Source of the DNA: Natrinema halophilum
Lineage (GTDB): Archaea > Halobacteriota > Halobacteria > Halobacteriales > Natrialbaceae
DNA: 64,000 nt
Direction of reading: 5' to 3'
Assembly (NCBI RefSeq): GCF_013402815.2
Contig: NZ_CP058601.1
Coordinates: 3,472,001-3,536,000, forward strand
In this document: positions 1-64,000 of the stretch, one piece after another
Layout of the letters: each line of letters begins with the position of its first letter
Position numbering within the stretch: position 1 is the first letter of the stretch
The notes under the pieces: generated by a model
Seen by the model: only the letters and a program-made list of their open reading frames with translations
What the model was told of the DNA's origin: nothing
Databases searched by the model: none
Position numbers and translations under genes: made by a program

Positions 1-1
1 C

Positions 2-64
2 CAGTACCAGTTCGTCTGTCCGTCCTGCAGCGCCGTCGAGACCAGAGAGGTCCGACTCGAGTAG
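2..64 (+). CDS. C-terminal end of a zinc-finger-type protein (partial)
   Basis: The window opens inside an open frame that ends at TAG 62-64. The visible 20-residue tail contains a CPSC knuckle followed by a short charged end (VETREVRLE). One CxxC pair near the C-terminus is typical of small haloarchaeal zinc-ribbon proteins, but the first half lies outside the window, so the family cannot be named. Codon usage (G- or C-ending codons) agrees with real coding sequence. Confidence 0.55.
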   Translation, partial: QYQFVCPSCSAVETREVRLE

Positions 65-328
65 GTTCTGATCGTGGTCGTGGTCGGGTCGGGTCGCCTC
101 TCGGTCTCTCGAGGGAACGTACGTGTGTTTTGGTCGACAACCGGAGGTTTCGTCGCGAGTTTGCGGGTAACCCGACGCTTGAGCGTCCGTCGATCGCCGG
201 AAGCCGCGATGGGACCGCCCTCGTTTTCGAGGCGAAATCGCGAAATCGGACATAACGGTTGTTTTCCCTGAGATAATCTCGTAACAGTCATCCCGTTTTA
301 GCCCGAGAACCGCTGTACGTCGGGCTGC

Positions 329-1552
329 ATGGTTTCACGACCGCGAACGATCGGTGTCGCGTTTGTCGCGCTCCTGGTCACGCTTTCGGGGGGTCCCGCC
401 CTCGCTGGTGCGACTACGGCCGCAGACGGCGACTCCGGAGACATGGGCGAATCGGAACCGAGCGCAACGCTTCAGAACGTACAGGTCGACACGCTCGAAC
501 TCGAGAATCTTACTGTTCAGAACGCCACGATCGAAGAACTCACCGTTCAGCAGTTGAACGTGCAGGGCGACACGGATCTTCAGCAGCAGCTAAACGAAAC
601 GAACGGGAACCAGTCGGCAGCGAATCAATCTACGGGCAATCAGACGACTCAGCCGGTGACGATCTCGGACGCTTCGTTCGAATCGCTGTCGCTCGAGAAC
701 GTCTCCCTCGCAGAACTCGGCGGCGGTGAAAACGAGAGCATGGCCGACAACGAGACCGACGGCGGCGAAGTCGGCGACACCAACGAGACCGAGAACGAGT
801 CCGAGACGGGCCTCCAGCAGGTGATCGACGAGAACGCGAGTAACGTCTCCGTCCAGAATCTGACGATCGAGTCCATGAACGCGGATCAACTGACGATCGA
901 GGACTTGACTGTCGAAGAAGGTGGCGACGGCGGCGGTATCCTCTCCGGCATCTCGGACTTCATCGGCGGCCTGTTCGGCGGTGGTGGCGGTGACGGCGGT
1001 GACGGCGGTGACGGTGGTAATCAAACGAACGCCACCGCGACCGACGGAAACGAAACCACGCAGGAAATCGAATCATTGACCATCGAACAGTTCGACGTCG
1101 ACGACGTCACGTTCGAGTCCATGACCCTCGGTACCCTCGAGACTCAACAGGCTGGCAACGCGACGCAGAACGATACCGCCGGCAACGCGACGCAGAACGA
1201 TACCGCCGGCAACGCGACGCAGAACGATACCGCCGGCAACGCGACGCAGAACGAAACCGCTGGCAACGCGACGCAGAACGAAACCGCCATGGCAGACAAC
1301 GAAACGACCGAGAACGCTACCGAAACGACCACGGACGGTAACGAGACGGCGATGGGCGAGACGATCCCCTCGGTCTCCGCAGGGTCGATGACGGTCGAAA
1401 ACAGCACCGCCCAGACACTCACCCTCGGCGAAACGCAAGGGCTTGAGCAAGCCCTCCAGCAACAAGCCGGCGGCGGGGCAAACGAGACCGAAAACCAGAC
1501 CGACGGCGGAGCAAACGAGACTGGCGGCAACGCAACGAACGAGACGGGCTGA
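329..1552 (+). CDS. Secreted, sequon-rich, acidic repeat protein
   Basis: A 407-aa protein. Residues 1-30 form a Sec-type signal peptide (basic start, hydrophobic core, ALAGA cleavage region). The mature part is acidic and poor in Lys. Several stretches alternate hydrophobic residues in a LTVQN / LTIES / FESLSLEN pattern, as in a beta-solenoid. They are joined by low-complexity linkers, a Gly-rich block near residues 200-235, and five copies of a 9-residue GNATQN-type repeat. N-x-T/S sequons are very dense, so heavy N-glycosylation at the cell surface is plausible (inference). There is no visible C-terminal anchor or PGF motif. The gene stands alone and converges on the NUDIX gene. Function unknown. 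Confidence 0.85.
   Translation: MVSRPRTIGVAFVALLVTLSGGPALAGATTAADGDSGDMGESEPSATLQNVQVDTLELENLTVQNATIEELTVQQLNVQGDTDLQQQLNETNGNQSAANQSTGNQTTQPVTISDASFESLSLENVSLAELGGGENESMADNETDGGEVGDTNETENESETGLQQVIDENASNVSVQNLTIESMNADQLTIEDLTVEEGGDGGGILSGISDFIGGLFGGGGGDGGDGGDGGNQTNATATDGNETTQEIESLTIEQFDVDDVTFESMTLGTLETQQAGNATQNDTAGNATQNDTAGNATQNDTAGNATQNETAGNATQNETAMADNETTENATETTTDGNETAMGETIPSVSAGSMTVENSTAQTLTLGETQGLEQALQQQAGGGANETENQTDGGANETGGNATNETG
1154..1288 (+). repeat. Five tandem 27-bp coding repeats
   Basis: Five head-to-tail 27-bp units encode GNATQN[DE]TA. Units 1-3 are almost identical and units 4-5 carry GAA for GAT. Each unit contains two N-x-T sequons. Near identity at the DNA level suggests recent slippage or unequal exchange. 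Confidence 0.95.
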
Positions 1553-1616
1553 GGACCGAGCGGTCTCGCTGGTCCGCCACAACCGGCCCGCAAACCGAAC
1601 GCAGTTCGCTATTTCG

Positions 1617-2186
1617 TTATTTTTGAGTCGAATCGCGCTTCGCGTCGAACAGCCCATAATACGAGATGGCAAGTACTGTCCGGCCGTCACGGATATCACC
1701 GTCGGCTACCGAATCGGTCAGGTCTTGGAGGGACACCTCTGTCGGTCGGATGCTCTCGTTGTGATCGAGTCGTTGTTCCGCGGTCGGTCGACATCCCTCC
1801 GCGACGAAAAAGTGTAAGCGGCTGTCGGCGATCCCGTTTGCCGGCTCGACGGTCACCAGTGGCTCGAGACTCTCGGCCTCGTAGCCGGTCTCCTCGGCTA
1901 GTTCCCGACGGGCCGCGGCCTCGAGATCGCTGTCTTCGGGTTCGATGCCGCCGACGGGGAGTCCGCGGTTGATTCTGGAGACGGCTTGCCGCCATTCATC
2001 GATGCAGACGACGTCACCGGCAGGCGTAAACGGGAGGATGCAGACGCTCGCCGGTTCCGAAAGGTAGTCGAACTCGGCTTCCGTGCCATCGGGGAGGCGA
2101 ACGGATTCGTTAACGATTTCGAACCCCGGACAACTGTAGGCTACTCGCCGCTCGCGGGTCTCCCAGGCGAGTGGATCTGTTGGCAT
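1617..2186 (-). CDS. NUDIX hydrolase, ADP-ribose pyrophosphatase-like
   Basis: About 189 aa from the ATG at 2186; an ATG at 2207 and one further upstream are also in frame. The NUDIX box is complete: GG-x5-E...RELAEETGY, matching G-x5-E-x7-R-E-U-x-E-E-x-G. The order of elements (beta-rich start, box near residue 90, long acidic tail) fits the ADP-sugar pyrophosphatase branch, which cleaves NDP-X compounds with Mg2+. The substrate cannot be read from sequence. It converges with the secreted-protein gene; a T-rich stretch near 1617-1625 lies between them. Confidence 0.88.
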   Translation of the reverse strand: MPTDPLAWETRERRVAYSCPGFEIVNESVRLPDGTEAEFDYLSEPASVCILPFTPAGDVVCIDEWRQAVSRINRGLPVGGIEPEDSDLEAAARRELAEETGYEAESLEPLVTVEPANGIADSRLHFFVAEGCRPTAEQRLDHNESIRPTEVSLQDLTDSVADGDIRDGRTVLAISYYGLFDAKRDSTQK

Positions 2187-2384
2187 AGCGGCCCGTACGG
2201 CAGTCATCGTCAAAAACGCCCCGTCGCGTCCGCGGATTCGGGTGAGGGTGACGATCCGCCCGCTCATCGCTGGTTACGGTCCCCCAGGACAGTCCTATGC
2301 AGTGCGTTCCCCACCGTGACGCTGTCGTACCAGCTCTATAACAAAACCACAGACCGGTGAAGGTCGTCACTCAGAGGGTGATCC

Positions 2385-2660
2385 ATGGACCAGCTAACTG
2401 GCTTCCAACGCGACCTGTTGTACGTAATCGCAGGAAAAGACCGACCGTCCGGACAGGAAATTCTCGACGACATCAATAGCTACATCGATCAGCCGGTCAC
2501 ACACGGCCGACTGTACCCGAATCTCGATACGCTCGTCGAGACGGAACTCGTCGAAAAAGGCGAACTCGACCGACGGACGAACTACTACGCGCTGACGCCC
2601 AAAGGCCGACGCGCGCTGCAGCGCCGCCAGGAGTGGGTCGACCAGTACGTCGACGTCTGA
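2385..2660 (+). CDS. PadR-family winged-helix transcriptional regulator
   Basis: A 91-aa protein made of one winged-helix domain: LTGFQRDLLYVIAG at the start, a GRLYPNLDTLVE recognition-helix region, and the wing with RRTNYYALTPKGR. This is the compact haloarchaeal PadR type without the C-terminal dimer arm. A paralogue lies at 29532-29921. The start at 2385 gives the expected N-terminus. It is monocistronic, and the target genes are unknown. Confidence 0.9.
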   Translation: MDQLTGFQRDLLYVIAGKDRPSGQEILDDINSYIDQPVTHGRLYPNLDTLVETELVEKGELDRRTNYYALTPKGRRALQRRQEWVDQYVDV

Positions 2661-2913
2661 CTCCTCTCGCTGTCCTCCCTCGAGTACAGGTACCGAGAAA
2701 CGCTCTACATTGCATCGGGACCGTCGTTCAGGATCGAATCCCATAGCCAACTGCAGCCGTCAGCACGTTTCTCGCTCTCGGCGCCAGTGTTCGCCGACGG
2801 CTTCCCGGTCGGACTGTACTACTCCGAGTTCCGGGATCGAGCGTTCGGATTCGGCCGATGCTCGATATCGCTCTTGACCCATCGACGAGGCGGCAAGCGT
2901 GGGGAGATAGCGG

Positions 2914-3642
2914 TTAGACGTCCTCGAACCGGATTTGTTCGAGATCCGATTCCAGATCCGCCACGTGGTCGTTGAACGCGGTGACGAATGCGGGGACGTC
3001 GGCTGCAAGTCTCCGAACATCCGCCGCTGCCGGCGGACCGTACTGCGAGATGAGGTAGGTACCGCTCGAGCCCCCGACTCGGAGGTAAGACGCCAGATCG
3101 CCCTCCCACTTCAGTTCCCAGCGGGTACCCGAGATGGTCGTGGCGTAGGTGCCGTACTCACCGTCGTACCTGTGGAGTTGTCCCGCCATCGCGTCGCCGA
3201 CGTCACGAATGCGGTCGACGATCCGGTCGCGTTCGGCGACCAGTTCGGCCGTCGATTCGACCTCGGGAAAAGTAGGGGGGACGTCCGCGAGCAAGCCGTC
3301 CAACGAGCGGACGAACTCGTTGTACGCCGCGACGAACGACTCGTAGTCAGCCATCGCCGTTTCGAGGGCGTCGGGCTCGGGCTGGCGCTTGTCCGAGACG
3401 ACGTAGATTTCCGATCCGGATTTCGGATCGAATCGGAGGTACTGAACGTCGCCTGCTTCGTACTTGAGCGTCCAACTGCCCCCGTCCGTATCGAACGATT
3501 CCTGGCCGTAGTCACCGCCTTGCAACACTGCGAGTTCGCGTGCGATCTCGCCGGCGTGGGCTCTGACGCGGGTCGCGAGTTCGTCCCGCCGCTCGGCGAT
3601 CTCGTCTACTGCTTCGACGTCCGCCTCGGGTCCGTCGGTCAT
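2914..3642 (-). CDS. Haloarchaeal protein with an internally duplicated domain, function unknown
   Basis: About 242 aa from the ATG at 3642 (the codon before it is GTG). The protein has two related halves. Each has a helical start, then G.Y.....SG.WELKWE/LKYE.GD..YLR, a short beta hairpin ending in a tyrosine strand, and a helix ending ..V.AFNDHV/V.AYNEFV. There is no signal peptide or membrane segment, so it is presumably cytosolic. I do not recognise a characterised family. The repeat suggests gene-internal duplication giving a pseudo-dimer. Confidence 0.82.
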   Translation of the reverse strand: MTDGPEADVEAVDEIAERRDELATRVRAHAGEIARELAVLQGGDYGQESFDTDGGSWTLKYEAGDVQYLRFDPKSGSEIYVVSDKRQPEPDALETAMADYESFVAAYNEFVRSLDGLLADVPPTFPEVESTAELVAERDRIVDRIRDVGDAMAGQLHRYDGEYGTYATTISGTRWELKWEGDLASYLRVGGSSGTYLISQYGPPAAADVRRLAADVPAFVTAFNDHVADLESDLEQIRFEDV

Positions 3643-3730
3643 CACCCGAGGAAGGGGGTGAGGACCGGTAATTGTTGCGCTCGCTCGGTGTACCGTGCGG
3701 GGTAGTCCGGTCGTTTCCGAGGCGGGGCGA

Positions 3731-4015
3731 TCAGCCGGTGTCGTTCGTTTCGTTGTCGGTTTCGTTACCGGTCATGTTACCGGTCTCGTTCGTCTCGTTA
3801 CCGGTCATGTTGCCGGTCTCGTTCGTCTCGTTACCGGTTTCGTTGTCTTCCATATCCTGTCCGTTACCGGTTCCTTCTTCGCCTTCGGTTTCATTCCCGC
3901 CGGTATCGTTTCCATTGCCGCCCGGACCGCCACACCCCGCGACGAGAGCGGTCGATGCCGCGGCACCTGTTAGTTGTAGTACCCGTCTGCGACTCGATCG
4001 CTGCTGATCGGACAT
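3731..4015 (-). CDS. Small Tat-exported lipoprotein with NETGN repeats
   Basis: About 94 aa from the ATG at 4015; an in-frame ATG at 4042 adds nine residues before the Tat signal. The N-terminus has SSRRRVLQLTG followed by a hydrophobic stretch ending LVAGC, a twin-arginine signal plus lipobox. The mature part is almost only Gly, Asn, Glu and Thr, with tandem NETNETGNMTG units rich in N-x-T sequons. It has no folded domain and may be a glycosylated surface spacer (inference). Composition resembles the secreted protein at 329-1552. Confidence 0.8.
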   Translation of the reverse strand: MSDQQRSSRRRVLQLTGAAASTALVAGCGGPGGNGNDTGGNETEGEEGTGNGQDMEDNETGNETNETGNMTGNETNETGNMTGNETDNETNDTG

Positions 4016-4190
4016 ACTGCTGAGAACAATGTCAATCTGCATAAGCCGTTAGCCGTCGCGTGCGTGGTCATTGAAATACCATGAGATTTGCCAACTTCAC
4101 CCACATTCTCTCGACCGCTACCGACGGCGACGTGTTCGGACGTGACCATGTAGGCGCTACACACAAACCTATAGGCGGAGAACGGGGCGC

Positions 4191-4580
4191 ATGGGTTCGA
4201 TACCCGAGGAGTATCACGACCTGTTCGAGAAGGAAACGTTCGCCCACGTCGCGACGTTGACGGACGACGGGCTCCCCCACGTTACCCCGGTCTGGATCGA
4301 TTACGATGCGGACGGGGGGCACTTGCTTGTTAACACTGAACGAGACCGACAAAAAACGCGGAACGCGGAACACAACTCCGGCGTCGGCGTCAGCATGACT
4401 GATCCAGACGATCCCTACCGACGCCTCTCGGTGATCGGCGAGATCGACGAAATCACGACTGAAGGGGCCCGAGACCACATCGACGAACTGGCTCGACGGT
4501 ACACGGACGCGGACGAATACCAGAATCCGATCCAATCCGAGCGAGTACTCTTCCGCATTCGTGTGGAAGAGGTCTTCTAG
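4191..4580 (+). CDS. PPOX-class (pyridoxamine 5'-phosphate oxidase-like) split-barrel protein
   Basis: A 129-aa protein with the split beta-barrel signature: FAHVATLTDDGLPHVTPVW near residues 16-35, then LLVNTERDRQKTRN, VGVSMTDPDDPYR and a final FRIRVEEVF strand. This size and pattern match the TIGR03618-type subgroup whose members often bind F420 rather than FMN. Haloarchaea make F420, but cofactor and substrate are inferred only. The gene is monocistronic. Confidence 0.88.
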   Translation: MGSIPEEYHDLFEKETFAHVATLTDDGLPHVTPVWIDYDADGGHLLVNTERDRQKTRNAEHNSGVGVSMTDPDDPYRRLSVIGEIDEITTEGARDHIDELARRYTDADEYQNPIQSERVLFRIRVEEVF

Positions 4581-4646
4581 GCGGTCGATAGAGGAGGTGG
4601 CTTCACCCATCGTCCATCGATCAGAAGCGAGATTCGGGCCGGGTTA

Positions 4647-5090
4647 TTACCTGTGGACTTTCCACGTATACAGGCTCTCACAGGTGTAGTTGACGAAAAA
4701 ACCGACGCCAATACCGATAACGTTTGCCGTCACGAACCAGACGTCGAACCGCTGAACCAGTACCTTCAACACCACCAGCGTAACCAGCAATCCGCCGACT
4801 CGAACCGCGTTCGAACGGAGAAATCTCCGTCCGAGCGCGCCCAGTCCGACGTCGCCGTGGTTCGCAAACGTCCACCGCTCGTTGATCGCGAAAATGATCG
4901 CGATTCCGAGTTCCCACGAGATGAGTTTCGCGCCCTGAAGCCCGAGCGTTGTTCCCTCGATTAGTAAGAAGAGAACGACGTTATCCACGGTTGCGCCGAC
5001 GAAGCCAACCCCGACGAATTGGCTAAAACGCGTCGTCGAAAGCAGCACACGCACCCGCATTCGGATGGCCTCTGAAAGGGAATCACTCAT
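4647..5090 (-). CDS. GtrA-family membrane protein
   Basis: About 147 aa from the ATG at 5090. Four membrane segments are clear: FVGVGFVGATVDNVVLFLL, an AKLISWELGIAIIFAINERWTF segment, LLVTLVVLKVL, and ANVIGIGVGFFVNYTCESLYTW at the end. The N-terminal GFVGATVDN motif and the C-terminal GVGFFVNY...W motif are the GtrA signature. GtrA proteins are thought to help move polyprenyl-linked sugars across the membrane. No glycosyltransferase is adjacent. Confidence 0.88.
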   Translation of the reverse strand: MSDSLSEAIRMRVRVLLSTTRFSQFVGVGFVGATVDNVVLFLLIEGTTLGLQGAKLISWELGIAIIFAINERWTFANHGDVGLGALGRRFLRSNAVRVGGLLVTLVVLKVLVQRFDVWFVTANVIGIGVGFFVNYTCESLYTWKVHR

Positions 5091-5300
5091 CTTCGTGGTT
5101 ACTCTCGCGCCTATCCACCACTGTCGTCGGCACCGATTTCCGTTTTGCGGTCGATACAGAAAAACATCGGAATGAATATATGATGGCGCTGGCACGGCCG
5201 ACTACTCTGCTCGAACGTCTTTGATACGCTCGCGCGGGGAGATGCCGGCAGAAAGAGCCCGATTCAGCCAAAATGTAGGTCAGCAGCGGTGACGGCTCGT

Positions 5301-5567
5301 TCAGATCGCAAGATCGCTCTTTGGCCGAACGACCTCCACTACGTCGGCGTCGACGCGGTCGACGTCGAGGAAGTGCGGCGTAAAATTTCGTTTCTCGTAG
5401 TCTTCGTACTCGTCTTCGTCGCCGACGGTACACCAGAGCTGGACGCGATCGGGTCCGTGATATTCGCCGTTTCGGTTAATCCCGAAACAGACAACCTCTT
5501 CCCCATCGTATCGGATGATCGCACCGTTTCTGATGCCGGGATCACCGTGAATGATGAGTTGCTTCAT
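5301..5567 (-). CDS. Small conserved haloarchaeal protein (HAH_0734-like)
   Basis: 88 aa from the ATG at 5567; the longer frame begins with GTG at 5573. The protein starts MKQLIIHGDPGIRNGAI and contains CFGINRNGEYHGPDRVQLWC and a short acidic C-terminal strand. I recall this as the HAH_0734 family found near rpl44e in halophiles. It is divergent to that ribosomal cluster here. No enzymatic motif is visible. Confidence 0.75.
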   Translation of the reverse strand: MKQLIIHGDPGIRNGAIIRYDGEEVVCFGINRNGEYHGPDRVQLWCTVGDEDEYEDYEKRNFTPHFLDVDRVDADVVEVVRPKSDLAI

Positions 5568-5667
5568 ACCCACGGATTCACAGGAGAGCGGATTAAACGC
5601 TTCGGAGGGGATGCGGGACCAAAACCGACGGAGATACCGGTCTGCGGTCGGAACGACGTCCGCCGAC

Positions 5668-5690
5668 GAACCAAACGCGTTTTAAACAGC
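5668..5690 (+). promoter_or_regulatory. Likely promoter (BRE/TATA) of the rpl44e cluster
   Basis: An A-rich BRE-like stretch (GAACCAAAC) is followed by TTTTAAAC about 35-40 nt before the ATG at 5722. The expected start site 25-27 nt downstream of the TATA element would give a leader of about ten nt. This is positional inference. Confidence 0.45.
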
Positions 5691-5721
5691 GCTGCCATAG
5701 CCCACGGCAAGTGAGATAATC

Positions 5722-6003
5722 ATGCAGATGCCACGCCGATTCAATACGTACTGTCCGTTCTGTAACGAGCATCACGAACACGAAGTCGAGAAGTCCCGAA
5801 CCGGCCGCTCCTCGGGCATGAAGTGGGACGCCCGCCGCACCCGGCGCAACTCCTCGTCGATCGGGAACTCCGGTCGCTTCTCGAAGGTGCCCGCCGGCGA
5901 AAAGCCCACCAAGAAGACCGACCTCAAGTACCGCTGCAGCGAGTGCGGCAAAGCCCACCTCCGCGAGGGATGGCGCGCCGGCCGACTCGAGTTCCAGGAG
6001 TGA
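5722..6003 (+). CDS. rpl44e: 50S ribosomal protein L44e
   Basis: 93 aa starting [14 protein letters not shown]. Two zinc-binding pairs, CPFC near residue 11 and CSEC near residue 73, match the L44e zinc ribbon, and the [16 protein letters not shown] tail is diagnostic. It belongs to the large subunit near the E site. It is the first gene of a tight cluster: S27e starts 5 nt after its stop. Confidence 0.97.
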
Positions 6004-6008
6004 TTCCA

Positions 6009-6182
6009 ATGGCAGGAAATTTCTACAGCGTCCGATGCGGTGATTGCGAGAACGAACAGGTCGTCTTCGGCAAGGCTGCGACCGAAGTCGCCTGTGCCGT
6101 CTGTGGAACGACGCTCGTCAGACCGACGGGCGGCAAAGCCGAGATCGACCACGAAATAGTCGAGACCGTCGAGTCACGATGA
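6009..6182 (+). CDS. rps27e: 30S ribosomal protein S27e
   Basis: 57 aa starting [13 protein letters not shown]. Cysteine pairs CGDC and CAVC form the S27e zinc finger. Length is normal for archaea. The TGA stop overlaps the start of aif2a by four bases (ATGA), so translation is probably coupled. Confidence 0.96.
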
Positions 6183-6979
6183 AATACAGCGGCTGGCCCG
6201 ATCCCGGCGAACTCGTCGTCGGCAAGATCGACGAAATCGAAGACTTCGGCGTCTTCGTCGATCTCGAGGAGTACGAAGACAAACGCGGGCTGATCCACAT
6301 CTCCGAGGTCGCAAGCGGCTGGATCAAGAACGTTCGCGATCACGTTCGCGAGGGCCAGATCGTCGTCTGCAAGGTACTGGACGTCGACGAAGGGTCCCAG
6401 CAGATCGATCTCTCGCTGAAGGACGTCAACGACCACCAGCGCTCGGACAAAATCCAGGAGTGGAAAAACGAGCAAAAAGCCGACAACTGGATGGATCTTG
6501 CCTTCGGCGACGACATCGACGACGAGGGCTTTACCGCCATCGCCACCGAACTGATCGCGATTCACGGAAGCCTCTACGAAGGGTTCAAGCAGGCGGCGAT
6601 TCACGGCGAAGGCGCACTCGAGGATACCGACCTCGACGACGACGAAATCGACGCTGTCGTCGAGACGGCGCGCGAAAACGTCTCGGTACCGTACGTCAAC
6701 GTCACCGGCTACGTTGACCTCGAGAACCCCTCCCCCACCGGCGTCGACGGCATTCGACAAGCCCTCCAAGCCGCCAGTGGGAACGGCGAGGTTCCCGACG
6801 AAGTCGACCTGACCGTAAGCTACGTCGGCGCACCTGAGTATCGGATCGAAGTCCAGGCGCCCAACTACAAGACGGCAGAAACCCACCTCGAAGAAAGTGC
6901 ACAGCGAGCGATTGCCGCAATCGAAGGTCACGGGGGCAGCGGCGAGTACCACCGCGAGCGCCGAACCGAAGACGAATAA
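6179..6979 (+). CDS. eif2a: Translation initiation factor aIF2 subunit alpha
   Basis: 266 aa from the ATG at 6179. Residues 8-80 form an S1/OB fold ([22 protein letters not shown]...GLIHISEV), followed by the helical domain ([15 protein letters not shown]) and a C-terminal alpha/beta domain ending in the acidic tail. With beta and gamma subunits it brings initiator Met-tRNA to the small subunit. It overlaps S27e by four bases and precedes nop10, the usual archaeal order. Confidence 0.97.
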
Positions 6980-6993
6980 GACGAATACGACGT

Positions 6994-7173
6994 ATGAAAT
7001 CCGACATTCGGGTGTGTTCGGCGTGGCGCGAAACCCACGATCGTCCGGTGTATACTCTTTCTGACACCTGTCCGGAGTGCGGCGGCGCGGCCGAAAACAG
7101 TGCACCTGCGCCGTTCGATCCCGAGGACCCGTACGGCGAGTACCGACGCGCTCTTAAACGTCGCCACCGCTGA
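6994..7173 (+). CDS. nop10: H/ACA ribonucleoprotein Nop10
   Basis: 59 aa, MKSDIRVCSAWRETHDRPVYTLSDTCPECG. The short zinc-ribbon start, the YTLSDTCPECGG motif and the PFDPEDPYGEYRRALKRR tail are specific to Nop10, which binds Cbf5 in box H/ACA pseudouridylation particles. The first zinc pair is reduced to a single Cys (VCSAW), as in many haloarchaea. The gene starts 14 nt after aif2a and ends 6 nt before the PAC2 gene. Confidence 0.95.
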   Translation: MKSDIRVCSAWRETHDRPVYTLSDTCPECGGAAENSAPAPFDPEDPYGEYRRALKRRHR

Positions 7174-7179
7174 TACGGT

Positions 7180-7947
7180 ATGGACGAACTCGAGATCGAC
7201 GTAGTCGCCGAGGTCGAACTAGACGATCCCGTCCTCGTCGAAGGGTTGCCGGGCGTCGGACACGTCGGTACCCTCGCCGTTGAACACCTGCTCGAGGAGC
7301 TAGAGGGCGAAAGCACGCTCGTACGCCGTGTTTACTCTCGAGAATTTCCGCCACAGGTAAGCGTTGAAGACGGCGTCTCGGAACTGACCTGCGCGGAGAT
7401 TCACGCCGTTTCAGTCCCCGATGGCCGTGACCTGCTTTTGCTGACGGGCGATCACCAGGCACAGACGAACGAAGGTCACTACGTACTCACCGATGCCTTC
7501 CTCGACATCGCACGGGAATTCGGCGCGACGGACGTGTACGCACTCGGTGGCGTTCCGACCGGCGAACTCATCGAAGAGTACGCCGTCGTCGGCGCGGTCA
7601 GCGACGAATCGCTTCTCGACGAACTCGAGGCGGCGGGCGTCGAGTTCCGCGAAGACGAACCCGCCGGTGGAATCGTCGGCGTCTCCGGCCTGCTACTCGG
7701 TCTGGGTGACCGGCGCGGCTTCGAAGCCGCCTGTCTGATGGGCGAAACGAGCGGCTACCTCGTCGATCCCAAGAGCGCTCGAGCGGTCCTCGAAGTGCTC
7801 GAGGAGGTACTCGGGTTCGAACTCGGGTACGAATCGCTGGACGAGCGAGCCGACGAGATGGAGGAAGTCATCGGCAAGATTCAGGAGATGGAACAGCAAC
7901 AACAGATGGACGTGCCGACCGACGACGATCTCCGATATATCGGCTAG
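7180..7947 (+). CDS. PAC2-family proteasome assembly chaperone-like protein
   Basis: 255 aa. The start has DDPVLVEGLPGVGHVG, followed by LLLLTGDHQAQTNEGHY and ALGGVPTGEL; the C-terminus is a helical arm (ELGYESLDERADEMEEVIGKIQEMEQQQQ). This is the archaeal PAC2/PbaB family, implicated in proteasome assembly. It is the last gene of the ribosomal cluster, as in most Euryarchaeota. Confidence 0.92.
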   Translation: MDELEIDVVAEVELDDPVLVEGLPGVGHVGTLAVEHLLEELEGESTLVRRVYSREFPPQVSVEDGVSELTCAEIHAVSVPDGRDLLLLTGDHQAQTNEGHYVLTDAFLDIAREFGATDVYALGGVPTGELIEEYAVVGAVSDESLLDELEAAGVEFREDEPAGGIVGVSGLLLGLGDRRGFEAACLMGETSGYLVDPKSARAVLEVLEEVLGFELGYESLDERADEMEEVIGKIQEMEQQQQMDVPTDDDLRYIG

Positions 7948-8004
7948 CGACGCGTTGTTTTCGTTGGTTTCGACCGGCAACTTCGCTCGGTCGACCGTAT
8001 TCCA

Positions 8005-8367
8005 TCATGAACGGGAAACGAGCAGTGGCTCGCGTTGTGGCTCCGGTGGCCACTGTTCTAGTTCCGCAGCAGCCTCGAGCAGCAGATCGATATCTGCGTC
8101 CTCTGTAAACGCAATACTCCCGTCGGCCCAGTCGACGTCGACGATGTTCTGTTCGAGGAACTTCGGAAGATGGATGTGGGCTAATCTGACGCGGGTGCGG
8201 TCGATTTCTGCATTGGTGACGTTTCCGGGGGTCGTCCGATGACGTCTACCGGCGACCTGCTGTGATAACGTCTCCACTGTACTCGCTCCGTCCCGTTCGA
8301 TGAGTTCGTAGAAGAGGTACTGCCGGTCAGCGCTGGCGAGTACTCTAAATGCGTCTGATTTGTCCAT
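8005..8367 (-). CDS. Small winged-helix regulator, DUF7344-type
   Basis: 120 aa. DKSDAFRVLASADRQYLFYELIE, then STVETLSQQVAGRR, and RVRLAHIHLPKFLEQNIVDVD...FTEDADI form the single winged-helix unit I associate with the haloarchaeal DUF7344 family. No sensor domain is attached. It converges with the PAC2 gene and is separate from the regulator at 8460-9239. Target unknown. Confidence 0.82.
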   Translation of the reverse strand: MDKSDAFRVLASADRQYLFYELIERDGASTVETLSQQVAGRRHRTTPGNVTNAEIDRTRVRLAHIHLPKFLEQNIVDVDWADGSIAFTEDADIDLLLEAAAELEQWPPEPQREPLLVSRS

Positions 8368-8459
8368 GGTGTCCTCCTACGCGGACGAAGCGTCTTATCC
8401 GGCAAAGAAATAGCGCCTAAAGTCATTGGAACGGCCGGGGGACGCGAACTCCAACTCGG

Positions 8460-9239
8460 TTACCCTTCGAGCACTTCGTAGGAAACGTCAGCGTCCCGCA
8501 GTGCGTCGGTGACGCGGCCGACGGCGTCCGTCGTCGCGACGGCGGTCACGATAAGACCGTGGTTGGCAGCGTCCGCCGCCACTTCGCCGACGGCGAACGT
8601 GACGTCGGGGTCGGCGCCTGCCTGCCGGCAAGCGACGATGGCCTCGACGCCGGTGGCGGCGACGAGATCGGCATCCTCGCAGGCGTCGGTGACGGTCTCC
8701 TCGGCGATGGCGCGACTCCCGCCGGTTCGGATCGAGGGAACCTGCAGGACGGTGACGGAACCCGGCTCGAGATCCATGACGCCTTCGAAGCTGGTGACGC
8801 CGACATCGGTCCCGGCCGCGGCGTCGGTCGTCGCGATCCCGGTTGCGGGCCCGCCGGCTCCGGGATTTGCGTGGAGTAGCCCGTCTTTGACGGACAGAGA
8901 GACCGTCTCACCTTCTTCGACGTCCTCCGTGGCGATGTAGGCGTCTTCGCTCATCGCGCCCAGTACGTCGCCTGTGACGTGGTCGGCGAACCGGCGGACG
9001 TCGTCGGCGGCGCGGAAGAGCCAGTCGACTCCCTCGCGGGTTACGCGATAGCGCGATCGGCCCTCTTTCTCGACGAGCCCATCGTCGACCAGTTCCCGAA
9101 TGTACTCGCTGACGGCCTGGCTCGTCACGCCGACCTCCTCGGCGATTTCCCCTTGACTGACTGCGGGCTGGCGCTCGGCGATCTGTACGAGTATGCGAAA
9201 TCGCGTCGCGGCCCGCTTGTTGTCGAGGACGTCGACCAT
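8460..9239 (-). CDS. MarR-like winged-helix regulator with conserved C-terminal sensor-like domain
   Basis: 259 aa from the ATG at 9239; in-frame extension further upstream overlaps the artA start and is rejected. Residues 1-75 are a winged helix (VSQGEIAEEVGVTSQAVSEYIRELVDDGLVEKEGRSRYRVT). Residues 110-259 form an alpha/beta domain with repeated Gly- and Ala-rich strands (DLVAATGVEAIVACR), probably a ligand or effector domain. The gene is divergent to artA with about 130 nt between starts, so it could control artA (inference only). Confidence 0.88.
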   Translation of the reverse strand: MVDVLDNKRAATRFRILVQIAERQPAVSQGEIAEEVGVTSQAVSEYIRELVDDGLVEKEGRSRYRVTREGVDWLFRAADDVRRFADHVTGDVLGAMSEDAYIATEDVEEGETVSLSVKDGLLHANPGAGGPATGIATTDAAAGTDVGVTSFEGVMDLEPGSVTVLQVPSIRTGGSRAIAEETVTDACEDADLVAATGVEAIVACRQAGADPDVTFAVGEVAADAANHGLIVTAVATTDAVGRVTDALRDADVSYEVLEG

Positions 9240-9368
9240 ACGGCTAGCCTTTTGGTCAGGGTGGCAAAAAGGTATCCGATCGCCCCATCGGTCGATGCAA
9301 GCCGCGAGTCTGCCCCGATCTCGAGGCGTCAAGTTGATACCGAGAGAGTTCATCGGACTAGCCTGACT

Positions 9369-10460
9369 ATGCCGGCCCTCCCAACGTCGCCCGTCGTCTT
9401 CGGCGCGGTTCTCGAATCCGTGACGGCGGGGTCGGTGCCCGCGACACCCGCCGCCGTGAGCATCGGGTCGATCCCGCTTTCGGATTCGCTCGCGTGGATC
9501 GCGATCGGTGCGTTCGTCGCGGCGATGATCTTCGAGTGGCGCGGTGCCGTCGATCCGGCACGATACGTCGCCGCGTCCGCCTGGGTCATCTTCGGCGTGT
9601 TCTGGCTGACGATGGCCCCTCACTACTACCTCGAGGTCAAGAGCCCGATCGAGACGCTGCTGACGGTGGCGGCGCTACCGCTGTGTGTTTACACCGGCTA
9701 CCTGCTCGTTCAGGGACGGGAGTCGTTACTCCTGCTTTCGAGGGCCGTCGCGTTCATGGGCATAATCTACCTGCCGGCCGAAACGATCCCGTTCGTTCGC
9801 ACCTGGCTGATCGAGACGACCGCCGCACAGACTCACTTCGGGATGGAGCTGTTCGGGTACAGTCCGGGGATCGAAGAGGGAATAAACGGTTATCAGAGCC
9901 GCTTCGCCTTCGATCCGGACGAGACGGTGACCGGCCGAACGACCTATATCATCATGTCGTGTACCGGGATCGGGAGCATGGCCATCTTCGGCGGACTGAT
10001 CGCCGCGGTAAAAGGGCCACTCAAGCGGAAAGTCGCCGCCTTCACGCTCGCCATCGGCGTCATCTGGTTTCTCAACCTCGTTCGAAACGTGTTCATCGGC
10101 CTCGCTTCTCCGTGGGGCTGGTTCCAGCAGGATTTCCTCGTGTACATCGCCACGGAGTTCATGAGCGCTCCCGCCGACCGGACCTCCTACATCGTTGCAC
10201 ACAACTTCATCGCCCAGTCGCTGTCGATCATCGCCCTGCTGGGGATCACGTACCTCGTCGTCCGCATCCTCCCGGAGGTCCTCGAGCCTCTCGAGGACGT
10301 TCTCTACGTCCTGACGGGCTCCGAGTACGACCTCGCGGACGCGCTCGGTCAGGAAGTCCGGGCCGACGGCGGGTCGACGGCCGAAACGGCATCTGCCGCG
10401 ACGGAATCGGAAGCCGCCGACGGGCCAACCGGCATCTCCGAATCCGAGATCGAGCGATGA
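9369..10460 (+). CDS. artA: Archaeosortase A
   Basis: 363 aa from the ATG at 9369. The protein is multi-spanning. The exosortase/archaeosortase core is clear: MSCTGIGSMAIFGG with Cys198, FLNLVRN with Arg239 41 residues later, and a third polar position downstream (Arg271 or His278). ArtA removes the PGF-CTERM tail of S-layer and other surface proteins and links them to lipid. The C-terminal 70 residues are an acidic cytoplasmic extension. Its TGA overlaps the next ATG (ATGA), so it is coupled to the phosphoesterase. No PGF-CTERM substrate is in this window. Confidence 0.95.
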   Translation: MPALPTSPVVFGAVLESVTAGSVPATPAAVSIGSIPLSDSLAWIAIGAFVAAMIFEWRGAVDPARYVAASAWVIFGVFWLTMAPHYYLEVKSPIETLLTVAALPLCVYTGYLLVQGRESLLLLSRAVAFMGIIYLPAETIPFVRTWLIETTAAQTHFGMELFGYSPGIEEGINGYQSRFAFDPDETVTGRTTYIIMSCTGIGSMAIFGGLIAAVKGPLKRKVAAFTLAIGVIWFLNLVRNVFIGLASPWGWFQQDFLVYIATEFMSAPADRTSYIVAHNFIAQSLSIIALLGITYLVVRILPEVLEPLEDVLYVLTGSEYDLADALGQEVRADGGSTAETASAATESEAADGPTGISESEIER

Positions 10461-11176
10461 CCGCCGTCGACGGTGACGTCGACGTGCCGTTTTCCGTCCA
10501 CGACCGTGCCGTCTCGGTCCCCGCCGCCGAGACGCTCGTTCTCTCGGACGTTCACCTCGGTAAAGCGGCCGCATCGAGCGTCGACGCACCGATCGACGAC
10601 GGGGCTGATTCCGTCGAACGCCTCAGCGGACTCCTCGAAGCGACCGATCCGGCCACGGTCGTCGTCGCGGGCGACCTGTTGCACTCGTTTTCGCGGCTCC
10701 CGTCCGGAGTCGAGCGCGACCTCGGTCGACTCGTCGACGCCGTCGACGCGGCCGGTGCCGATCTGGTCGTCACGCCTGGCAATCACGACGCGATGCTCGA
10801 GCGGGCCTTCGACGGGGAGACCGCGACTGAGTATCGTCTGACCGACGGCGAAACCGTCGTCTGTCACGGTCACGACCGGCCCGATGCGTCGGCCGAGCGG
10901 TACGTCATCGGCCACGACCATCCGGCGCTGTCGGTCGACGGGCGCAAACATCCCTGCGTTCTCTACGGGCCCGACGCGTACGAGGGTGCAGCCGTTCTCG
11001 TTCTGCCGGCGTTTACGCGTCTCGCCGCGGGAGCGACGGTCAACGGGATGTTCGGTCGCGATTTCCAGTCGCCGCTCGTCCGAACTGCCGATGCGTTCTA
11101 CCCGGCGATCAGCGACGGATCGAGCGGCGAGACGCTCTGGTTTCCGCCGCTTGGCGAACTGCGTCGGCTTCTGTAA
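10457..11176 (+). CDS. Metallophosphoesterase (archaeal calcineurin-like)
   Basis: 239 aa. Metal-binding motifs appear in order: LVLSDVHLGK, VVAGDLLHS, VTPGNHD, then CHGHD and IGHDHP. This is the complete calcineurin-like set and fits the archaeal phosphoesterase group often found near a helicase gene, here beside artA. It overlaps artA by four bases. Substrate unknown. Cytosolic; no signal peptide. Confidence 0.92.
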   Translation: MTAVDGDVDVPFSVHDRAVSVPAAETLVLSDVHLGKAAASSVDAPIDDGADSVERLSGLLEATDPATVVVAGDLLHSFSRLPSGVERDLGRLVDAVDAAGADLVVTPGNHDAMLERAFDGETATEYRLTDGETVVCHGHDRPDASAERYVIGHDHPALSVDGRKHPCVLYGPDAYEGAAVLVLPAFTRLAAGATVNGMFGRDFQSPLVRTADAFYPAISDGSSGETLWFPPLGELRRLL

Positions 11177-11245
11177 CCGTCTGCCGGGACAGAACGTTTG
11201 ACACGATCTCGGGCATCGTCAGCTATCGCCCGGCTCTGCATCGTC

Positions 11246-11632
11246 TCAATCGGTTTTTTCGACGACGAGTCGGCCGGTATCCTGAACTCGAATCGAATAC
11301 TGATGATCGTTGCGAATCGTCAGATCGATAGTAATAGTACTGTCGGTGTCCCCGCTGGTGACGATACTGTCCAGTGCCGCCGGATCGACGTGGTCGTAAA
11401 GGGTAATCCCGAGGTCGGTCGGCGAGTCCGTCGGATCGATGTCTTCGATGACGGCGATGGCTCTGACGATAGCGATACTGGGCGGTGTATCGCGGTCGAA
11501 TCGGCACTCAACGCGCCTCGGGGAATCCGAACCGCCTGAAACGTCGGGTCTGGTGGGGTGATACTCTAACTCACTCACGTTCTCTTCGGTCAGCGAATGG
11601 TGTGGAATTGTCGGGTGCACACGCAGGGACAC
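11246..11632 (-). CDS. HalOD1 output-domain protein
   Basis: 128 aa. The C-terminal 75 residues (PSIAIVRAIAVIEDIDPTD..LYDHVDPAALDSIV ... TIDLTIRNDHQYSIRVQDTGRLVVEK) match the haloarchaeal HalOD1 output domain, a stand-alone signalling module of unknown biochemistry. The first 45 residues are polar and variable. It is a single gene with no receiver or kinase nearby. Confidence 0.88.
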   Translation of the reverse strand: MSLRVHPTIPHHSLTEENVSELEYHPTRPDVSGGSDSPRRVECRFDRDTPPSIAIVRAIAVIEDIDPTDSPTDLGITLYDHVDPAALDSIVTSGDTDSTITIDLTIRNDHQYSIRVQDTGRLVVEKTD

Positions 11633-11702
11633 CGGATCGACGCTTCCCTCACGGGTCTCGAAAGAGAAAGGAGACGTTTTCTTCCGAACGAGGACGGCGT
11701 CG

Positions 11703-11891
11703 TTAGCCGCTTACGTCGTCCAAAACGGCATCGGCTGAACGTTCGACGATGCGAAACTCCGACGAACCGCACTGACAGCCTGTTCTCGTTCCGATCGGTT
11801 GAACGGTCCCGTCAGGCCACTCTTTTGCTGCGTATGCGGACCCGCAGGCGACGCATTCGGCCATCGTTCGTTCGCTCTCCCCATCGGGCAT
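11703..11891 (-). CDS. Small zinc-finger protein
   Basis: About 62 aa from the ATG at 11891; ATGs at 11930 and 11864 are also in frame. It has CVACGSAYAAKEW and, later, a GCQCGSSEF knuckle, giving two Cys pairs for one zinc. Such micro zinc-finger proteins are abundant in haloarchaea and mostly uncharacterised. Its start faces away from the 3' end of the HTH gene at 11962. Confidence 0.75.
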   Translation of the reverse strand: MPDGESERTMAECVACGSAYAAKEWPDGTVQPIGTRTGCQCGSSEFRIVERSADAVLDDVSG

Positions 11892-11961
11892 TGTATACCA
11901 TGGTTGGCCTGTTAGCGTGGTTAGCATCACTTTTGAGTATACAACATCCTTTTAAACAGCA

Positions 11962-12621
11962 CTATCGATTCGGCGGTCCCGTTTCGGAAAGGGTATTCTC
12001 GAGGATGTGCTTGATCCCGCGCCGAAGTCGAGACGCGACGGCCTGCTGGGTGATGTCCAGTTCGTCGCCGAGTTCTTCCATTGTTACCTCGCGCGGGGAC
12101 TCGAAGTATCCGCGATCGTACGCAAGCACCAGCGCCTCCTGTTGGGTCTCGGTCAGCGACGCTTCGGTTCCCGTCTCGATGGGCGTAAGCGCCTGTAGCT
12201 TCGTCACGGTAATCGGGACGTCGGACTCCCGACACTGCGTTTGAAACTCTGCGATTTCGTTTCGGTCGTCCCCTCGGACCTCGAACGTCCACTGCTCGTT
12301 CGTGCCAACGGCCTTGATGAGCGGAACTCCCGTCTCCACTAGCGCGCTCAGAACGCCGGAGTACTCGACCGCCCACTCGACTCGTAACAGATACTCGTCC
12401 GCGACGGAATCGACGAGACGAATGTCAGCAACGCCGGGATGGTCGCCAAACGCACCTTCGATGTCGTCGACATCCCTTCCCCGCACCCAGAAGTAGGGAA
12501 CTACCACGTCCTGTGCCGGAATGATCCGCTCCAACGTGACGGTTACGTCGGGCAACTGCTCGAAGACGGTTCCCAGGGGAAACTGATCCGACGGAACCGT
12601 AAAGGTAGCCTCGGTAGCCAT
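11962..12621 (-). CDS. Bacterio-opsin-activator-type HTH regulator
   Basis: 219 aa from the ATG at 12621. The C-terminal 55 residues (LTETQQEALVLAYDRGYFESPRE..., ELGDELDITQQAVASRLRRG) are the HTH_10 domain of Bat-like regulators. The first 150 residues form the associated N-terminal domain (QFPLGTVFEQLPDVTVTLERIIPA). No PAS or GAF sensor is present. Target unknown; the gene is transcribed alone, 161 nt from the FAD enzyme. Confidence 0.9.
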   Translation of the reverse strand: MATEATFTVPSDQFPLGTVFEQLPDVTVTLERIIPAQDVVVPYFWVRGRDVDDIEGAFGDHPGVADIRLVDSVADEYLLRVEWAVEYSGVLSALVETGVPLIKAVGTNEQWTFEVRGDDRNEIAEFQTQCRESDVPITVTKLQALTPIETGTEASLTETQQEALVLAYDRGYFESPREVTMEELGDELDITQQAVASRLRRGIKHILENTLSETGPPNR

Positions 12622-12782
12622 CGTTCGACGTATCGCGACTAGACCGTAAATACCCACGCGAAATCGTGTAACGGGGAATTGATCGGTCGGCACCTTCCCC
12701 TCACCGTCGTCCGATCGGCCGGACGCGCCGCGCGTGCGACGCGACTTGCCGACGATCGTTCCTGACTGACTCGAAACTCGAA

Positions 12783-14147
12783 TCATCCCGATCGATCGTC
12801 GATAACCGCTTTCGCCGCGCGTCGACCGCTTTCCATCGCACCCTGGAGAGACGACCACCGCGTGTAGTCGCCCGCGAGGTATATGGGCCCGGCCGGGTCC
12901 CGTATGTCCGGCAGTCGCTCGCGGAATCCCGGCGGTTGCTCGAACTGGGCGAACGAGATGCGTTCGGTACGGATCGGCTCGAGCTCGTCGAATCCACGGC
13001 CGGGGTACCACGACTCGAGCGTCGACCGCGTCCGATCGACGAGACTCATCTCGCGGTCGTTCGCCCCGCGACTGGCACCGCTGCCTGTCGATTGTTCGCA
13101 GGTCTCAGACCGCTCACCGAGGTAGGTCGCGCTGATGAGCGTTGCGTCGTCGGGAGCGTATTCGGGCGCGACCGCACTGTGCGGGACGACGTGGTTGGGC
13201 CCCTCTCCGGTCGCGTTCAATAGGAGCCGTCGACCGGTCTCGAGGCCGGTATCGGGAGGCAGCGCATAGTACTGGGTGACGCAGGCACGCGCGTCGGTCG
13301 GGATCGAAGCGATGCCGGTCAGATCCCGAGCAGACGGCGGATCGGTCGCGATGACGACGACGTCGGCCTCCGCGGTCCCGTCGTCGGTCTCGACCGTGAC
13401 ACCGCCGTCGGGTTCGCTCGCCTCGACGGTGTTCGAGTCGTCCGTGACTTCCGAGACAGACTCGACCGTTACTCCGGTCTCGATCGTTCCGCCGAGCTCC
13501 CGCACTCGAGCGGCGAGCTGGGCCGGAATCTCGCCCATGCCGCTTGCCGGAACGGCGATGTCACCCGCGGCGAGCGTCCGGAACGTGTACTCGAAGACAC
13601 GACTCGAGGTCGAAAGCGAACGATCGAGGGTGATCCCGCCGTAGAACGGAGCGACGAACCCGTCGACGAACCGGTTCGAAAAGCCACGGTCGCGGAGATA
13701 TGCCGCGATACTGGTATCGGAAGCGTCGGCGAATATCGCGTCCGGGTCGGTTCGCCGGAGGTTCCACCAGAGTCGGGCGACGCGGACCGCGTCGCCGACG
13801 GAGACGAACGGATTGGTCAGTGTCGCTGGGATCGTTCCGGGCTCCCGAAGCGGGTCCGCAAGCGTCGATCGGCCGTTCGGACCGCCGATTGTGGCACCCG
13901 GCGCGAACTGACGCAACGAGAGCGCCTCGAGGTCGAGTTCACGACGGACCGCAGGATAGGCGGTAAAGAGCACCTGAAAGCCGCGATCGAACCGATAGCC
14001 GTCGCGCTCGACGGTTCGGACGCGGCCGCCGACCGTCCCACGACGTTCGTACAGCGTTACGTCGGCGCCGCCGCCGGCGAGGTGCCTCGCCGCGACGAGG
14101 CCGGCGAGACCGCCGCCGACGATAATCACGTCGGGTGTCGAAGCCAT
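12783..14147 (-). CDS. FAD-dependent amine-oxidase/phytoene-desaturase-like oxidoreductase
   Basis: 454 aa from the ATG at 14147; the preceding in-frame codon is TTG. It opens with the dinucleotide-binding motif VIIVGGGLAGLVAARHLAGGGADVTLYER and GRVRT, contains a central FAD/substrate domain, and ends PIYLAGDYTRWSSLQGAMESGRRAA, the second FAD motif. This is the NAD(P)/FAD-dependent amine-oxidase superfamily. No carotenoid-biosynthesis gene is adjacent, so the substrate is open. Confidence 0.9.
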   Translation of the reverse strand: MASTPDVIIVGGGLAGLVAARHLAGGGADVTLYERRGTVGGRVRTVERDGYRFDRGFQVLFTAYPAVRRELDLEALSLRQFAPGATIGGPNGRSTLADPLREPGTIPATLTNPFVSVGDAVRVARLWWNLRRTDPDAIFADASDTSIAAYLRDRGFSNRFVDGFVAPFYGGITLDRSLSTSSRVFEYTFRTLAAGDIAVPASGMGEIPAQLAARVRELGGTIETGVTVESVSEVTDDSNTVEASEPDGGVTVETDDGTAEADVVVIATDPPSARDLTGIASIPTDARACVTQYYALPPDTGLETGRRLLLNATGEGPNHVVPHSAVAPEYAPDDATLISATYLGERSETCEQSTGSGASRGANDREMSLVDRTRSTLESWYPGRGFDELEPIRTERISFAQFEQPPGFRERLPDIRDPAGPIYLAGDYTRWSSLQGAMESGRRAAKAVIDDRSG

Positions 14148-14283
14148 ACGCAACCGTTGGACGACGACCGGTAAAATCGTGGACCTACCGATGCAGGTGG
14201 AGAGCGGTCGCGACCGGGGCTCGACGCCCGTTCCGATCGTAACTCGCTACGAGGGGCGATGGATACCGACGACCGGGTTGCGA

Positions 14284-14418
14284 TCAGTGATCGGTCAGGA
14301 CCCTGAGCCCAGCACCGACGAGGATCACGAGGACGCCGAGAATCGTCGCGATGGGCGGAATCGGGACGAATAGCAGTCCCACGCCGACGACGAGAACGAT
14401 TGTCGAAGCTCTGACCAT
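14284..14418 (-). CDS. 44-aa small membrane protein
   Basis: ATG at 14418 reads MVRASTIVLVVGVGLLFVPIPP, then a second hydrophobic run (ATILGVLVILVGAGLRVL), ending TDH and TGA at 14284-14286. Two short membrane segments with a PIPPI turn are typical of tiny haloarchaeal membrane proteins of unknown function. It lies between the divergent FAD enzyme start and the lactonase-like gene. Confidence 0.7.
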   Translation of the reverse strand: MVRASTIVLVVGVGLLFVPIPPIATILGVLVILVGAGLRVLTDH

Positions 14419-14558
14419 GCAACGACCACGGGAGGGAGTCAGGTAGACGTACGGCAAGCATTGACAGCGAGAACGAGCGCCACCGAACCGAGCGCTACTG
14501 ACGGTCAGCCCCGGACCGCGACCCGCACCTGTAAACGTTCCCCGACCGTGATTCGAGT

Positions 14559-15353
14559 ATGGTCGACGCGACTCTCACACCCATCGATCGCGGGACGGTC
14601 ACCAGTGACGTCAATAATGCTATCGAAGGATTCGTCCTCGGAACGGCCGACGAGCCGAACCCCCAGACAGTTATGGGCGAGAGTCCGGTCTACAACATCG
14701 TCATCGATCACCCCGACGGATTAGTTCTCTGGGATACCGGTTCTCACCCCGACGCTGCCGACGGCCACTGGCCCGACGAACTGTACGCCGCCTTCGAACA
14801 CACCGGTCTCCGGCCGCTCGAGGACGACCTGGCAGATGCCGGATACGACGTTTCTGACATCGACTTCGTAATCCAGTCACACCTCCATCTCGATCACGCC
14901 GGCGGTCTCTACGCGTTCGAAGGGACCGACACTCCGGTCTACGTCCACGAGGAAGAACTGAAATACGCATACTACAGTGCCAAGACCGACGCGGGTGGCG
15001 ATGCCTACATCGCCGGCGACTTCGACCGCGACCTCAACTGGGAGGTCGTCCACGGCGACCGACAGTACGTCTTCGACGGTTTGGAGTTCGTTCGGCTGCC
15101 CGGCCATACGCCCGGCCTGCTCGGCGTCAAACTCGACCTCGACGATGCTGGCACGGTGATTCTTGCCGGTGACCAGGCATTCACGCGGCCGAACTACGAT
15201 CGCGAACTGCCGATGGGCGGCGAACTCCTCTGGAGCAAGCGCGACTGGTTCGAGAGTCTGCGGACGCTCAAAGACCTCGAGCGTCGCCACGATGCGCGGA
15301 TCGTCTGTGGTCACGCGCCGGGCGACCTCGAGGCGATGCAAACGGGCCTGTAG
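14559..15353 (+). CDS. N-acyl-homoserine-lactonase-like metallo-beta-lactamase-fold hydrolase
   Basis: 264 aa. Metal ligands: SHLHLDHAGG near residue 107, the LPGHTPGLLGV His near residue 187, an Asp in LAGDQAF and a His in CGHAPGD. This pattern is that of AiiA-like lactonases. Haloarchaea lack established AHL signalling, so the true substrate may be another lactone or ester. Cytosolic; standalone gene. Confidence 0.9.
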   Translation: MVDATLTPIDRGTVTSDVNNAIEGFVLGTADEPNPQTVMGESPVYNIVIDHPDGLVLWDTGSHPDAADGHWPDELYAAFEHTGLRPLEDDLADAGYDVSDIDFVIQSHLHLDHAGGLYAFEGTDTPVYVHEEELKYAYYSAKTDAGGDAYIAGDFDRDLNWEVVHGDRQYVFDGLEFVRLPGHTPGLLGVKLDLDDAGTVILAGDQAFTRPNYDRELPMGGELLWSKRDWFESLRTLKDLERRHDARIVCGHAPGDLEAMQTGL

Positions 15354-15485
15354 CGGCCCCGCTCCAGCCGACCCAGCCCCTTCGAAGCTGATTTCGCTCG
15401 GACCGCGCCCGTGGCGGTTCAGTCCGATGGGGCGGTATTCCCGTCCGACCGCCGATGCCGCCGTGAGCTATAGGAGGCGTTGAAA

Positions 15486-15567
15486 CGATGTACCCACCGC
15501 TCGCACTGCTGCGGTCAGCGAGCACTCGCTGGCTGCGAATTCGCGAGGGAGGTGTGCAACGACTTTC
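15486..15567. repeat. Dispersed palindromic repeat, copy A
   Basis: About 82 nt sharing roughly 85% identity with 23929-24009. Common blocks are CGATGTACCCACCGC, GCGGTCAGCGAGC, CTCGCTGGCTGCG, AATTCGCGAG and a final CGACTTTC. The centre is a near-palindrome (CAGCGAG..CTCGCTG) and a second one, GCGAATTCGC, follows. It lies between two genes. It spawns short open frames on both strands that I reject as genes. Confidence 0.85.
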
Positions 15568-15670
15568 AACGTCTACTCTAGTCGGGTGCCTCCCGCGGCG
15601 CACCGAATGCAGGTGTCCGTTCGGTTGCCGTGGTCGGTACGGTTTTGTCGGTCGAAACAGCGAAGATGAT

Positions 15671-16153
15671 ATGGAAGAACACCCAGACGAACCGATGGAT
15701 TCGACCGACCTGGTTGAGAAATCCGAATTCCAGACTGTCTACGAGAACCGCGCCAGATTTGCCGAGACCGACCCGCAGGGCATCGTCTTTTACGGCGAGT
15801 ATTTCACGTTTCAGGACGAGGCCGTTATGGCATTCATGCGGGAAATGGACTACAGTTACAACCACATGCTCGAGAACGGCTGGCAGAACCACGTCGTTAA
15901 CAGCGAACTGAACTATTGCGCCGGAGCCGAGTTCGGCGACGTTATTTGTAACGACGTGCGCGTGACCGAATTCGGCTTCGCGAGTTTCACGGTCGAGTAC
16001 CGTGCTCGACGCGCATCCGACGACGAAGTTCTCGCCGAGGGGACGGTTACCCACGTCGCCGTCGACCTCGAAACGGGCGACCCCACCCGGATCCCCGACG
16101 CGTTCCGGGATGCCGTCGTGACCTTTCAGAGCAGTCTCGAGTCCACCGAGTGA
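15671..16153 (+). CDS. Hotdog-fold acyl-CoA thioesterase
   Basis: 160 aa from ATG 15671 (ATG 15695 is the alternative). RARFAETDPQGIVFYGEYFTFQDEA contains the catalytic Asp and the TDPxGIVFYGxY motif of the 4-hydroxybenzoyl-CoA thioesterase (YbgC-like) group. A conserved hotdog core follows (VEYRARRASDDEVLAEGTVTHVAVD). It probably hydrolyses acyl-CoA; specificity unknown. Monocistronic. Confidence 0.88.
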   Translation: MEEHPDEPMDSTDLVEKSEFQTVYENRARFAETDPQGIVFYGEYFTFQDEAVMAFMREMDYSYNHMLENGWQNHVVNSELNYCAGAEFGDVICNDVRVTEFGFASFTVEYRARRASDDEVLAEGTVTHVAVDLETGDPTRIPDAFRDAVVTFQSSLESTE

Positions 16154-16443
16154 GGCGTCCAGCCGCCGTTTTTCTCCGGATGCGCGAACCGGAGACTCGA
16201 TGAACCGGCTCCAAACCAGCGGAAGAGATCGAACCGTTCGAATCACGACTTCGACCGGCCGATTTCTCACCGTTCACTATCGGTCCGCGAAAAATCCCGA
16301 ACGGCGCTTGCCGCCGCTACCGGGAGAACCACGTCAGACGCATCGCCCGCTTCCGGTACGGAAACCCGGCGACGAGCCGACGTACCGTCCGGTTCCCGAT
16401 TCACCAACGGGCGCAGTCCTGTCGACCACGCCGAACGGAGCGG
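16154..16443. other. Intergenic stretch, no gene supported
   Basis: About 290 nt between the thioesterase and gatB stops. A + strand open frame starting 16200 has Arg/Pro-rich, non-haloarchaeal composition and runs into gatB antisense, so I treat it as noise. No tRNA, repeat or hairpin stands out. Confidence 0.5.
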
Positions 16444-17940
16444 TTACCCCTCGAGTTCGCTCCGCAGGAGTTGGTTGACGTCGCCCGGGTCCGCACTGCC
16501 GCCGGTCTTTTGCATGACCTGTCCGACGAGGAAGTTGATCGCGCCGTCGTCACCCGATTCGTAGTCGTCGACGGCGCCCGGGTTCTCGTCGATCGCTTCG
16601 ACGACGGCCTGCTGAACCTCGTCTTCGCCGGTCTTGCCCAGTCCTTCCTCGGCGACGACCTCGTCCGGCGTTCGGCCGTCGTCGAGCATCGAGCGAAGGA
16701 CCGTTTCGCGGGCATTTTTCGCCGTGATCTCGTCTTCCGCGACGAGTTCGACGAGTCGGGTCACTTCCTCGAGACGGCTCTCGATCTCGGTAATTTCGAT
16801 GTCTCGATAGTTGAGTTCGCCGAGCAGGTTGTCCGCGACCCACGTTGCCGCGAGGTCGGGGTCGAACTCGCCCGCGACGTTCTCGTAGAAGTCCGCGACC
16901 TGTTTCGTCGAGGTGAGCTTCGAGGCCGCTTCCTCGCTGAGTCCGTATTCGTCCTGAAACCGCTCGCGGCGGGCTGTAGGGAGCTCCGGAATCGAGATCT
17001 CGTCTTTCCATCCCGAAACGCGCAGCGGCGGGAGGTCGGCCTCCTCGAAATAGCGGTAGTCCTTTTCTTCTTCCTTGGAGCGCATCGAGACCGTGATCCC
17101 GCGGGATTCGTCCCAGTGGCGAGTTTCCTGTTCGACCGCCCGTCCGCGCTGAATCGCGTTCTTCTGACGGGTTTCCTCGTAGGCCAGCGCTTTCTCCGCG
17201 CCCTTGTGGCTCGAGATGTTCTTGACCTCGGTCCGGTTCGCCGCGGCGAGTGCGTCCTCGCCGATCACGGAGGCGTCGTCGCTGTCGATTTCGTCGTCGG
17301 GGATGATCGAGAGGTTGGCGTCGATCCGCAGACTCCCGTCTCGGTCGGCGTCGAAGACGCCCAGGTACTCGAGGACTTCCTCGAGTTCGGCCAGGAAGGC
17401 CCGCACTTCGCCGGGGCTGCGGAAGTCCGGGGCCGTGACGATCTCCATCAGCGGCGTACCCGCCCGGTTGTAGTCGACGAGGGTGTACTCCGCCGAATCG
17501 ATCCCGCCACCGCCGCCGACGTGTTGCAGGCTACCCGGGTCCTCCTCGAGGTGGGCGCGCTCGATCGCGACGGTCCGGCGTTGCCCCTCGACGGAGATTT
17601 CGATTTCGCCGTCCTGACAGATCGGCTCGTCGTACTGGGTGATCTGGAAATTCTTGGGCAGGTCGGGGTAGTAGTAGTTCTTCCGGTGGAACCGCGTCTC
17701 CTCGGGGATGTCGGCGTCGATCGCCTTGCCGATCTTGACGGCGGCTTCGACGGCTGCCTCGTTGAGAACCGGCAGCGCGCCCGGCAAGCCGAGACAGACC
17801 GGGCAGACGGTGTCGTTGGGTTCGTCGGTCTGCTCGGTCGAACACCCACAGAAGATTTTCGTGTCGGTCTCCAGCTGGACGTGGACCTCGAGGCCGATGA
17901 CGGTCACGAGGTCGCCCTGCTGGACGGTCTGGGCAGTCAT
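16444..17940 (-). CDS. gatB: Asp/Glu-tRNA amidotransferase subunit B
   Basis: 498 aa from the ATG at 17940. GLEVHVQLETDTKIFCGC and NDTVCPVCLGLPGALPVLN carry the two zinc-binding Cys pairs, and YNRAGTPLMEIVTAPDFRSP is the GatB signature. The C-terminal 150 residues are the helical/YqeY tRNA-binding tail (NFLVGQVMQKTGGSADPG). With GatA/GatC it converts Glu-tRNA(Gln) and Asp-tRNA(Asn). Those partners are not in this window, as is usual for haloarchaea. Confidence 0.97.
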   Translation of the reverse strand: MTAQTVQQGDLVTVIGLEVHVQLETDTKIFCGCSTEQTDEPNDTVCPVCLGLPGALPVLNEAAVEAAVKIGKAIDADIPEETRFHRKNYYYPDLPKNFQITQYDEPICQDGEIEISVEGQRRTVAIERAHLEEDPGSLQHVGGGGGIDSAEYTLVDYNRAGTPLMEIVTAPDFRSPGEVRAFLAELEEVLEYLGVFDADRDGSLRIDANLSIIPDDEIDSDDASVIGEDALAAANRTEVKNISSHKGAEKALAYEETRQKNAIQRGRAVEQETRHWDESRGITVSMRSKEEEKDYRYFEEADLPPLRVSGWKDEISIPELPTARRERFQDEYGLSEEAASKLTSTKQVADFYENVAGEFDPDLAATWVADNLLGELNYRDIEITEIESRLEEVTRLVELVAEDEITAKNARETVLRSMLDDGRTPDEVVAEEGLGKTGEDEVQQAVVEAIDENPGAVDDYESGDDGAINFLVGQVMQKTGGSADPGDVNQLLRSELEG

Positions 17941-18183
17941 TGAGCCCCGATTCGGGCTGGTCGGGGTAAAACGTAACGGGACGGAGTCGGGAGCGCTCGA
18001 ACCGTCCCTGGAGAAGGCGGTGCCGACAGTGCATCGGTACCAGTGTGGTAAAAGAGTGGACCTGTTCCGCTCGGGTGTATCGAGAATCCGGAGGTGTGTG
18101 CAAACACTACCGACGACTGGCAATGATGGGCAGGGGTACCTATAACCGGGATCGTCGGTGTGACCAGCGTATTGGACACCCAC

Positions 18184-18266
18184 CGCCCGGTTGAGGCCAT
18201 TTAGACCGCAACCACTATGTGTTATTACATCATTTATAAAATGTGAATAAAATAAATAATTCCGGA
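18184..18266. promoter_or_regulatory. AT-rich island upstream of the small gene at 18243
   Basis: CCACTATGTGTTATTACATC, CATTTATAAAATG and AATAAAATAAATAATT make this about 70 nt far richer in A and T than the surrounding DNA. It contains several TATA-like elements and may mark a horizontally acquired boundary or strong promoter. Confidence 0.45.
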
Positions 18267-18449
18267 TCAGAGTGGAAGAATATGCGAGTGAAAGCCGCGG
18301 CGAAAGCGAAAGCGGAAGAGGCGTGGAGTGAATTCCTGCTTCGATGTGCGGAAGCCGAGCCGGTTGATCAGGAACTTACGGAAGAAGACGTCTATGCGAT
18401 TGTCGAGTCCGAAATCCAAGATCGTGTCGTCGACAGTGCGCTTCGCTAG
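18243..18449 (+). CDS. Small soluble protein, GTG start
   Basis: 68 aa if translated from GTG 18243; an in-frame ATG at 18282 gives 55 aa. Text such as SEWKNMRVKAAAKAKAEEAWSEFLLRCAE resembles short haloarchaeal proteins with W..(L/M)RV...A...K...E.W.EFL.RC, perhaps DNA-binding antitoxin-like, but I cannot name the family. It sits next to an AT-rich island and 320 nt of gene-free DNA, which suggests a mobile or decaying region. Confidence 0.5.
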   Translation: MNKINNSGSEWKNMRVKAAAKAKAEEAWSEFLLRCAEAEPVDQELTEEDVYAIVESEIQDRVVDSALR

Positions 18450-18772
18450 CCCGAAGACGTGTCTGACTACACACTCGTTTGCTTGATTGGTGGGAATCAG
18501 CGCGTCAAATATGGCAATCGGCATTTCCGCAGGAACACTCGAGCCCGCATCCACCACCACCATCAGAGTGCTTCGTGAAGTCCTGGAACAGGGCGAGTTC
18601 CCTCCCGCAGCGATTCCACATAAACCCGACAGAAATATTCGGGGACATCGATTCCGGGTATCAGCCCCTCTCTCGAGTCGTGACCCGAACCGACGTCTCC
18701 TCGAGCGAATCGGCCGGCACCGACTCCGCAGTGAACGCACGCTCTTCGCGTTCGACACCCACGGAACCCGAC
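18450..18772. other. Gene-poor 320-nt stretch, possibly decayed
   Basis: Between the small GTG-start gene and the 61-aa membrane protein. Open frames on both strands are Arg/Pro/Ser-rich or include His runs (CCACCACCACCATC) and lack recognisable domains. It could be a remnant of a mobile element, but no transposase motif or terminal repeat was found. Confidence 0.35.
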
Positions 18773-18958
18773 ATGCTACTGGTCGGTGCGAGTATCGGGA
18801 CGTCGCTCGTCGTCGTTCCGGGGGTCTTGCTGTATCTCCTCGTGATTCGTGGGATCGGATCTCTCGGCGAGACGGGGTTTCTCGGTCTCGGACTGTTCGC
18901 GATGTCGCCGGGATTGCTGATGGGCGCGACGGGGCTATGGATGGCCGCTCGTGGGTGA
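18773..18958 (+). CDS. 61-aa membrane protein
   Basis: Starts MLLVGASIGTSLVVVPGVLLYLL; a second hydrophobic region GFLGLGLFAMSPGLLMGATGLWMA ends the protein. Two membrane segments with a short charged loop. It converges with the propeller lipoprotein, whose stop is 3 nt away. Function unknown. Confidence 0.6.
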   Translation: MLLVGASIGTSLVVVPGVLLYLLVIRGIGSLGETGFLGLGLFAMSPGLLMGATGLWMAARG

Positions 18959-18961
18959 CGG

Positions 18962-19936
18962 TCAGAACCGTCGCTCATACACCGTCCCCGACTCGCCGAC
19001 GACGAGACGGGGTGACCGGGCCGTACCGAGCGCGACTGCGTGCAACTCGTTGCCGGGCCGAAGGCGGACGCGGGGCTCCCAGCCGTCGAAGCTGCGTTCG
19101 TAGATCATGCCCGACGAGGAGACCGCCAGTGCGGTGTCTCGGTTTCGCGCGAGCGCCGTGATCGGCTGCTCGCCGAGGGTCGTACGCGACCAGTTGACGC
19201 CGTTGTAGCCGTAGACGGCACCGTTCCCGCCGGCGACCGTGACGTGGCCGGTGTCGATGGCGGCGACCGCAGCGAAATTGACGCCGGCTCCGTCGATGCC
19301 GATGCGGGTCCAGGTGACCCCGCCGTCGCGGGACTCGAAGACCCCGCCGTCGGTGTCGATGATATAGCCGTACGCGAGCGACGTGAGGTCGACGTCGGTC
19401 ACGCTCGAGCCGCTCCCGGGTTTGCTGACGGCGCCCCACTCGACGTCCGCACCGTCGCGTCGGCCGTTGAGGAGTTCACCGGAGCTGTTGATGACCGTGA
19501 TCCGTTCGTCGCCGGCCAGTCCGGCGGCGGCGATCGTCGTCCATGAGGTCGTCTTCTCTTTCGGTGCCGAAAAGTCAACGACGTGATCGGCGACGACGTC
19601 GTACAGGCCGAGTGCGCCGCTGTCCCCGGCCATCCATATCGCCTGGCCGTTGCTCGTCACCGCCGCGGTCCGGAGTCCGTCGCCCGCGTCCGAGAGGCCG
19701 TTCTCGAGAGCAACAGTCCAGTCGCCATCGGTGCGGGCGAGGACGACGCCATCCTCGCCGACGGCGTAGGCGCCCCGAGCTGTCGGTACGACGTCGTACA
19801 GCGCCGCGTCCGTAGGAACGTCGGCCGCAACCCACTCGCTGTCGGTCCCGCCGCAACCGGCCAGCGCAAGCGAGGCGGCCGCGCCGCCGACCGCTGCGAG
19901 GAAGCGCCGGCGCGTCGGACGGCAATCGGCCGTCAT
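18962..19936 (-). CDS. Tat lipoprotein with beta-propeller (BNR/Ycf48-like) fold
   Basis: 324 aa. TRRRFLAAVGGAAASLALAGC gives a twin-arginine signal and lipobox Cys28. The mature part has repeated blades, e.g. GAYAVGEDGVVL, AIWMAGDSGALGLYD, GGVFESRDGGVTW, ITALARNRDTALAV and LVVGESGTVYERRF. This resembles sialidase-Asp-box or Ycf48-like propellers used as scaffolds. Its ATG overlaps the stop of the upstream membrane-protein gene (19933-21570), so both are coupled and may form a surface complex. It is a paralogue of the propeller at 31354-32739. Confidence 0.85.
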   Translation of the reverse strand: MTADCRPTRRRFLAAVGGAAASLALAGCGGTDSEWVAADVPTDAALYDVVPTARGAYAVGEDGVVLARTDGDWTVALENGLSDAGDGLRTAAVTSNGQAIWMAGDSGALGLYDVVADHVVDFSAPKEKTTSWTTIAAAGLAGDERITVINSSGELLNGRRDGADVEWGAVSKPGSGSSVTDVDLTSLAYGYIIDTDGGVFESRDGGVTWTRIGIDGAGVNFAAVAAIDTGHVTVAGGNGAVYGYNGVNWSRTTLGEQPITALARNRDTALAVSSSGMIYERSFDGWEPRVRLRPGNELHAVALGTARSPRLVVGESGTVYERRF

Positions 19937-21570
19937 CGGCTCTGGCTCGGCTTTCGGTCGGGGTCGTTCGATCGCGTCGGTTCGTCAGTCGATGCCGGCT
20001 GGTTCTTGGCGGCGGATTCGTTCGATTGGGTCGTTCCGTTCGTCACCGATCGATTCTTGGCGGCGGATTCGTTCGATTGGGTCGTTCCGTTCGTCACCGA
20101 TCGATTCTTGGCGGCGGCGTCGTGAGACTCGTGGAACTCGCCCGGCGGGGTGAACGCGCCCGGCGCTGACGTCCGCATGAGGATCGCGGAGATTCGAACG
20201 ACGTAGGCGAACAGCACCGCGAGCGGGCTGAACGCGACCGCGAGTGCGAGGCTCACGAGGACGAGCAACCACCCCTCGAAGGCGACCGGCGGGTAGCCAC
20301 TCGCGTAGATCATGATGACCAGCGAAGAGAGCAAGATCGCGGCGGTGCCGCTGTAGGTGATCAGCCGCGACAGCCGCGCGAGTTCCCGCTGGAGGTAGAT
20401 CGTCGTGAAGTACTGTCGGGTCGCGTCCGCGGTGACGAACAGCTCTCGAAGTTCGGAGAGCAACTCTTCCGCGCGATCCGGCAGGTCTTCGTCGAACCGT
20501 CGGCGGAGCCGTCGCGCCTCGTTTGCGGCACCGGCGTAGTCGTGATCGATCGTCGGGAGGACCACGGCGAATACCGAGTCCGTCTTACCGGTAAGCTGCG
20601 ACGAGAGATCGTTGGTGTGCTCGCGCGTCCGCGCTGCGAAGCGACAGATCGACTCGAGAGCGGAGATCGGCGTATCGTCGGCCTCTTCGTCGCCGATTCG
20701 GCTGCGCTCGCTGCTGTCTGCGTTTCGCTCCCCCTCGCCGCATTCGGTCGCGAGTTCGTCTGCGCGCGTGCCGAGCGTCCCGGCCAATCGGGCGAGGAAG
20801 GGTGCGGGGCCGGTCGGGCTGACGCCGTCGCCCTCGGTCTGGGATTCGACGCGGCTGCGAAACTCCTGGACGCCGTCGATACGATCGGTAAGTCGATCCG
20901 GCGTGCCGAACAGTCGCGAGATGATCAACTGATTGACCGCGACGACGATCGGGATGAACGAGAACAGCCCGGCGATCATCGTGCTGAACATCGTGGTGAC
21001 GAACCGGCTCTCCCGGACGCCGATGACGTCGCTGATGCCGAGAACGAGTGCGAGGCCGAAGATCCCGGCGACGAACCCGACGACGATCGCTCGACGATCG
21101 CCCTCGAGCAGGAGCCATCGCCGGGCTCGGCGGCGTGACGGCGTGTCGGTGAGATAACGTGCGGCGATCCGGACGCCGGTCCAGATGATGCGGGCACCGA
21201 CCGTAAGCGCGGCAACCGTCAGTCGGAGGACGTAGTGGACGAGTGAGATGCCGACCGACGGGTCGTCGCCGTCGTCGCGTTCGCCGTCGCTATTGCGGTT
21301 GGCGCCATCGGGGTCGACGAGGTCCGTTCGGTCGTCACCGTCGGGACGTGCGGAGGGACTCGCGTCGGGTGATCGGGCTACAGTATCGGTCTCGTCGGTT
21401 CGATCGTCGGCGCCGTCGCTCGAGCGGCTGGGGTCGCCGCTCTTTTCAGAGCGCGATTCGTCACGGGACGTCCGACTCGAACGTGTCGACTCCGCGTCGG
21501 TACCGTCCTGCGACGTCGATGACGAGTCGGACTTCTGTTCGGGCTCCGGTCGTGTGGAATCGTCAGTCAT
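19933..21570 (-). CDS. Large haloarchaeal membrane protein with disordered acidic N-terminus
   Basis: 545 aa. Residues 1-105 are Ser/Asp/Arg-rich and probably disordered. Hydrophobic segments follow around 110-130, 160-180, 190-215 and two near 420-470, with a soluble helical domain (residues 230-400) between. The C-terminus carries 17-residue AAKNRSVTNGTT-type repeats. It fits an integral membrane signalling or structural protein, with no catalytic motif seen. It is coupled to the propeller lipoprotein downstream. Confidence 0.82.
   Translation of the reverse strand: MTDDSTRPEPEQKSDSSSTSQDGTDAESTRSSRTSRDESRSEKSGDPSRSSDGADDRTDETDTVARSPDASPSARPDGDDRTDLVDPDGANRNSDGERDDGDDPSVGISLVHYVLRLTVAALTVGARIIWTGVRIAARYLTDTPSRRRARRWLLLEGDRRAIVVGFVAGIFGLALVLGISDVIGVRESRFVTTMFSTMIAGLFSFIPIVVAVNQLIISRLFGTPDRLTDRIDGVQEFRSRVESQTEGDGVSPTGPAPFLARLAGTLGTRADELATECGEGERNADSSERSRIGDEEADDTPISALESICRFAARTREHTNDLSSQLTGKTDSVFAVVLPTIDHDYAGAANEARRLRRRFDEDLPDRAEELLSELRELFVTADATRQYFTTIYLQRELARLSRLITYSGTAAILLSSLVIMIYASGYPPVAFEGWLLVLVSLALAVAFSPLAVLFAYVVRISAILMRTSAPGAFTPPGEFHESHDAAAKNRSVTNGTTQSNESAAKNRSVTNGTTQSNESAAKNQPASTDEPTRSNDPDRKPSQSR
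20003..20117 (-). repeat. 51-bp tandem coding repeat (2.2 copies)
   Basis: Two exact 51-bp units (20003-20053 and 20054-20104) and a partial third encode the C-terminal AAKNRSVTNGTTQSNES repeats of the 545-aa membrane protein. Identity at the DNA level indicates recent duplication. Confidence 0.95.
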
Positions 21571-21597
21571 AGCTGTAACTTGTCATGAGAGATCGAC

Positions 21598-22611
21598 TCA
21601 GAGTCCGTTGGAGACGGCCTCGAGGAGGCGAATCGAGAGCAGTAGTAGTGCAGTTAATACGACGACTCGTCGGATGATGGCACCCCTGGTGGTCCTGATC
21701 CGCGAGCGGTCCGAGGGATGAAAGCCGACGGTCCAGAGGGTCCCGATCGCGCCGACGTTGATGGCGATGACGTTGACTGCGACGACGACGAGCGAGCCGA
21801 GTACTGCCGCGGGCTCGCCCCAGGCGACGCCGACGCCGACGACGCCGATCGGCGGCATGATCGCGGCTGCGATCATGACTCCGATGAGGTCCGTGATACC
21901 GGTCGTCGCCATTCCGAGGCCGCCGGCGATGCCTGAACAGACCGCGACGGTCACGAGTAGCGACGGCGGCAGACCGTGGCTGCCGAGCCCGAGGCTCGCC
22001 TGGAGGTTGACTGCGCCGGTGATGACGCTCGAGCTGCGTGCGAATATCGCGAACGCGAGCGCGCTCGTGGTGGCGACGCTGATCCCGACGAGCTGGTGTT
22101 TGACGCCGCGGACGAACAGTCGGCGCTCGTCGAGGACCGTCGCGGCGCTCGATGCCATCGCCGGCCCGAGTAAGGGAGCGATCACCATCGCACCGACCAG
22201 AACCGCAAGCGAATTCAACAAGACGCCGGTCGTAGCGACGATACCGCTGATCGCCGTCATCGCGGCGAAGATGACGAGCGAGGGCAGCTGTGACTGCGCT
22301 TTCGACCGCAACTCGCTCCGGGAAATCCGCTCGAACGAGAGCCACTCGCGTCGCCCGTCGGGCGGCGAATCGTCCCACCCTTTCCCGACGATCGCCATCG
22401 GTTCTTCGACGACGATCGCCACGTCGCCCTCGACCGATGCGAGATCGTCCTCGAGCGGTTCGACCGCGTGTGCGGGTGCGGGAACCGTGATCGTTCGGCT
22501 CTTGCCGTCGGTGTGATCGGTGAGACTGTACTCGAGATCGTGGTGGTCGATGATCGCAGTAACCTCGTCGGTACTCGACTGCGATGACGTGATCACCGTC
22601 AGCAAACGCAT
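21598..22611 (-). CDS. TIGR00341/DUF389-family membrane protein
   Basis: About 337 aa from the ATG at 22611; the open frame extends to 22665. Residues 1-100 form a soluble alpha/beta domain (MRLLTVITSSQSSTDEVTAII). Six or more membrane segments follow, with LAVLVGAMVIAPLLGPAMA and TGITDLIGVMIAAAIMPPIGVVGVGVA as the duplicated DUF389 signature. Function not established. Lies 27 nt from the 545-aa membrane-protein gene on the same strand. Confidence 0.92.
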   Translation of the reverse strand: MRLLTVITSSQSSTDEVTAIIDHHDLEYSLTDHTDGKSRTITVPAPAHAVEPLEDDLASVEGDVAIVVEEPMAIVGKGWDDSPPDGRREWLSFERISRSELRSKAQSQLPSLVIFAAMTAISGIVATTGVLLNSLAVLVGAMVIAPLLGPAMASSAATVLDERRLFVRGVKHQLVGISVATTSALAFAIFARSSSVITGAVNLQASLGLGSHGLPPSLLVTVAVCSGIAGGLGMATTGITDLIGVMIAAAIMPPIGVVGVGVAWGEPAAVLGSLVVVAVNVIAINVGAIGTLWTVGFHPSDRSRIRTTRGAIIRRVVVLTALLLLSIRLLEAVSNGL

Positions 22612-22661
22612 ATTCGACGTTTCCGTGGAGCGGGCGGATCGACGAGACCTGTCGCGGTCGA

Positions 22662-23087
22662 TCACAGTAGTTCGAGCGCATCGATATCAGGAGCTGGATC
22701 GTCGGGAAAGGTTTGTGCGAACAACGATCGGACGGTCTCCCGGATCGCGTCGAGACGATCTGTGGTGGTATCGTCACACGATCCACCACAGTGGCCGACC
22801 GGACCGTCGGGTCCCACGGCGTAGGTCAGCCGGCCGCTACACTCCGGACACCGAGGTTCGGCGTGGGCTGTCATCCAACCCACGTCGAACCCGTCGCGAG
22901 CCAATCGTTCGCCGAGCGCGAACCAGACGATGAGATCGCGTTCCTGGCGGCCGTTCGCCCGCCGCTTGAGCCGACCGATCGCGAGCGCCGCACAACGGGT
23001 GAGTTCGTCGTTCGGTTCGGCGTGCCGACGGTGACACCGCCGAAAGTATGTCGTCACGGCACGCCTCGAGGACCGCCGTTTTCCCAT
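22662..23087 (-). CDS. DUF-type haloarchaeal protein with zinc knuckles
   Basis: About 141 aa from the ATG at 23087 (the frame is open to 23228). The first half is Arg-rich (RRAVTTYFRRCHRRH) with a helical region LTRCAALAIGRLKRRANGRQERDLIVWFALGERL. The second half has CPECSGRLTY and HCGGSCDD, four Cys for one zinc. Probably nucleic-acid binding (inference). The stop lies just before the DUF389 protein's in-frame extension. Confidence 0.7.
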   Translation of the reverse strand: MGKRRSSRRAVTTYFRRCHRRHAEPNDELTRCAALAIGRLKRRANGRQERDLIVWFALGERLARDGFDVGWMTAHAEPRCPECSGRLTYAVGPDGPVGHCGGSCDDTTTDRLDAIRETVRSLFAQTFPDDPAPDIDALELL

Positions 23088-23289
23088 GGTGAGCGGTGCC
23101 TCGAGGGTCGCATTCGGCGAGAGGTCGTCGGACTGTGGAACCCGCTCTGGACGGCCCCGTTCATCGTAGTGGGCCTCTCGCGAGAGAGAGGCACCGCTGG
23201 TTGGACAGAACGCGTATTTACCAATCATTGTTGGAGGTCGATCGAACCGACAGTATGGTTCGACCGGGCACCCCGGCTAGCAGTGCCAG

Positions 23290-23435
23290 TGGTATAAACT
23301 GACACAATACTGAGAGTGTCTACAATAAAGATACGGACTCATAGGGCGCTCTAGACGTATGTTTCAGATATTTTGTGCGATAATGTTATGAATATATACA
23401 TCTTATGAGTGGGGGGTTCCTACGGCGGATGCGTT
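23290..23435. promoter_or_regulatory. AT-rich promoter region before the 147-aa membrane protein
   Basis: Within the 348-nt gap (23088-23435) the part from 23295 is AT-rich: ACAATAAAGATACGG, CAGATATTTTGTGCGATAATG and GAATATATACATC. The last is a good TATA element about 40 nt before the ATG at 23436. The rest of the gap (23088-23290) shows no gene. Confidence 0.5.
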
Positions 23436-23879
23436 ATGACACGTGGTGATCTCGCAGCCGTCGATTCGACCGATCGCGCGCCGTGGTACTGGTACGTCCT
23501 CATCGGCTATCCCGTTTTGAGTTTGCTCGGGATCGTCGCGCTCGCCCGTCTCACCGGCGGCGGCTCGGTTCTGGCGACGGGATTCGGAAGCATCGCCCTT
23601 CTGATCATCGTCACTGCAGTCGGCGCGGTTACGCTGCCGGCGATCTGGCGCGACGTCGACTTCGTCGTGACCGAAACCGAATCGTGGCGTCCCGATCGGG
23701 AGATATACGTCGGCGCGGCGGTCGCCGCACCGTTGCTCCTCGGCGTCCTCTCGGGGCTGGTGGCCGGATTCGGCATCGCGATCGCGATCGTGGTGGTCGC
23801 GTTCATGCTCTCGACGGTTACGGTCTGTCTCACGTACCTGTACAATCGACACCGTGAGGTCGGTCTGTTGACTCGCTGA
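23436..23879 (+). CDS. Four-helix membrane protein
   Basis: 147 aa from ATG 23436 (GTG/ATG further upstream in frame at 23409). Four hydrophobic segments: WYVLIGYPVLSLLGIVALA, SIALLIIVTAVGAVTLPAI, LLLGVLSGLVAGFGIAIAIVVVAFML, then VTVCLTYLYN. No signature motif recognised. Monocistronic, preceded by an AT-rich promoter and followed by the dispersed repeat copy B. Confidence 0.75.
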   Translation: MTRGDLAAVDSTDRAPWYWYVLIGYPVLSLLGIVALARLTGGGSVLATGFGSIALLIIVTAVGAVTLPAIWRDVDFVVTETESWRPDREIYVGAAVAAPLLLGVLSGLVAGFGIAIAIVVVAFMLSTVTVCLTYLYNRHREVGLLTR

Positions 23880-23928
23880 GAACGATCTGATTGCGGACGC
23901 CGCTTCGCGACGACGGTTGTCGTGGAAT

Positions 23929-24009
23929 CGATGTACCCACCGCTTGCCAAACGGCGGTCAGCGAGCGCTCGCTGGCTGCGAATTCGCGAGTCGGGTTGCA
24001 ATGACTTTC
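23929..24009. repeat. Dispersed palindromic repeat, copy B
   Basis: 81 nt matching 15486-15567. Here the core is a perfect 16-bp palindrome CAGCGAGCGCTCGCTG followed by GCGAATTCGC. Similarity weakens but continues for another 20-25 nt (CGACTACTA against CGTCTACTC). It lies intergenically upstream of the permease gene. The 3' part could overlap the permease transcript leader. Confidence 0.85.
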
Positions 24010-24282
24010 GGCGACTACTATCACGACGAGCGTCGGTGTCGATCCCGAACAGAGCAGAATCGACTCGGCGACTACCGTCCGCTGGTTTGGTTCGAATCCT
24101 CTAGGTTTCGTCCCATTTTATGGGGCACAATCTATTGGTTATTAGTGTTGGTTGGCCCGGACGACGCGCTCCCGGCGCGGATGACCTCCTGGCCTGACAG
24201 CACAGCCGCCATTATCCCCACAGCAGCCCGCTCACGCCGTTCTCCGCGATTCCGGTACGACGACGGTTCCTTCGATCACTCC

Positions 24283-25791
24283 ATGCTCTCAGCGACACAC
24301 CTCATCACCGACGCGTCCAGCCTCGCGCTGGCGGCGGGACGACCGCTTTCCATCCTGCTGCCGCCGGCGATCGATCACGGACCGGTCCTTACGGGGCCGC
24401 TCCCGACCGTTCAACCGACCGATTCGGGAGCTGTCGTTCCGAACGGCGGCGGACTCGGGTTTGCAGCCCGACTCGTCGGTTTGCTCGGCGCGTTCCTGTT
24501 AGGACTTCTCGAGGGCGCGGTCATCGCGTTCCGAATGGCCTGGGACACCTGGTGGGCGCTCGTCCTCGGCTTTACCATCACCGGCGCCGTCCAGGAGTTC
24601 GTCTCCGAAGACCGACTCACCGACTACCTCGGCGACGACGGCTGGCGGGAGATTGGCTACGGCACCTTCTTCGGCGCATCGTCCTCGAGTTGCTCTTTCT
24701 CGGCGGTAGCGACGTCACGAACGTTGTTCACCAAGGGCGCGTCGGCCGCGGCCAGTCTGGGCGCGTTCCAGTTTGCGAGTACGGATCTCGTTCTCGAACT
24801 CGCCCTCGTCGTGACGATCCTGCTGGGATGGCAGTTCGCCGCTGCGGAGATCGTCGGCGGGCTCGTCGCCGTCGCCGTGATCGCGGTCGTCTATCGGCGA
24901 TTCGTCCCTCAACCGTGGATCGACCGCGCACGAGCGCACGCGATAGCGCTCGAAGAAACCGAGTGTGCCACCTGCGGAATGGCCGCGGACCCGACCGACG
25001 ACGACACGCTTTCCCGGGAATTCGACGGCAAGCGGCGGTACTTCTGCTGTGGCGGCTGCCACAGCGCGTACGATCCCGACGATGACCGGGACGCGGTCAC
25101 CGCCGGTCCCGAACTCCTCTCGGGCGACCGCTGGCGGTCGGCGACTACGAACGCGATTCGCGAGTGGGACATGCTCTGGCGCGATATCGCCTTCGGATTC
25201 GTCATCGCGGGGTTGCTCGCCGCGCTCGTTCCCACGACGTGGTGGACGGCCCTCTTCGGCGTCGGCGCCGAAGGGACTCTCGCGCGGTCCGTCTCGAACG
25301 TCGTCATCGGCGCCATCGTTGGCGTCTTGACCTTCCTCTGTTCGGTCGGCAACGTTCCTTTCGCGCTCGTCCTCTGGCAGAACGGCGTCTCCTTCGGTGG
25401 CGTCCTCGCCTTCATCTTCGCGGATCTGCTGATCATCCCGCTGGTTCGGACCTACCGGCGCTATTACGGCATTCGAATGGCCGCGGTGATCTTCGTCGCA
25501 TTCTTCCTCGCGGCCGTCGTGGCCGGCCTCGTCGTGGAACTACTTTTCGGTGGTCTCGGCCTCATCCCGTCCGTCAGGACGGGAGGTGGCACGATCTCCG
25601 GGACGTTCACGACCCTGTTCAACGTCGTCGCCCTTCCGATCCTCGCGATCCAGATCTACGTCGCCCTCGAGCCGGAGCAACGCGTCCGAATCGGCAACCG
25701 GCTCGCGCCGCACGTCGCCGGCGTCATCTACCACGCCCACAAGCTCCTCGAGCGACTCGCCTACGCGCTCGAGGATCGCGGGCTGGAGTGA
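24283..25791 (+). CDS. Permease (DUF318/ArsP-like) with TRASH-like Cys motif
   Basis: About 502 aa from ATG 24283; ATG 24181 is an alternative. Two DUF318-type membrane halves (each with a SSSCSFSAVATSRTLFTKGASAAAS or LCSVGNVPFALVLW motif) flank a soluble insert holding CATCGMAADP and YFCCGGCHSAY, a YHS/TRASH-like four-Cys metal site. The family includes predicted metal or metalloid exporters (ArsP). Substrate inferred: a soft metal. A TATA-like TTTTATGG lies near 24115. Confidence 0.85.
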   Translation: MLSATHLITDASSLALAAGRPLSILLPPAIDHGPVLTGPLPTVQPTDSGAVVPNGGGLGFAARLVGLLGAFLLGLLEGAVIAFRMAWDTWWALVLGFTITGAVQEFVSEDRLTDYLGDDGWREIGYGTFFGASSSSCSFSAVATSRTLFTKGASAAASLGAFQFASTDLVLELALVVTILLGWQFAAAEIVGGLVAVAVIAVVYRRFVPQPWIDRARAHAIALEETECATCGMAADPTDDDTLSREFDGKRRYFCCGGCHSAYDPDDDRDAVTAGPELLSGDRWRSATTNAIREWDMLWRDIAFGFVIAGLLAALVPTTWWTALFGVGAEGTLARSVSNVVIGAIVGVLTFLCSVGNVPFALVLWQNGVSFGGVLAFIFADLLIIPLVRTYRRYYGIRMAAVIFVAFFLAAVVAGLVVELLFGGLGLIPSVRTGGGTISGTFTTLFNVVALPILAIQIYVALEPEQRVRIGNRLAPHVAGVIYHAHKLLERLAYALEDRGLE

Positions 25792-25930
25792 GACCGGCGT
25801 TCCGGCCGTCGACTGACGCGTTCGCTCGAACGCGACAGCCGCAGCGTCGCCGAGGTCTCATCGTCCGAGCGCCCGAGCACTCGAATCAGTCGCTCACTCC
25901 TAACCGATCGATTCCACCGTCTCAGTATAC

Positions 25931-27346
25931 ATGACATCATCACCGACCGACAGTACCGAACGAATCGATCCGATCCGACTCGTCTGCCTCGTCGCCCTCG
26001 TGGCGAGCCACGGACTCGTTCGCCTGGCAGAACGCTACCTCCCCGAGTTCCTGTCCGCTCTCGGCTACGGGCCGATCGTCGTCGGATCGCTGGTGACGCT
26101 CGGTATGGGCGTTGCCGTGGTCGCATCAGATCGTTCGGACAACGTGTCCAACGACATGGCAACGACTCTCGAGACGACGGCGACCGTTGTGTTGTCGACG
26201 GCGCTCGCCGCCGTCGGCCTGTTCGCCTGGGCGGGGTCCCCGACGCTCGATACGCTGCTCGGGACACCTCTTTCGGCGCTTGGGTGGCTCGCCACTGGCG
26301 TCGTCCTCCTCCAGGCCTGGTACGTCGGCGGTCCCGGCCGACACCTGTGGCCGATCGATACGCGTGCCACCGCACAGACCTCTGGCCTCTCGAGCGCGCC
26401 AGCTGACGAATCCGACGGCGGCGACCGATCGGCTCGACGAACAGCCACTATCGACCGTCGAACCCGGACCGTCGTCGGTGCGCTCGGAGTCGCCGCCGCG
26501 GCCGTGTTCGCGACGGCGGCTGTCGCGAGCGCCGACACCGTCGGTGCCGGGTTCGCACTGATCGCCGCCACCGGCGCTGCCGTCGCCCTCGTCGGTGCGG
26601 TCGCGCTCGGAACCGTTCGCGATCGCTCGCCACTGCTCGGTGATCGGCTGCGAAGCGGCGGAGGAACGAACGACGAGCGGACCAACGACGGCGGAGCGAA
26701 CGACGCGTCGCTCGACGCCGACTCTTCGCTTACGGCCTTCCGGGACGCCGTCTCGAGGGTACCCGACCGCCGACGCTGGGCGGTCATCGGCGATGCGCTC
26801 GTCCGGGTCGCGACCGCAGGGATCGCGCCGTTTCTGATCCTTTTGGTCGTCGAGTACCGGGCGATTGCGCTTTCGGTCGGCGGTCTCTCGCTCGCGCCGG
26901 CCGCCGTCTTCGGGTTGTTCGTTCTCACGGAGGCTGGCGGTGCGGTCTTCGGTGCGATAGGGGCCCCTGCGCTCATCGATCACCTCGATCGGCGAGCGCT
27001 CCTCGCCGCCGGGCTCGCAGGTATTTCGTTGCTTCCGATGGCGATCATCGCCGCGCCGCCGCAGGCCGGCGTCGTCGCTGGCCTCTTCGGTCTCCTCGGC
27101 TGTCGCACCGCGATCGAGCCGCTCCGACCGACGGTCGGGACGAGCACTCGAGCGAGCCCCGTCCCCGGCTCGCGGCTCCCTGAGGAGATCCGGACGGCCG
27201 TCCGAATAGCCATCGTGCCCGCGCCGCTGGTCGGGGGGATCCTGTACGCGATCGATCCGCTCGTGGCGTTTACCGCCGCGACGACGGTCGGGCTGCTCGG
27301 CGTCCGCGAATTGGGACGTGCGTTCACCTTCGGTCGTCACCGATGA
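25931..27346 (+). CDS. MFS-like membrane transporter
   Basis: 471 aa. About ten hydrophobic segments, with a long polar central loop (residues 145-185) and another near 245-275. It carries some MFS-like features (e.g. the RLAERYLPEFLSALGYGP start and the LIDHLDRRALLAAGLAGISLLPMAII motif). The first transmembrane half is divergent. It is coupled by ATGA to the oxidase subunit, suggesting a joint role, perhaps in cofactor supply or assembly (inference). Confidence 0.72.
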   Translation: MTSSPTDSTERIDPIRLVCLVALVASHGLVRLAERYLPEFLSALGYGPIVVGSLVTLGMGVAVVASDRSDNVSNDMATTLETTATVVLSTALAAVGLFAWAGSPTLDTLLGTPLSALGWLATGVVLLQAWYVGGPGRHLWPIDTRATAQTSGLSSAPADESDGGDRSARRTATIDRRTRTVVGALGVAAAAVFATAAVASADTVGAGFALIAATGAAVALVGAVALGTVRDRSPLLGDRLRSGGGTNDERTNDGGANDASLDADSSLTAFRDAVSRVPDRRRWAVIGDALVRVATAGIAPFLILLVVEYRAIALSVGGLSLAPAAVFGLFVLTEAGGAVFGAIGAPALIDHLDRRALLAAGLAGISLLPMAIIAAPPQAGVVAGLFGLLGCRTAIEPLRPTVGTSTRASPVPGSRLPEEIRTAVRIAIVPAPLVGGILYAIDPLVAFTAATTVGLLGVRELGRAFTFGRHR

Positions 27347-28884
27347 CGAGACCATCGACGCCCGGACGCGCGCTCGAGGGCACTCGGAACTCGCTCGACG
27401 GACTCTCGAGCGTCGACCATCGACGGCTCGGGCGCTGGCACCTCGGTCTCGCGCTGGTGATGGGGCTGTGGGGCGGCCTCGACGCCCTGTCCCTTCGAAC
27501 GGCCCTCGTGACGCCGGGACTGAACCGCTGGTCGGCAGAAACCTACAACGCCTTTTTTACGACCCACGGACTGACGATGTTGTTTCTGTTCGTGTTGCCG
27601 GCGATCTGGGGATTCGCGTACGCCGCCGTTCCTCCGCTGATCGAGGCCGAGAGAACCGCATTTCCGCGACTCGGCGTCTGGGCGTTCTGGCTGCAAGTGC
27701 CGGCGGCGCTCTCGATCCGTGCGGGGACGATCGGCGGCATTCTCGGACTGGCCGGGCTCGAACCGATCGCGAGCGGGTGGACGTTGTACCCGCCACTGAG
27801 CGTACTATCGCCGAATCCCGCCGTCGACGCCGTCCTCGTCGGACTCGTCCTCGTTGCCGTCGGGACGACGGCGACGGCCGGCAATCTCGTCGCTACGATC
27901 CTGCGCAGCCGCCGGATTCGGTGGCTCGACGTGGACACGTTCACCTGGACGGTGCTGACGGCCGGCGCGATGGCGATCGTCGCCTTCCCGGTTCTGGCAG
28001 GTACGGTCGCGCTGATGGTTGCCGACCGTTCGCTGGGAACCGCGTTCGTCATCAGCGGCGGCGGGCCGCTGGTCTGGCAGCACCTGTTCTGGTTCTTCGC
28101 CCACCCGCTGGTGTACATCCTGGTGTTGCCGCCGATGGGAATCGTCAGTCACGTCCTCCCGCGCTTCGCCGGTCGGCGGCTGTTCGGCCGCCGGTCGTCG
28201 GTCTACTCGACGCTCGCGATCGGCGTCGTCTCCTTTACCGTCTGGGCTCACCACATGTTCGTGACAGGTATGAGTCCAGCCGTGCGGACGGTCTTCATGT
28301 TCACCACGCTGGCGGTGGCCGTTCCGAGTTCGGCGAAGCTCTGCAATTGGCTCGGAACGCTGTGGGGCGGGTCGATCCGTTACACCGCACCGATGATCGC
28401 CGCCGTCGCCGCCGTCGGTTTCTTCGTCGTTGGCGGGGTCACGGGCGTCTTCCTCGCCGTCGTCCCGATCAACGCACAGTACACCGGGACCTACTACGTC
28501 GTCGCCCACTTCCATCTGCTGCTCGCCGGGTTCGTCGGCCTCGCTCTCGTCGCCGGCGCTTACTACTGGTTCCCGCTGCTTTCCGGCCGTCGACTCGAGC
28601 CGGACCTCGCTCGGCTGCACGGGTGGCTGACGATCGTCGGCGTCGCGGTGACCTTCGGCGCGCTGTTGCTCGTCGGACTCGCCGTGCTTCCCCGACGTAT
28701 TGCGACGTATCCGCCAGCGTACGCGCCGCTCCACCAACTTGCGACCGTCGGCGCCTACGTGATCGCAGCCGGCCAGCTGGTTTTCCTCGTTAACCTCGGC
28801 CGCTCGCTGTTGGTTTGCGATCCCGTTCCCGCCGATCCGTGGGACCTCGAGGACGGTCCGTCACACACACGCGAATGGCGGTAG
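27343..28884 (+). CDS. Heme-copper oxidase subunit I
   Basis: 513 aa. All metal ligands are present: low-spin heme His75 and His391, high-spin heme His389, CuB His254, His303 and His304, and the cross-linked Tyr258 in HPLVY. The usual proton-channel Glu of HPEVY is Leu256, as in B-type (ba3-like) oxidases, which use a K-channel analogue only. No subunit II or III gene is adjacent; its overlap with the MFS-like gene (ATGA) is unusual. Terminal electron acceptor oxygen is assumed from family. Confidence 0.92.
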   Translation: MTRPSTPGRALEGTRNSLDGLSSVDHRRLGRWHLGLALVMGLWGGLDALSLRTALVTPGLNRWSAETYNAFFTTHGLTMLFLFVLPAIWGFAYAAVPPLIEAERTAFPRLGVWAFWLQVPAALSIRAGTIGGILGLAGLEPIASGWTLYPPLSVLSPNPAVDAVLVGLVLVAVGTTATAGNLVATILRSRRIRWLDVDTFTWTVLTAGAMAIVAFPVLAGTVALMVADRSLGTAFVISGGGPLVWQHLFWFFAHPLVYILVLPPMGIVSHVLPRFAGRRLFGRRSSVYSTLAIGVVSFTVWAHHMFVTGMSPAVRTVFMFTTLAVAVPSSAKLCNWLGTLWGGSIRYTAPMIAAVAAVGFFVVGGVTGVFLAVVPINAQYTGTYYVVAHFHLLLAGFVGLALVAGAYYWFPLLSGRRLEPDLARLHGWLTIVGVAVTFGALLLVGLAVLPRRIATYPPAYAPLHQLATVGAYVIAAGQLVFLVNLGRSLLVCDPVPADPWDLEDGPSHTREWR

Positions 28885-28988
28885 AGTCCGGCGTGCAGTC
28901 CTGCCGGGCTCACCGCCCGCGTCGCCATCGGATCGTACCTCGAGCGACCGATCGGCCGTTCGAAATCCGATCGATCAGCCGTCCGGGT

Positions 28989-29052
28989 TTCGACGTCCCG
29001 TTTCTCGAACCCCGTTCGACGTCCCGTTTCTCGAACCCCGTTCGACGACTCG
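28989..29052. repeat. 26-bp tandem duplication in intergenic DNA
   Basis: A 26-bp unit starting TTCGACGTCCCGTTTCTCG is repeated exactly at 28989-29014 and 29015-29040 and begins a third time at 29041. It lies in the 234-nt gap between the oxidase and the 108-aa membrane protein. No gene function is suggested. Confidence 0.9.
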
Positions 29053-29118
29053 TACCGACACCCGACCACCGCAGTTGCGTGCAATCCGACCACCTTCGTA
29101 ACACTCTAAATTACCACT

Positions 29119-29445
29119 ATGTCGACCACAACAAGTACCGATGTCGCACTGATGCTCGTCCAACTGATCGCGATAACGATCCCGTCGACCGTCGTCCTGA
29201 TCAAACAGCTCCGACAATCGGATAATCTCGAGTGGCGGTTCCGGAGGCTAAGCTTCGGACTCGTCGCGTCGTGTATCGCGCTGTTGCTCACGGCGGCGAT
29301 TTCAGTCCTCTCGTATTTCATCGCGGGATTGAACCTACCAAACGCCCTCTATGCGGGACTCGTGCTCGTGATCATCGGCCTGCTTCCCCTGGGTGCGTTC
29401 ATCGCCGTCCTCTACCGTGAACATCGGAAAGAATACGGCCCCTGA
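29119..29445 (+). CDS. 108-aa membrane protein
   Basis: Three membrane segments (LMLVQLIAITIPSTVVLI, LVASCIALLLTAAISVLSYFI, LYAGLVLVIIGLLPLGAFIAVLY) joined by a basic loop RQSDNLEWRFRRL. C-terminus ends charged in REHRKEYGP. No recognised family. Confidence 0.72.
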   Translation: MSTTTSTDVALMLVQLIAITIPSTVVLIKQLRQSDNLEWRFRRLSFGLVASCIALLLTAAISVLSYFIAGLNLPNALYAGLVLVIIGLLPLGAFIAVLYREHRKEYGP

Positions 29446-29453
29446 CCCCGCTT

Positions 29454-29500
29454 GCTACGCCCGGATCCAGGCCGGCTGCGGGTTCGATCCCCGCGCGTAG
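29454..29500 (+). other. tRNA-like hairpin, perhaps a tRNA fragment
   Basis: GCTACGC pairs with GCGTAGT, and inside lies GCGGG-TTCGATC-CCCGC, a perfect T-arm. Only about 17 nt separate the 5' stem and the T-arm, so D and anticodon arms are absent. It could be a degraded tRNA or attachment-site scar, or a leader hairpin of the following PadR gene. A second hairpin (CGGCG..CGCCG) follows at about 29505-29520. Confidence 0.35.
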
Positions 29501-29531
29501 TTTCGGCGGCCTCGCCGCCGAGGACGAACCG

Positions 29532-29921
29532 ATGTCCAATCACACCCCCACGAACACGAACTGCAGTGATGAACCGGCCACCGACGACGGCGAGAAATCG
29601 GACTCTGACGACATCTCGGAACCTCGCCCGTTGACGAACCTGACCGGCTTCAAGCGCGACCAACTGTTCGTCATCCGAATGCTCGCGGACCGCAACCCCC
29701 ACGGCCTCGTTATCAAGGACAAACTCGACTGCTATTACGACGAGGAGATCAACCAGGGACGGCTCTACCAGAACCTGGGCGAACTCGTCGACGAAGGGTA
29801 CGTCGAGAAGCATCCCCTCGACGGCCGAACTAACGCCTACAGGCCGAGTACGCGCGCGAACAGGCGCCTCGAGGAACACTACGAGTGGGAGCGACGCTGC
29901 CTCTTTTGCGATCTCCCATAG
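29532..29921 (+). CDS. PadR-family regulator with acidic N-terminal extension
   Basis: 129 aa. Residues 1-33 are polar and acidic. Then LTNLTGFKRDQLFVIRMLAD, GRLYQNLGELVDEGYVEKHPLDGRTNAYRPS form the winged helix. A terminal CLFC pair is unusual for this family and might sense metal or redox state (inference). Paralogue of 2385-2660. Preceded by the tRNA-like hairpin. Confidence 0.88.
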   Translation: MSNHTPTNTNCSDEPATDDGEKSDSDDISEPRPLTNLTGFKRDQLFVIRMLADRNPHGLVIKDKLDCYYDEEINQGRLYQNLGELVDEGYVEKHPLDGRTNAYRPSTRANRRLEEHYEWERRCLFCDLP

Positions 29922-30073
29922 GCGTGATTCGTCCCCGGTCGCGTTCGGACGCGGACGAGAACGACTCGCGCCGTACCGACCCCGGCTGTGGTGACAGGAC
30001 GAATCGCCGTCGTGATCGGTCGAATTGAACCAGCCGATCGGACAGTCTGATCAACGTGTGCTGACAGATACGT

Positions 30074-31357
30074 ATGACTACATTTAACGACTCCACTACT
30101 GACGAACCCAGTCGAACAGATCCAGATCTTGACGCCCCGTGGACGTACGCGACAGCCGCTGCGCGCCGTCTCGGGGTTCCCGACGATATCGAACAACGAC
30201 TCTTGTATCCCACGCACCGACAGCGGATCACGGTGCCGTTCGAACGCGATGACGGGTCGCGGGGCGTCTGCGAAGGGTATCGCGTCCGCCACGACGCCGT
30301 TCGCGGCCGCTACCTCGGCCCTCATCGGTACGACCTTTCGCTGACCGGTAACGACTGCGCCGGGCTCGCGGCCGCGACGACGGTTAGCGCGGCGATCGCG
30401 GACGTCCCGTTCGGCGGCGCAGCGGGCGGCATCGCCGTCGACCCGACGACGCTCTCGAGGGACGAACGCGTCAGTCTCACCCGGTCGTATGCGAGTCGCA
30501 TCAACGGACTCGGTCCGGAAGACGACGTCCTCTTCCCCGGCGTCGGAACCGACGAGCGCACCATGGCCCAGATCGCCGATGCGGTCTCGGATCGCGTCGA
30601 CAGGCCTCAGAACGCGGCCGTCGCAGGGAAACCGCCAGCGCTCGGCGGCCATCGAGAGATCACTCGAGCCGCCGGACACAGCGTCGCCCACGTCACACAG
30701 GACGTACTGGAAACGGATCTCGACCGACCGCTTTCTGACGCGACGGTCGCCATCTACGGAACCGGCCAACTCGGCGCGACGACCGCCCGATTGCTCGAGT
30801 TCTGGGGCGCCACCGTCATCGCGATGTGCAACGATCAGGCCGGGCTCGCGGCACCCGAAAGCGAAAACGGCCTCGACACCGATCTGGCTCCCAGCTACCT
30901 CGAACGACCGGGGGCACTCTCGGCGTACGACGACGGCACGACGACCGGAACCGAGAACGTTCTCGAGCAGGACGTCGACGTGCTGATTCTCGCTGCGCCC
31001 GCAACGGCGGTGACCGCCGAAAACGCCGACGAGATCCAGGCCGATCTCGTCGTCGAGGGTGCCACCGGAAGCGTGACTCCCGGTGGCCAGAGCGTCCTCG
31101 CCGAACGGGACAGCACGGTCGTTCCCGACGTGTTAGCGGCAGTCGGCCGACCGATCGCAGCCCACCTCGAGTGGGTCGAAAGCCTCGGACGCGACCAGAT
31201 GAGCGATGCGCGCGTGACCAACGAGTTCGGCTACGCGCTCACCGACGCTGTCGACGACGTGAGAGACCGCCGCGAGCGATGTTCGCTGAGTTGGCGCGAA
31301 GCAGCCTACAGCGTGGGCCTCTCCCGGGTCGCGGCGGCGTACGAGGTGGTTCGATGA
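30074..31357 (+). CDS. Glutamate-dehydrogenase-like protein lacking catalytic residues
   Basis: 427 aa with the two-domain Glu/Leu/Phe/Val dehydrogenase architecture. The Rossmann part is intact (ATVAIYGTGQLGATTARLLE). By manual alignment the substrate lysines and Asp are replaced: K89 by Leu81, K113 by Ser105, K125 by Ala117 (in PFGGAAGGI rather than GGxKGG), and D165 by Gly156 (FPGVGT rather than APDVGT). Deamination seems impossible, so a pseudoenzyme role as an NAD(P)-responsive protein is plausible (inference). Its stop overlaps the start of the next propeller gene. Confidence 0.85.
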   Translation: MTTFNDSTTDEPSRTDPDLDAPWTYATAAARRLGVPDDIEQRLLYPTHRQRITVPFERDDGSRGVCEGYRVRHDAVRGRYLGPHRYDLSLTGNDCAGLAAATTVSAAIADVPFGGAAGGIAVDPTTLSRDERVSLTRSYASRINGLGPEDDVLFPGVGTDERTMAQIADAVSDRVDRPQNAAVAGKPPALGGHREITRAAGHSVAHVTQDVLETDLDRPLSDATVAIYGTGQLGATTARLLEFWGATVIAMCNDQAGLAAPESENGLDTDLAPSYLERPGALSAYDDGTTTGTENVLEQDVDVLILAAPATAVTAENADEIQADLVVEGATGSVTPGGQSVLAERDSTVVPDVLAAVGRPIAAHLEWVESLGRDQMSDARVTNEFGYALTDAVDDVRDRRERCSLSWREAAYSVGLSRVAAAYEVVR

Positions 31358-32739
31358 TCGACCGATTCGACGAGTCGTTGCGGGAGACCGTCGACTGGCT
31401 CAAGCGAGTCATTCCGGCACGCAGGGATGCGGACGATGACGACGAACCGGACGCTGACGATGACGACGAACCGGACGCTGACGATGACGACGAACCGGAT
31501 GCGGATGACGACGAACCGGACGCTGACGATGACGACGGACCGGATGCGGATGACGACGGACCGGACGCGGACGACGACACCCCTGCCGAGATCCGCAATC
31601 AATCGGGGTCAGGACCGTCAAGTGACGGCTCGAGCGGGGAGAATGAAACCCGGTCCGACGGCGGCAATCCGGCCGCCGACTCGTCCGACGGCAGAGCCAA
31701 CGGCGAGGCCGAGACGTGGCAGCCGGCCGAGTCGCCAACGTCGCGGACCTTACACGGTGTCGTTCACGGTCAGGACGGTCCCTACGCATGCGGCGAGGGA
31801 GGGCTCTTGCTCCATCGTGGAGCCGACGGATGGCAGATCCTTCTCGAGCGCGGACCTGGCGTCTCCGAGAACACCCTTCGGTCGATCGCGGCGACCGACG
31901 ACGGCTGTCGCGTCTGGTTCGCCGGGGACAGTGGTGCGCTCGGCTATTACGATGTGGCCGACGGTCATCTCAGTGATTACTCCGCGCCGATGGAGAAGAC
32001 GAGTACCTGGGAATCGATCGCCGTTACCGGCCGAACCGGCGAGGAACGCGTTCGTATCGCGAACGGCTCCGGCGAAGTCCTCGACTGCATCATGGACGAC
32101 GACGACTGCCCGGTGTGGGGCGAGGTGGTCGAACCGGGGGGCGGTTCGACGATCCCCGGCCTGACGGCTGGGCCCGACGGGTTCTACGCCGTCGACACCA
32201 GCGGCGGCGCCTATTTCGAACCTCGACCCGACGACCCGCCCGGGGCAGACGCGGCCGACCGCGATCCGAGGCACGGCAAACCGGCGGATACGGAGCCAAC
32301 AGACACCGATCCGTCGGACGAGTGGAAACGTATCGGCGTCAGAAACGCGCAGGTGAACTTCCAGGACGTGTGGGCCGGCGAGCGATCCGTGTTCATCGCC
32401 GGCGCTGATGGAATCGCGTACCGCTACGATCCCCGTTGCGAGAACTGGACGCCGCTGGCCGTCGGCCAGGGTGCCCTCCAGTCGATTCGGTCGACCAGAT
32501 CGAATACGATCGCGGTCGCGACCGGCGGCCGAATCTACCAACGCGACGATAGCGTCCGGTGGCACGAACTGGAGGCGCCCACGGAACAGTCGCTGCTCGG
32601 TCTCGCGCTCGCCCGCTCGAGGGCCGACGTCGACGAGGGGCTGGCAACCACCCCCGTCGACGTCGCCGTCGGATCGGGTGGCGTGATCCTCGAACGCGAT
32701 CGGACGAAATCCTCGGATTCTGGCGGCGTTAAGCCGTGA
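31354..32739 (+). CDS. Asp-rich beta-propeller protein coupled to the dehydrogenase-like protein
   Basis: 461 aa from the ATG at 31354. Residues 1-25 are an amphipathic helix. Residues 26-76 form an Asp/Glu/Pro tract. From about 125, blades share sequence with the lipoprotein at 18962-19936: FAGDSGALGYYDVADGHLSDYSAP against MAGDSGALGLYDV...DFSAPKEK, then GTSTWESIAVTG. There is no signal peptide, so this copy appears cytosolic, unlike its paralogue. The coupling (ATGA) predicts a complex with the dehydrogenase-like protein. Confidence 0.82.
   Translation: MIDRFDESLRETVDWLKRVIPARRDADDDDEPDADDDDEPDADDDDEPDADDDEPDADDDDGPDADDDGPDADDDTPAEIRNQSGSGPSSDGSSGENETRSDGGNPAADSSDGRANGEAETWQPAESPTSRTLHGVVHGQDGPYACGEGGLLLHRGADGWQILLERGPGVSENTLRSIAATDDGCRVWFAGDSGALGYYDVADGHLSDYSAPMEKTSTWESIAVTGRTGEERVRIANGSGEVLDCIMDDDDCPVWGEVVEPGGGSTIPGLTAGPDGFYAVDTSGGAYFEPRPDDPPGADAADRDPRHGKPADTEPTDTDPSDEWKRIGVRNAQVNFQDVWAGERSVFIAGADGIAYRYDPRCENWTPLAVGQGALQSIRSTRSNTIAVATGGRIYQRDDSVRWHELEAPTEQSLLGLALARSRADVDEGLATTPVDVAVGSGGVILERDRTKSSDSGGVKP
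31429..31581 (+). repeat. Acidic tandem repeat inside the propeller gene
   Basis: About seven imperfect units of 18-24 nt encoding (D)DDDEPDA, shifting to DDDGPDA near the end. Length polymorphism is likely among strains. Confidence 0.9.
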
Positions 32740-32781
32740 ATTCGGCGACTGCTACCGAGTCCCGAGTCTGAGTTCGGTTCC

Positions 32782-32958
32782 CTAACGGCGTCGCTCGTCT
32801 CCGTTCGACTCGCAACCGGCACCGCGCTCGACCGACACGACGTTCGTTTCGAACGAGTAAAGCGACTTTTCGAACGTCGCGGTCAGTTCGGTGTCGGCGA
32901 CGATCCCGATGACCCGAACAGTTTCGTCGCCGCCGTTAGCGCCGCTGTGGGACCTTGT
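32782..32958 (-). pseudogene. Start-less coding-like fragment
   Basis: Between stops at 32959 (in frame) and 32782 the - strand reads 58 codons with strong haloarchaeal codon bias (G/C third positions) and protein-like text: ETVRVIGIVADTELTATFEK, then SLYSFETNVVSVERGAGC. No ATG or GTG is in the stretch. It sits just downstream of acs on the same strand, so it may be a truncated former gene of that operon. Confidence 0.45.
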
Positions 32959-32975
32959 TCACGATACTACCGCTG

Positions 32976-35000
32976 CTATCGCGCGTTCTCGAGTCCTTCG
33001 AGCGCGTCCGGGTTCTCGATGCTGCTCATGTCGCCTAACTCCTCGCCGACGTACGTCCCCTGGATGGCCCGACGGATGATCTTACCCGACTGCGTTTTGG
33101 GGAATTCGTCCACGTAGAGCACCTCTCGTGGGCGGAACGGTTTGCCGAGTTCCTCGCCGACCTGTGAACGCAGTTCCTCACGGAGGTCGTCCGTCTCGTC
33201 GACACCGTCCTCGAGGATGACGTAGGCGACGACTGCGGTGCCGGTGGTATCGTCGGGCGCGCCGATGGCTGCAGCCTGGTTGACCGCGTCGTGGTCGATG
33301 AGTGCCCCTTCGACTTCGGCGGGGCCGACCTTGCGGCCGGCGACGTTGAGCGTGTCGTCGGCGCGACCGTGGAGGAACCAGAACCCGTCGTCGTCCTTCT
33401 GGGCCCAGTCGCCGTGGTTCCACATGTCATCGAAGGTTGACCAGTACTCGTTCAGGTAGCGCTCGTCGCCCGACCACAGCGACTTCGTCATCGACGGACA
33501 GGAATCCCTCGCGACGAGGTAGCCGCGCTCGTTGTTCTCTTCGATTGAATTCCCTTCGCGATCGACGATGTCGATATTCATTCCGAGTCCCGGACCACCG
33601 AGCGTACAGGGTTTCAGCGGCTGGGTCGGCATCGGCATCAGGAAGCATCCGCAGATTTCGGTTCCGCCGGAGATGTTGATGATCGGCGCGTCGCCGCCGC
33701 CGACGTTCTCGTAGAACCACTCCCAGGATTCGGGGTCCCAGGGTTCGCCCGTCGAACCCAGGACGCGAAGCGACGAGAGGTCGTGGCCGGCGAGCCAGTC
33801 GTCACCGTGTTTCCGGAGCGCGCGTATCGCGGTCGGCGAGATACCAAACTGGGTGAGTTTGTGGCGGTCGATCATCTCCCAGAACCGATCCGGTTCCGGG
33901 TGGTCGGGTGCGCCTTCGTACATGAAAACGGTGCCGCCGAGGGTATGGGTGCCGATCAGCGTCCACGGCCCCATCATCCAGCCGATGTCCGACACCCAGA
34001 AGAACCGATCGGCGGGCTTGAGGTCCATTCCGAAGTAAACCTCTTTCGCACACTGCAGTTGGGCGCCAGCGTGGGTATGGACGATACCCTTGGGCTGTCC
34101 GGTCGTCCCCGACGAATAGAGGAGCATCGACTCCTGATCCGAGTCGAGCGATTTCGTATCGTATTCGTCGCCTCGCGTTTCGACGGCGTCGCTCCACCAC
34201 TCGTCGCGGTCGTCGTTCCAGGGAATCTCGTGCTCGCTGGTCTTCGCACTCGAGCCCAACCGATCGAAAACGATCGTATGCTCGACGTGTCCCGCCTCCG
34301 CGATAGCGTCGTCAGCGGCGGATTTGAGGAAGACGGGATTGCCGCGACGGTAGAAGCCGTCGCCGGTGAACAGCACGGTCGGTTCGGCGTCGGCGATCCG
34401 GGTCGCGGCAGCGTCCACGCCGAAGCCCGAAAAGATCGGGACGGCGATCGCGCCGATCTTGAAACACCCGTACAGGATCGAGACGACTTCGGGAACCATC
34501 GGCATGTAGAGCCCGACCGTGTCGCCCGTTTCGATGCCGCGTTCCTCGAGTGCGTTTGCCACCTGATTCGACTGCCGGTGGAGTTCGTGGTACGTTACCT
34601 CCCAGACGTCACCATCTTCTCCCTCCCAGATAGTTGCGACCTTGTTTCGCCGCTCTTCGCCGACGGTGGCGTGGCGATCGACGACGTTGTGGGCGACGTT
34701 GAGTTTTCCACCGGGGTACCAGTCGGAAAACTGCGGACCTTCGCTGTCGTCTCGTACCTCGTCGTACCCTTCGTAGAATTCGACTCCGAGGTAGTCGACG
34801 AGTTCGTCCCAGAACCAGTCGACGCCGCTTTCGGGTTCGTCCTCGATTTCCGTCGTCGTTCGTTCGATTAGTTCGTCGTAGTCGTCGATTCCGTACTCCT
34901 GCATGAAATCGAAGACGTTCGTCGACTCGACGAACTCCCGACTGGGCTCGTGTGCGATCTCGTCGATATCCTCGAGACGTGGACCCGTGTTCCCAGACAT
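32976..35000 (-). CDS. Acetyl-/acyl-CoA synthetase (AMP-forming)
   Basis: 674 aa from the ATG at 35000 (GTG at 35006 in frame). ATP/AMP motif YSSGTTGQPKGIVHTH, GRADDTLNVAGRKVGPAEVE adenylate loop, and C-terminal TQSGKIIRRAI with the acetylated/catalytic Lys. The N-terminal PQFSDWYPGGKLNVAHNVVDRH is typical of acetate-type ligases. Directly follows the 3-hydroxybutyrate-dehydrogenase-like gene, with 2 nt between them; the pair suggests short-chain acyl or ketone-body use (inference). Confidence 0.92.
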   Translation of the reverse strand: MSGNTGPRLEDIDEIAHEPSREFVESTNVFDFMQEYGIDDYDELIERTTTEIEDEPESGVDWFWDELVDYLGVEFYEGYDEVRDDSEGPQFSDWYPGGKLNVAHNVVDRHATVGEERRNKVATIWEGEDGDVWEVTYHELHRQSNQVANALEERGIETGDTVGLYMPMVPEVVSILYGCFKIGAIAVPIFSGFGVDAAATRIADAEPTVLFTGDGFYRRGNPVFLKSAADDAIAEAGHVEHTIVFDRLGSSAKTSEHEIPWNDDRDEWWSDAVETRGDEYDTKSLDSDQESMLLYSSGTTGQPKGIVHTHAGAQLQCAKEVYFGMDLKPADRFFWVSDIGWMMGPWTLIGTHTLGGTVFMYEGAPDHPEPDRFWEMIDRHKLTQFGISPTAIRALRKHGDDWLAGHDLSSLRVLGSTGEPWDPESWEWFYENVGGGDAPIINISGGTEICGCFLMPMPTQPLKPCTLGGPGLGMNIDIVDREGNSIEENNERGYLVARDSCPSMTKSLWSGDERYLNEYWSTFDDMWNHGDWAQKDDDGFWFLHGRADDTLNVAGRKVGPAEVEGALIDHDAVNQAAAIGAPDDTTGTAVVAYVILEDGVDETDDLREELRSQVGEELGKPFRPREVLYVDEFPKTQSGKIIRRAIQGTYVGEELGDMSSIENPDALEGLENAR

Positions 35001-35002
35001 TG

Positions 35003-35860
35003 TCACTCGTAGGTTAGCGTCATGCCACCATCAAACAACAGGTCGCCGCCGTCGAGGTGCTGGCCGAGATCGGAAAAGCCCAGCAAGAAGAGGTTGGCGA
35101 CGTCGATCGGTTCCATCATCTCCTTGACGCGGGACTGACCGAGCATGACGTCTTCGATCACCTCGTCGACGCTGATCCCGCGCTGTTCGGCCGTGTCCTC
35201 GAGCTGGGCCGTCACCAGCGGCGTCTTTACGTACCCGGTGCTGATCGAAAATGCCCGAATCGACCCATCTCCCTCGGCGGCGATCGATTGTGTGAGACCG
35301 CGGAGGCCGAACTTGGAGACGTTGTACGCGACCTTGTCGCTGGTAACGTAGTGCCCGTGAACCGACGCCATGTTCCCGACACAGCCCTCTCCGTCTTCGG
35401 TCTCGTGAAAGTGAGGGATGCACAGTTTCGAGAGGTAAAGTGGCGCTCGAAGCATGAGCCGATGCATGCGGTCGTACGTTTCCATCGGGAACTCGTCGAT
35501 CGGATCGATGTGTTGCATCCCCGCGACGTTCGCGAGGTACTTGACGTCGCCCAGATTCGCAGCATCCTCGACGACTTGCTCGAGGTCGTCATCGTCGGTC
35601 AGATCACCCGGAACCGACTCGATCGACCCCTCGAGATCGAGTTCCTCACCGCGCTCGACGGTTCCCACGAGTCCGTCCTCGTCGACGTCCGTGGCGGCGA
35701 CGGTCAATCCGTTACCGGCGGCGGCCAGCGCCGTCGCTCGGCCGATACCCGAGGCACCGCCCGTAACGACACAGACGTTCCGGTCGGTAAACGACTCGTC
35801 GGGGAACATGTAGATATCGTCGCGCGCCACCGTCGGTGGCGTGACCTGGTTCTGGGACAT
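35003..35860 (-). CDS. SDR oxidoreductase, 3-hydroxybutyrate-dehydrogenase-like
   Basis: 285 aa from the ATG at 35860; the frame extends upstream but loses homology. VVTGGASGIGRATALAAA is the NAD(P) motif, NVAGMQHIDPI matches the N-A-G motif, catalytic Ser in MASVHGHYV, and YNVSK supplies Tyr and Lys. The QHIDPIDEFP and TGYVKTPLV text resembles D-3-hydroxybutyrate dehydrogenases. Located upstream of the CoA ligase on the same strand. Confidence 0.88.
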   Translation of the reverse strand: MSQNQVTPPTVARDDIYMFPDESFTDRNVCVVTGGASGIGRATALAAAGNGLTVAATDVDEDGLVGTVERGEELDLEGSIESVPGDLTDDDDLEQVVEDAANLGDVKYLANVAGMQHIDPIDEFPMETYDRMHRLMLRAPLYLSKLCIPHFHETEDGEGCVGNMASVHGHYVTSDKVAYNVSKFGLRGLTQSIAAEGDGSIRAFSISTGYVKTPLVTAQLEDTAEQRGISVDEVIEDVMLGQSRVKEMMEPIDVANLFLLGFSDLGQHLDGGDLLFDGGMTLTYE

Positions 35861-36062
35861 GAGTCGGTACGGTATCCGTCTCCGTGGATCACGATAAAAG
35901 TGGGAGACGATCGTTCGCCAGTCGTGAGACACTCTGCGACGTGAATAGTCACGAATCGATTCTGGCGCACCGACGCCAGCACCGTCGAGCTCGAGCGAGC
36001 AGGTCTCTGCGGGGCCTCTACCGCTCCGTCACAAGATGTAACATCAATTATGAACGTCTGAC

Positions 36063-36079
36063 GTACGTTTATATGCCCG
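36063..36079 (+). promoter_or_regulatory. TATA element upstream of the coiled-coil gene
   Basis: GTACGTTTATATGC places a TATA box about 25-30 nt before the ATG at 36098. This spacing predicts a nearly leaderless transcript, common in haloarchaea. Confidence 0.5.
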
Positions 36080-36097
36080 GACGGGCCCCTAGTTGGT

Positions 36098-36403
36098 ATG
36101 TCGAACAACCGCGTCGAGACACTCGAATCGACGGTTGCGGAACTCGAGTCGACGGTAGAGGGGCTGACGGACGAGCTAATCGAGGCAAAAGAGCGGATTC
36201 GCGTTCTCGAGGCCGAACTCGATGCCGACACGCCGACGCGCGTCCCCGATCGACGGAGCGAGGGAGCAGAGATGGAGTCCGAGGAAACACCGGAAGCCGA
36301 ACCCGACGACGTGGCGGAAGCGACGGCAGACGCCGAGGGCACGGAACGGGCCGCGGGCGACGAAGCGGAAGACTCAGGTAGCGACGACATTATTGTTGCA
36401 TAA
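36098..36403 (+). CDS. Small coiled-coil protein, DUF7518-like
   Basis: 101 aa. Residues 1-45 are a heptad coiled coil (RVETLESTVAELESTVEGLTD); the rest is a Glu/Ala/Asp-rich tail ending DDIIVA. I recall the family as haloarchaeal DUF7518, found upstream of smc. It lies 88 nt before smc in the same direction and may be co-regulated. Confidence 0.8.
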   Translation: MSNNRVETLESTVAELESTVEGLTDELIEAKERIRVLEAELDADTPTRVPDRRSEGAEMESEETPEAEPDDVAEATADAEGTERAAGDEAEDSGSDDIIVA

Positions 36404-36491
36404 CTGCAGACCGCGTCGGAGTCGAGACCGCTGATGGGGTGTCCGACTCTGCGGCGACAGGGCACGGCGAAACGGAGGGCTTGTAACGAGA

Positions 36492-39400
36492 ATGTATATC
36501 AAGGCGCTCGTTCTGGACAATTTCAAGAGCTTCGGTCGGAAAACCAGGATTCCGTTCTACGAGGACTTTACGGTCGTCACTGGTCCGAACGGGTCCGGCA
36601 AGTCGAACATCATCGACGCCGTTCTGTTCGCGCTCGGACTGGCCAGGACCCGGGGAATCCGCGCCGAGAAACTGACCGACCTCATCTACAACCCCGGCCA
36701 CGAAGACGGCGATGCCTCCGGCGGCCCCCGCGAGGCAGTCGTCGAGGTCATCCTCGACAACACGGACGGGGCACTCGAGCGCTCGCAGGTCGTCAACGCG
36801 GCCGGGAGCGAGGACGTCGGCGACGTCGACGAGATCCGAATCCGTCGGCGCGTGAAAGAAACTGAGGACAACTACTACTCGTATTACTACCTCAACGACC
36901 GGTCGGTCAATCTCTCCGACATTCAGGATTTACTGGCACAGGCCGGCGTCACCCCGGAAGGGTACAACGTCGTCATGCAGGGCGACGTCACCGAAATCAT
37001 CAATATGACTCCCCATTCCCGGCGGGAGATCATCGACGAGATCGCGGGCGTTGCGGAGTTCGATGCGAAGAAAGAAGACGCCTTCGCGGAACTCGAGACG
37101 GTCCAGGAGCGAATCGACGAGGCCGAACTTCGAATCGAGGAAAAACGCGATCGGCTCGACCAACTTGCCGACGAACGCCGACAAGCAATTCGGTATCGCC
37201 GGCTCCGCCGCGAGAAAGAGGAGTACGAGGGATATAAGAAGGCCAGCGAACTCGAGGACAAACGCACCGAACTCGAATCGGTCGAATCGACGGTCGACGA
37301 CCTCGCGGACGAACTGCGCGAACTCCAGCGCGAACTCGACGAACGCGAAGGGAAGGTCGTCCGGCTACAGGAAGACCTCGAGGACTTAAACGCCGAGATC
37401 GAGCGCAAAGGCGAGGACGAACAGCTCCGGATCAAAAGCGAGATCGAGGAGATCAAAGGCGACATTTCGCGACTCGAGGACAAGATCGAAGCCAGCCAGG
37501 AGGCGATCGAAGAGGCCGAGTCCAACCGGCGCGAGGCGTTCGTCCAGATCGACCGCAAACAGGAGACGATCGACGACCTCGAAGCGGAGATGCGCGATCA
37601 CAAACTCGAGAAGGCCTCGATCAAGACCGAGATACAGGAACGCGAGGCCGAACGAGACGACCTCGAGGCGGAGATCGAAGCGGTCGACACCGAGTTCGAC
37701 GAACTGAAAGCCGAATTAAGCGAGCGAAAGGACGAACTGGAGACGGAAAAGACCGAGAAGAACGACCTCCAGCGCGAGCAAGACCGACTGCTCGACGAGG
37801 CCCGACGGCGTTCGAACGCCATCAGCGAGAAAGAGGAGACGATCGAGGACAAACGCGAGTCGATTCCCGAAATCGAAAGCCAGCGGGGTGACCTCGAGCG
37901 GGAACTCGAGAAAGCAACGCGCAATCGCACGAACATCGCGGAGGTCGTCGACGACCTGAAAGACGAAAAGCGCCGCCTCCAGTCGGACGTCGACGACCTC
38001 GACGACAAAATTCAGGCCAAACAGCAGGAGTACGCCGAACTCGAGGCCAACGCGGGCGAGAGTGGCGATTCCTCGTTCGGCCGCGCGGTGACGACGATCC
38101 TGAATTCGGGGATCGACGGCGTTCACGGTGCAGTCGCCCAGCTCGGGAACGTCCCCGGCGAGTATGCGGTCGCCTGCGAGACGGCTGCCGGCGGCCGTCT
38201 CGCGAACGTGGTCGTCGACGACGACGTCATCGGCCAACAGTGTATCGAACACCTCAAATCCCGCAATGCCGGTCGCGCGACCTTCCTGCCGCTTACGGAC
38301 ATGAGCCAGCGTCGGCTCCCGAACGCGCCTACCGATCCGGGAATCGTCGATTTCGCGTACAACCTCGTCGACTTTGATTCCCAGTACGCCGGCGTCTTCT
38401 CCTACGTGCTCGGAGACACGCTGGTCGTCGAGGACATCGAGACCGCCCGCTCGTACATGGGCGACTACCGGATGGTGACGCTGGACGGCGACCTCGTCGA
38501 AAAGAGCGGCGCGATGACCGGCGGTTCGGGCAGCGGCTCGCGGTACTCCTTTACCGGCGGCGGCGAAGGTCAACTCGAGCGCGTCGCGAAACAGATCACC
38601 GACCTGCAGGAGGAACGCGAATCGCTCCGCGAGGAGCTTCGGGGCGTCGAGGAGCGTCTCGACGATGCCCGCGATCGCAAGAGCGACGCGGCCGACGAGG
38701 TACGTTCCATCGAGTCCGAACTCGAGACGCTCGACGACCGACGGGAGACGATCGAATCCGATATCGAGGACCTGGAAGCCGACCTCGAGGAACTGCGGGC
38801 GGAACGCGAGTCCGTCGACGAACGGATGAACGAAATCGCAGACGAGATCGAGGCGAAAACCGCGACGGTCGACGCGATCGAAGCCGATATCGACGAACTC
38901 GAGACCGAACTTGCGGACTCGAAGATTCCCGAGCTGACCGAACAGATCGAGGAACTCGATGCGGAGATTGACGAGCGCGAGCGTCGAATTCAGGACCACG
39001 ACAACACGCTCAACGAACTGAGCCTCGAGAAAGAGTACGCCGAAGAGGCCATCGAGGACCTCCACGACGATATCGAAACTGCCCAGAACCGCAAAGCCGA
39101 ACACGAAGAGCGGATTGCGGAGCACGAACAGCAGATCGACGGGAAACGGGAGGCACTCGAGGAAAAGCGCGAGGCCGTCGCGGATCTGGAAGACGAACTC
39201 GCCGAGTTGAAAGACGAACGAAGCGATCTCAAGGAAGAATTGGCCACCGCTCGAACCAACCGCGACCAGCAACAGGATCGGGTCAACGCCGTCGAGAGCA
39301 AACTCGAGAACGCTCGCGAGCGCGCGAACAGCCTGGAATGGGAGATCGAGTCCCTGGAATCACAGGTTGGCGACTACGACCCCGAAGACGTACCTGACCA

Positions 39401-40064
39401 CGACACCGTCATCGAAATGATCGACCTCCTGGGCGCGGATATGGAAGCGATGGAACCGGTGAACATGCTCGCGATCGACGAGTACGACGAGGTTCGGACG
39501 GATCTCGAGAACATCGAAGAGGGGAAGGCGACGCTGGTCGAGGAAGCGGAGGGAATCCGCGAACGCATCGAGCAGTACGAGACCCAGAAAAAGCAGACGT
39601 TCATGGATTCGTACGATGCGATCGCCGCCCATTTCACCGAAATCTTCGAGAAGCTCTCGGAGGGGACCGGAACGTTGCATCTCGAGAACGAGGCCGACCC
39701 GTTCGACGGCGGACTGACGATGAAAGCCCAGCCGGGCGATAAGCCGATCCAGCGGCTGGACGCGATGTCCGGCGGGGAAAAGTCGCTGACCGCACTCGCG
39801 TTCATCTTCGCGATTCAGCGGCACAACCCGGCGCCGTTCTACGCGCTCGACGAGGTCGACGCCTTCCTCGACGCCGTCAACGCAGAGCGGATCGGGGAGA
39901 TGGTCGACGAGCTCTCGGAGAAGGCCCAGTTCGTCGTCGTCTCCCACCGAACGGCGATGCTCGATCGCTCCGAGCGGGCGATCGGCGTCACGATGCAACA
40001 GGACAACGTGAGCGCGGTGACCGGGATCGACCTGAGTAGCGGGGAGGTGCCGGCTGATGACTAG
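36492..40064 (+). CDS. smc: Chromosome segregation ATPase SMC
   Basis: 1190 aa. Walker A GPNGSGKSNIIDA near residue 32, coiled coil 170-500, hinge around 515-680 (GVHGAVAQLGNV ... GGSGSGS), second coiled coil 690-1010, signature MSGGEKSLTALAFIFA and Walker B FYALDEVDAFLD near the end. Full-length and typical. It loops DNA with ScpA; the stop codon lies inside the start of scpA (8-nt overlap). Confidence 0.98.
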   Translation: MYIKALVLDNFKSFGRKTRIPFYEDFTVVTGPNGSGKSNIIDAVLFALGLARTRGIRAEKLTDLIYNPGHEDGDASGGPREAVVEVILDNTDGALERSQVVNAAGSEDVGDVDEIRIRRRVKETEDNYYSYYYLNDRSVNLSDIQDLLAQAGVTPEGYNVVMQGDVTEIINMTPHSRREIIDEIAGVAEFDAKKEDAFAELETVQERIDEAELRIEEKRDRLDQLADERRQAIRYRRLRREKEEYEGYKKASELEDKRTELESVESTVDDLADELRELQRELDEREGKVVRLQEDLEDLNAEIERKGEDEQLRIKSEIEEIKGDISRLEDKIEASQEAIEEAESNRREAFVQIDRKQETIDDLEAEMRDHKLEKASIKTEIQEREAERDDLEAEIEAVDTEFDELKAELSERKDELETEKTEKNDLQREQDRLLDEARRRSNAISEKEETIEDKRESIPEIESQRGDLERELEKATRNRTNIAEVVDDLKDEKRRLQSDVDDLDDKIQAKQQEYAELEANAGESGDSSFGRAVTTILNSGIDGVHGAVAQLGNVPGEYAVACETAAGGRLANVVVDDDVIGQQCIEHLKSRNAGRATFLPLTDMSQRRLPNAPTDPGIVDFAYNLVDFDSQYAGVFSYVLGDTLVVEDIETARSYMGDYRMVTLDGDLVEKSGAMTGGSGSGSRYSFTGGGEGQLERVAKQITDLQEERESLREELRGVEERLDDARDRKSDAADEVRSIESELETLDDRRETIESDIEDLEADLEELRAERESVDERMNEIADEIEAKTATVDAIEADIDELETELADSKIPELTEQIEELDAEIDERERRIQDHDNTLNELSLEKEYAEEAIEDLHDDIETAQNRKAEHEERIAEHEQQIDGKREALEEKREAVADLEDELAELKDERSDLKEELATARTNRDQQQDRVNAVESKLENARERANSLEWEIESLESQVGDYDPEDVPDHDTVIEMIDLLGADMEAMEPVNMLAIDEYDEVRTDLENIEEGKATLVEEAEGIRERIEQYETQKKQTFMDSYDAIAAHFTEIFEKLSEGTGTLHLENEADPFDGGLTMKAQPGDKPIQRLDAMSGGEKSLTALAFIFAIQRHNPAPFYALDEVDAFLDAVNAERIGEMVDELSEKAQFVVVSHRTAMLDRSERAIGVTMQQDNVSAVTGIDLSSGEVPADD

Positions 40065-41193
40065 CGAGGGTACAGAGGAGCCGGAGACGACGAATGTGCC
40101 CTCGACTACTGCGAGCAGCGAGTCGCGGCGCGACTCGGAACAGGCGAGCAGGGAGTCGCAAAACGATCCGGGGGACGACGAAATTCCGCTTACCATCGTC
40201 GGTCACGAGGACCGCGAGCGGCCGGGCGACTCGAGTCCGGACGCGGGTTCGGCGTCGGTTGCGGGCGCGAACGGTGACGGGACAGGCGAACCCGAGGACC
40301 GAGCGGGCGAGTCGGTGCTCGAATTCACGGACGTGGAGACGCCCGAAGCCGCGGACGACGGTGTTGAGGACGAGGACGAAGACGATGTCGAGCCCGTCGA
40401 ACTACTCGTACAGCTCGCGAAAGACGGCGAAATCGATCCGTGGGACATCGACATCGTGGCGGTGACTGACAAATTCCTCGAGGCGCTCGACGACGTCGAT
40501 CTGCGAACGTCGGGTCGGGCGCTGTTCTACGCGAGCGTTCTCCTGCGGATGAAAAGCGACGAGTTGTTCGCTACCGACGAACCCGAAGACGAGGAACTCC
40601 CGCCGTGGGAGGCCCCCTTCGCCGACGACGGGGCGATGGCCGCCGAAGACGGTGACAGCCGGGAGTATCCGCCGGGGTTCGACCCGGTCGAGAACCTCGA
40701 GGAAGAGATGGAGCGCCGCCTCGAGCGTAAACACGCTCGCGGGAAACCGGAGACGCTGGACGAACTCGTTCGCGAACTCCGGACGGCCGAACGCGACACC
40801 TGGTGGAAGGAATCGCGCAGTTACGACACGAGCGATTCGCCCAGGGGATACGACCGCGGTGTCCAGGAGCTGAACTACCACTCCGGCGACGACTTCCGGG
40901 TCGACGACGAACCGACCAGCGACGACGTCACCCACACGACCCACGAAGAGGACATCGAGGCGGTTATCGACGACGTCGAAGCCGAACTCGAACGCCACTA
41001 CGAAGGGGGCCGAGACGAGGTGTTGTACGCCGAGATCGCCGAGATCGGCGGCACGCGCGTGATGACGTACCTCGCACTGCTCTTTCTGGCCCACCGCGGT
41101 CGGGTCACGCTCGAACAGGACGAACTGTTCGGAGACCTCTGGGTCACGGAAGTGACGGTGGAGTCGAAAGCGAACGAAGCGATCGCGGATTGA
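40057..41193 (+). CDS. scpA: Segregation and condensation protein ScpA
   Basis: 378 aa. Residues 1-110 are an acidic, disordered extension. Then EPVELLVQLAKDGEIDPWDIDIVAVTDKFLEAL is the ScpA N-terminal domain, and LLRMKSDELF supports it. The C-terminal winged helix (VLYAEIAEIGGTRVMTYLALLFLAHRGRVTLEQDELFGDLWV) binds the SMC head. Overlaps smc by 8 nt, so the operon is tightly coupled. No ScpB gene follows. Confidence 0.95.
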   Translation: MTSEGTEEPETTNVPSTTASSESRRDSEQASRESQNDPGDDEIPLTIVGHEDRERPGDSSPDAGSASVAGANGDGTGEPEDRAGESVLEFTDVETPEAADDGVEDEDEDDVEPVELLVQLAKDGEIDPWDIDIVAVTDKFLEALDDVDLRTSGRALFYASVLLRMKSDELFATDEPEDEELPPWEAPFADDGAMAAEDGDSREYPPGFDPVENLEEEMERRLERKHARGKPETLDELVRELRTAERDTWWKESRSYDTSDSPRGYDRGVQELNYHSGDDFRVDDEPTSDDVTHTTHEEDIEAVIDDVEAELERHYEGGRDEVLYAEIAEIGGTRVMTYLALLFLAHRGRVTLEQDELFGDLWVTEVTVESKANEAIAD

Positions 41194-41248
41194 TTCGGTA
41201 TCCCGTGCCGTTCGCTCGATTTGGGACTGGCACCGGCGCGATTCGCAG

Positions 41249-42460
41249 TCACGACGACGAGGGCTGAGGAAGCCGAAGGGTAAGCAGGATCGTCACGGCC
41301 AGTATCCCGGCTAACAACAGATATCCTTCGTCGAAGTAGCCGCGGTCTGCGAGTCCGCCAAAGAAAACCGGCCCAACCGCACCGCAGGTTGCTGATATGG
41401 TTCGAATCACGCCAAGGCCAGTCCCTTGGATATCTTCGGCAATCGCATCGGAGAGAAACGATTGCGTGATTGCGCCCGAACCGAGCATCGTACTTACGAG
41501 CGCAGTGGCCCCGACGAGAAGCCAGAATCCCTCGATAACTGGAAGCAGTCCGAGTCCGATAACGGGACCGATGAGCACGAGCAGAAGTGCGCTACGTGTC
41601 CCAATCCGGTCGTAGGCCGCACCGGCCAGCGGTTTGACGAGGACTCCACAGGCGAAGAAGGAACTGAATAGCAGCCCTGCCGTCGCCGACGACATGCCTT
41701 TTACTTCGACCAGGTACGTGGGGTAGAGGCCGGTAAACGATTGCCACGTTATGATATACAGGAAAAGAATGAACGTTACGAACGCCAGATTTGACTGCCG
41801 CAACTCACCGATTACGTAGCGGGCACGTTCCGGCGAGAGTGTGTCTCCTCCGCTTTCCGTCGGTGTCTGGACAGGAAGAACGACCCAGAGCGAAATGCCG
41901 ACGATAACGAGCAGCGGGATCATGAAGCCGAGACCCGCTTGCCAGAAAACACCAGCAGCAAGCGCCGCGGCAATCGGCGGAAAGATCGTCTGTCCGAGAT
42001 CGCCCATTGCCATCGTAACGCCGAGGGCACTACCAATTCGGTCCGGGTAGATGTCCGAAATGATCGTAATCCGGGCGATCGGATACAGTGACTGGCCGAA
42101 TCCGATAAACCCCGTCATGACAAACAGAACGATTGGTGACGAAGCGGCCACGACACAGCCGATTGCAACGGCAACGACGAACGCACCCACAGTCATGATC
42201 AGTCGCTCGCTGTATCGGTCCGCGAGAACGCCGCCAGGCAACTGTCCCAGTGCTGCCCCGAGCCAGAGGATCGTGACGAGAAATCCCGCAACGGTGAGGC
42301 TGAGATCGAACGATGTGCGGAGATGCGGGATAAGAACCGGATAGATCATTCGCGTCCCGAGTAATACCCCCCAGCCACTCGCGATCGTGGCGAGCAACGG
42401 CCCCCTGCCTTCTCCCCACAATTCGTCTACTTCCGCCCCGATCGATGAGATGATTTCCAT
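41249..42460 (-). CDS. MFS transporter
   Basis: 403 aa with twelve hydrophobic segments and the MFS motif GGVLADRYSERLIM between segments 2 and 3, repeated in variant form KPLAGAAYDRIGTRSALLLV. Substrate unknown. Alone, convergent with scpA. A TATA element lies about 43 nt upstream. Confidence 0.9.
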   Translation of the reverse strand: MEIISSIGAEVDELWGEGRGPLLATIASGWGVLLGTRMIYPVLIPHLRTSFDLSLTVAGFLVTILWLGAALGQLPGGVLADRYSERLIMTVGAFVVAVAIGCVVAASSPIVLFVMTGFIGFGQSLYPIARITIISDIYPDRIGSALGVTMAMGDLGQTIFPPIAAALAAGVFWQAGLGFMIPLLVIVGISLWVVLPVQTPTESGGDTLSPERARYVIGELRQSNLAFVTFILFLYIITWQSFTGLYPTYLVEVKGMSSATAGLLFSSFFACGVLVKPLAGAAYDRIGTRSALLLVLIGPVIGLGLLPVIEGFWLLVGATALVSTMLGSGAITQSFLSDAIAEDIQGTGLGVIRTISATCGAVGPVFFGGLADRGYFDEGYLLLAGILAVTILLTLRLPQPSSS

Positions 42461-42494
42461 TCAGGAACTCGGTATACCCGAGTCCCCAATCCGG

Positions 42495-42516
42495 AATAAC
42501 AGTTTATATATTCCTG
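42495..42516 (-). promoter_or_regulatory. Likely promoter for the MFS gene
   Basis: Read on the - strand, GGAATATATAAACTG contains a TATA box centred near 42507. The expected start site near 42480 would give about 20 nt of leader before ATG 42460. It could also serve the opposite strand. Confidence 0.4.
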
Positions 42517-42578
42517 TCGACTACATTTGAACTGAATGCTCACAAGCGTTTCGCCCGCACCGGCGAAATGTGGGGGCG

Positions 42579-43173
42579 ATGTCCAGGCCGGACGACGCCC
42601 TCTTTCGTATCCGCGTCGAAACGTTCGCGGTGATCCGGAAATTGCTACCGGTCGCCCTGCTCGCGGGCGCGTTGGTCGGTCCGCTGTTGATCGCTGAACC
42701 GACTACCGGGAAATGGCTTTCAGCGCTGCTTTTCTTGGTGGTCCTCGTCGGCCTCCACCTCGCGAGCCGCCTGCCGCTATATCCGGCCCACACGTTCGGG
42801 ATCGAGTATCGATTCGAGGAGGTTCCACTCGAGGGCGAACGACGCCGTTGCGTTCGTTGCGCCACGCTCGTTGCATCAGGTGTACGTCGACAGTATGCGC
42901 GCCAGCTCGTCGTACTCGGCGTTCCGATCCACACCCTCGAGTGGGAGCAACGACTTCTGTGGCGACTGCATCGCACTCGATGAGCAGGCGGATCCGACCA
43001 CCGATTCGACTCCGGAGTCGGCGAGATCGTCGCCAGCCGATTCCGGATCGCGGTCGCCAGTATCGTCCGATACTCCGCCCGCGGGCCGCGAATCTGGACA
43101 CGCCGATCGCGCCCGGCGAGTCGATCAGCACGACGAGACGACGGCGCTCGAACTCAAACGCGCTTTCGAGTAG
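42579..43173 (+). pseudogene. Zinc-ribbon membrane protein split by a frameshift
   Basis: The frame from ATG 42579 encodes two membrane segments (LLPVALLAGALVGPLLIA, LLFLVVLVGLHLASRL), then CVRCA and RQLVVLGVPIHTLEW, and stops at 42983 after an unrelated tail. In another frame the sequence continues SNDFCGDCIALDE and ends ELKRAFE at 43173. Removing one G near 42944-42948 joins them as HTLEW-SNDFCGDC, restoring the second CxxC of a zinc ribbon. It is either a true frameshift or a sequencing error. Confidence 0.65.
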
Positions 43174-43206
43174 CGGGCTCGCATCGGTGCCGGTCAGCAG
43201 CGCAGT

Positions 43207-44067
43207 TCAGTCCAGATAGTCGCCGACCAGCAAGTCGACGCGCTCGCGTGTCTCTTTGGGAATTGCCTCAGTTGGGGTGTTGATCGTCCCCTCGAGTGCG
43301 CTCCAGGCCTCGCTGTGGAAGTCATCAGGCATCGTTCGGATGGCGCGTTCGATGACGGCGTTGATCGCGTCCTCGTTGGCTGCCGCGTTCTCGAGGACTT
43401 CCTCGAGGCTCACTTCGCTGTCGTCCTTCCAGACGTCGTAGTCGGTGACGCCCGCGACGGTAGCGTAGCTCAGTTCTGCCTCGCGGGCGAGTTTGGCTTC
43501 CGGTATGGCGGTCATCCCGACGATATCCCAGCCCTGGGAGCGGTAGAACTCGCTTTCGGCCTTCGTCGAGAATTGCGGGCCCTCGATACAGACGTACGTG
43601 CCGCCCGCTTCCGTCCTCGTCTCGCCATTGGTCGCCTCTTCGGCCGCCGTCGCGAGGTGGGAGGCCATCTCTGGGCAGTAGGGTTCGGCAAAGCCCATGT
43701 GGACGACCAGTCCGTCGCCGAAGAACGTGGGCGAACGGTGTTTGGTTCGATCGAAGATCTGGTCGGGGACGACCAGCGTACGGGGCGGCAACTCCTCGCG
43801 CAGGCTCCCGACCGCGTTCGTGGCGATCACCCGGTCGACGCCGACCGCTTTGAGCGCGTATATGTTCGCCCGATAGGATGCATCGGTCGGCGGATGTTGG
43901 TGCTGTTTCCCGTGACGGGGGAGGAACGCGACCGTTCGCCCGTGAAGTTCGCCGAGCGTCACCCGTCCGCTCGGCTCACCGTAGGGCGTCGAAATCTCTT
44001 CAGTGCGGGTATTCTCGAGTGAGAGTGCATCGTAGATGCCGCTTCCGCCGATAACGCCGATCGTCAT
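43207..44067 (-). CDS. mtnP: S-methyl-5'-thioadenosine phosphorylase
   Basis: 286 aa from the ATG at 44067. MTIGVIGGSGIYDA is the phosphorylase start, LPRHGKQHQHPP the phosphate site, IATNAVGSL and TYVCIEGPQFSTKAES the nucleoside-binding region, and GMTAIPEAKLAREAELSYA the diagnostic Pnp/MtaP motif. It salvages MTA to adenine and methylthioribose-1-phosphate. Monocistronic. Confidence 0.93.
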   Translation of the reverse strand: MTIGVIGGSGIYDALSLENTRTEEISTPYGEPSGRVTLGELHGRTVAFLPRHGKQHQHPPTDASYRANIYALKAVGVDRVIATNAVGSLREELPPRTLVVPDQIFDRTKHRSPTFFGDGLVVHMGFAEPYCPEMASHLATAAEEATNGETRTEAGGTYVCIEGPQFSTKAESEFYRSQGWDIVGMTAIPEAKLAREAELSYATVAGVTDYDVWKDDSEVSLEEVLENAAANEDAINAVIERAIRTMPDDFHSEAWSALEGTINTPTEAIPKETRERVDLLVGDYLD

Positions 44068-44282
44068 GGCAGAACGTGGGCGGACCAGGGTCCTAAATGT
44101 CCGGTCGCGGGTTCCATCTCGGCGACGCGGTGGCGGCGCCGGCTCTCGCAGCGGATCGACGGCCTCGACCGTCCGAAGCGGACAGTCGATAGCGGCCGTT
44201 GGATGGAGCCGCTTTCGCGAGTAATGGTTGGAGTTATCACACTTCACAAATAGCCAAATAGCGTCCCCCTTATTTTCCGGAT

Positions 44283-45731
44283 ATGGACGTCGGCGATGCG
44301 TCGGACGACGGCGCCCTCACCGAGGGGTCGCTCGTGCGACCCATGATCAGGTTGGCGTGGCCGCTCGTGGTCATTCAACTGTTGCAGGTCGCGTACAACG
44401 TGGGAGACACCTTCTGGCTCGGTGCGCTCTCCCCTGATGCGGTTGGGGCGGTGAGTCTCGCCTTCCCGCTGCTTTTCTTGCTGATCTCGATTGGCAGTGG
44501 CTTCACGGCGGCCGGTGCGATACTGATCGCCCAGCACACCGGTGCAAAGAGCGGCGAAGCGGGATTGATCGCCGGACAGACGCTCGCGTTCGTCTCGTTT
44601 GTCGCCGCCGGTCTGGGTGCGGTCGGTTTCGTCGTCACCGAGCCGATGCTTTCCGCCTTGCCGGCCGACGAAGCGACGCGGGCCGCGATCATCCCGTTGG
44701 CTGCCGGCTACCTCCGGATATTCTTTCTCGGGTTGCCCTTTCTCTTCGGTTTCTTCGTCTTCGTCGCGCTCATGCGCGGCTACGGCAGCACGCAGGCACC
44801 GATGCGAGTGATGCTCGTCAGCGTCGTCATCAATCTCGCGCTCGATCCCCTGTTCATCTTCGGCGTCGGACCGTTCCCTCGACTCGAGGTCGAGGGTGCT
44901 GCGGTCGCGACGCTCATCTCGCGGGGGCTCGCGACGCTGATCGGGTTCTACCTGTTGTACTACACCGACGTCGGGCCAGACATTCGGGCGGTTCATCTCC
45001 GGCCGCGTCGGAAGTACGTGGGGCAAATCACGCGACTCGGGATCCCGACGGCGCTCGAGCAATCGATGACTGCGCTCGCGCTGGTCGCGATGACGGCGAT
45101 GGTCGTCACCTTCCCGCCGGCAGTGGTCGCAGCTTACGGGCTCGGCAATCGATTGATCTCGTTGGCGTTTCTCCCCGCGATGGGAATGGGACAGGCGACG
45201 GATACGATCGTCGGCCAGAACCTGGGTGCCGGCGACCCCGACCGGGCGGCGAGGGCGGTCCGGATCGCGGCGAGCGTCATCGCGGCGGTCATGCTCGCAG
45301 CGGGAACGCTCGCGTTTCTGTTCCCCCACCCGTTCGTGTCGGCGTTCCTGACGGCCGATGCGCCGGGCAAAGCGGCGACCATCGATTACGGCGCAACGTA
45401 TCTCCGGTTCGCTGCGGTCGCCTTCGTCTTCATGGGCGTGCTACAGGTGATTCAGGGCGCATTCCGCGGCGCGGGCAACACGAAGACGGCGCTCGTCTTC
45501 GCCGTCCTCGGTCTGTGGGTCGTCCGCGTCCCCGTCACCTACTATCTACTCTTCGTCGCTAACTGGGGGACTACAGGGATCTGGACCGGCGTCGTCGTCG
45601 GCGACGTCGTGGGCGCGCTCGCGGCCGTCGCGTGGTTCACCCGGGGGACCTGGAAAGAGTCGATCGTCGATGGAAGCGAACGAGCGAATGGACCGCACGG
45701 TGCGGCTGATTCTGAATCGGCCGCGGAATAA
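44283..45731 (+). CDS. MATE-family efflux transporter
   Basis: 482 aa with twelve membrane segments in two homologous halves. PMIRLAWPLVVIQLLQVAYNVGDTFWLG at the start and the parallel GIPTALEQSMTALALVAMTAMV near residue 255 mark the repeats. The motif IGQ..GAGD (VGQNLGAGDPDRAARAV) is MATE-specific. Cation-coupled export; substrate unknown. Confidence 0.93.
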   Translation: MDVGDASDDGALTEGSLVRPMIRLAWPLVVIQLLQVAYNVGDTFWLGALSPDAVGAVSLAFPLLFLLISIGSGFTAAGAILIAQHTGAKSGEAGLIAGQTLAFVSFVAAGLGAVGFVVTEPMLSALPADEATRAAIIPLAAGYLRIFFLGLPFLFGFFVFVALMRGYGSTQAPMRVMLVSVVINLALDPLFIFGVGPFPRLEVEGAAVATLISRGLATLIGFYLLYYTDVGPDIRAVHLRPRRKYVGQITRLGIPTALEQSMTALALVAMTAMVVTFPPAVVAAYGLGNRLISLAFLPAMGMGQATDTIVGQNLGAGDPDRAARAVRIAASVIAAVMLAAGTLAFLFPHPFVSAFLTADAPGKAATIDYGATYLRFAAVAFVFMGVLQVIQGAFRGAGNTKTALVFAVLGLWVVRVPVTYYLLFVANWGTTGIWTGVVVGDVVGALAAVAWFTRGTWKESIVDGSERANGPHGAADSESAAE

Positions 45732-45789
45732 TCGTCATCTCGAGTACACCTGCGCCCCGCACCTGCCCCGTACATCCGAACCAGCGGGG

Positions 45790-46518
45790 TCAGCTATTCC
45801 GCTCGATCGCCGTTCGTAGTCGTCGCTCGAGGTCGCCGCCGTCATCGTTTCTGAGCGAAAGTCGGTCGGTCTGCTCGTCCGCGTCGAAATGTTCGGTCAG
45901 CAAGCCCCCGCGACGGTCGACCTCGAGCAAGAGATCGAATCCGTCGCCCTCGGGTAACGGCACGACTTCCAGTTCGTCGAGGTCGCCGGCGAAGGGGCCG
46001 GTGCGGGGGACGAACTCGAGTTCTTGAACGAATCTGTGGTTCGCAAAGAGCGATTCCGTGGCCTCACATTTGGCCGTTCGAAGCGTAAAGCCGAGTGACT
46101 CGAGGGCGTCGAACAGCGACTGTCGGAGCGGGTCGGGTTGGATTTCGAGGTCGTCTCGGTCGTCGGGATCGACCGCCCAGTCGATGTCGAGGCCGGTGTC
46201 GAGCCAGACGCTCGTGCGGTCCATCGTGACGGGTGTGTGGTACGGAACGTCGATCGTGACGGGAAACGATCGTTCCTCGTCCGGTTCGATCGTAAACGAG
46301 TCGGCCGCGCGGAACGTATCGATCTTCGCCGATCGTGTGCTTTCGTCGGTTTCGTAGCGCGTCGCGAGCGCGAAGTAGATGTCGTCGACTTCCTGTTCGT
46401 CGTTGCCGCCGGTAACGTCGACGCGCGCATCGACGGATTCGCCCGCCGTCAGCGTCGTCGGCAGTACCGTGTCGACCGTCGCTGCGCCGATCCCGAGGCT
46501 CGAGAGGATTCGTTTCAC
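45790..46518 (-). CDS. Spo0M (sporulation-control-type) arrestin-like protein
   Basis: 242 aa with a GTG start at 46518. KRILSSLGIGAATVDTVLPTTLTAGESVDARVDVTGG is the SpoOM start; the domain continues with DIYFALATRYETDE and FPVTIDVPYHTPVT. Haloarchaea do not sporulate; the family has an arrestin-type beta fold, role unknown. Followed on the - strand upstream by about 385 nt without a confident gene. Confidence 0.9.
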   Translation of the reverse strand: MKRILSSLGIGAATVDTVLPTTLTAGESVDARVDVTGGNDEQEVDDIYFALATRYETDESTRSAKIDTFRAADSFTIEPDEERSFPVTIDVPYHTPVTMDRTSVWLDTGLDIDWAVDPDDRDDLEIQPDPLRQSLFDALESLGFTLRTAKCEATESLFANHRFVQELEFVPRTGPFAGDLDELEVVPLPEGDGFDLLLEVDRRGGLLTEHFDADEQTDRLSLRNDDGGDLERRLRTAIERNS

Positions 46519-46903
46519 AGAACGGTGCTCGGGCGTCCCAATTATAAGCTATTTGCTTCTGATAATTCCAGATTCTGCCCTCTCTCGGTAGTCATCGACC
46601 GGCACCTGGTGTTAGCTTCTGTGAGCCAGTGCGTCGATAACGGTCGGTTCCAACTCGCCGCCGTGTACGTCGCCGGTCATATCCTGATCGGTCCAAAGCG
46701 TAGTTCCAGTTGGCCACGGGGTGGTCGAATCCGTCTGGTCGATCAGTGACTCGAGAGCCCTTCCTTCCGCGACTCGTTTACCCCTCCACGATGGCTAAAA
46801 CAGGCCGCTCGTTACGAATTAGCCGTGGAATCCGCTGTGCGTTCCATCGCCGATCGAGCTTCCCCCCAGAGCTTTATTATTGATTAATATAACCTAGTTA
46901 TTG
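46519..46903. other. 385-nt gap with one coding-like fragment and thiC promoter
   Basis: From 46794 to 46612 the - strand has an open stretch without a start codon, with plausible text DSTTPWPTGTTLWTDQDMTG and GDVHGGELEPTVIDALAHRS, perhaps a decayed gene. The right end, about 46871-46900, is AT-rich (TTTATTATTGATTAATATAA) and is a likely thiC promoter. No riboswitch hallmark was seen. Confidence 0.4.
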
Positions 46904-48343
46904 ATGGCGCGTACACAGATTCAGGCCGCCCGCGACGGGACGGTTACGCCCGAGATGGAACGCATCGCCGGACGAGAGAACCGCGATCCGGAGTTCGTCC
47001 GCGAGCAAGTTGCGGAGGGACAGGCGGTAATCCCAGCGAACCGGAACCACGACGCGCTCGATCCGATGATCATCGGCCGGGAGTTCGCGACCAAGGTCAA
47101 CGCCAACATCGGCAACAGCGAGACGACCAGCGACCTCGAGACGGAACTCGAGAAACTCCACACCGCGGTTCACTACGGGGCAGATACGGTGATGGATCTC
47201 GGCACCGGGAGCGATCTGGACGAGATTCGAGAAGCCCACGTCGAGCACTCGCCGGTTCCGATCGGGACGGTGCCGCTGTACGAGGCGGTCAAGCGAGCCG
47301 GCAGCCCCGAAGCAATCACGAAAGACCTGTTGCTCGAGGTCATCGAAAAGCAGGCCGAGCAAGGGGTCGATTACATGACGATCCACGCGGGGATCCTCGC
47401 CGAACATCTGCCGCTGACTGACGGGCGGAAGACGGGAATCGTCTCCCGCGGCGGGTCGATCATGGCGAAGTGGATGGAAGAACACGGGGAGCAGAACCCG
47501 CTCTACCAGATCTTCCCGGATATCTGTGAGATCTTCGCCGAACACGACGTTACCTTTAGTCTCGGGGATAGCCTTCGACCGGGCTGTCTGGCGGATGCAT
47601 GCGACGAGGCCCAGTACGCCGAACTCGATACGCTGGGCGAACTCACGCGAATCGGCTGGGACCGCGGCGTCCAGGTGATGGTCGAAGGGCCGGGCCACGT
47701 CCCGATGCACAAGGTGGCCGAGAACGTCGAGCGACAGCAGAACGTCTGCGACGGCGCCCCGTTTTACGTCCTCGGGCCGCTCGTGACGGACATCGCGCCG
47801 GGCTATGACCACATCACGAGCGCTATCGGCGCTGCAATCGCCGCGCAGGCGGGCGCGGCGATGCTCTGTTACGTCACCCCCAAAGAACACCTCGGACTTC
47901 CCGAAGAAGAAGACGTGCGCGAGGGACTCGCGGCGTACCGCATCGCGGCTCACGCCGGCGACGTGGCCACAGAACGGCCCGGCGCTCGAGACTGGGACGA
48001 CGCCCTTTCCGAGGCCCGCTACGAGTTCGATTGGCGCGAACAGTTCAGCCTCGCGCTCGATCCGGACCGCGCCCGGTCGTTCCACGATCAGACGCTCCCT
48101 GGCGACAACTACAAGGAAGCGCGCTTCTGCTCGATGTGCGGCGCGGAGTTCTGTTCGATGCGGATCGATCAGGATGCGAGGGCTGACGGCGAGATGAAGT
48201 CGCTCGAACCCGACGCCGGGACCGACCTCGAGGCGTCGCCCGCGGCGATGGTAAACCTGCCGCCGGTCGGCACCCACGAATCGGATGACTTGCCGCCGGT
48301 CGCGGACCACGCCGCCTCGCTCGAAGAGTCGACTGACGATTGA
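46904..48343 (+). CDS. thiC: Phosphomethylpyrimidine synthase ThiC
   Basis: 479 aa from ATG 46904 (a TTG lies just before). Radical-SAM-like Thi[10 protein letters not shown] near residue 67, [41 protein letters not shown], and the C-terminal 4Fe-4S motif [11 protein letters not shown]. It converts aminoimidazole ribotide to HMP phosphate for thiamine. Complete. The promoter to the left is AT-rich. Confidence 0.97.
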
Positions 48344-48448
48344 TTCCGGACGTGAACCCGCAGCGGTGCCTTCGCATGTAAAATACGAGTACAGTCACAG
48401 AGAAACGACCTCGTCTTTATCCGATACACTGTGGTCGGTCCGGTACCG

Positions 48449-49795
48449 ATGGCACCCCGACGGCGGACCCTCCTCGCAGCAGTATCGACGACGACAGCCG
48501 CAGCAGCGGCCGGCTGTTCCGACCTGCTCGCTAACGAGACCACCGATGGCAGCGGTCAGAAAACGCCCACGGATGTCGCGACGGCGTTCATCGACGATCT
48601 CGCAAACCAGGAGTTCGAGCGAGCGAGCAAACGATTCGCCGAGCGCGATCGCACGAAGTACGGCGATCCGGCCAGACTCGAGCGGCTCTGGATGGCATAC
48701 ACCGCCGTCGCCGGTGCGTTCGACGGGATCGACGAAACGAGTAAAACGGCGCGAAGCGGCGTCGTTCTGGTCGACCTGGCACTGTCGTTCGAGGGGGGCG
48801 ATCATGCGTGCCGCGTGGTCGTGGACAAAAACAAAACGGGGCGGCTGCGTAACTGTGGGATCGCAGACGAGTACGAGCGACCGACGTACGTCGATCCGAG
48901 CGCGGTTACGAAACAGGATCTGCAACTCGAGGTCGACGGCTGCTCGCTGCAAGGAACCGTAACGTCGTCAGCTGACGGCGGCGACGCGGTACCTGGTGTC
49001 GTTTTCCTACACGACTCCGGCCCGTCGACCCGGGACACCACACAGGGCGGGACGAAAGCGTTCGTCGATCTGGCTGAGGGACTCGCGACACAGGGTCTCG
49101 CGACCCTTCGCTACGACAAGCGCATTCCCGCCTGCGAGATAGATCCCGGGCAGTACACCATCGATCAGGTTACCGGTGACGACGCGCTCGCCGCGATCGA
49201 GCGACTCCGTGGCGTCGATGGCGTCGACGGCGACAGCATCGTCGTCGTCGGTCACGGACTCGGTGGAACAGCGGCACCGAAAATTGCCGCTCGGGACGGG
49301 AACCTCGCCGGGATCGTCGGACTGGCCGCGCCGGCGCGCCCGTATCACGAACTGACGCTCGCCCAACTCGAGCACAAGATTTCGGTCGGCTCCCTCGAGT
49401 GGGACGCCCTGGCGGACGTCTACGACCAGTGGGCCGACGAGATCGATCGAGTTCGGGCGGGCGACTACGAGCCGAGCGACACCCTCCTCGGTAAACCCGG
49501 TGCCTTCTGGGACAGCCTGGCGTCGTACGACCAGTTCCAGACTGCACGGGATGTCGACGTGCCGCTTTGCCTGTTGCAGGGGAATCGAGACTTTCAGGTC
49601 ACCGTGGCCGACGACCTCGAGCGCTGGCAGACCGAACTCGAAGGCCGATCGAAGACGACGTTCGAAACGTACGACGGTCTCAACCACCTGTTCATGCCGG
49701 GCGAGGGGCCGTCGGTCGAGTTCGCCTACGCCGTTCGAAACAACGTCTCCGAGCAGGTCGTCGACGATCTCGCGGGGTGGATCGGCGAATTGTAG
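48449..49795 (+). CDS. Lipoprotein with alpha/beta-hydrolase fold, nucleophile replaced
   Basis: 448 aa from ATG 48449 (ATG/GTG 48431 also in frame). PRRRTLLAAVSTTTAAAAAGC gives an RR signal and lipobox Cys23. Residues 40-150 look like a DUF3887 domain; the rest is an alpha/beta hydrolase with VGHGLGG where GxSxG is expected, so the nucleophile Ser is Gly270. The Asp (GNRDFQV) and His (LNHLFMPG) partners remain. It may be a non-catalytic or altered enzyme. Followed closely by PhzF. Confidence 0.82.
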   Translation: MAPRRRTLLAAVSTTTAAAAAGCSDLLANETTDGSGQKTPTDVATAFIDDLANQEFERASKRFAERDRTKYGDPARLERLWMAYTAVAGAFDGIDETSKTARSGVVLVDLALSFEGGDHACRVVVDKNKTGRLRNCGIADEYERPTYVDPSAVTKQDLQLEVDGCSLQGTVTSSADGGDAVPGVVFLHDSGPSTRDTTQGGTKAFVDLAEGLATQGLATLRYDKRIPACEIDPGQYTIDQVTGDDALAAIERLRGVDGVDGDSIVVVGHGLGGTAAPKIAARDGNLAGIVGLAAPARPYHELTLAQLEHKISVGSLEWDALADVYDQWADEIDRVRAGDYEPSDTLLGKPGAFWDSLASYDQFQTARDVDVPLCLLQGNRDFQVTVADDLERWQTELEGRSKTTFETYDGLNHLFMPGEGPSVEFAYAVRNNVSEQVVDDLAGWIGEL

Positions 49796-49824
49796 TCGGT
49801 GGTGATCGCGGGGTGGATCGGCGA
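49771..49824 (+). repeat. 18-bp direct repeat across the hydrolase stop
   Basis: CGCGGGGTGGATCGGCGA occurs at 49771-49788 (encoding the last residues, AGWIGEL) and again at 49807-49824 after the stop codon. It suggests a short local duplication. Confidence 0.8.
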
Positions 49825-49899
49825 GTCGTCGCTGACCCGACGCGCGTCGTCCTGCTCGCTGACCGAGGATTGATACGGCGGTCGTCCGATCCACGTCGT

Positions 49900-50799
49900 A
49901 TGGAAACGACACGGATCGTGCAGGTCGATGCGTTCACCGACGAGCCGCTGACCGGGAATCCGGCGGGAGTCGTTCCGGACGCAGACAGCCTCTCGGACGA
50001 CCAGATGCAGTCGATTGCCGCCGAGATGGCTGTCAGCGAGACGGCGTTCCTTCGCTCGAGCAGCGCTGCAGAGAGACGAATTCGCTACTTCACGCCCACA
50101 CAGGAGGTCGATCTCTGCGGTCACGCGACGATCGCCACCTTCGCGCACCTCCACGACGAGGGACTCGAATCGGGACCGACGACCATCGAAACGAACGTCG
50201 GCATGCTCGAGATCGACGTCGAATCCGACGGGACGATCTGGATGAGCCAGGATGAGCCGACAGTCGGCGAGGTCGACGTCGGCTACGACCGCATCGCCGA
50301 CGCGCTGGGCGTCGATCGTGCCGCACTCGAGGGGGCGAGCGCCGATCTTCCGCCGGCGGTAGCTTCGACCGGCCTTCCGTTCCTTGTCATCCCGATCACG
50401 TACCTCTCGGACGTCGGGAACGCAGAGCCTGACATGGCCGCGGTCGAATCACTCACCGACGCGGTCGACGCGACGGGTATCTACCTCTTTACGTTCGACG
50501 CGCTCGATGGCGAATCAACCGCGCACGGCCGCATGTTCGCGCCGGGAGCGGGCGTCCCGGAAGATCCCGTCACCGGCACCGCAAGCGGAGCCGTCGGCGC
50601 GTACCTGGATCACTTCGAGGCGTTCGACGACGACCTGCCCGAGGAACTCCGCCTCGAGCAGGGCCATTACGTGGATCGACCGGGACGGGTTCGTGTTCGC
50701 CTCCACGACGCGGTACAGGTCGGCGGTCGCGGTGTGACCGCGCTCGACGGCTCGATCGTCGTTCCCGAGGCGAACGACGACGAGATTCTCGAAGCCTGA
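49900..50799 (+). CDS. PhzF-family isomerase/epimerase
   Basis: 299 aa from ATG 49900. QVDAFTDEPLTGNPAGVV and AVSETAFLR with the catalytic Glu47 open the first domain, with CGHATIATFAHL soon after, and EDPVTGTASGAVGAYL opens the second. The family includes phenazine-biosynthesis PhzF and trans-3-hydroxyproline or sugar isomerases, so the substrate is not predictable. Monocistronic. Confidence 0.93.
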   Translation: METTRIVQVDAFTDEPLTGNPAGVVPDADSLSDDQMQSIAAEMAVSETAFLRSSSAAERRIRYFTPTQEVDLCGHATIATFAHLHDEGLESGPTTIETNVGMLEIDVESDGTIWMSQDEPTVGEVDVGYDRIADALGVDRAALEGASADLPPAVASTGLPFLVIPITYLSDVGNAEPDMAAVESLTDAVDATGIYLFTFDALDGESTAHGRMFAPGAGVPEDPVTGTASGAVGAYLDHFEAFDDDLPEELRLEQGHYVDRPGRVRVRLHDAVQVGGRGVTALDGSIVVPEANDDEILEA

Positions 50800-50814
50800 T
50801 CCGACCGACCCGAC

Positions 50815-51456
50815 TCAGGCGAGCGGATCGCTGGCATCGTCGCTTTCGTCGCGGTCGCCGACCGCGTCGCCGTCGGTCTCACCGCCGTCTCCGGTATCGC
50901 TGCTGGTCTCGTCGTCGCCAACCTCGGTTCCATCCCTCGTAGCGTGGTGTGGGCTCGAGGGCGGCAGCGGTGACGACCCGGACGAACTGGTTTTCCACGT
51001 CGCCGACTCGTCGTCACCGAAGGACGCTGGTTGTTCGCCGGTCGTCCGCCGATCGCCGGCCTCGAGGGCTTCGACCGCTCGGCGAGTTTCTTCGAGTTCG
51101 GCCTCCAGTTGGGCGAGGCGGTCGTCGATCCCCTCGCGGACTTCGCTCGCGACGCGGTTCGAATCGATCTGGCCGCCGGCGGCCTGACCTGCCGCACGGG
51201 GAAGCGTCATGAACAGCGCGTACGTCTTCCCAACTTGCCAGACGACGATACCGAAGGCGGCAAAGAGTACGGTGATCATCGGATTCGCCTGTTCGAGCGC
51301 GAGATCCGGATTCAGCGGCTCGGTAATCAGCGTCGTCGCCGCACCGCCGAAGCCCGCGAACAGTCCGGCGGCGACCAGGGCCAATCCGAGTACTAACGAT
51401 CCGACCGCGATCGTCCGATAGACGAGTGCCCATCCGAACGGGGTTCGAATAGTCAT
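50815..51456 (-). CDS. Membrane protein with acidic disordered tail
   Basis: 213 aa from the ATG at 51456. Two membrane segments (TIAVGSLVLGLALVAAGLFAGF, NPMITVLFAAFGIVVWQVG) at the N-terminal half, then a helical stretch (RVASEVREGIDDRLAQLEAELEETRRAVEALE) and a Ser/Asp/Thr-rich tail. Convergent with phzF. Family not recognised. Confidence 0.8.
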   Translation of the reverse strand: MTIRTPFGWALVYRTIAVGSLVLGLALVAAGLFAGFGGAATTLITEPLNPDLALEQANPMITVLFAAFGIVVWQVGKTYALFMTLPRAAGQAAGGQIDSNRVASEVREGIDDRLAQLEAELEETRRAVEALEAGDRRTTGEQPASFGDDESATWKTSSSGSSPLPPSSPHHATRDGTEVGDDETSSDTGDGGETDGDAVGDRDESDDASDPLA

Positions 51457-51718
51457 AGTGGCGACACTCACTGGAGTTGTATAACCGCTGTGGGTGTCAG
51501 AAGATATTGCTGTCAATTCGAGACACGGTCGCGAAAGTAGACACCCATGACCGCCGGAGAATCGCAGTCGGAGCGTTCCCGATATCGGTCCGCTGCCGTT
51601 CGCGGTTGAAGATGCCCGCTCGTCGTCCATTGTCGGAGAACTAATTCGATCACGAGTGAGTGCTGGGAGGCGGCGTTCGCAACCTTCTTTATTCGGTCGA
51701 GTGACCACAACAATAGAG

Positions 51719-54061
51719 ATGGCTGTACTCTGGCTGGATGAGATCAGTGCCGGCGACCTCGAGCGGGTCGGTGGCAAAGGCGCTTCCCTGGGCGAGTTGA
51801 CGGGTGCGGGGCTCCCCGTCCCACAGGGATTCGTGGTCACTGCGGGAACCTATCGATCGTTCATCGAAGAAGCCGAAATCGACGAAGAACTATTCGCGTC
51901 CGTCGACGTTGACGTTGACGACTCGGCCGCGCTGGCCGACGCCGCAGATCGCGCACAGGAACTCATTCTCGAGACGCCGTTCCCCGAGGACCTGCGGGAG
52001 GAGATCCTCGAGAGCTACCTCGAGGTCGGCGACGGCGAGGCGTTCGTCGCCGTTCGCTCGTCGGCGACCGCCGAGGACCTGCCCGACGCCTCGTTTGCCG
52101 GTCAGCAGGAGACCTTCCTCAACGTCACCGAAGAAGACCTCCTCGACCGCGTCCGGGAGTGTTGGGCCTCGCTGTTTACACAGCGGGCGATTTACTACCG
52201 CAAGGAGCAAGGGTTCGACCACTCCGTCGTGAACATCGCGGTCGTCGTCCAGCAGATGGTCGACGCCGAGAAATCCGGAGTGATGTTCACGAGCCACCCC
52301 TCGACGGGCGACCCGACGATGATCATCGAAGCCGCGTGGGGTCTCGGTGAAGCCGTCGTCTCCGGTGCCGTCTCCCCGGACAACTACGTGATCGACCGTG
52401 ACGACCGAGACGTCGATATCACCGTCGCCGAGAAGAAGGTGATGCACGAGAAAGACGAGGCGACCGGCCAGACCGTCGAGCGAGAGGTACCCGAAGACAA
52501 GCGAACCGCGCGGGTCATCTCCGACGACGAGATCGACGCCCTCATGGACCTCGGCGAACGCGTCGAGGACCACTACGGTGAACCCCAGGACGTCGAGTGG
52601 GCGATCGTCGACGGAGAGGTCTTCATGCTCCAATCGCGGCCGATCACCACGATCGACGACGGCGGGAGCGATGTGGCGGACGCGACCGACGGGGTCGACG
52701 TCGCGAAGGGGCTTACCGACGGCAGCGGCAGCGTACAGGCCACCGAGGGCGGCGCGGGCGCATCCGGCACGGACTCGAGTTCCACCGGGACCGCTCTCGT
52801 CGACGGCCTCGGTTCGAGCCCCGGCACGGTCAGCGGTCCCGCGCGGATCGTCACCAAACTCGACGACCTTGCAAAGGTCGGCGAGGGCGACATCATCGTC
52901 ACCGAGATGACGATGCCAGACATGGTACCCGCGATGAAGCGGGCCTCCGGCATCATCACCGACGAAGGCGGTATGACCAGCCACGCCGCCATCGTCTCAC
53001 GGGAACTCGGCGTACCCGCTATCGTCGGGACGACCAACGCGACGACCGTTCTCGAAGACGGGCAGGTCGTCACGCTCGACGGCGACAAGGGGTCCGTTCT
53101 CGAGGGAAGCGAAGTCGAACCCGAAGAGGAAACCGAACCGGTCGAGGAGGTTCGGCCGCAGTCGCCCATCAAACCGATGACGGCGACGGAGGTCAAGGTC
53201 AACGTCTCGATCCCGGAAGCTGCCGAACGCGCGGCCGCGACGGGAGCCGACGGCGTCGGTCTCTTGCGGACCGAACACATGATCCTTTCGTTGAACCAGA
53301 CCCCGGCGAAGTTCATCGAAGAGAACGGCGAGGACGCCTACATCACGGAGCTAGTCGACGGGATCCGGAGCGTTGCCGACGAGTTCTACCCGCGTCCCGT
53401 CCGCGTTCGAACGCTCGATGCACCCACCGACGAATTCCGCCAACTCGAAGGGGGGGCAAACGAGCCCGAAGAACACAACCCGATGCTCGGCTATCGTGGC
53501 ATCCGGCGCTCGCTCGATCGGCCGGAGGTCTTCGCACACGAACTCGAGGCGTTCCGTCGCCTCTACGAGATGGGGTACGACAACGTCGAGATCATGTTCC
53601 CGCTGATCAACGACGCCGAGGACGTCCTTCGGGCGAAGGAATTGATGAAAGAGGCGGGAATCGACCCGAAAAAACGCCGCTGGGGCGCGATGATCGAGAC
53701 GCCGGCATCCGCGCTCTCAGTCGACGGGATGGCCGAAGCGGGCATCGACTTCGCTTCGTTCGGTACCAACGACCTCACGCAGTACACACTCGCGGTCGAC
53801 CGAAACAACGAGAACGTCGCCGATCGCTTCGACGAACTGCACCCTGCCGTGTTGCGGCTCATCGGCGACGTCATCGAGACCTGCCGGGAACACGGCGTCG
53901 ACACGAGCATCTGCGGACAGGCCGGTTCTAAACCCAAGATGGTCCGGTTCCTCGTCAACGAAGGCATCGGCTCGATCTCGGCCAACATTGACGCCGTTCG
54001 CGACGTCCAACACGAGGTCAAGCGGGTCGAACAAAAGCTGCTACTCGATTCGGTTCGGTAA
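51719..54061 (+). CDS. ppsA: Phosphoenolpyruvate synthase
   Basis: 780 aa from ATG 51719. Order of domains: ATP-grasp (GGKGASLGELTGAG, PEDLREEI, SVVVQQMV), phosphohistidine domain with GGMTSHAAIV (His422), and the PEP/pyruvate barrel with LRTEHMILS, GYRGIRRSL, EIMFPLINDA, FGTNDLTQYT and SICGQAGSKP (catalytic Cys). It makes PEP from pyruvate and ATP in gluconeogenesis. Complete; no regulator gene adjacent. Confidence 0.96.
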   Translation: MAVLWLDEISAGDLERVGGKGASLGELTGAGLPVPQGFVVTAGTYRSFIEEAEIDEELFASVDVDVDDSAALADAADRAQELILETPFPEDLREEILESYLEVGDGEAFVAVRSSATAEDLPDASFAGQQETFLNVTEEDLLDRVRECWASLFTQRAIYYRKEQGFDHSVVNIAVVVQQMVDAEKSGVMFTSHPSTGDPTMIIEAAWGLGEAVVSGAVSPDNYVIDRDDRDVDITVAEKKVMHEKDEATGQTVEREVPEDKRTARVISDDEIDALMDLGERVEDHYGEPQDVEWAIVDGEVFMLQSRPITTIDDGGSDVADATDGVDVAKGLTDGSGSVQATEGGAGASGTDSSSTGTALVDGLGSSPGTVSGPARIVTKLDDLAKVGEGDIIVTEMTMPDMVPAMKRASGIITDEGGMTSHAAIVSRELGVPAIVGTTNATTVLEDGQVVTLDGDKGSVLEGSEVEPEEETEPVEEVRPQSPIKPMTATEVKVNVSIPEAAERAAATGADGVGLLRTEHMILSLNQTPAKFIEENGEDAYITELVDGIRSVADEFYPRPVRVRTLDAPTDEFRQLEGGANEPEEHNPMLGYRGIRRSLDRPEVFAHELEAFRRLYEMGYDNVEIMFPLINDAEDVLRAKELMKEAGIDPKKRRWGAMIETPASALSVDGMAEAGIDFASFGTNDLTQYTLAVDRNNENVADRFDELHPAVLRLIGDVIETCREHGVDTSICGQAGSKPKMVRFLVNEGIGSISANIDAVRDVQHEVKRVEQKLLLDSVR

Positions 54062-54174
54062 CGTCGAACACCTTTACCTTCGACCGCTGATTCTGGGATT
54101 CGCGACGGGATGCGGACTCGTCTTCTCGAGGTATCCGATTGTCGCTCCTTCCGCGCTCACTCCAAGTCGACTGG

Positions 54175-54396
54175 TCACGGTATCGGATTCATCGCCGACG
54201 ACGAGACGACGCCAACGACGAGGAGGCCGAGGCCGGTGAGGACGAGAATGGCCGCGATCAACCCCGTCAATAGCCGCAGAGAACGTCGGACGTCGGCGGC
54301 AACCTCGAGACGGGCGGAGAGCCGTCGGGCGACGATCAGGAACCCGAGTCCGAGTGCCAGTGCGGCGAACCCGAACGCGAGCAGGTCGGTATCCAT
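54175..54396 (-). CDS. 73-aa membrane protein
   Basis: Two hydrophobic segments: LLAFGFAALALGLGFLIVA and LLTGLIAAILVLTGLGLLVVGVV, with a basic loop between. It sits with a similar 69-aa gene to its right. No family recognised. Confidence 0.7.
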   Translation of the reverse strand: MDTDLLAFGFAALALGLGFLIVARRLSARLEVAADVRRSLRLLTGLIAAILVLTGLGLLVVGVVSSSAMNPIP

Positions 54397-54449
54397 ACCG
54401 GTGGCCTACCAGCACGACCGTGAAAAAACGGCCTTCTCGGCGCGAGACG

Positions 54450-54659
54450 TCACCCGGTGTACGCCAGTCCGGCGGCGACGAGAAACGCCACGCCGATCCC
54501 GACGCCACAGACCGCGATCCCGATCCCGATAAGGCGTAGCAGAGCAGTCATCAGATTCGGATACTCCGGCTGTGGCTCGAGATTTGCCACGAGCAGGTAG
54601 ACGAACGCACCGGTGCCGACGGAGAGGACCCCGATCGTTGCCGCGGAGATCCACGCCAT
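54450..54659 (-). CDS. 69-aa membrane protein
   Basis: Two hydrophobic segments, AATIGVLSVGTGAFVYLLV and LIGIGIAVCGVGIGVAFLVAA, with PQPEYPNLMTALLR between. Same strand as the 73-aa gene, 53 nt away; the two may form a unit. Confidence 0.7.
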   Translation of the reverse strand: MAWISAATIGVLSVGTGAFVYLLVANLEPQPEYPNLMTALLRLIGIGIAVCGVGIGVAFLVAAGLAYTG

Positions 54660-54746
54660 AGTACCGGTCCGACCGGCGCCACCCTATATGCTGTGGCCGC
54701 TGCGGGCGGGGAAAGGTCCATGACGGAGGCCGCCCTCCGTTCGCAT

Positions 54747-55379
54747 ATGAGCGACCGTTCGAACGAGGCGACCACGAATCGGGACGCCTCCGCCACCGAC
54801 GACCTTCTCGAGGAGACGGATCGGCTCCTCTCGGAGACGGGGGCGGATTCGGGGGGCAGAGCGTCCGGCTCCGCGGGTCCGTCATCTGTGGCGAGCGACG
54901 ATGAGTCGTCGAGGGCTGTCGGCGGATCGGGTCACGGACGGCCGAGCGAACCCGAACCCACCGCCGAATCCGAAACCGGTGCGTCGCGGTCGCGGCTCTC
55001 GCGGCTCACGTCGCCGCTCGCGTCGCGGCTCTCGCTCGGGCGGTACTTCTCGCCGAAGGTGTTTCTCGCCCTCGTTCTCACCCTCGGTATCGGCCTGGTG
55101 GCCGGCGCAACCGTACTGCCCTTCGGCGGGCGCGTGATCGGTATGTTCGTCGGTGCGTTCGCCGCCGGTCTGATCGGCTCGAACCGCCAGTATCTCGAGA
55201 TAAGCGCCGCCGGTGTTTCGGTCGGCGGTGTCGCTGCGGTACTCAGTCATACGATGCTCGCCGTCGCCGGCTCGGGACAGACACTCGTCGCAGTCGGGGC
55301 GACCGCCGGGTTGTTCGCGGCGGTCGGCGGTTACTATTTCGGTCGCGACCTGCGCGACGGCCTTTCACGCGATATTTGA
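54747..55379 (+). CDS. Membrane protein with disordered N-terminal half
   Basis: 210 aa from ATG 54747 (in-frame starts at 54693 and 54720 are possible). Residues 1-110 are Ser/Glu-rich; hydrophobic segments follow (VFLALVLTLGIGLVAGATVL, VIGMFVGAFAAGLIGS, VSVGGVAAVLSHTMLAVAGSG, LVAVGATAGLFAAVGGYYFG). Resembles haloarchaeal DUF456-like proteins, not certain. Confidence 0.75.
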   Translation: MSDRSNEATTNRDASATDDLLEETDRLLSETGADSGGRASGSAGPSSVASDDESSRAVGGSGHGRPSEPEPTAESETGASRSRLSRLTSPLASRLSLGRYFSPKVFLALVLTLGIGLVAGATVLPFGGRVIGMFVGAFAAGLIGSNRQYLEISAAGVSVGGVAAVLSHTMLAVAGSGQTLVAVGATAGLFAAVGGYYFGRDLRDGLSRDI

Positions 55380-55472
55380 GGTCGCAGCTGTAGCACAGGG
55401 AGCGGAGTTAACAGAGCGGGTGGCCCGCCACCGATCCCGCCGTTCGAGCAACGCGGGAGTCGAACGGAACAG

Positions 55473-56132
55473 TCACCCGGCCGTCGTCAGTTCCCAGCCG
55501 CGCTCAGTTCGGCGAACGACTCCGCTGTCTGCCATCACCTCGAGTAACTCGGCGACGACTTCGCGGGGCGCGTCGATGTCGTCACTGAGTTCGCCGACCG
55601 ATTTCGGCTCCGAGCGGACGCTCGCAAGTAGATCAGCGTAGATCCGGCTTTCCGGACCGGCCCCGACGCTTTCGGATATCTGGTCGAGGACGTCACAGAG
55701 TCGACCTTGAACCCATCGCTGGGCCAGCGAGAGCTCGTTTTCGAGCTGTTCTAAATCCTCGAGGGCGCCGAGCAACTCGTCGAGACTGTTCGAATCGTCC
55801 CAGGAAACGTCGAGCGAGAGGTGGCGACAGGTCGTGATATCAAAACTATTGTTCGATGGGTATGCGCTTTTGCTCGCGAATCCGTACGGAGAAACGTTCA
55901 CTTCCAGTCGAACGTTCCTGGCGATGTGGAAGTATTTCCGCCGTTGATCGTCGACCCGACTTTCGATCAACCCCGCTTCCTCGAGTTTGCGGAGGTGTTC
56001 GATGACCGCCTTGGGGCTTACGCCAAGGTAGTCCGAAATTTCGGTGACGTAACAGGGTTTGCGGGCGAGCAATCGAAGAATTCGCCGCCTGTTTTCGTTC
56101 CCGAGCAAATCCAACAACGCGGCGGAGTCCAT
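55473..56132 (-). CDS. ArsR-type winged-helix regulator
   Basis: 219 aa. LLDLLGNENRRRILRLLARKPCYVTEISDYLGVSPKAVIEHLRKLEEAGLIE is a full ArsR/HTH domain. The C-terminal half ends in a second winged-helix-like unit (DLLASVRSEPKSVGELSDDIDAPREVVAELLE). Downstream of the secreted coiled-coil gene on the same strand, a pairing seen repeatedly in halophiles as I recall, implying a shared pathway. Confidence 0.9.
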   Translation of the reverse strand: MDSAALLDLLGNENRRRILRLLARKPCYVTEISDYLGVSPKAVIEHLRKLEEAGLIESRVDDQRRKYFHIARNVRLEVNVSPYGFASKSAYPSNNSFDITTCRHLSLDVSWDDSNSLDELLGALEDLEQLENELSLAQRWVQGRLCDVLDQISESVGAGPESRIYADLLASVRSEPKSVGELSDDIDAPREVVAELLEVMADSGVVRRTERGWELTTAG

Positions 56133-56288
56133 CGAGTGCTGGTTAGTGATCGGCGCTGAAAAGCGTGTCTGCTCGTCGGACGTGAGCGAAAATTTTCGAC
56201 GAGAACAATTGCTTCTTGGGTTTTAGTACCACCCAAACCGGTTACTATCGATCGCACAGCCGACGTACGGTCGGGCGTGCACCCACGT

Positions 56289-57092
56289 TCAGTAGCCACT
56301 ATCGCTGTCGGCACCTGTTCGTGTCTCGGTGCTGGACCCGCTTTCGGTCCCGGAGCCTGACTCAGTGTTGGACCCGCCGGTCGTTTTTTCGGTCGGCGAT
56401 CCTGAGTCAGCGGGCGGTCCGTCGGGCGCCCCCGTACCCGAACCGTTTCGTGGATCGTCGACGGTTTCGGGTTTCCCGTCGTTACCGGGTTGGTCGGGAT
56501 CGGCCGGTGGCTTCGTCGTGAAGCCGGGCGGGCCATCACTTCCAGCCAGCCCTCGAGCCATCGCCGAAATGTTCGAGCCGGCTTGCTCCGACGCGTTCTG
56601 CCGTATGACCGACGCCTGCTCTTGGAGAGTCGCAAGCCGACTCTCGGAAACGCCGACTTCGCCTGCGCGCCGCTCGGCTCGCTCGATCGAGCGCTCGAGA
56701 CCGGCCATTTCGACCGTCAGCTTCGCCATTCGGGACTGGTATTCGCTTCGTGTGAACTTGTCTCGTCGAGATCGAAGGCGGTCGCGTTCGGCCTCGAGTT
56801 CGTCTACCTGCGCCTCGAGTTCGGCCGCCCGATTGCGGACGATCGCGGACCGATTTTCGGTATCCGCATGCTCGTATGCCGCTTCGAACATGCCCGATTC
56901 GACTGTACTTTCGGTGTCGGCTGCACTCGCCTGCATAAGCGTCCCAACGGATGCGTTCGTCGTCGCCGTCTCGGAATCGCCAGTCTCGCCCTGAACGAAC
57001 GGACTGGCGATGGCACCGCTTGCGAGCGGTGCGATCGCGATGCCGACGGCGGTGAGGACCGCAAGAAGAGCCACCGATCGGGTTGGAACCAT
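56289..57092 (-). CDS. Secreted coiled-coil protein (DUF7096-like)
   Basis: 267 aa. Signal peptide VALLAVLTAVGIAIAPLASGAIA. Residues 85-165 form a coiled coil (AAELEAQVDELEAERDRLRSR...). The C-terminal 75 residues are a Gly/Ser/Thr/Pro/Asp linker. I place it in the haloarchaeal DUF7096 group; no anchor seen. The promoter region to the right carries the GTTCGAAC operator array. Confidence 0.82.
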   Translation of the reverse strand: MVPTRSVALLAVLTAVGIAIAPLASGAIASPFVQGETGDSETATTNASVGTLMQASAADTESTVESGMFEAAYEHADTENRSAIVRNRAAELEAQVDELEAERDRLRSRRDKFTRSEYQSRMAKLTVEMAGLERSIERAERRAGEVGVSESRLATLQEQASVIRQNASEQAGSNISAMARGLAGSDGPPGFTTKPPADPDQPGNDGKPETVDDPRNGSGTGAPDGPPADSGSPTEKTTGGSNTESGSGTESGSSTETRTGADSDSGY

Positions 57093-57134
57093 TGAATTGT
57101 TGTTGATTCAAACGTACTAAAAAGACTGACCTTC

Positions 57135-57160
57135 GTTCGAACCGTTCACTCTGTTCGAAC
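57135..57160. promoter_or_regulatory. GTTCGAAC operator pair 1
   Basis: Two identical 8-bp palindromes GTTCGAAC at 57135-57142 and 57153-57160, 18 nt apart, with a related GTTCACT at 57144 midway, giving a 9-nt period. It lies about 43-68 nt upstream of ATG 57092 (- strand), just outside the likely TATA. A dimeric regulator could bind each palindrome; the ArsR-type protein of this locus is a candidate. Confidence 0.6.
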
Positions 57161-57253
57161 AGACGGTGAGATTCGTTTTGAGCGTTTAAGACGGTTGCAG
57201 TCTCCGTTATCGGTGCAAGTGCGGCGGGTGAAATACCGCGATTCGACGTCACC

Positions 57254-57289
57254 GTTCGAACTGTTTCGTCCGTTCGAACATCGTTCACT
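57254..57289. promoter_or_regulatory. GTTCGAAC operator pair 2
   Basis: Palindromes at 57254-57261 and 57272-57279, again exactly 18 nt apart, with GTTTCGTCC between and GTTCACT at 57283. The same arrangement as pair 1, 119 nt away. It is closer to the divergent DUF5802 gene (start 57464). The rest of 57093-57463 shows no gene. Confidence 0.6.
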
Positions 57290-57463
57290 GACGGCCGCTG
57301 TACTCTATCGGACGTGATATGTCGTCCGAACGGCACTCGCAAATCGATCACCGCGCTGGCGGTTCAGTCGGCGAATCGTCGCCTCGGCAATTAGTCCATT
57401 AGCGCGGCGATATAAACGTATCTGCAAACAGTTATGTTCTCCCGGACCATGGTACTAACTAGC

Positions 57464-57856
57464 ATGTTCGAGGTCTTTTCGCGGAGCTACTATCTCGGAC
57501 GCCTGTACGTGACTCCCACCGACGGGAACTGTGCACGTATGCACAGTGAGCAACACGAACGCATCAACGAGGAAGTGTACGCGACCGACGACGGACTCGA
57601 GCGACTCGACGCGCCGCTCGTGATGAAACTCGAGTCGCGACACTTTCCGGTTCACGGGGCGGCGGACGTTCCGTCGAACACGCTCGCACTGCCGGAACCG
57701 ATGCTCGAGGGGACCGACATCAGGAATCCGCCTTCGTTACGGGAAGTGTTTCTCGCCCGTCGAGAACAGGCCCGACAGCTGCTCGAACTCACCGGCGGCT
57801 GGCAAACCGAACGCTTTGGGTCACCGGACGACGACCTGCCCGGTGCCGGAACTTAA
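57464..57856 (+). CDS. DUF5802-family haloarchaeal protein
   Basis: 130 aa from ATG 57464 (ATG 57434 also in frame). MFEVFSRSYYLGRLYVTP, APLVMKLESRHFPVHGAADVP and NPPSLREVFLARREQA match the DUF5802 family as I recall it. Soluble; no known role. It starts 29 nt before the Vms1-like gene's ATG, so the two probably form an operon. Confidence 0.85.
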   Translation: MFEVFSRSYYLGRLYVTPTDGNCARMHSEQHERINEEVYATDDGLERLDAPLVMKLESRHFPVHGAADVPSNTLALPEPMLEGTDIRNPPSLREVFLARREQARQLLELTGGWQTERFGSPDDDLPGAGT

Positions 57857-57885
57857 AAGTACGCTCGCTTCCCGTCTTCGGCCGG

Positions 57886-58818
57886 ATGCTCGACGAGTTA
57901 CTCGGCCGTGCATCGCTCAAAGAGCGAATCGACGACCTCGAAGATGAAAACGACCGGCTGCGAAAGCGTTACGAGGCCGAATCCGATCGCCGGGCCGAGG
58001 CCGCGACGGCCAGACAGGACGCCGAAGAGCGGATCAACCGCCTCGAAGACCGAATAGCCCAGTTAGAGGGCGAACTCGAGCGGAAAAACGCAGACGACGG
58101 CGGTCTCGACGTCCGCGGTCGTGATCTCCTTCGAAGGGATCGCCTCGAAGAACTCGTCGATCGACTCGCATCGTTCCGAACTGGTGCCGAAGGAGCGTTG
58201 ACTATCGGGGTCGCCGACGACGGGCTTACCGAGTCGGTCCGAACGCAACTGGCCGACGTTCTCGGCGAACGTGTCGCGCTCGTCGACGACGCTGCGCCGT
58301 GTCTGTGTTGTGTCGACGACGCGGGCCTGATCGCCGTGACCCTCGAGCCGCCGACCGATCCGGACCCGATGGCCACCTGGGATGACCGATTTGCCCTCGA
58401 GCGCGAGTGGTTTCTGCCGACCGGGACGCACGCTCTCGCAGTAGTGCGGACCGACCTCTTCGCGCTCGGCGTTTACGAGGGCGACGAACGCATCGATTAT
58501 CGAGGGTTCGAGAGCAACGTCAAAGGAAGCCACTCGAAGGGGGGCTTTTCGCAGGCACGATTCGAACGGATTCGCGACGAGCAGATCGACGAACACCTCG
58601 AACGCTGTCGGACGGCTCTCGCTGCGTACGAACGCGGCGGCGAACGAACTGATGTACCGCTCTATCTCGTCGGTCAGCGCGGCGTCGTCGATGCACTGGT
58701 CGATGATTCACAGCTACAGCCGGCCGCGACGGCCGCCGTTGATGCGACCGGTGCGCCGAAGCAGGCGCTCGAGGACGCCGTTCGTTCGTTCTGGACGACG
58801 GAGTTACGGATTTTGTAA
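57886..58818 (+). CDS. Vms1/Ankzf1-type peptidyl-tRNA hydrolase (VLRF1 domain)
   Basis: 310 aa. Residues 8-70 are a coiled coil. From residue 90 the eRF1-like VLRF1 fold appears, with SHSKGGFSQARFERIRDEQI near 215-232; the conserved Gln223 in the GGFSQ loop is the catalytic residue of Vms1. Family members release nascent chains from stalled ribosomes. A ribosome-rescue role in archaea is inferred. Follows DUF5802 by 29 nt. Confidence 0.88.
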   Translation: MLDELLGRASLKERIDDLEDENDRLRKRYEAESDRRAEAATARQDAEERINRLEDRIAQLEGELERKNADDGGLDVRGRDLLRRDRLEELVDRLASFRTGAEGALTIGVADDGLTESVRTQLADVLGERVALVDDAAPCLCCVDDAGLIAVTLEPPTDPDPMATWDDRFALEREWFLPTGTHALAVVRTDLFALGVYEGDERIDYRGFESNVKGSHSKGGFSQARFERIRDEQIDEHLERCRTALAAYERGGERTDVPLYLVGQRGVVDALVDDSQLQPAATAAVDATGAPKQALEDAVRSFWTTELRIL

Positions 58819-58835
58819 CCCCTATCAGTTAGACG

Positions 58836-59030
58836 TCAGTAGCCATTTCCGTCGGTGAAACAGCGCCCACAACGGATTGCTTCGGATTCACTGACCGCCT
58901 GTTCGATGGGGATCAGCCGGAGGTGCTCGTGAGCGACGTGTGACGTCGCCCCGCACGCAGTCTGAAAGTCGGACCGTCCGGCCTCGTACTTGTGGATCTT
59001 GTTGGTCGTTTCGTTCAGGACTCCGTTCAT
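58836..59030 (-). CDS. 64-aa Cys/His-containing protein
   Basis: From the ATG at 59030 (open to 59066): MNGVLNETTNKIHKYEAGRSDFQTACG, then SHVAHEHLRLIPIEQAVS and IRCGRCFTDG. Three Cys and several His could bind zinc. Resembles small haloarchaeal DUF proteins, not named. Converges with the Vms1-like gene. Confidence 0.7.
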   Translation of the reverse strand: MNGVLNETTNKIHKYEAGRSDFQTACGATSHVAHEHLRLIPIEQAVSESEAIRCGRCFTDGNGY

Positions 59031-59562
59031 GCTACTTGTTACCACAGGCAGTGTACATAATAGCATCGTCCGTTGGCCGGCGCGAACCGGATCGGGTCAG
59101 AACAGTTTTTCCCGTTTCACCGCACGGACGGTTCCGGCCTGACGACGGAGCAGTCCCGCGATCTGAAACGGGGAGTTGTTGCTATCGAAACAATCAACCG
59201 CCGGACGATTCGGTCGTCGCCGAAACGGTTCTATCCCGTCATCTGTTCCGGGAACGACCTTTTGATCGAATCGATCCGACTTCGAAGGCAACCTCCGCGA
59301 ACAGTACGGTAGTAATGAGGGGGTGTACACGGTCGCCAGCGCGACCGAAATCGGGCGGCATCACGTCCGTGGCGACCAAACCTCGAGACACAACCTGGCG
59401 CCGAACGAGATTGTCGAAGCCCAGATACGCGCGTGGAGTAGCGGTCAGAGTGCACACGAAGCGGATCGACCTCGGTCGACTCGAGGGATGGAGACCCGCT
59501 GCGAGACGAACTCGACGCTTCGGATGATCCAGGGTTAAGTGATCGCTCGACGATACTCCGGT
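59031..59562. other. 530-nt stretch without a supported gene
   Basis: The gap before the DgcN-like gene holds Arg-rich short open frames on both strands (e.g. 59073-59312, 59323-59538 on +) without recognisable domains. A - strand tail text QIAGLLRRQAGTVRAVKREK near 59100-59180 looks faintly coding, but it is too short and lacks context. No repeat or RNA gene was seen. Confidence 0.45.
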
Positions 59563-60582
59563 ATGCGCGTTGCGATTCTCGCCCACGAGAGATTTCCCGA
59601 CCGGGCAAAAACGGCTCTCGGCGTCCTCAGATATGCAGACCACGACGTTGTCGCCGTTCTCGACCGCTCGAACGCCGGTCGTCGCGTCTCCGACTTCGTC
59701 CCCGACGTTCAGGACGCCCGGATCGTTGCCAGCATGGCCGACATAGAGCCCGACGCCGTCGATGCCCTGCTGATCGGCATCGCCCCGATCGGTGGCGATT
59801 TCGACGAAACCTGGCGCGACGACGTCCGAACGGCACTCGAATACGGGTGCGACGTCATCTCGGGGCTCCACTACTTTCTCGGCGAGGACGACGAATTCGC
59901 TCGTCTGGCAGCCGACCACGATTGCGAGTTGCGCGACGTCAGAAAGCCGCCGGACGATCTCACGGTCAGCGAGGGGGTTGCCGGCGACGGCGACGCCGAG
60001 GTGATCCTCACTGTCGGCACCGACTGCTCGGTCGGGAAGATGACGACGACCATGGAACTCGCCCGGGCCGCACGCGAGTCCGGGTACGACGCCGCCGTGA
60101 TTCCGACCGGCCAGACGGGAATCCTGATCGAGGACTGGGGTATCCCGATCGATCGCGTCATCGGCGACTTCGCTGCGGGCGCGGTCGAGTCGATGATCCT
60201 CGAGAGGGGAGCCGATCACGACTACCTGTTCGTCGAAGGGCAGGGGAGTATCGTCCATCCGGCGTATTCGGCTGTTACCTGCGGGATTCTCCACGGATCG
60301 ATGGCGGACCGACTCGTCCTCTGTCACGAGGCCGGCCGCGAGGCGATCCACGGGTACGAGTCGTTCGCGCTGCCGACGATTCCGACGTACGTCGACCTCT
60401 ATGAGCGCCTCGCCGAACCCGTGGCGGCGAGTCGGGTCGTCGCCGGTGCGCTCAACACTGCCGGTCTCGAGGACCCAGCGGCTCGCCAGGCGGTCGACGA
60501 CTATGCCGACTCGCTCGACGCACCCGCAACCGACGTGCTCCGCTTTGGAACCGATGCAGTGCTCGAGGCGCTGATTCGATGA
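59563..60582 (+). CDS. DUF1611 protein, DgcN-like
   Basis: 339 aa from ATG 59563. VAILAHERFPDRAKTALGVLRY opens the N-terminal domain; VGTDCSVGKMTTTMELARAA near residue 160 is a P-loop; GQTGILIEDWGIPIDRVIGDFAAGAVE follows. DUF1611 members include DgcN, a D-glutamate N-acetyltransferase that acts with DgcA. Here it directly precedes a DgcA-like epimerase by an ATGA overlap, supporting the pathway. Confidence 0.87.
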   Translation: MRVAILAHERFPDRAKTALGVLRYADHDVVAVLDRSNAGRRVSDFVPDVQDARIVASMADIEPDAVDALLIGIAPIGGDFDETWRDDVRTALEYGCDVISGLHYFLGEDDEFARLAADHDCELRDVRKPPDDLTVSEGVAGDGDAEVILTVGTDCSVGKMTTTMELARAARESGYDAAVIPTGQTGILIEDWGIPIDRVIGDFAAGAVESMILERGADHDYLFVEGQGSIVHPAYSAVTCGILHGSMADRLVLCHEAGREAIHGYESFALPTIPTYVDLYERLAEPVAASRVVAGALNTAGLEDPAARQAVDDYADSLDAPATDVLRFGTDAVLEALIR

Positions 60583-61631
60583 CGCTCGAGACCGCCTTCG
60601 AACGTCGTTCGCTCCCGCTCGAGTTCCCGTTCGGAATCGCCCGCGGAACGACGACCGCGACCGAGGTCGTCCTGGTTCGGATCACCGACGGCGACGACAC
60701 GTCCGGTCTCGGGGCTGCGTCGCCGTCGTCACACTACGGGGAAACCGCTGCGACCGTCTCGTCCGTCATGCCCGAGTTGCTCGCGGTCGTCGAAGACGTC
60801 GGCGATCCCCACCAACTCGAGCGACTCGAGCGGCGACTCCGAGAAACGGTCCGGCGAAATCCGAGCGCTCGTGCGGCGGTGAGCATCGCCCTCCACGATC
60901 TCGTCGCGAAGCGTCTCGACGTTCCGCTCTACCGGTACTGGGGGCTCGATCCCGCGGAGACGCTCGAAACATCGTACACGATCGGCCTCGACGACGACGA
61001 GACGATGCGCGAAAAGACCGAAACTGCCATCGAACGGGGATACGGGACACTGAAAGTCAAGCTCGGAACTGATCGGGATCTCGAGATCGTCCGGACGATC
61101 CGATCGGTCGCGCCGGACGTGCGGCTTTTCGTCGACGCGAACGAGGCCTGGTCACCACGCGAAGCGCTCCGGAAAATCGATCGGCTGGCCGCGTTCGACG
61201 TGGCGGTCGTCGAGCAGCCGGTTCCCGCCGACGACCCGCAGGGGCTGAAATACGTCTTCGACCGCTCCACCCTCCCGATCGCCGCCGACGAGTCCTGCGT
61301 GACGCTCGCGGACGTCCCCCGAATCGCGGACCGGTGCGACATCGCGAATCTGAAACTGATGAAGTGCGGCGGCCTGCTCGAGGCGAAGCGACTGATCCAC
61401 GCCGCCCGGGCACACGGCCTCGACGTACTGTGCGGTTGTATGACCGAATCGAACGCCTCGATCGCCGCGGCCTGTCATCTCGCGCCGCTGCTCGACTACG
61501 CCGATCTCGACGGCTCGCTGCTGCTGGCCGACGATCCTGTCGACGGCGTTTCGATGCCGAACGGCCGGATCGATCTCGCCGCCCTCGACCGTCCGGGAAC
61601 GGGTGCCGTCCTCGAGGCGGAGTTCGACTGA
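60579..61631 (+). CDS. Enolase-superfamily dipeptide epimerase / N-acetyl-Glu racemase-like
   Basis: 350 aa. Catalytic K159-x-K161 (KVKLG), metal ligands Asp186, Glu212 (VEQPV) and Asp237, and Lys262 (LMKCGG) of the mandelate-racemase/muconate type all present. Family includes L-Ala-D/L-Glu epimerases and DgcA. The overlapping DUF1611 gene favours a DgcA role, racemising N-acetyl-D-glutamate (inference). Confidence 0.88.
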   Translation: MTLETAFERRSLPLEFPFGIARGTTTATEVVLVRITDGDDTSGLGAASPSSHYGETAATVSSVMPELLAVVEDVGDPHQLERLERRLRETVRRNPSARAAVSIALHDLVAKRLDVPLYRYWGLDPAETLETSYTIGLDDDETMREKTETAIERGYGTLKVKLGTDRDLEIVRTIRSVAPDVRLFVDANEAWSPREALRKIDRLAAFDVAVVEQPVPADDPQGLKYVFDRSTLPIAADESCVTLADVPRIADRCDIANLKLMKCGGLLEAKRLIHAARAHGLDVLCGCMTESNASIAAACHLAPLLDYADLDGSLLLADDPVDGVSMPNGRIDLAALDRPGTGAVLEAEFD

Positions 61632-61745
61632 CGGCGATTCAGACGACGTTTCGCGGCGACACGCCTGCAGAGCGATCAGGATCCTGGACTGTCACTGCGA
61701 CAGGCAACGGGGTTTCATATCGACGTTCGGTGTGGAACTGCTGGT

Positions 61746-62627
61746 ATGCATGACGGTACTGACGGGCTGAACGTCTCTCGTCGGTCGCTGTTACGAGCAT
61801 CCGCAGGAGCGGCTTCGCTGTCGTCCGTGGGAAGCGCGCGCGGCGCCGGGGACGACTCAGAGCGCCACGTCGCTCGGGCGATCGATCTGGATTGCCCGGA
61901 CGCCACGCTCGAGCCGGGAATGACGGATTGCAAAGGGACGACGTCGGGAGGATGTACGGACGAGTCTCCGGCGACGAACGATCTCAGATCGGCGGTGACG
62001 CAGACGCTCGAGGATCGATACCCGGACGTCGGAACGCTGATCGACGCGGGATACAAGCCGTACTTCGACACCCTCGAGGGTGGCGACGACGGCTGGTCGC
62101 ACTGGCTCAGCCCCGATCGTATCGGCGACGCAGCGGTGCTCGATCCCGATCGCCCGGAGTCGGTTCTCGTCGACAACGAATCGTGGCGGTCGATCGGCGT
62201 CATGTTCATCGCGACGAGAGACGGAGAGCCAGTCGAGCCACCGGCCGTATACGAAGCGGACGAATCTACGGGTCGGTGCTCGCCGTGGCACGCTCATACC
62301 GGCTTGCCAGGCCGGTTCGCATGGTGGTACTACAGGCAAGCCTATGAGCGGGACTTCGCGGCAAATGCTCTCGACTTCCCCTGTCGAACACCCTGTATGC
62401 TTCACGTCTGGTCCGTCGACCATCCGGAAAGCGTCTACGCCCACGATGCGCCACCGGCGGCGTATCGCGACCGCCAACCCGCCGACGGTCCCGGCTTCGA
62501 TACCGACGCCGCGCCCGGCGAAGACGAACTCGGATGGGACGTTCTGCCGGACGATCTCGTCCCCGAACTGACGCCCGACGATTTCTCCCCGAGCGACATC
62601 TTGGATCTCGCTCCGGGCCACTCATAA
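61746..62627 (+). CDS. Tat-exported haloarchaeal protein with conserved His/Cys motifs
   Basis: 293 aa. SRRSLLRASAGAASLSSVGSARGA is a Tat signal (no lipobox). The domain has CSPWHAHTGLPGRFAWW and CMLHVWSVDHPESVYAHDAPP, with several His and Cys that could form a metal site. The C-terminus is acidic. No named family; a secreted metalloprotein is inferred. Confidence 0.75.
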   Translation: MHDGTDGLNVSRRSLLRASAGAASLSSVGSARGAGDDSERHVARAIDLDCPDATLEPGMTDCKGTTSGGCTDESPATNDLRSAVTQTLEDRYPDVGTLIDAGYKPYFDTLEGGDDGWSHWLSPDRIGDAAVLDPDRPESVLVDNESWRSIGVMFIATRDGEPVEPPAVYEADESTGRCSPWHAHTGLPGRFAWWYYRQAYERDFAANALDFPCRTPCMLHVWSVDHPESVYAHDAPPAAYRDRQPADGPGFDTDAAPGEDELGWDVLPDDLVPELTPDDFSPSDILDLAPGHS

Positions 62628-62673
62628 CGACGGGTCCGCCCGATACGGGGACGGTCCCAAGGACGCCGGGACG

Positions 62674-63198
62674 TTACATCGGCATACCGCCGTCGTCGTC
62701 GTCCGTGGCCTGTCGTCCACGATTCTGGGCGTTCTCGAGCAAGGTCGCCGCCGGTCCGCGATACTCGTACCCGGGGATTATCCCCTGCGCGTACGTGCCC
62801 TCGACGAACTCGATCAGGGCTTTGGCGTCTTCGACGCCCTCGGCTGCGTCCCAGGCGGTGTACTCGAGACGGACCCGAACCTCGTCGTCGTCGCGTTCGA
62901 CGGCGGGTTCGGCGTGGGTACTCGTCTGGGCGACGCCGAAAACGTCCTGCAAGCGGCGTTCGAGGGTTTCGAACCAGCCGTCCTCGACGACGCCCGCAAC
63001 GATTTCGTCGGCCACGGCGGCGTCGAGCGACGGGAGAACGACCGTCACGCTGAATCGGCCGTCGCGTTTTCCCTCGGCGTCGTCGGCCGTGACGGTCGTC
63101 TCGAAGACGGTGGTCGTGAGGTCGTAGTCGCCGCCGGTTCGGGTGAACGCGCCGTGGGACTCGAGTTCGCGTTCAATGGGTCCCGGAAGGTCGGTCAT
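62674..63198 (-). CDS. DUF5813-family protein
   Basis: 174 aa from the ATG at 63198. LPGPIERELESHGAFTRTGGDYDLTTTVFET, VVLPSLDAAVADEIV, and VRLEYTAWDAAEGVEDAKALIEFVEGTYAQGIIPGYEYRGPA match DUF5813 as I recall. C-terminus ends GGMPM. Soluble. Converges with the Tat protein gene. Confidence 0.85.
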   Translation of the reverse strand: MTDLPGPIERELESHGAFTRTGGDYDLTTTVFETTVTADDAEGKRDGRFSVTVVLPSLDAAVADEIVAGVVEDGWFETLERRLQDVFGVAQTSTHAEPAVERDDDEVRVRLEYTAWDAAEGVEDAKALIEFVEGTYAQGIIPGYEYRGPAATLLENAQNRGRQATDDDDGGMPM

Positions 63199-63409
63199 TG
63201 AGGAACACAACGAGCGTGGCGAAAAAGGGTGTTGCGTTGTTTCGGAAGCCGTGAAGACGGGTCACCGTAACTGGAAATACATCCGACAGAAACTGTTTCA
63301 GCGGGGGGAAATCACCGGACGGTGCGGTGATCGTTTCACGAGGGAAGTACCGCGTTTCGACCGAAAAAGACCTGCATTACAACAAGGGAATCAGTCCTCC
63401 ATCCGGGGC

Positions 63410-63619
63410 ATGAGTTTAGACAGACACGCGGCGGAACGTCGTCGGTTCGCTCGCCTCCTCGGAACGGACGACGAGTACGGCTCCGGTTTGCCGATCGGCA
63501 GGCGAGAAGACGGCGTGGCGGAGCAAGCGGACGAGGAAGACGAGCAACCTGCAGACGACGGTGACCGCGGCTGCTCGAGCGAGGAGGCCGACCCCGTCAG
63601 GAAATCTCGCGCTCGCTAA
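63410..63619 (+). CDS. Possible 69-aa acidic protein
   Basis: From ATG 63410: MSLDRHAAERRRFARLLG, then an acidic segment ADEEDEQPADDGDRGCSSEEAD ending RKSRAR. Haloarchaeal-like composition, but no family match and a 23-nt overlap with the convergent 63597 gene. Low confidence. Confidence 0.35.
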   Translation: MSLDRHAAERRRFARLLGTDDEYGSGLPIGRREDGVAEQADEEDEQPADDGDRGCSSEEADPVRKSRAR

Positions 63620-63986
63620 GGAACGAATCGAGTGCCGTTGCGACTTCTTCGAAATCCTTGACCGTGAGGCCGTCCGTCGTAACGAAGACGCCTTCGCGGT
63701 CGTTCGTAACGCGAACCAGAAATCCGTTTTCGAACACTCGGATCGTGTAATCGTATGCGCCGAGTTCTGACCCCTCGTAGGCCGTCTGGGTGGTCTTGAA
63801 CCCGCGCCACTCGTGGCCGATGAACGTCGCGAGGTCGGCATCGCGCTCTAAGTCCTCGCGAAGATACATCTGCTCGTAGTCGTCGCGCGTAAAGTACGTG
63901 ACCGAACGAAGGCTGTCGCCGATTGCCGTTCGACAGGTCGTAACGATCTGTTCCGACGCCTCCGACGTGAGTAGCCCTGTCGCCAT
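63597..63986 (-). CDS. DUF7522-like protein
   Basis: 129 aa. SEQIVTTCRTAIGDSLRSVTYFTRDDYEQMYLRED, then GSELGAYDYTIRVFENGFLVRVT and GVFVTTDGLTVKDFEEVATALDSFL. I recall the pattern as haloarchaeal DUF7522. Soluble, no catalytic motif. Starts at 63986 near the window edge. Confidence 0.82.
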   Translation of the reverse strand: MATGLLTSEASEQIVTTCRTAIGDSLRSVTYFTRDDYEQMYLREDLERDADLATFIGHEWRGFKTTQTAYEGSELGAYDYTIRVFENGFLVRVTNDREGVFVTTDGLTVKDFEEVATALDSFLSEREIS

Positions 63987-64000
63987 ACCAGAGCAGTCGG

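Follow-up and report, generated by a model that had tools for sequence, protein, structure and literature searches.

What could a glutamate dehydrogenase (GDH) homologue contribute to a cell when the residues with which its relatives act on glutamate are gone? The question is raised by an open reading frame at positions 30074–31357 (+) of a 64,000-nucleotide stretch of the Natrinema halophilum genome (contig NZ_CP058601.1; hereafter, the window). The frame encodes 427 residues, opens with the ATG at 30074, which is the sole plausible start, and contains no internal stops. We refer to its product as GDHL, for GDH-like pseudoenzyme. An earlier note on this DNA had described it as a maintained pseudoenzyme, perhaps an NAD(P)(H)-binding sensor or scaffold, and had proposed alignment to GDH families, dN/dS in close relatives and structure prediction as checks.

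Active-site residues of GDHL

GDHL matches both PF02812 (5e-28, 97.7 bits) and PF00208 (1e-34, 120.4 bits) above the gathering score, and these two domains, together with the GDH fold described below, place it in the Glu/Leu/Phe/Val (ELFV) dehydrogenase superfamily fold. It is closest in kind to the haloarchaeal GdhB enzymes (NF041398; PF02812 plus PF00208), which it resembles in fold, length and domain order and which are its nearest catalytic relatives, at about 41–45% identity. Yet it scores 344.3 bits against the NF041398 equivalog, below the 620-bit cut-off, and its NCBI annotation goes no further than ‘Glu/Leu/Phe/Val dehydrogenase dimerization domain-containing protein’. No description of the protein or of the gene cassette that carries it was found in the papers searched, a collection with few subscription journals.

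We aligned GDHL with the GdhB and the GdhA-like GDH of its own genome, a Thermotoga GDH, and Thermus GdhA and GdhB. Leu81, Ser105, Ala117 and Gly156 fell at the sites of K89, K113, K125 and D165 (Clostridium numbering), which we take to be the active-site lysines and the catalytic aspartate of GDHs, and the four substitutions proposed by the earlier note were thus confirmed. The equivalent of Ser380, the substrate serine, is Ala363. None of the residues expected of a catalytic glutamate dehydrogenase (Lys89, Lys113, Lys125, Asp165 and Ser380) is therefore present in the window protein.

A search that covered 29 genomes from the genus, 125 from the family and 392 from the order gave 24 GDHL orthologues, all full-length, stop-free and from Natrialbaceae, with identities of 46–86% (that of genome G120 being the most distant). 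One of them lies on plasmid NZ_CP084883.1 of Natrinema zhouii, which belongs to the window's own genus group. Lysine is absent at positions 81, 105 and 117 in all 24 orthologues and present at all three in 48 of 48 GdhB-type GDHs. The substrate serine follows the same pattern, being alanine in 24/24 orthologues and kept in 48/48 GdhB relatives. A single-genome error or a misalignment behind the lysine loss is ruled out by the 24 orthologues. Loss of the catalytic aspartate holds for the window protein but not for the group as a whole, since it is gone in only 11 of the 24 (seven Gly, three Glu, one Asn) and still Asp in the other 13. The threonine of the TGK motif, Asn331, Asn356 and Gly359 are missing from most or all orthologues. 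Judged by its sequence, GDHL is without the residues for glutamate binding and hydride transfer.

Ala117 is fixed in 24/24 orthologues as part of an invariant GGAAGG motif, and the stretch around it, residues 101–120, is the best-conserved part of the protein. Also invariant are Lys186 (in GKP), Gly82, Arg70 and many glycines of the cleft. Positions 81, 105 and 156 vary among orthologues and mostly carry inert residues, and no new candidate catalytic lysine or aspartate has been gained in the cleft. The invariance of GGAAGG and the conservation of its surroundings suggest that the dead site is being held in shape rather than left to drift.

Selection, fold and nucleotide-binding features

In close pairs, dN/dS was 0.08–0.21 for GDHL, compared with 0.08–0.14 for active GdhB from the same genomes or near ones, indicating purifying selection. 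Relative to GdhB, 87 positions are kept identical in GDHL and 23 are fixed to a new residue. An AF2 monomer model reached a pLDDT of 87.4 and a pTM of 0.89 with a 66-row alignment that included GdhB rows; with the 24 orthologues alone the N-domain was poor (pLDDT 68). When superimposed on the best-matching GDH crystal chains, the better model gives TM scores of 0.90–0.94 and an rmsd of 1.8 Å, and a complete GDH fold is thus predicted. Altogether, the intact orthologues, the low dN/dS, the full fold and the fixed genomic context described below bear out the view of a maintained pseudoenzyme, and contradict a decaying pseudogene with relaxed selection and broken frames.

Nucleotide binding fared less well. 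The Rossmann motif GTGQLG (residues 229–234) is intact in the window protein, as had been noted, but in roughly half of the orthologues it has degenerated, the second glycine of GxGxxG being lost in 10/24. The acidic position after Rossmann beta-2, an aspartate, is lost in 23/24 (to Ser, Asn or Gly), and the TGK threonine in 21/24. Because these features decay across the orthologues, conserved NAD sensing, the function the earlier note had thought possible, appears unlikely, and nucleotide binding, if there is any, is not a conserved property of GDHL as far as the sequences tell. In three genomes of one genus (L039, L043 and L044), the Rossmann domain carries an acidic insertion of about 16–30 residues, rich in Asp, Ser, Gly and Glu, around residue 258.

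The membrane cassette around GDHL

GDHL belongs to a cassette of eight genes. It begins with a small membrane protein of 156 residues (23409–23879, +) and an ArsP_1/SO_0444-like permease with a TRASH-like Cys motif (23917–25791, +), whose true start is probably downstream of the listed TTG. There follow an MFS-like multi-TM protein of 471 residues (25931–27346, +), which gave no Pfam match and is called ‘transporter’ in N. zhouii, and, overlapping it by 4 nt, an orphan COX1-family protein of 513 residues (27343–28884, +). A small membrane protein of 108 residues (29119–29445, +) and a PadR-family winged-helix regulator (29532–29921, +; PF03551, 3.6e-08) come next, the latter directly upstream of GDHL, and a Ycf48-like propeller protein (31354–32739, +) closes the cassette. 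The gene order is the same in the window and in 23 of 23 relatives examined, with the outermost gene lying off the fetched stretch in some.

The propeller protein, in which an N-terminal acidic repeat (DDDDEPDA) precedes Ycf48-like repeats, is found in all 24 cassettes. Its start overlaps the GDHL stop by 4 nt (ATGA), an arrangement of translational coupling. It had no match in Pfam, NCBIfam or PDB sequences, and its propeller fold is suggested by the PF14870 (PSII_BNR) match of a paralogue at 18962–19936 (−). This paralogue has a twin-arginine/lipobox-like N-terminus, and many relatives also carry a paralogue 10–12 kb upstream of the cassette. The DDDDEPDA tandem repeat spans window positions of about 31430–31580 (+), near the propeller N-terminus, and varies widely in length among orthologues.

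Cassette-type COX1 (at least 63% identity) occurs, among the 125 family genomes, in exactly the 24 that have GDHL. In the rest of the order the cassette, PadR included, mostly stands without any GDH. In one GDH-less cassette (L107:6661–8899, +), a Na/H exchanger-family protein and a TrkA_C protein occupy the slot between COX1 and PadR. The N. zhouii cassette (L167; NZ_CP084883.1, 40489–59763) is carried by a 465-kb plasmid, where its neighbours are another gene of the COX1 family, a DUF2182 gene and a TFB gene. Two cassettes of family f17, L106 (genome G233) and L108 (G215), hold a GDH in the very slot of GDHL, beside PadR and between it and the propeller; unlike GDHL, these proteins have every active-site residue, with all lysines, the aspartate, the serine and the NAD residues intact, and on their sequence they are presumably active enzymes. 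A separate, partly degenerate GDH occupies the slot in genome G029 (L109:7617–8915, +). There the three lysines and the aspartate have become Leu, Gln, Met and Gly, but, in contrast to GDHL, to which it is 38% identical, the Rossmann motif, its aspartate and the Ser380 equivalent are kept; it resembles an intermediate, or else a case of parallel loss. The cassette context, which the earlier note had missed, is a stronger lead than NAD sensing.

GDHL is not the only cassette member to have changed. We take the residue roles in the COX1-family protein (D-pathway, K-pathway, CuB histidine and heme ligands) to be those of aa3-type oxidases. In the window protein HPEVY reads HPLVY, and across the GDHL cassettes the glutamate of this motif is replaced by Leu in 22 of 24 and by Gln in one, leaving a single Glu; it is thus lost in 23/24, versus 0/11 in other cassettes. 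At the D-pathway entrance the asparagine is gone and the aspartate mostly gone, and a CuB histidine is replaced in five of the 24, again versus 0/11. The heme ligands, the HH pair, the tyrosine and the K-pathway lysine are kept in 24/24, and dN/dS of COX1 from the GDHL cassette is 0.10–0.30, similar to that of GDHL. D-pathway and CuB residues are intact in those 11 further cassettes and in canonical COX1 controls from haloarchaea (two full and one partial). The cassette contains no subunit II gene. That two of its proteins have lost enzymatic residues and yet stay conserved suggests that the module as a whole took on another role, and not that one gene was simply lost, with the co-variation of GDHL and COX1 representing one lineage and not many independent events, save for the separate CuB histidine losses.

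Origin and proposed role of GDHL

In a tree of 79 GDHs, GDHL and three cassette GDHs formed one clade with a support of 99/100, which was kept after the longest branches were removed (SH-aLRT 100), although the long branches of the GDHL stem, G029 and G120 make fine placement uncertain. Placing GDHL outside GdhB and the intact cassette GDHs was rejected (AU p 0.011), and GDHL has ten derived residues in common with the intact GDHs of the cassette, G215 and G233 being its sister or near-sister. The groups in this tree were named after a first tree had been seen, and cassette GDHs beyond Natrialbaceae are sampled sparsely. The intact GDHs in f17, taken together with this kinship, indicate that an active GDH was recruited and that catalysis was lost later. 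Most likely, to judge from the sequences, an active enzyme of the GdhB type, the evolutionary source of GDHL, entered the cassette once and then lost catalysis in Natrialbaceae. A common origin with Thermus GdhA was rejected as a joint clade (AU p 0.00268), and the likeness in GGAAGG is thus convergent.

The main rival to a role within the cassette is a regulatory one outside it. GDHL could be the regulatory subunit of an active GDH, forming mixed hexamers with GdhB and conveying an allosteric signal. There is a direct precedent in Thermus thermophilus, where, according to PMC9570180 (citing Tomita 2010, 2011, 2019), GdhA is catalytically inactive and regulatory for GdhB. Thermus GdhA (regulatory subunit of a hetero-hexameric GDH, PDB 3AOE) is the best PDB sequence match of GDHL and carries the same Lys-to-Ala change in an identical GGAAGG; further GDH genes are found in every GDHL genome, and GDHL retains the dimerisation domain. 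However, the joint clade with Thermus GdhA is rejected (AU p 0.003), and the arginine that anchors leucine in the Thermus protein is lost in 24/24 orthologues (to Ser, Ala or Gln), although the aspartate of that site is kept in 23/24. Two of the three lysines and the aspartate survive in Thermus GdhA, whereas the window GDHL lacks all four. GDHL also tracks the COX1 cassette and not gdhB, even though nearly every genome of the family has GdhB. The identity between GDHL and GdhB is only about 43%. Thermus GdhA works in a heterohexamer; the genomic partner of GDHL is the COX1 cassette. We therefore consider such a regulatory subunit rather unlikely, although no other alternative weighs as much.

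It is improbable that GDHL is still an enzyme, with another substrate or chemistry built on the retained Rossmann domain. The fold and cleft are retained with their invariant Lys186, Gly82, Arg70 and glycines, and the 23 positions fixed to a new residue would fit such a change, but the cleft has gained no candidate catalytic residue, positions 81, 105 and 156 are free to vary and mostly hold inert residues, and the NAD-binding features decay. If anything more doubtful is a sensor of NAD(P)(H) or amino acids acting through the neighbouring PadR. PadR lies directly upstream of GDHL in all 24 cassettes and the window protein has an intact GTGQLG; against this, in most other haloarchaea PadR and the rest of the cassette endure with no GDH among them, and the nucleotide-binding residues are unconserved across orthologues. 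That the gene is a decaying relic, functionless today, is very hard to credit: the active site is lost, the nucleotide-binding motif partly so, and the GDHL stem branch is longer than that of GdhB, but 24 stop-free frames, the dN/dS of 0.08–0.21, the 87 positions identical to GdhB and the perfect co-occurrence with the cassette all speak against decay.

With moderate confidence, we favour the reading that GDHL is a catalytically dead GDH homologue kept as a non-catalytic subunit of the conserved membrane cassette, because of its dead site, predicted fold, purifying selection, co-inheritance and descent. GDHL would still oligomerise through the GDH dimerisation domain and, given its position and retention, may act in the complex as a scaffold or by sensing a ligand. 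The propeller protein, to which it is translationally coupled, would be its first partner and could link it to the COX1-like membrane protein, and the cassette may have shifted from a redox or energy role to one in regulation, sensing or assembly. More tentatively, the Natrialbaceae cassette might have been converted wholesale from catalysis to a non-catalytic complex for redox/gas or metabolite sensing (or assembly), in which the Ycf48-like propeller would organise two proteins: an orphan COX1 that keeps its heme ligands but not its D-pathway, and sometimes lacks a CuB ligand, and a dead GDH whose forerunner in the ancestral cassette was active.

Very few cases of a dead GDH homologue retaining a function are known, Thermus GdhA being the one found here, and GDHL represents a second case, which arose independently and arrived at the same GGAAGG. 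Inactive GDH subunits as such were already known; in the papers searched we found no account of the cassette, of the intact forms that survive or of the changes in COX1 that run in parallel. As the intact form is alive in the same slot elsewhere, and with the accompanying COX1 losses, the path from enzyme to pseudoenzyme is testable by comparing cassettes of the G215/G233 type with those of the GDHL type. The GDHL cassette points to an uncharacterised membrane module of haloarchaea.
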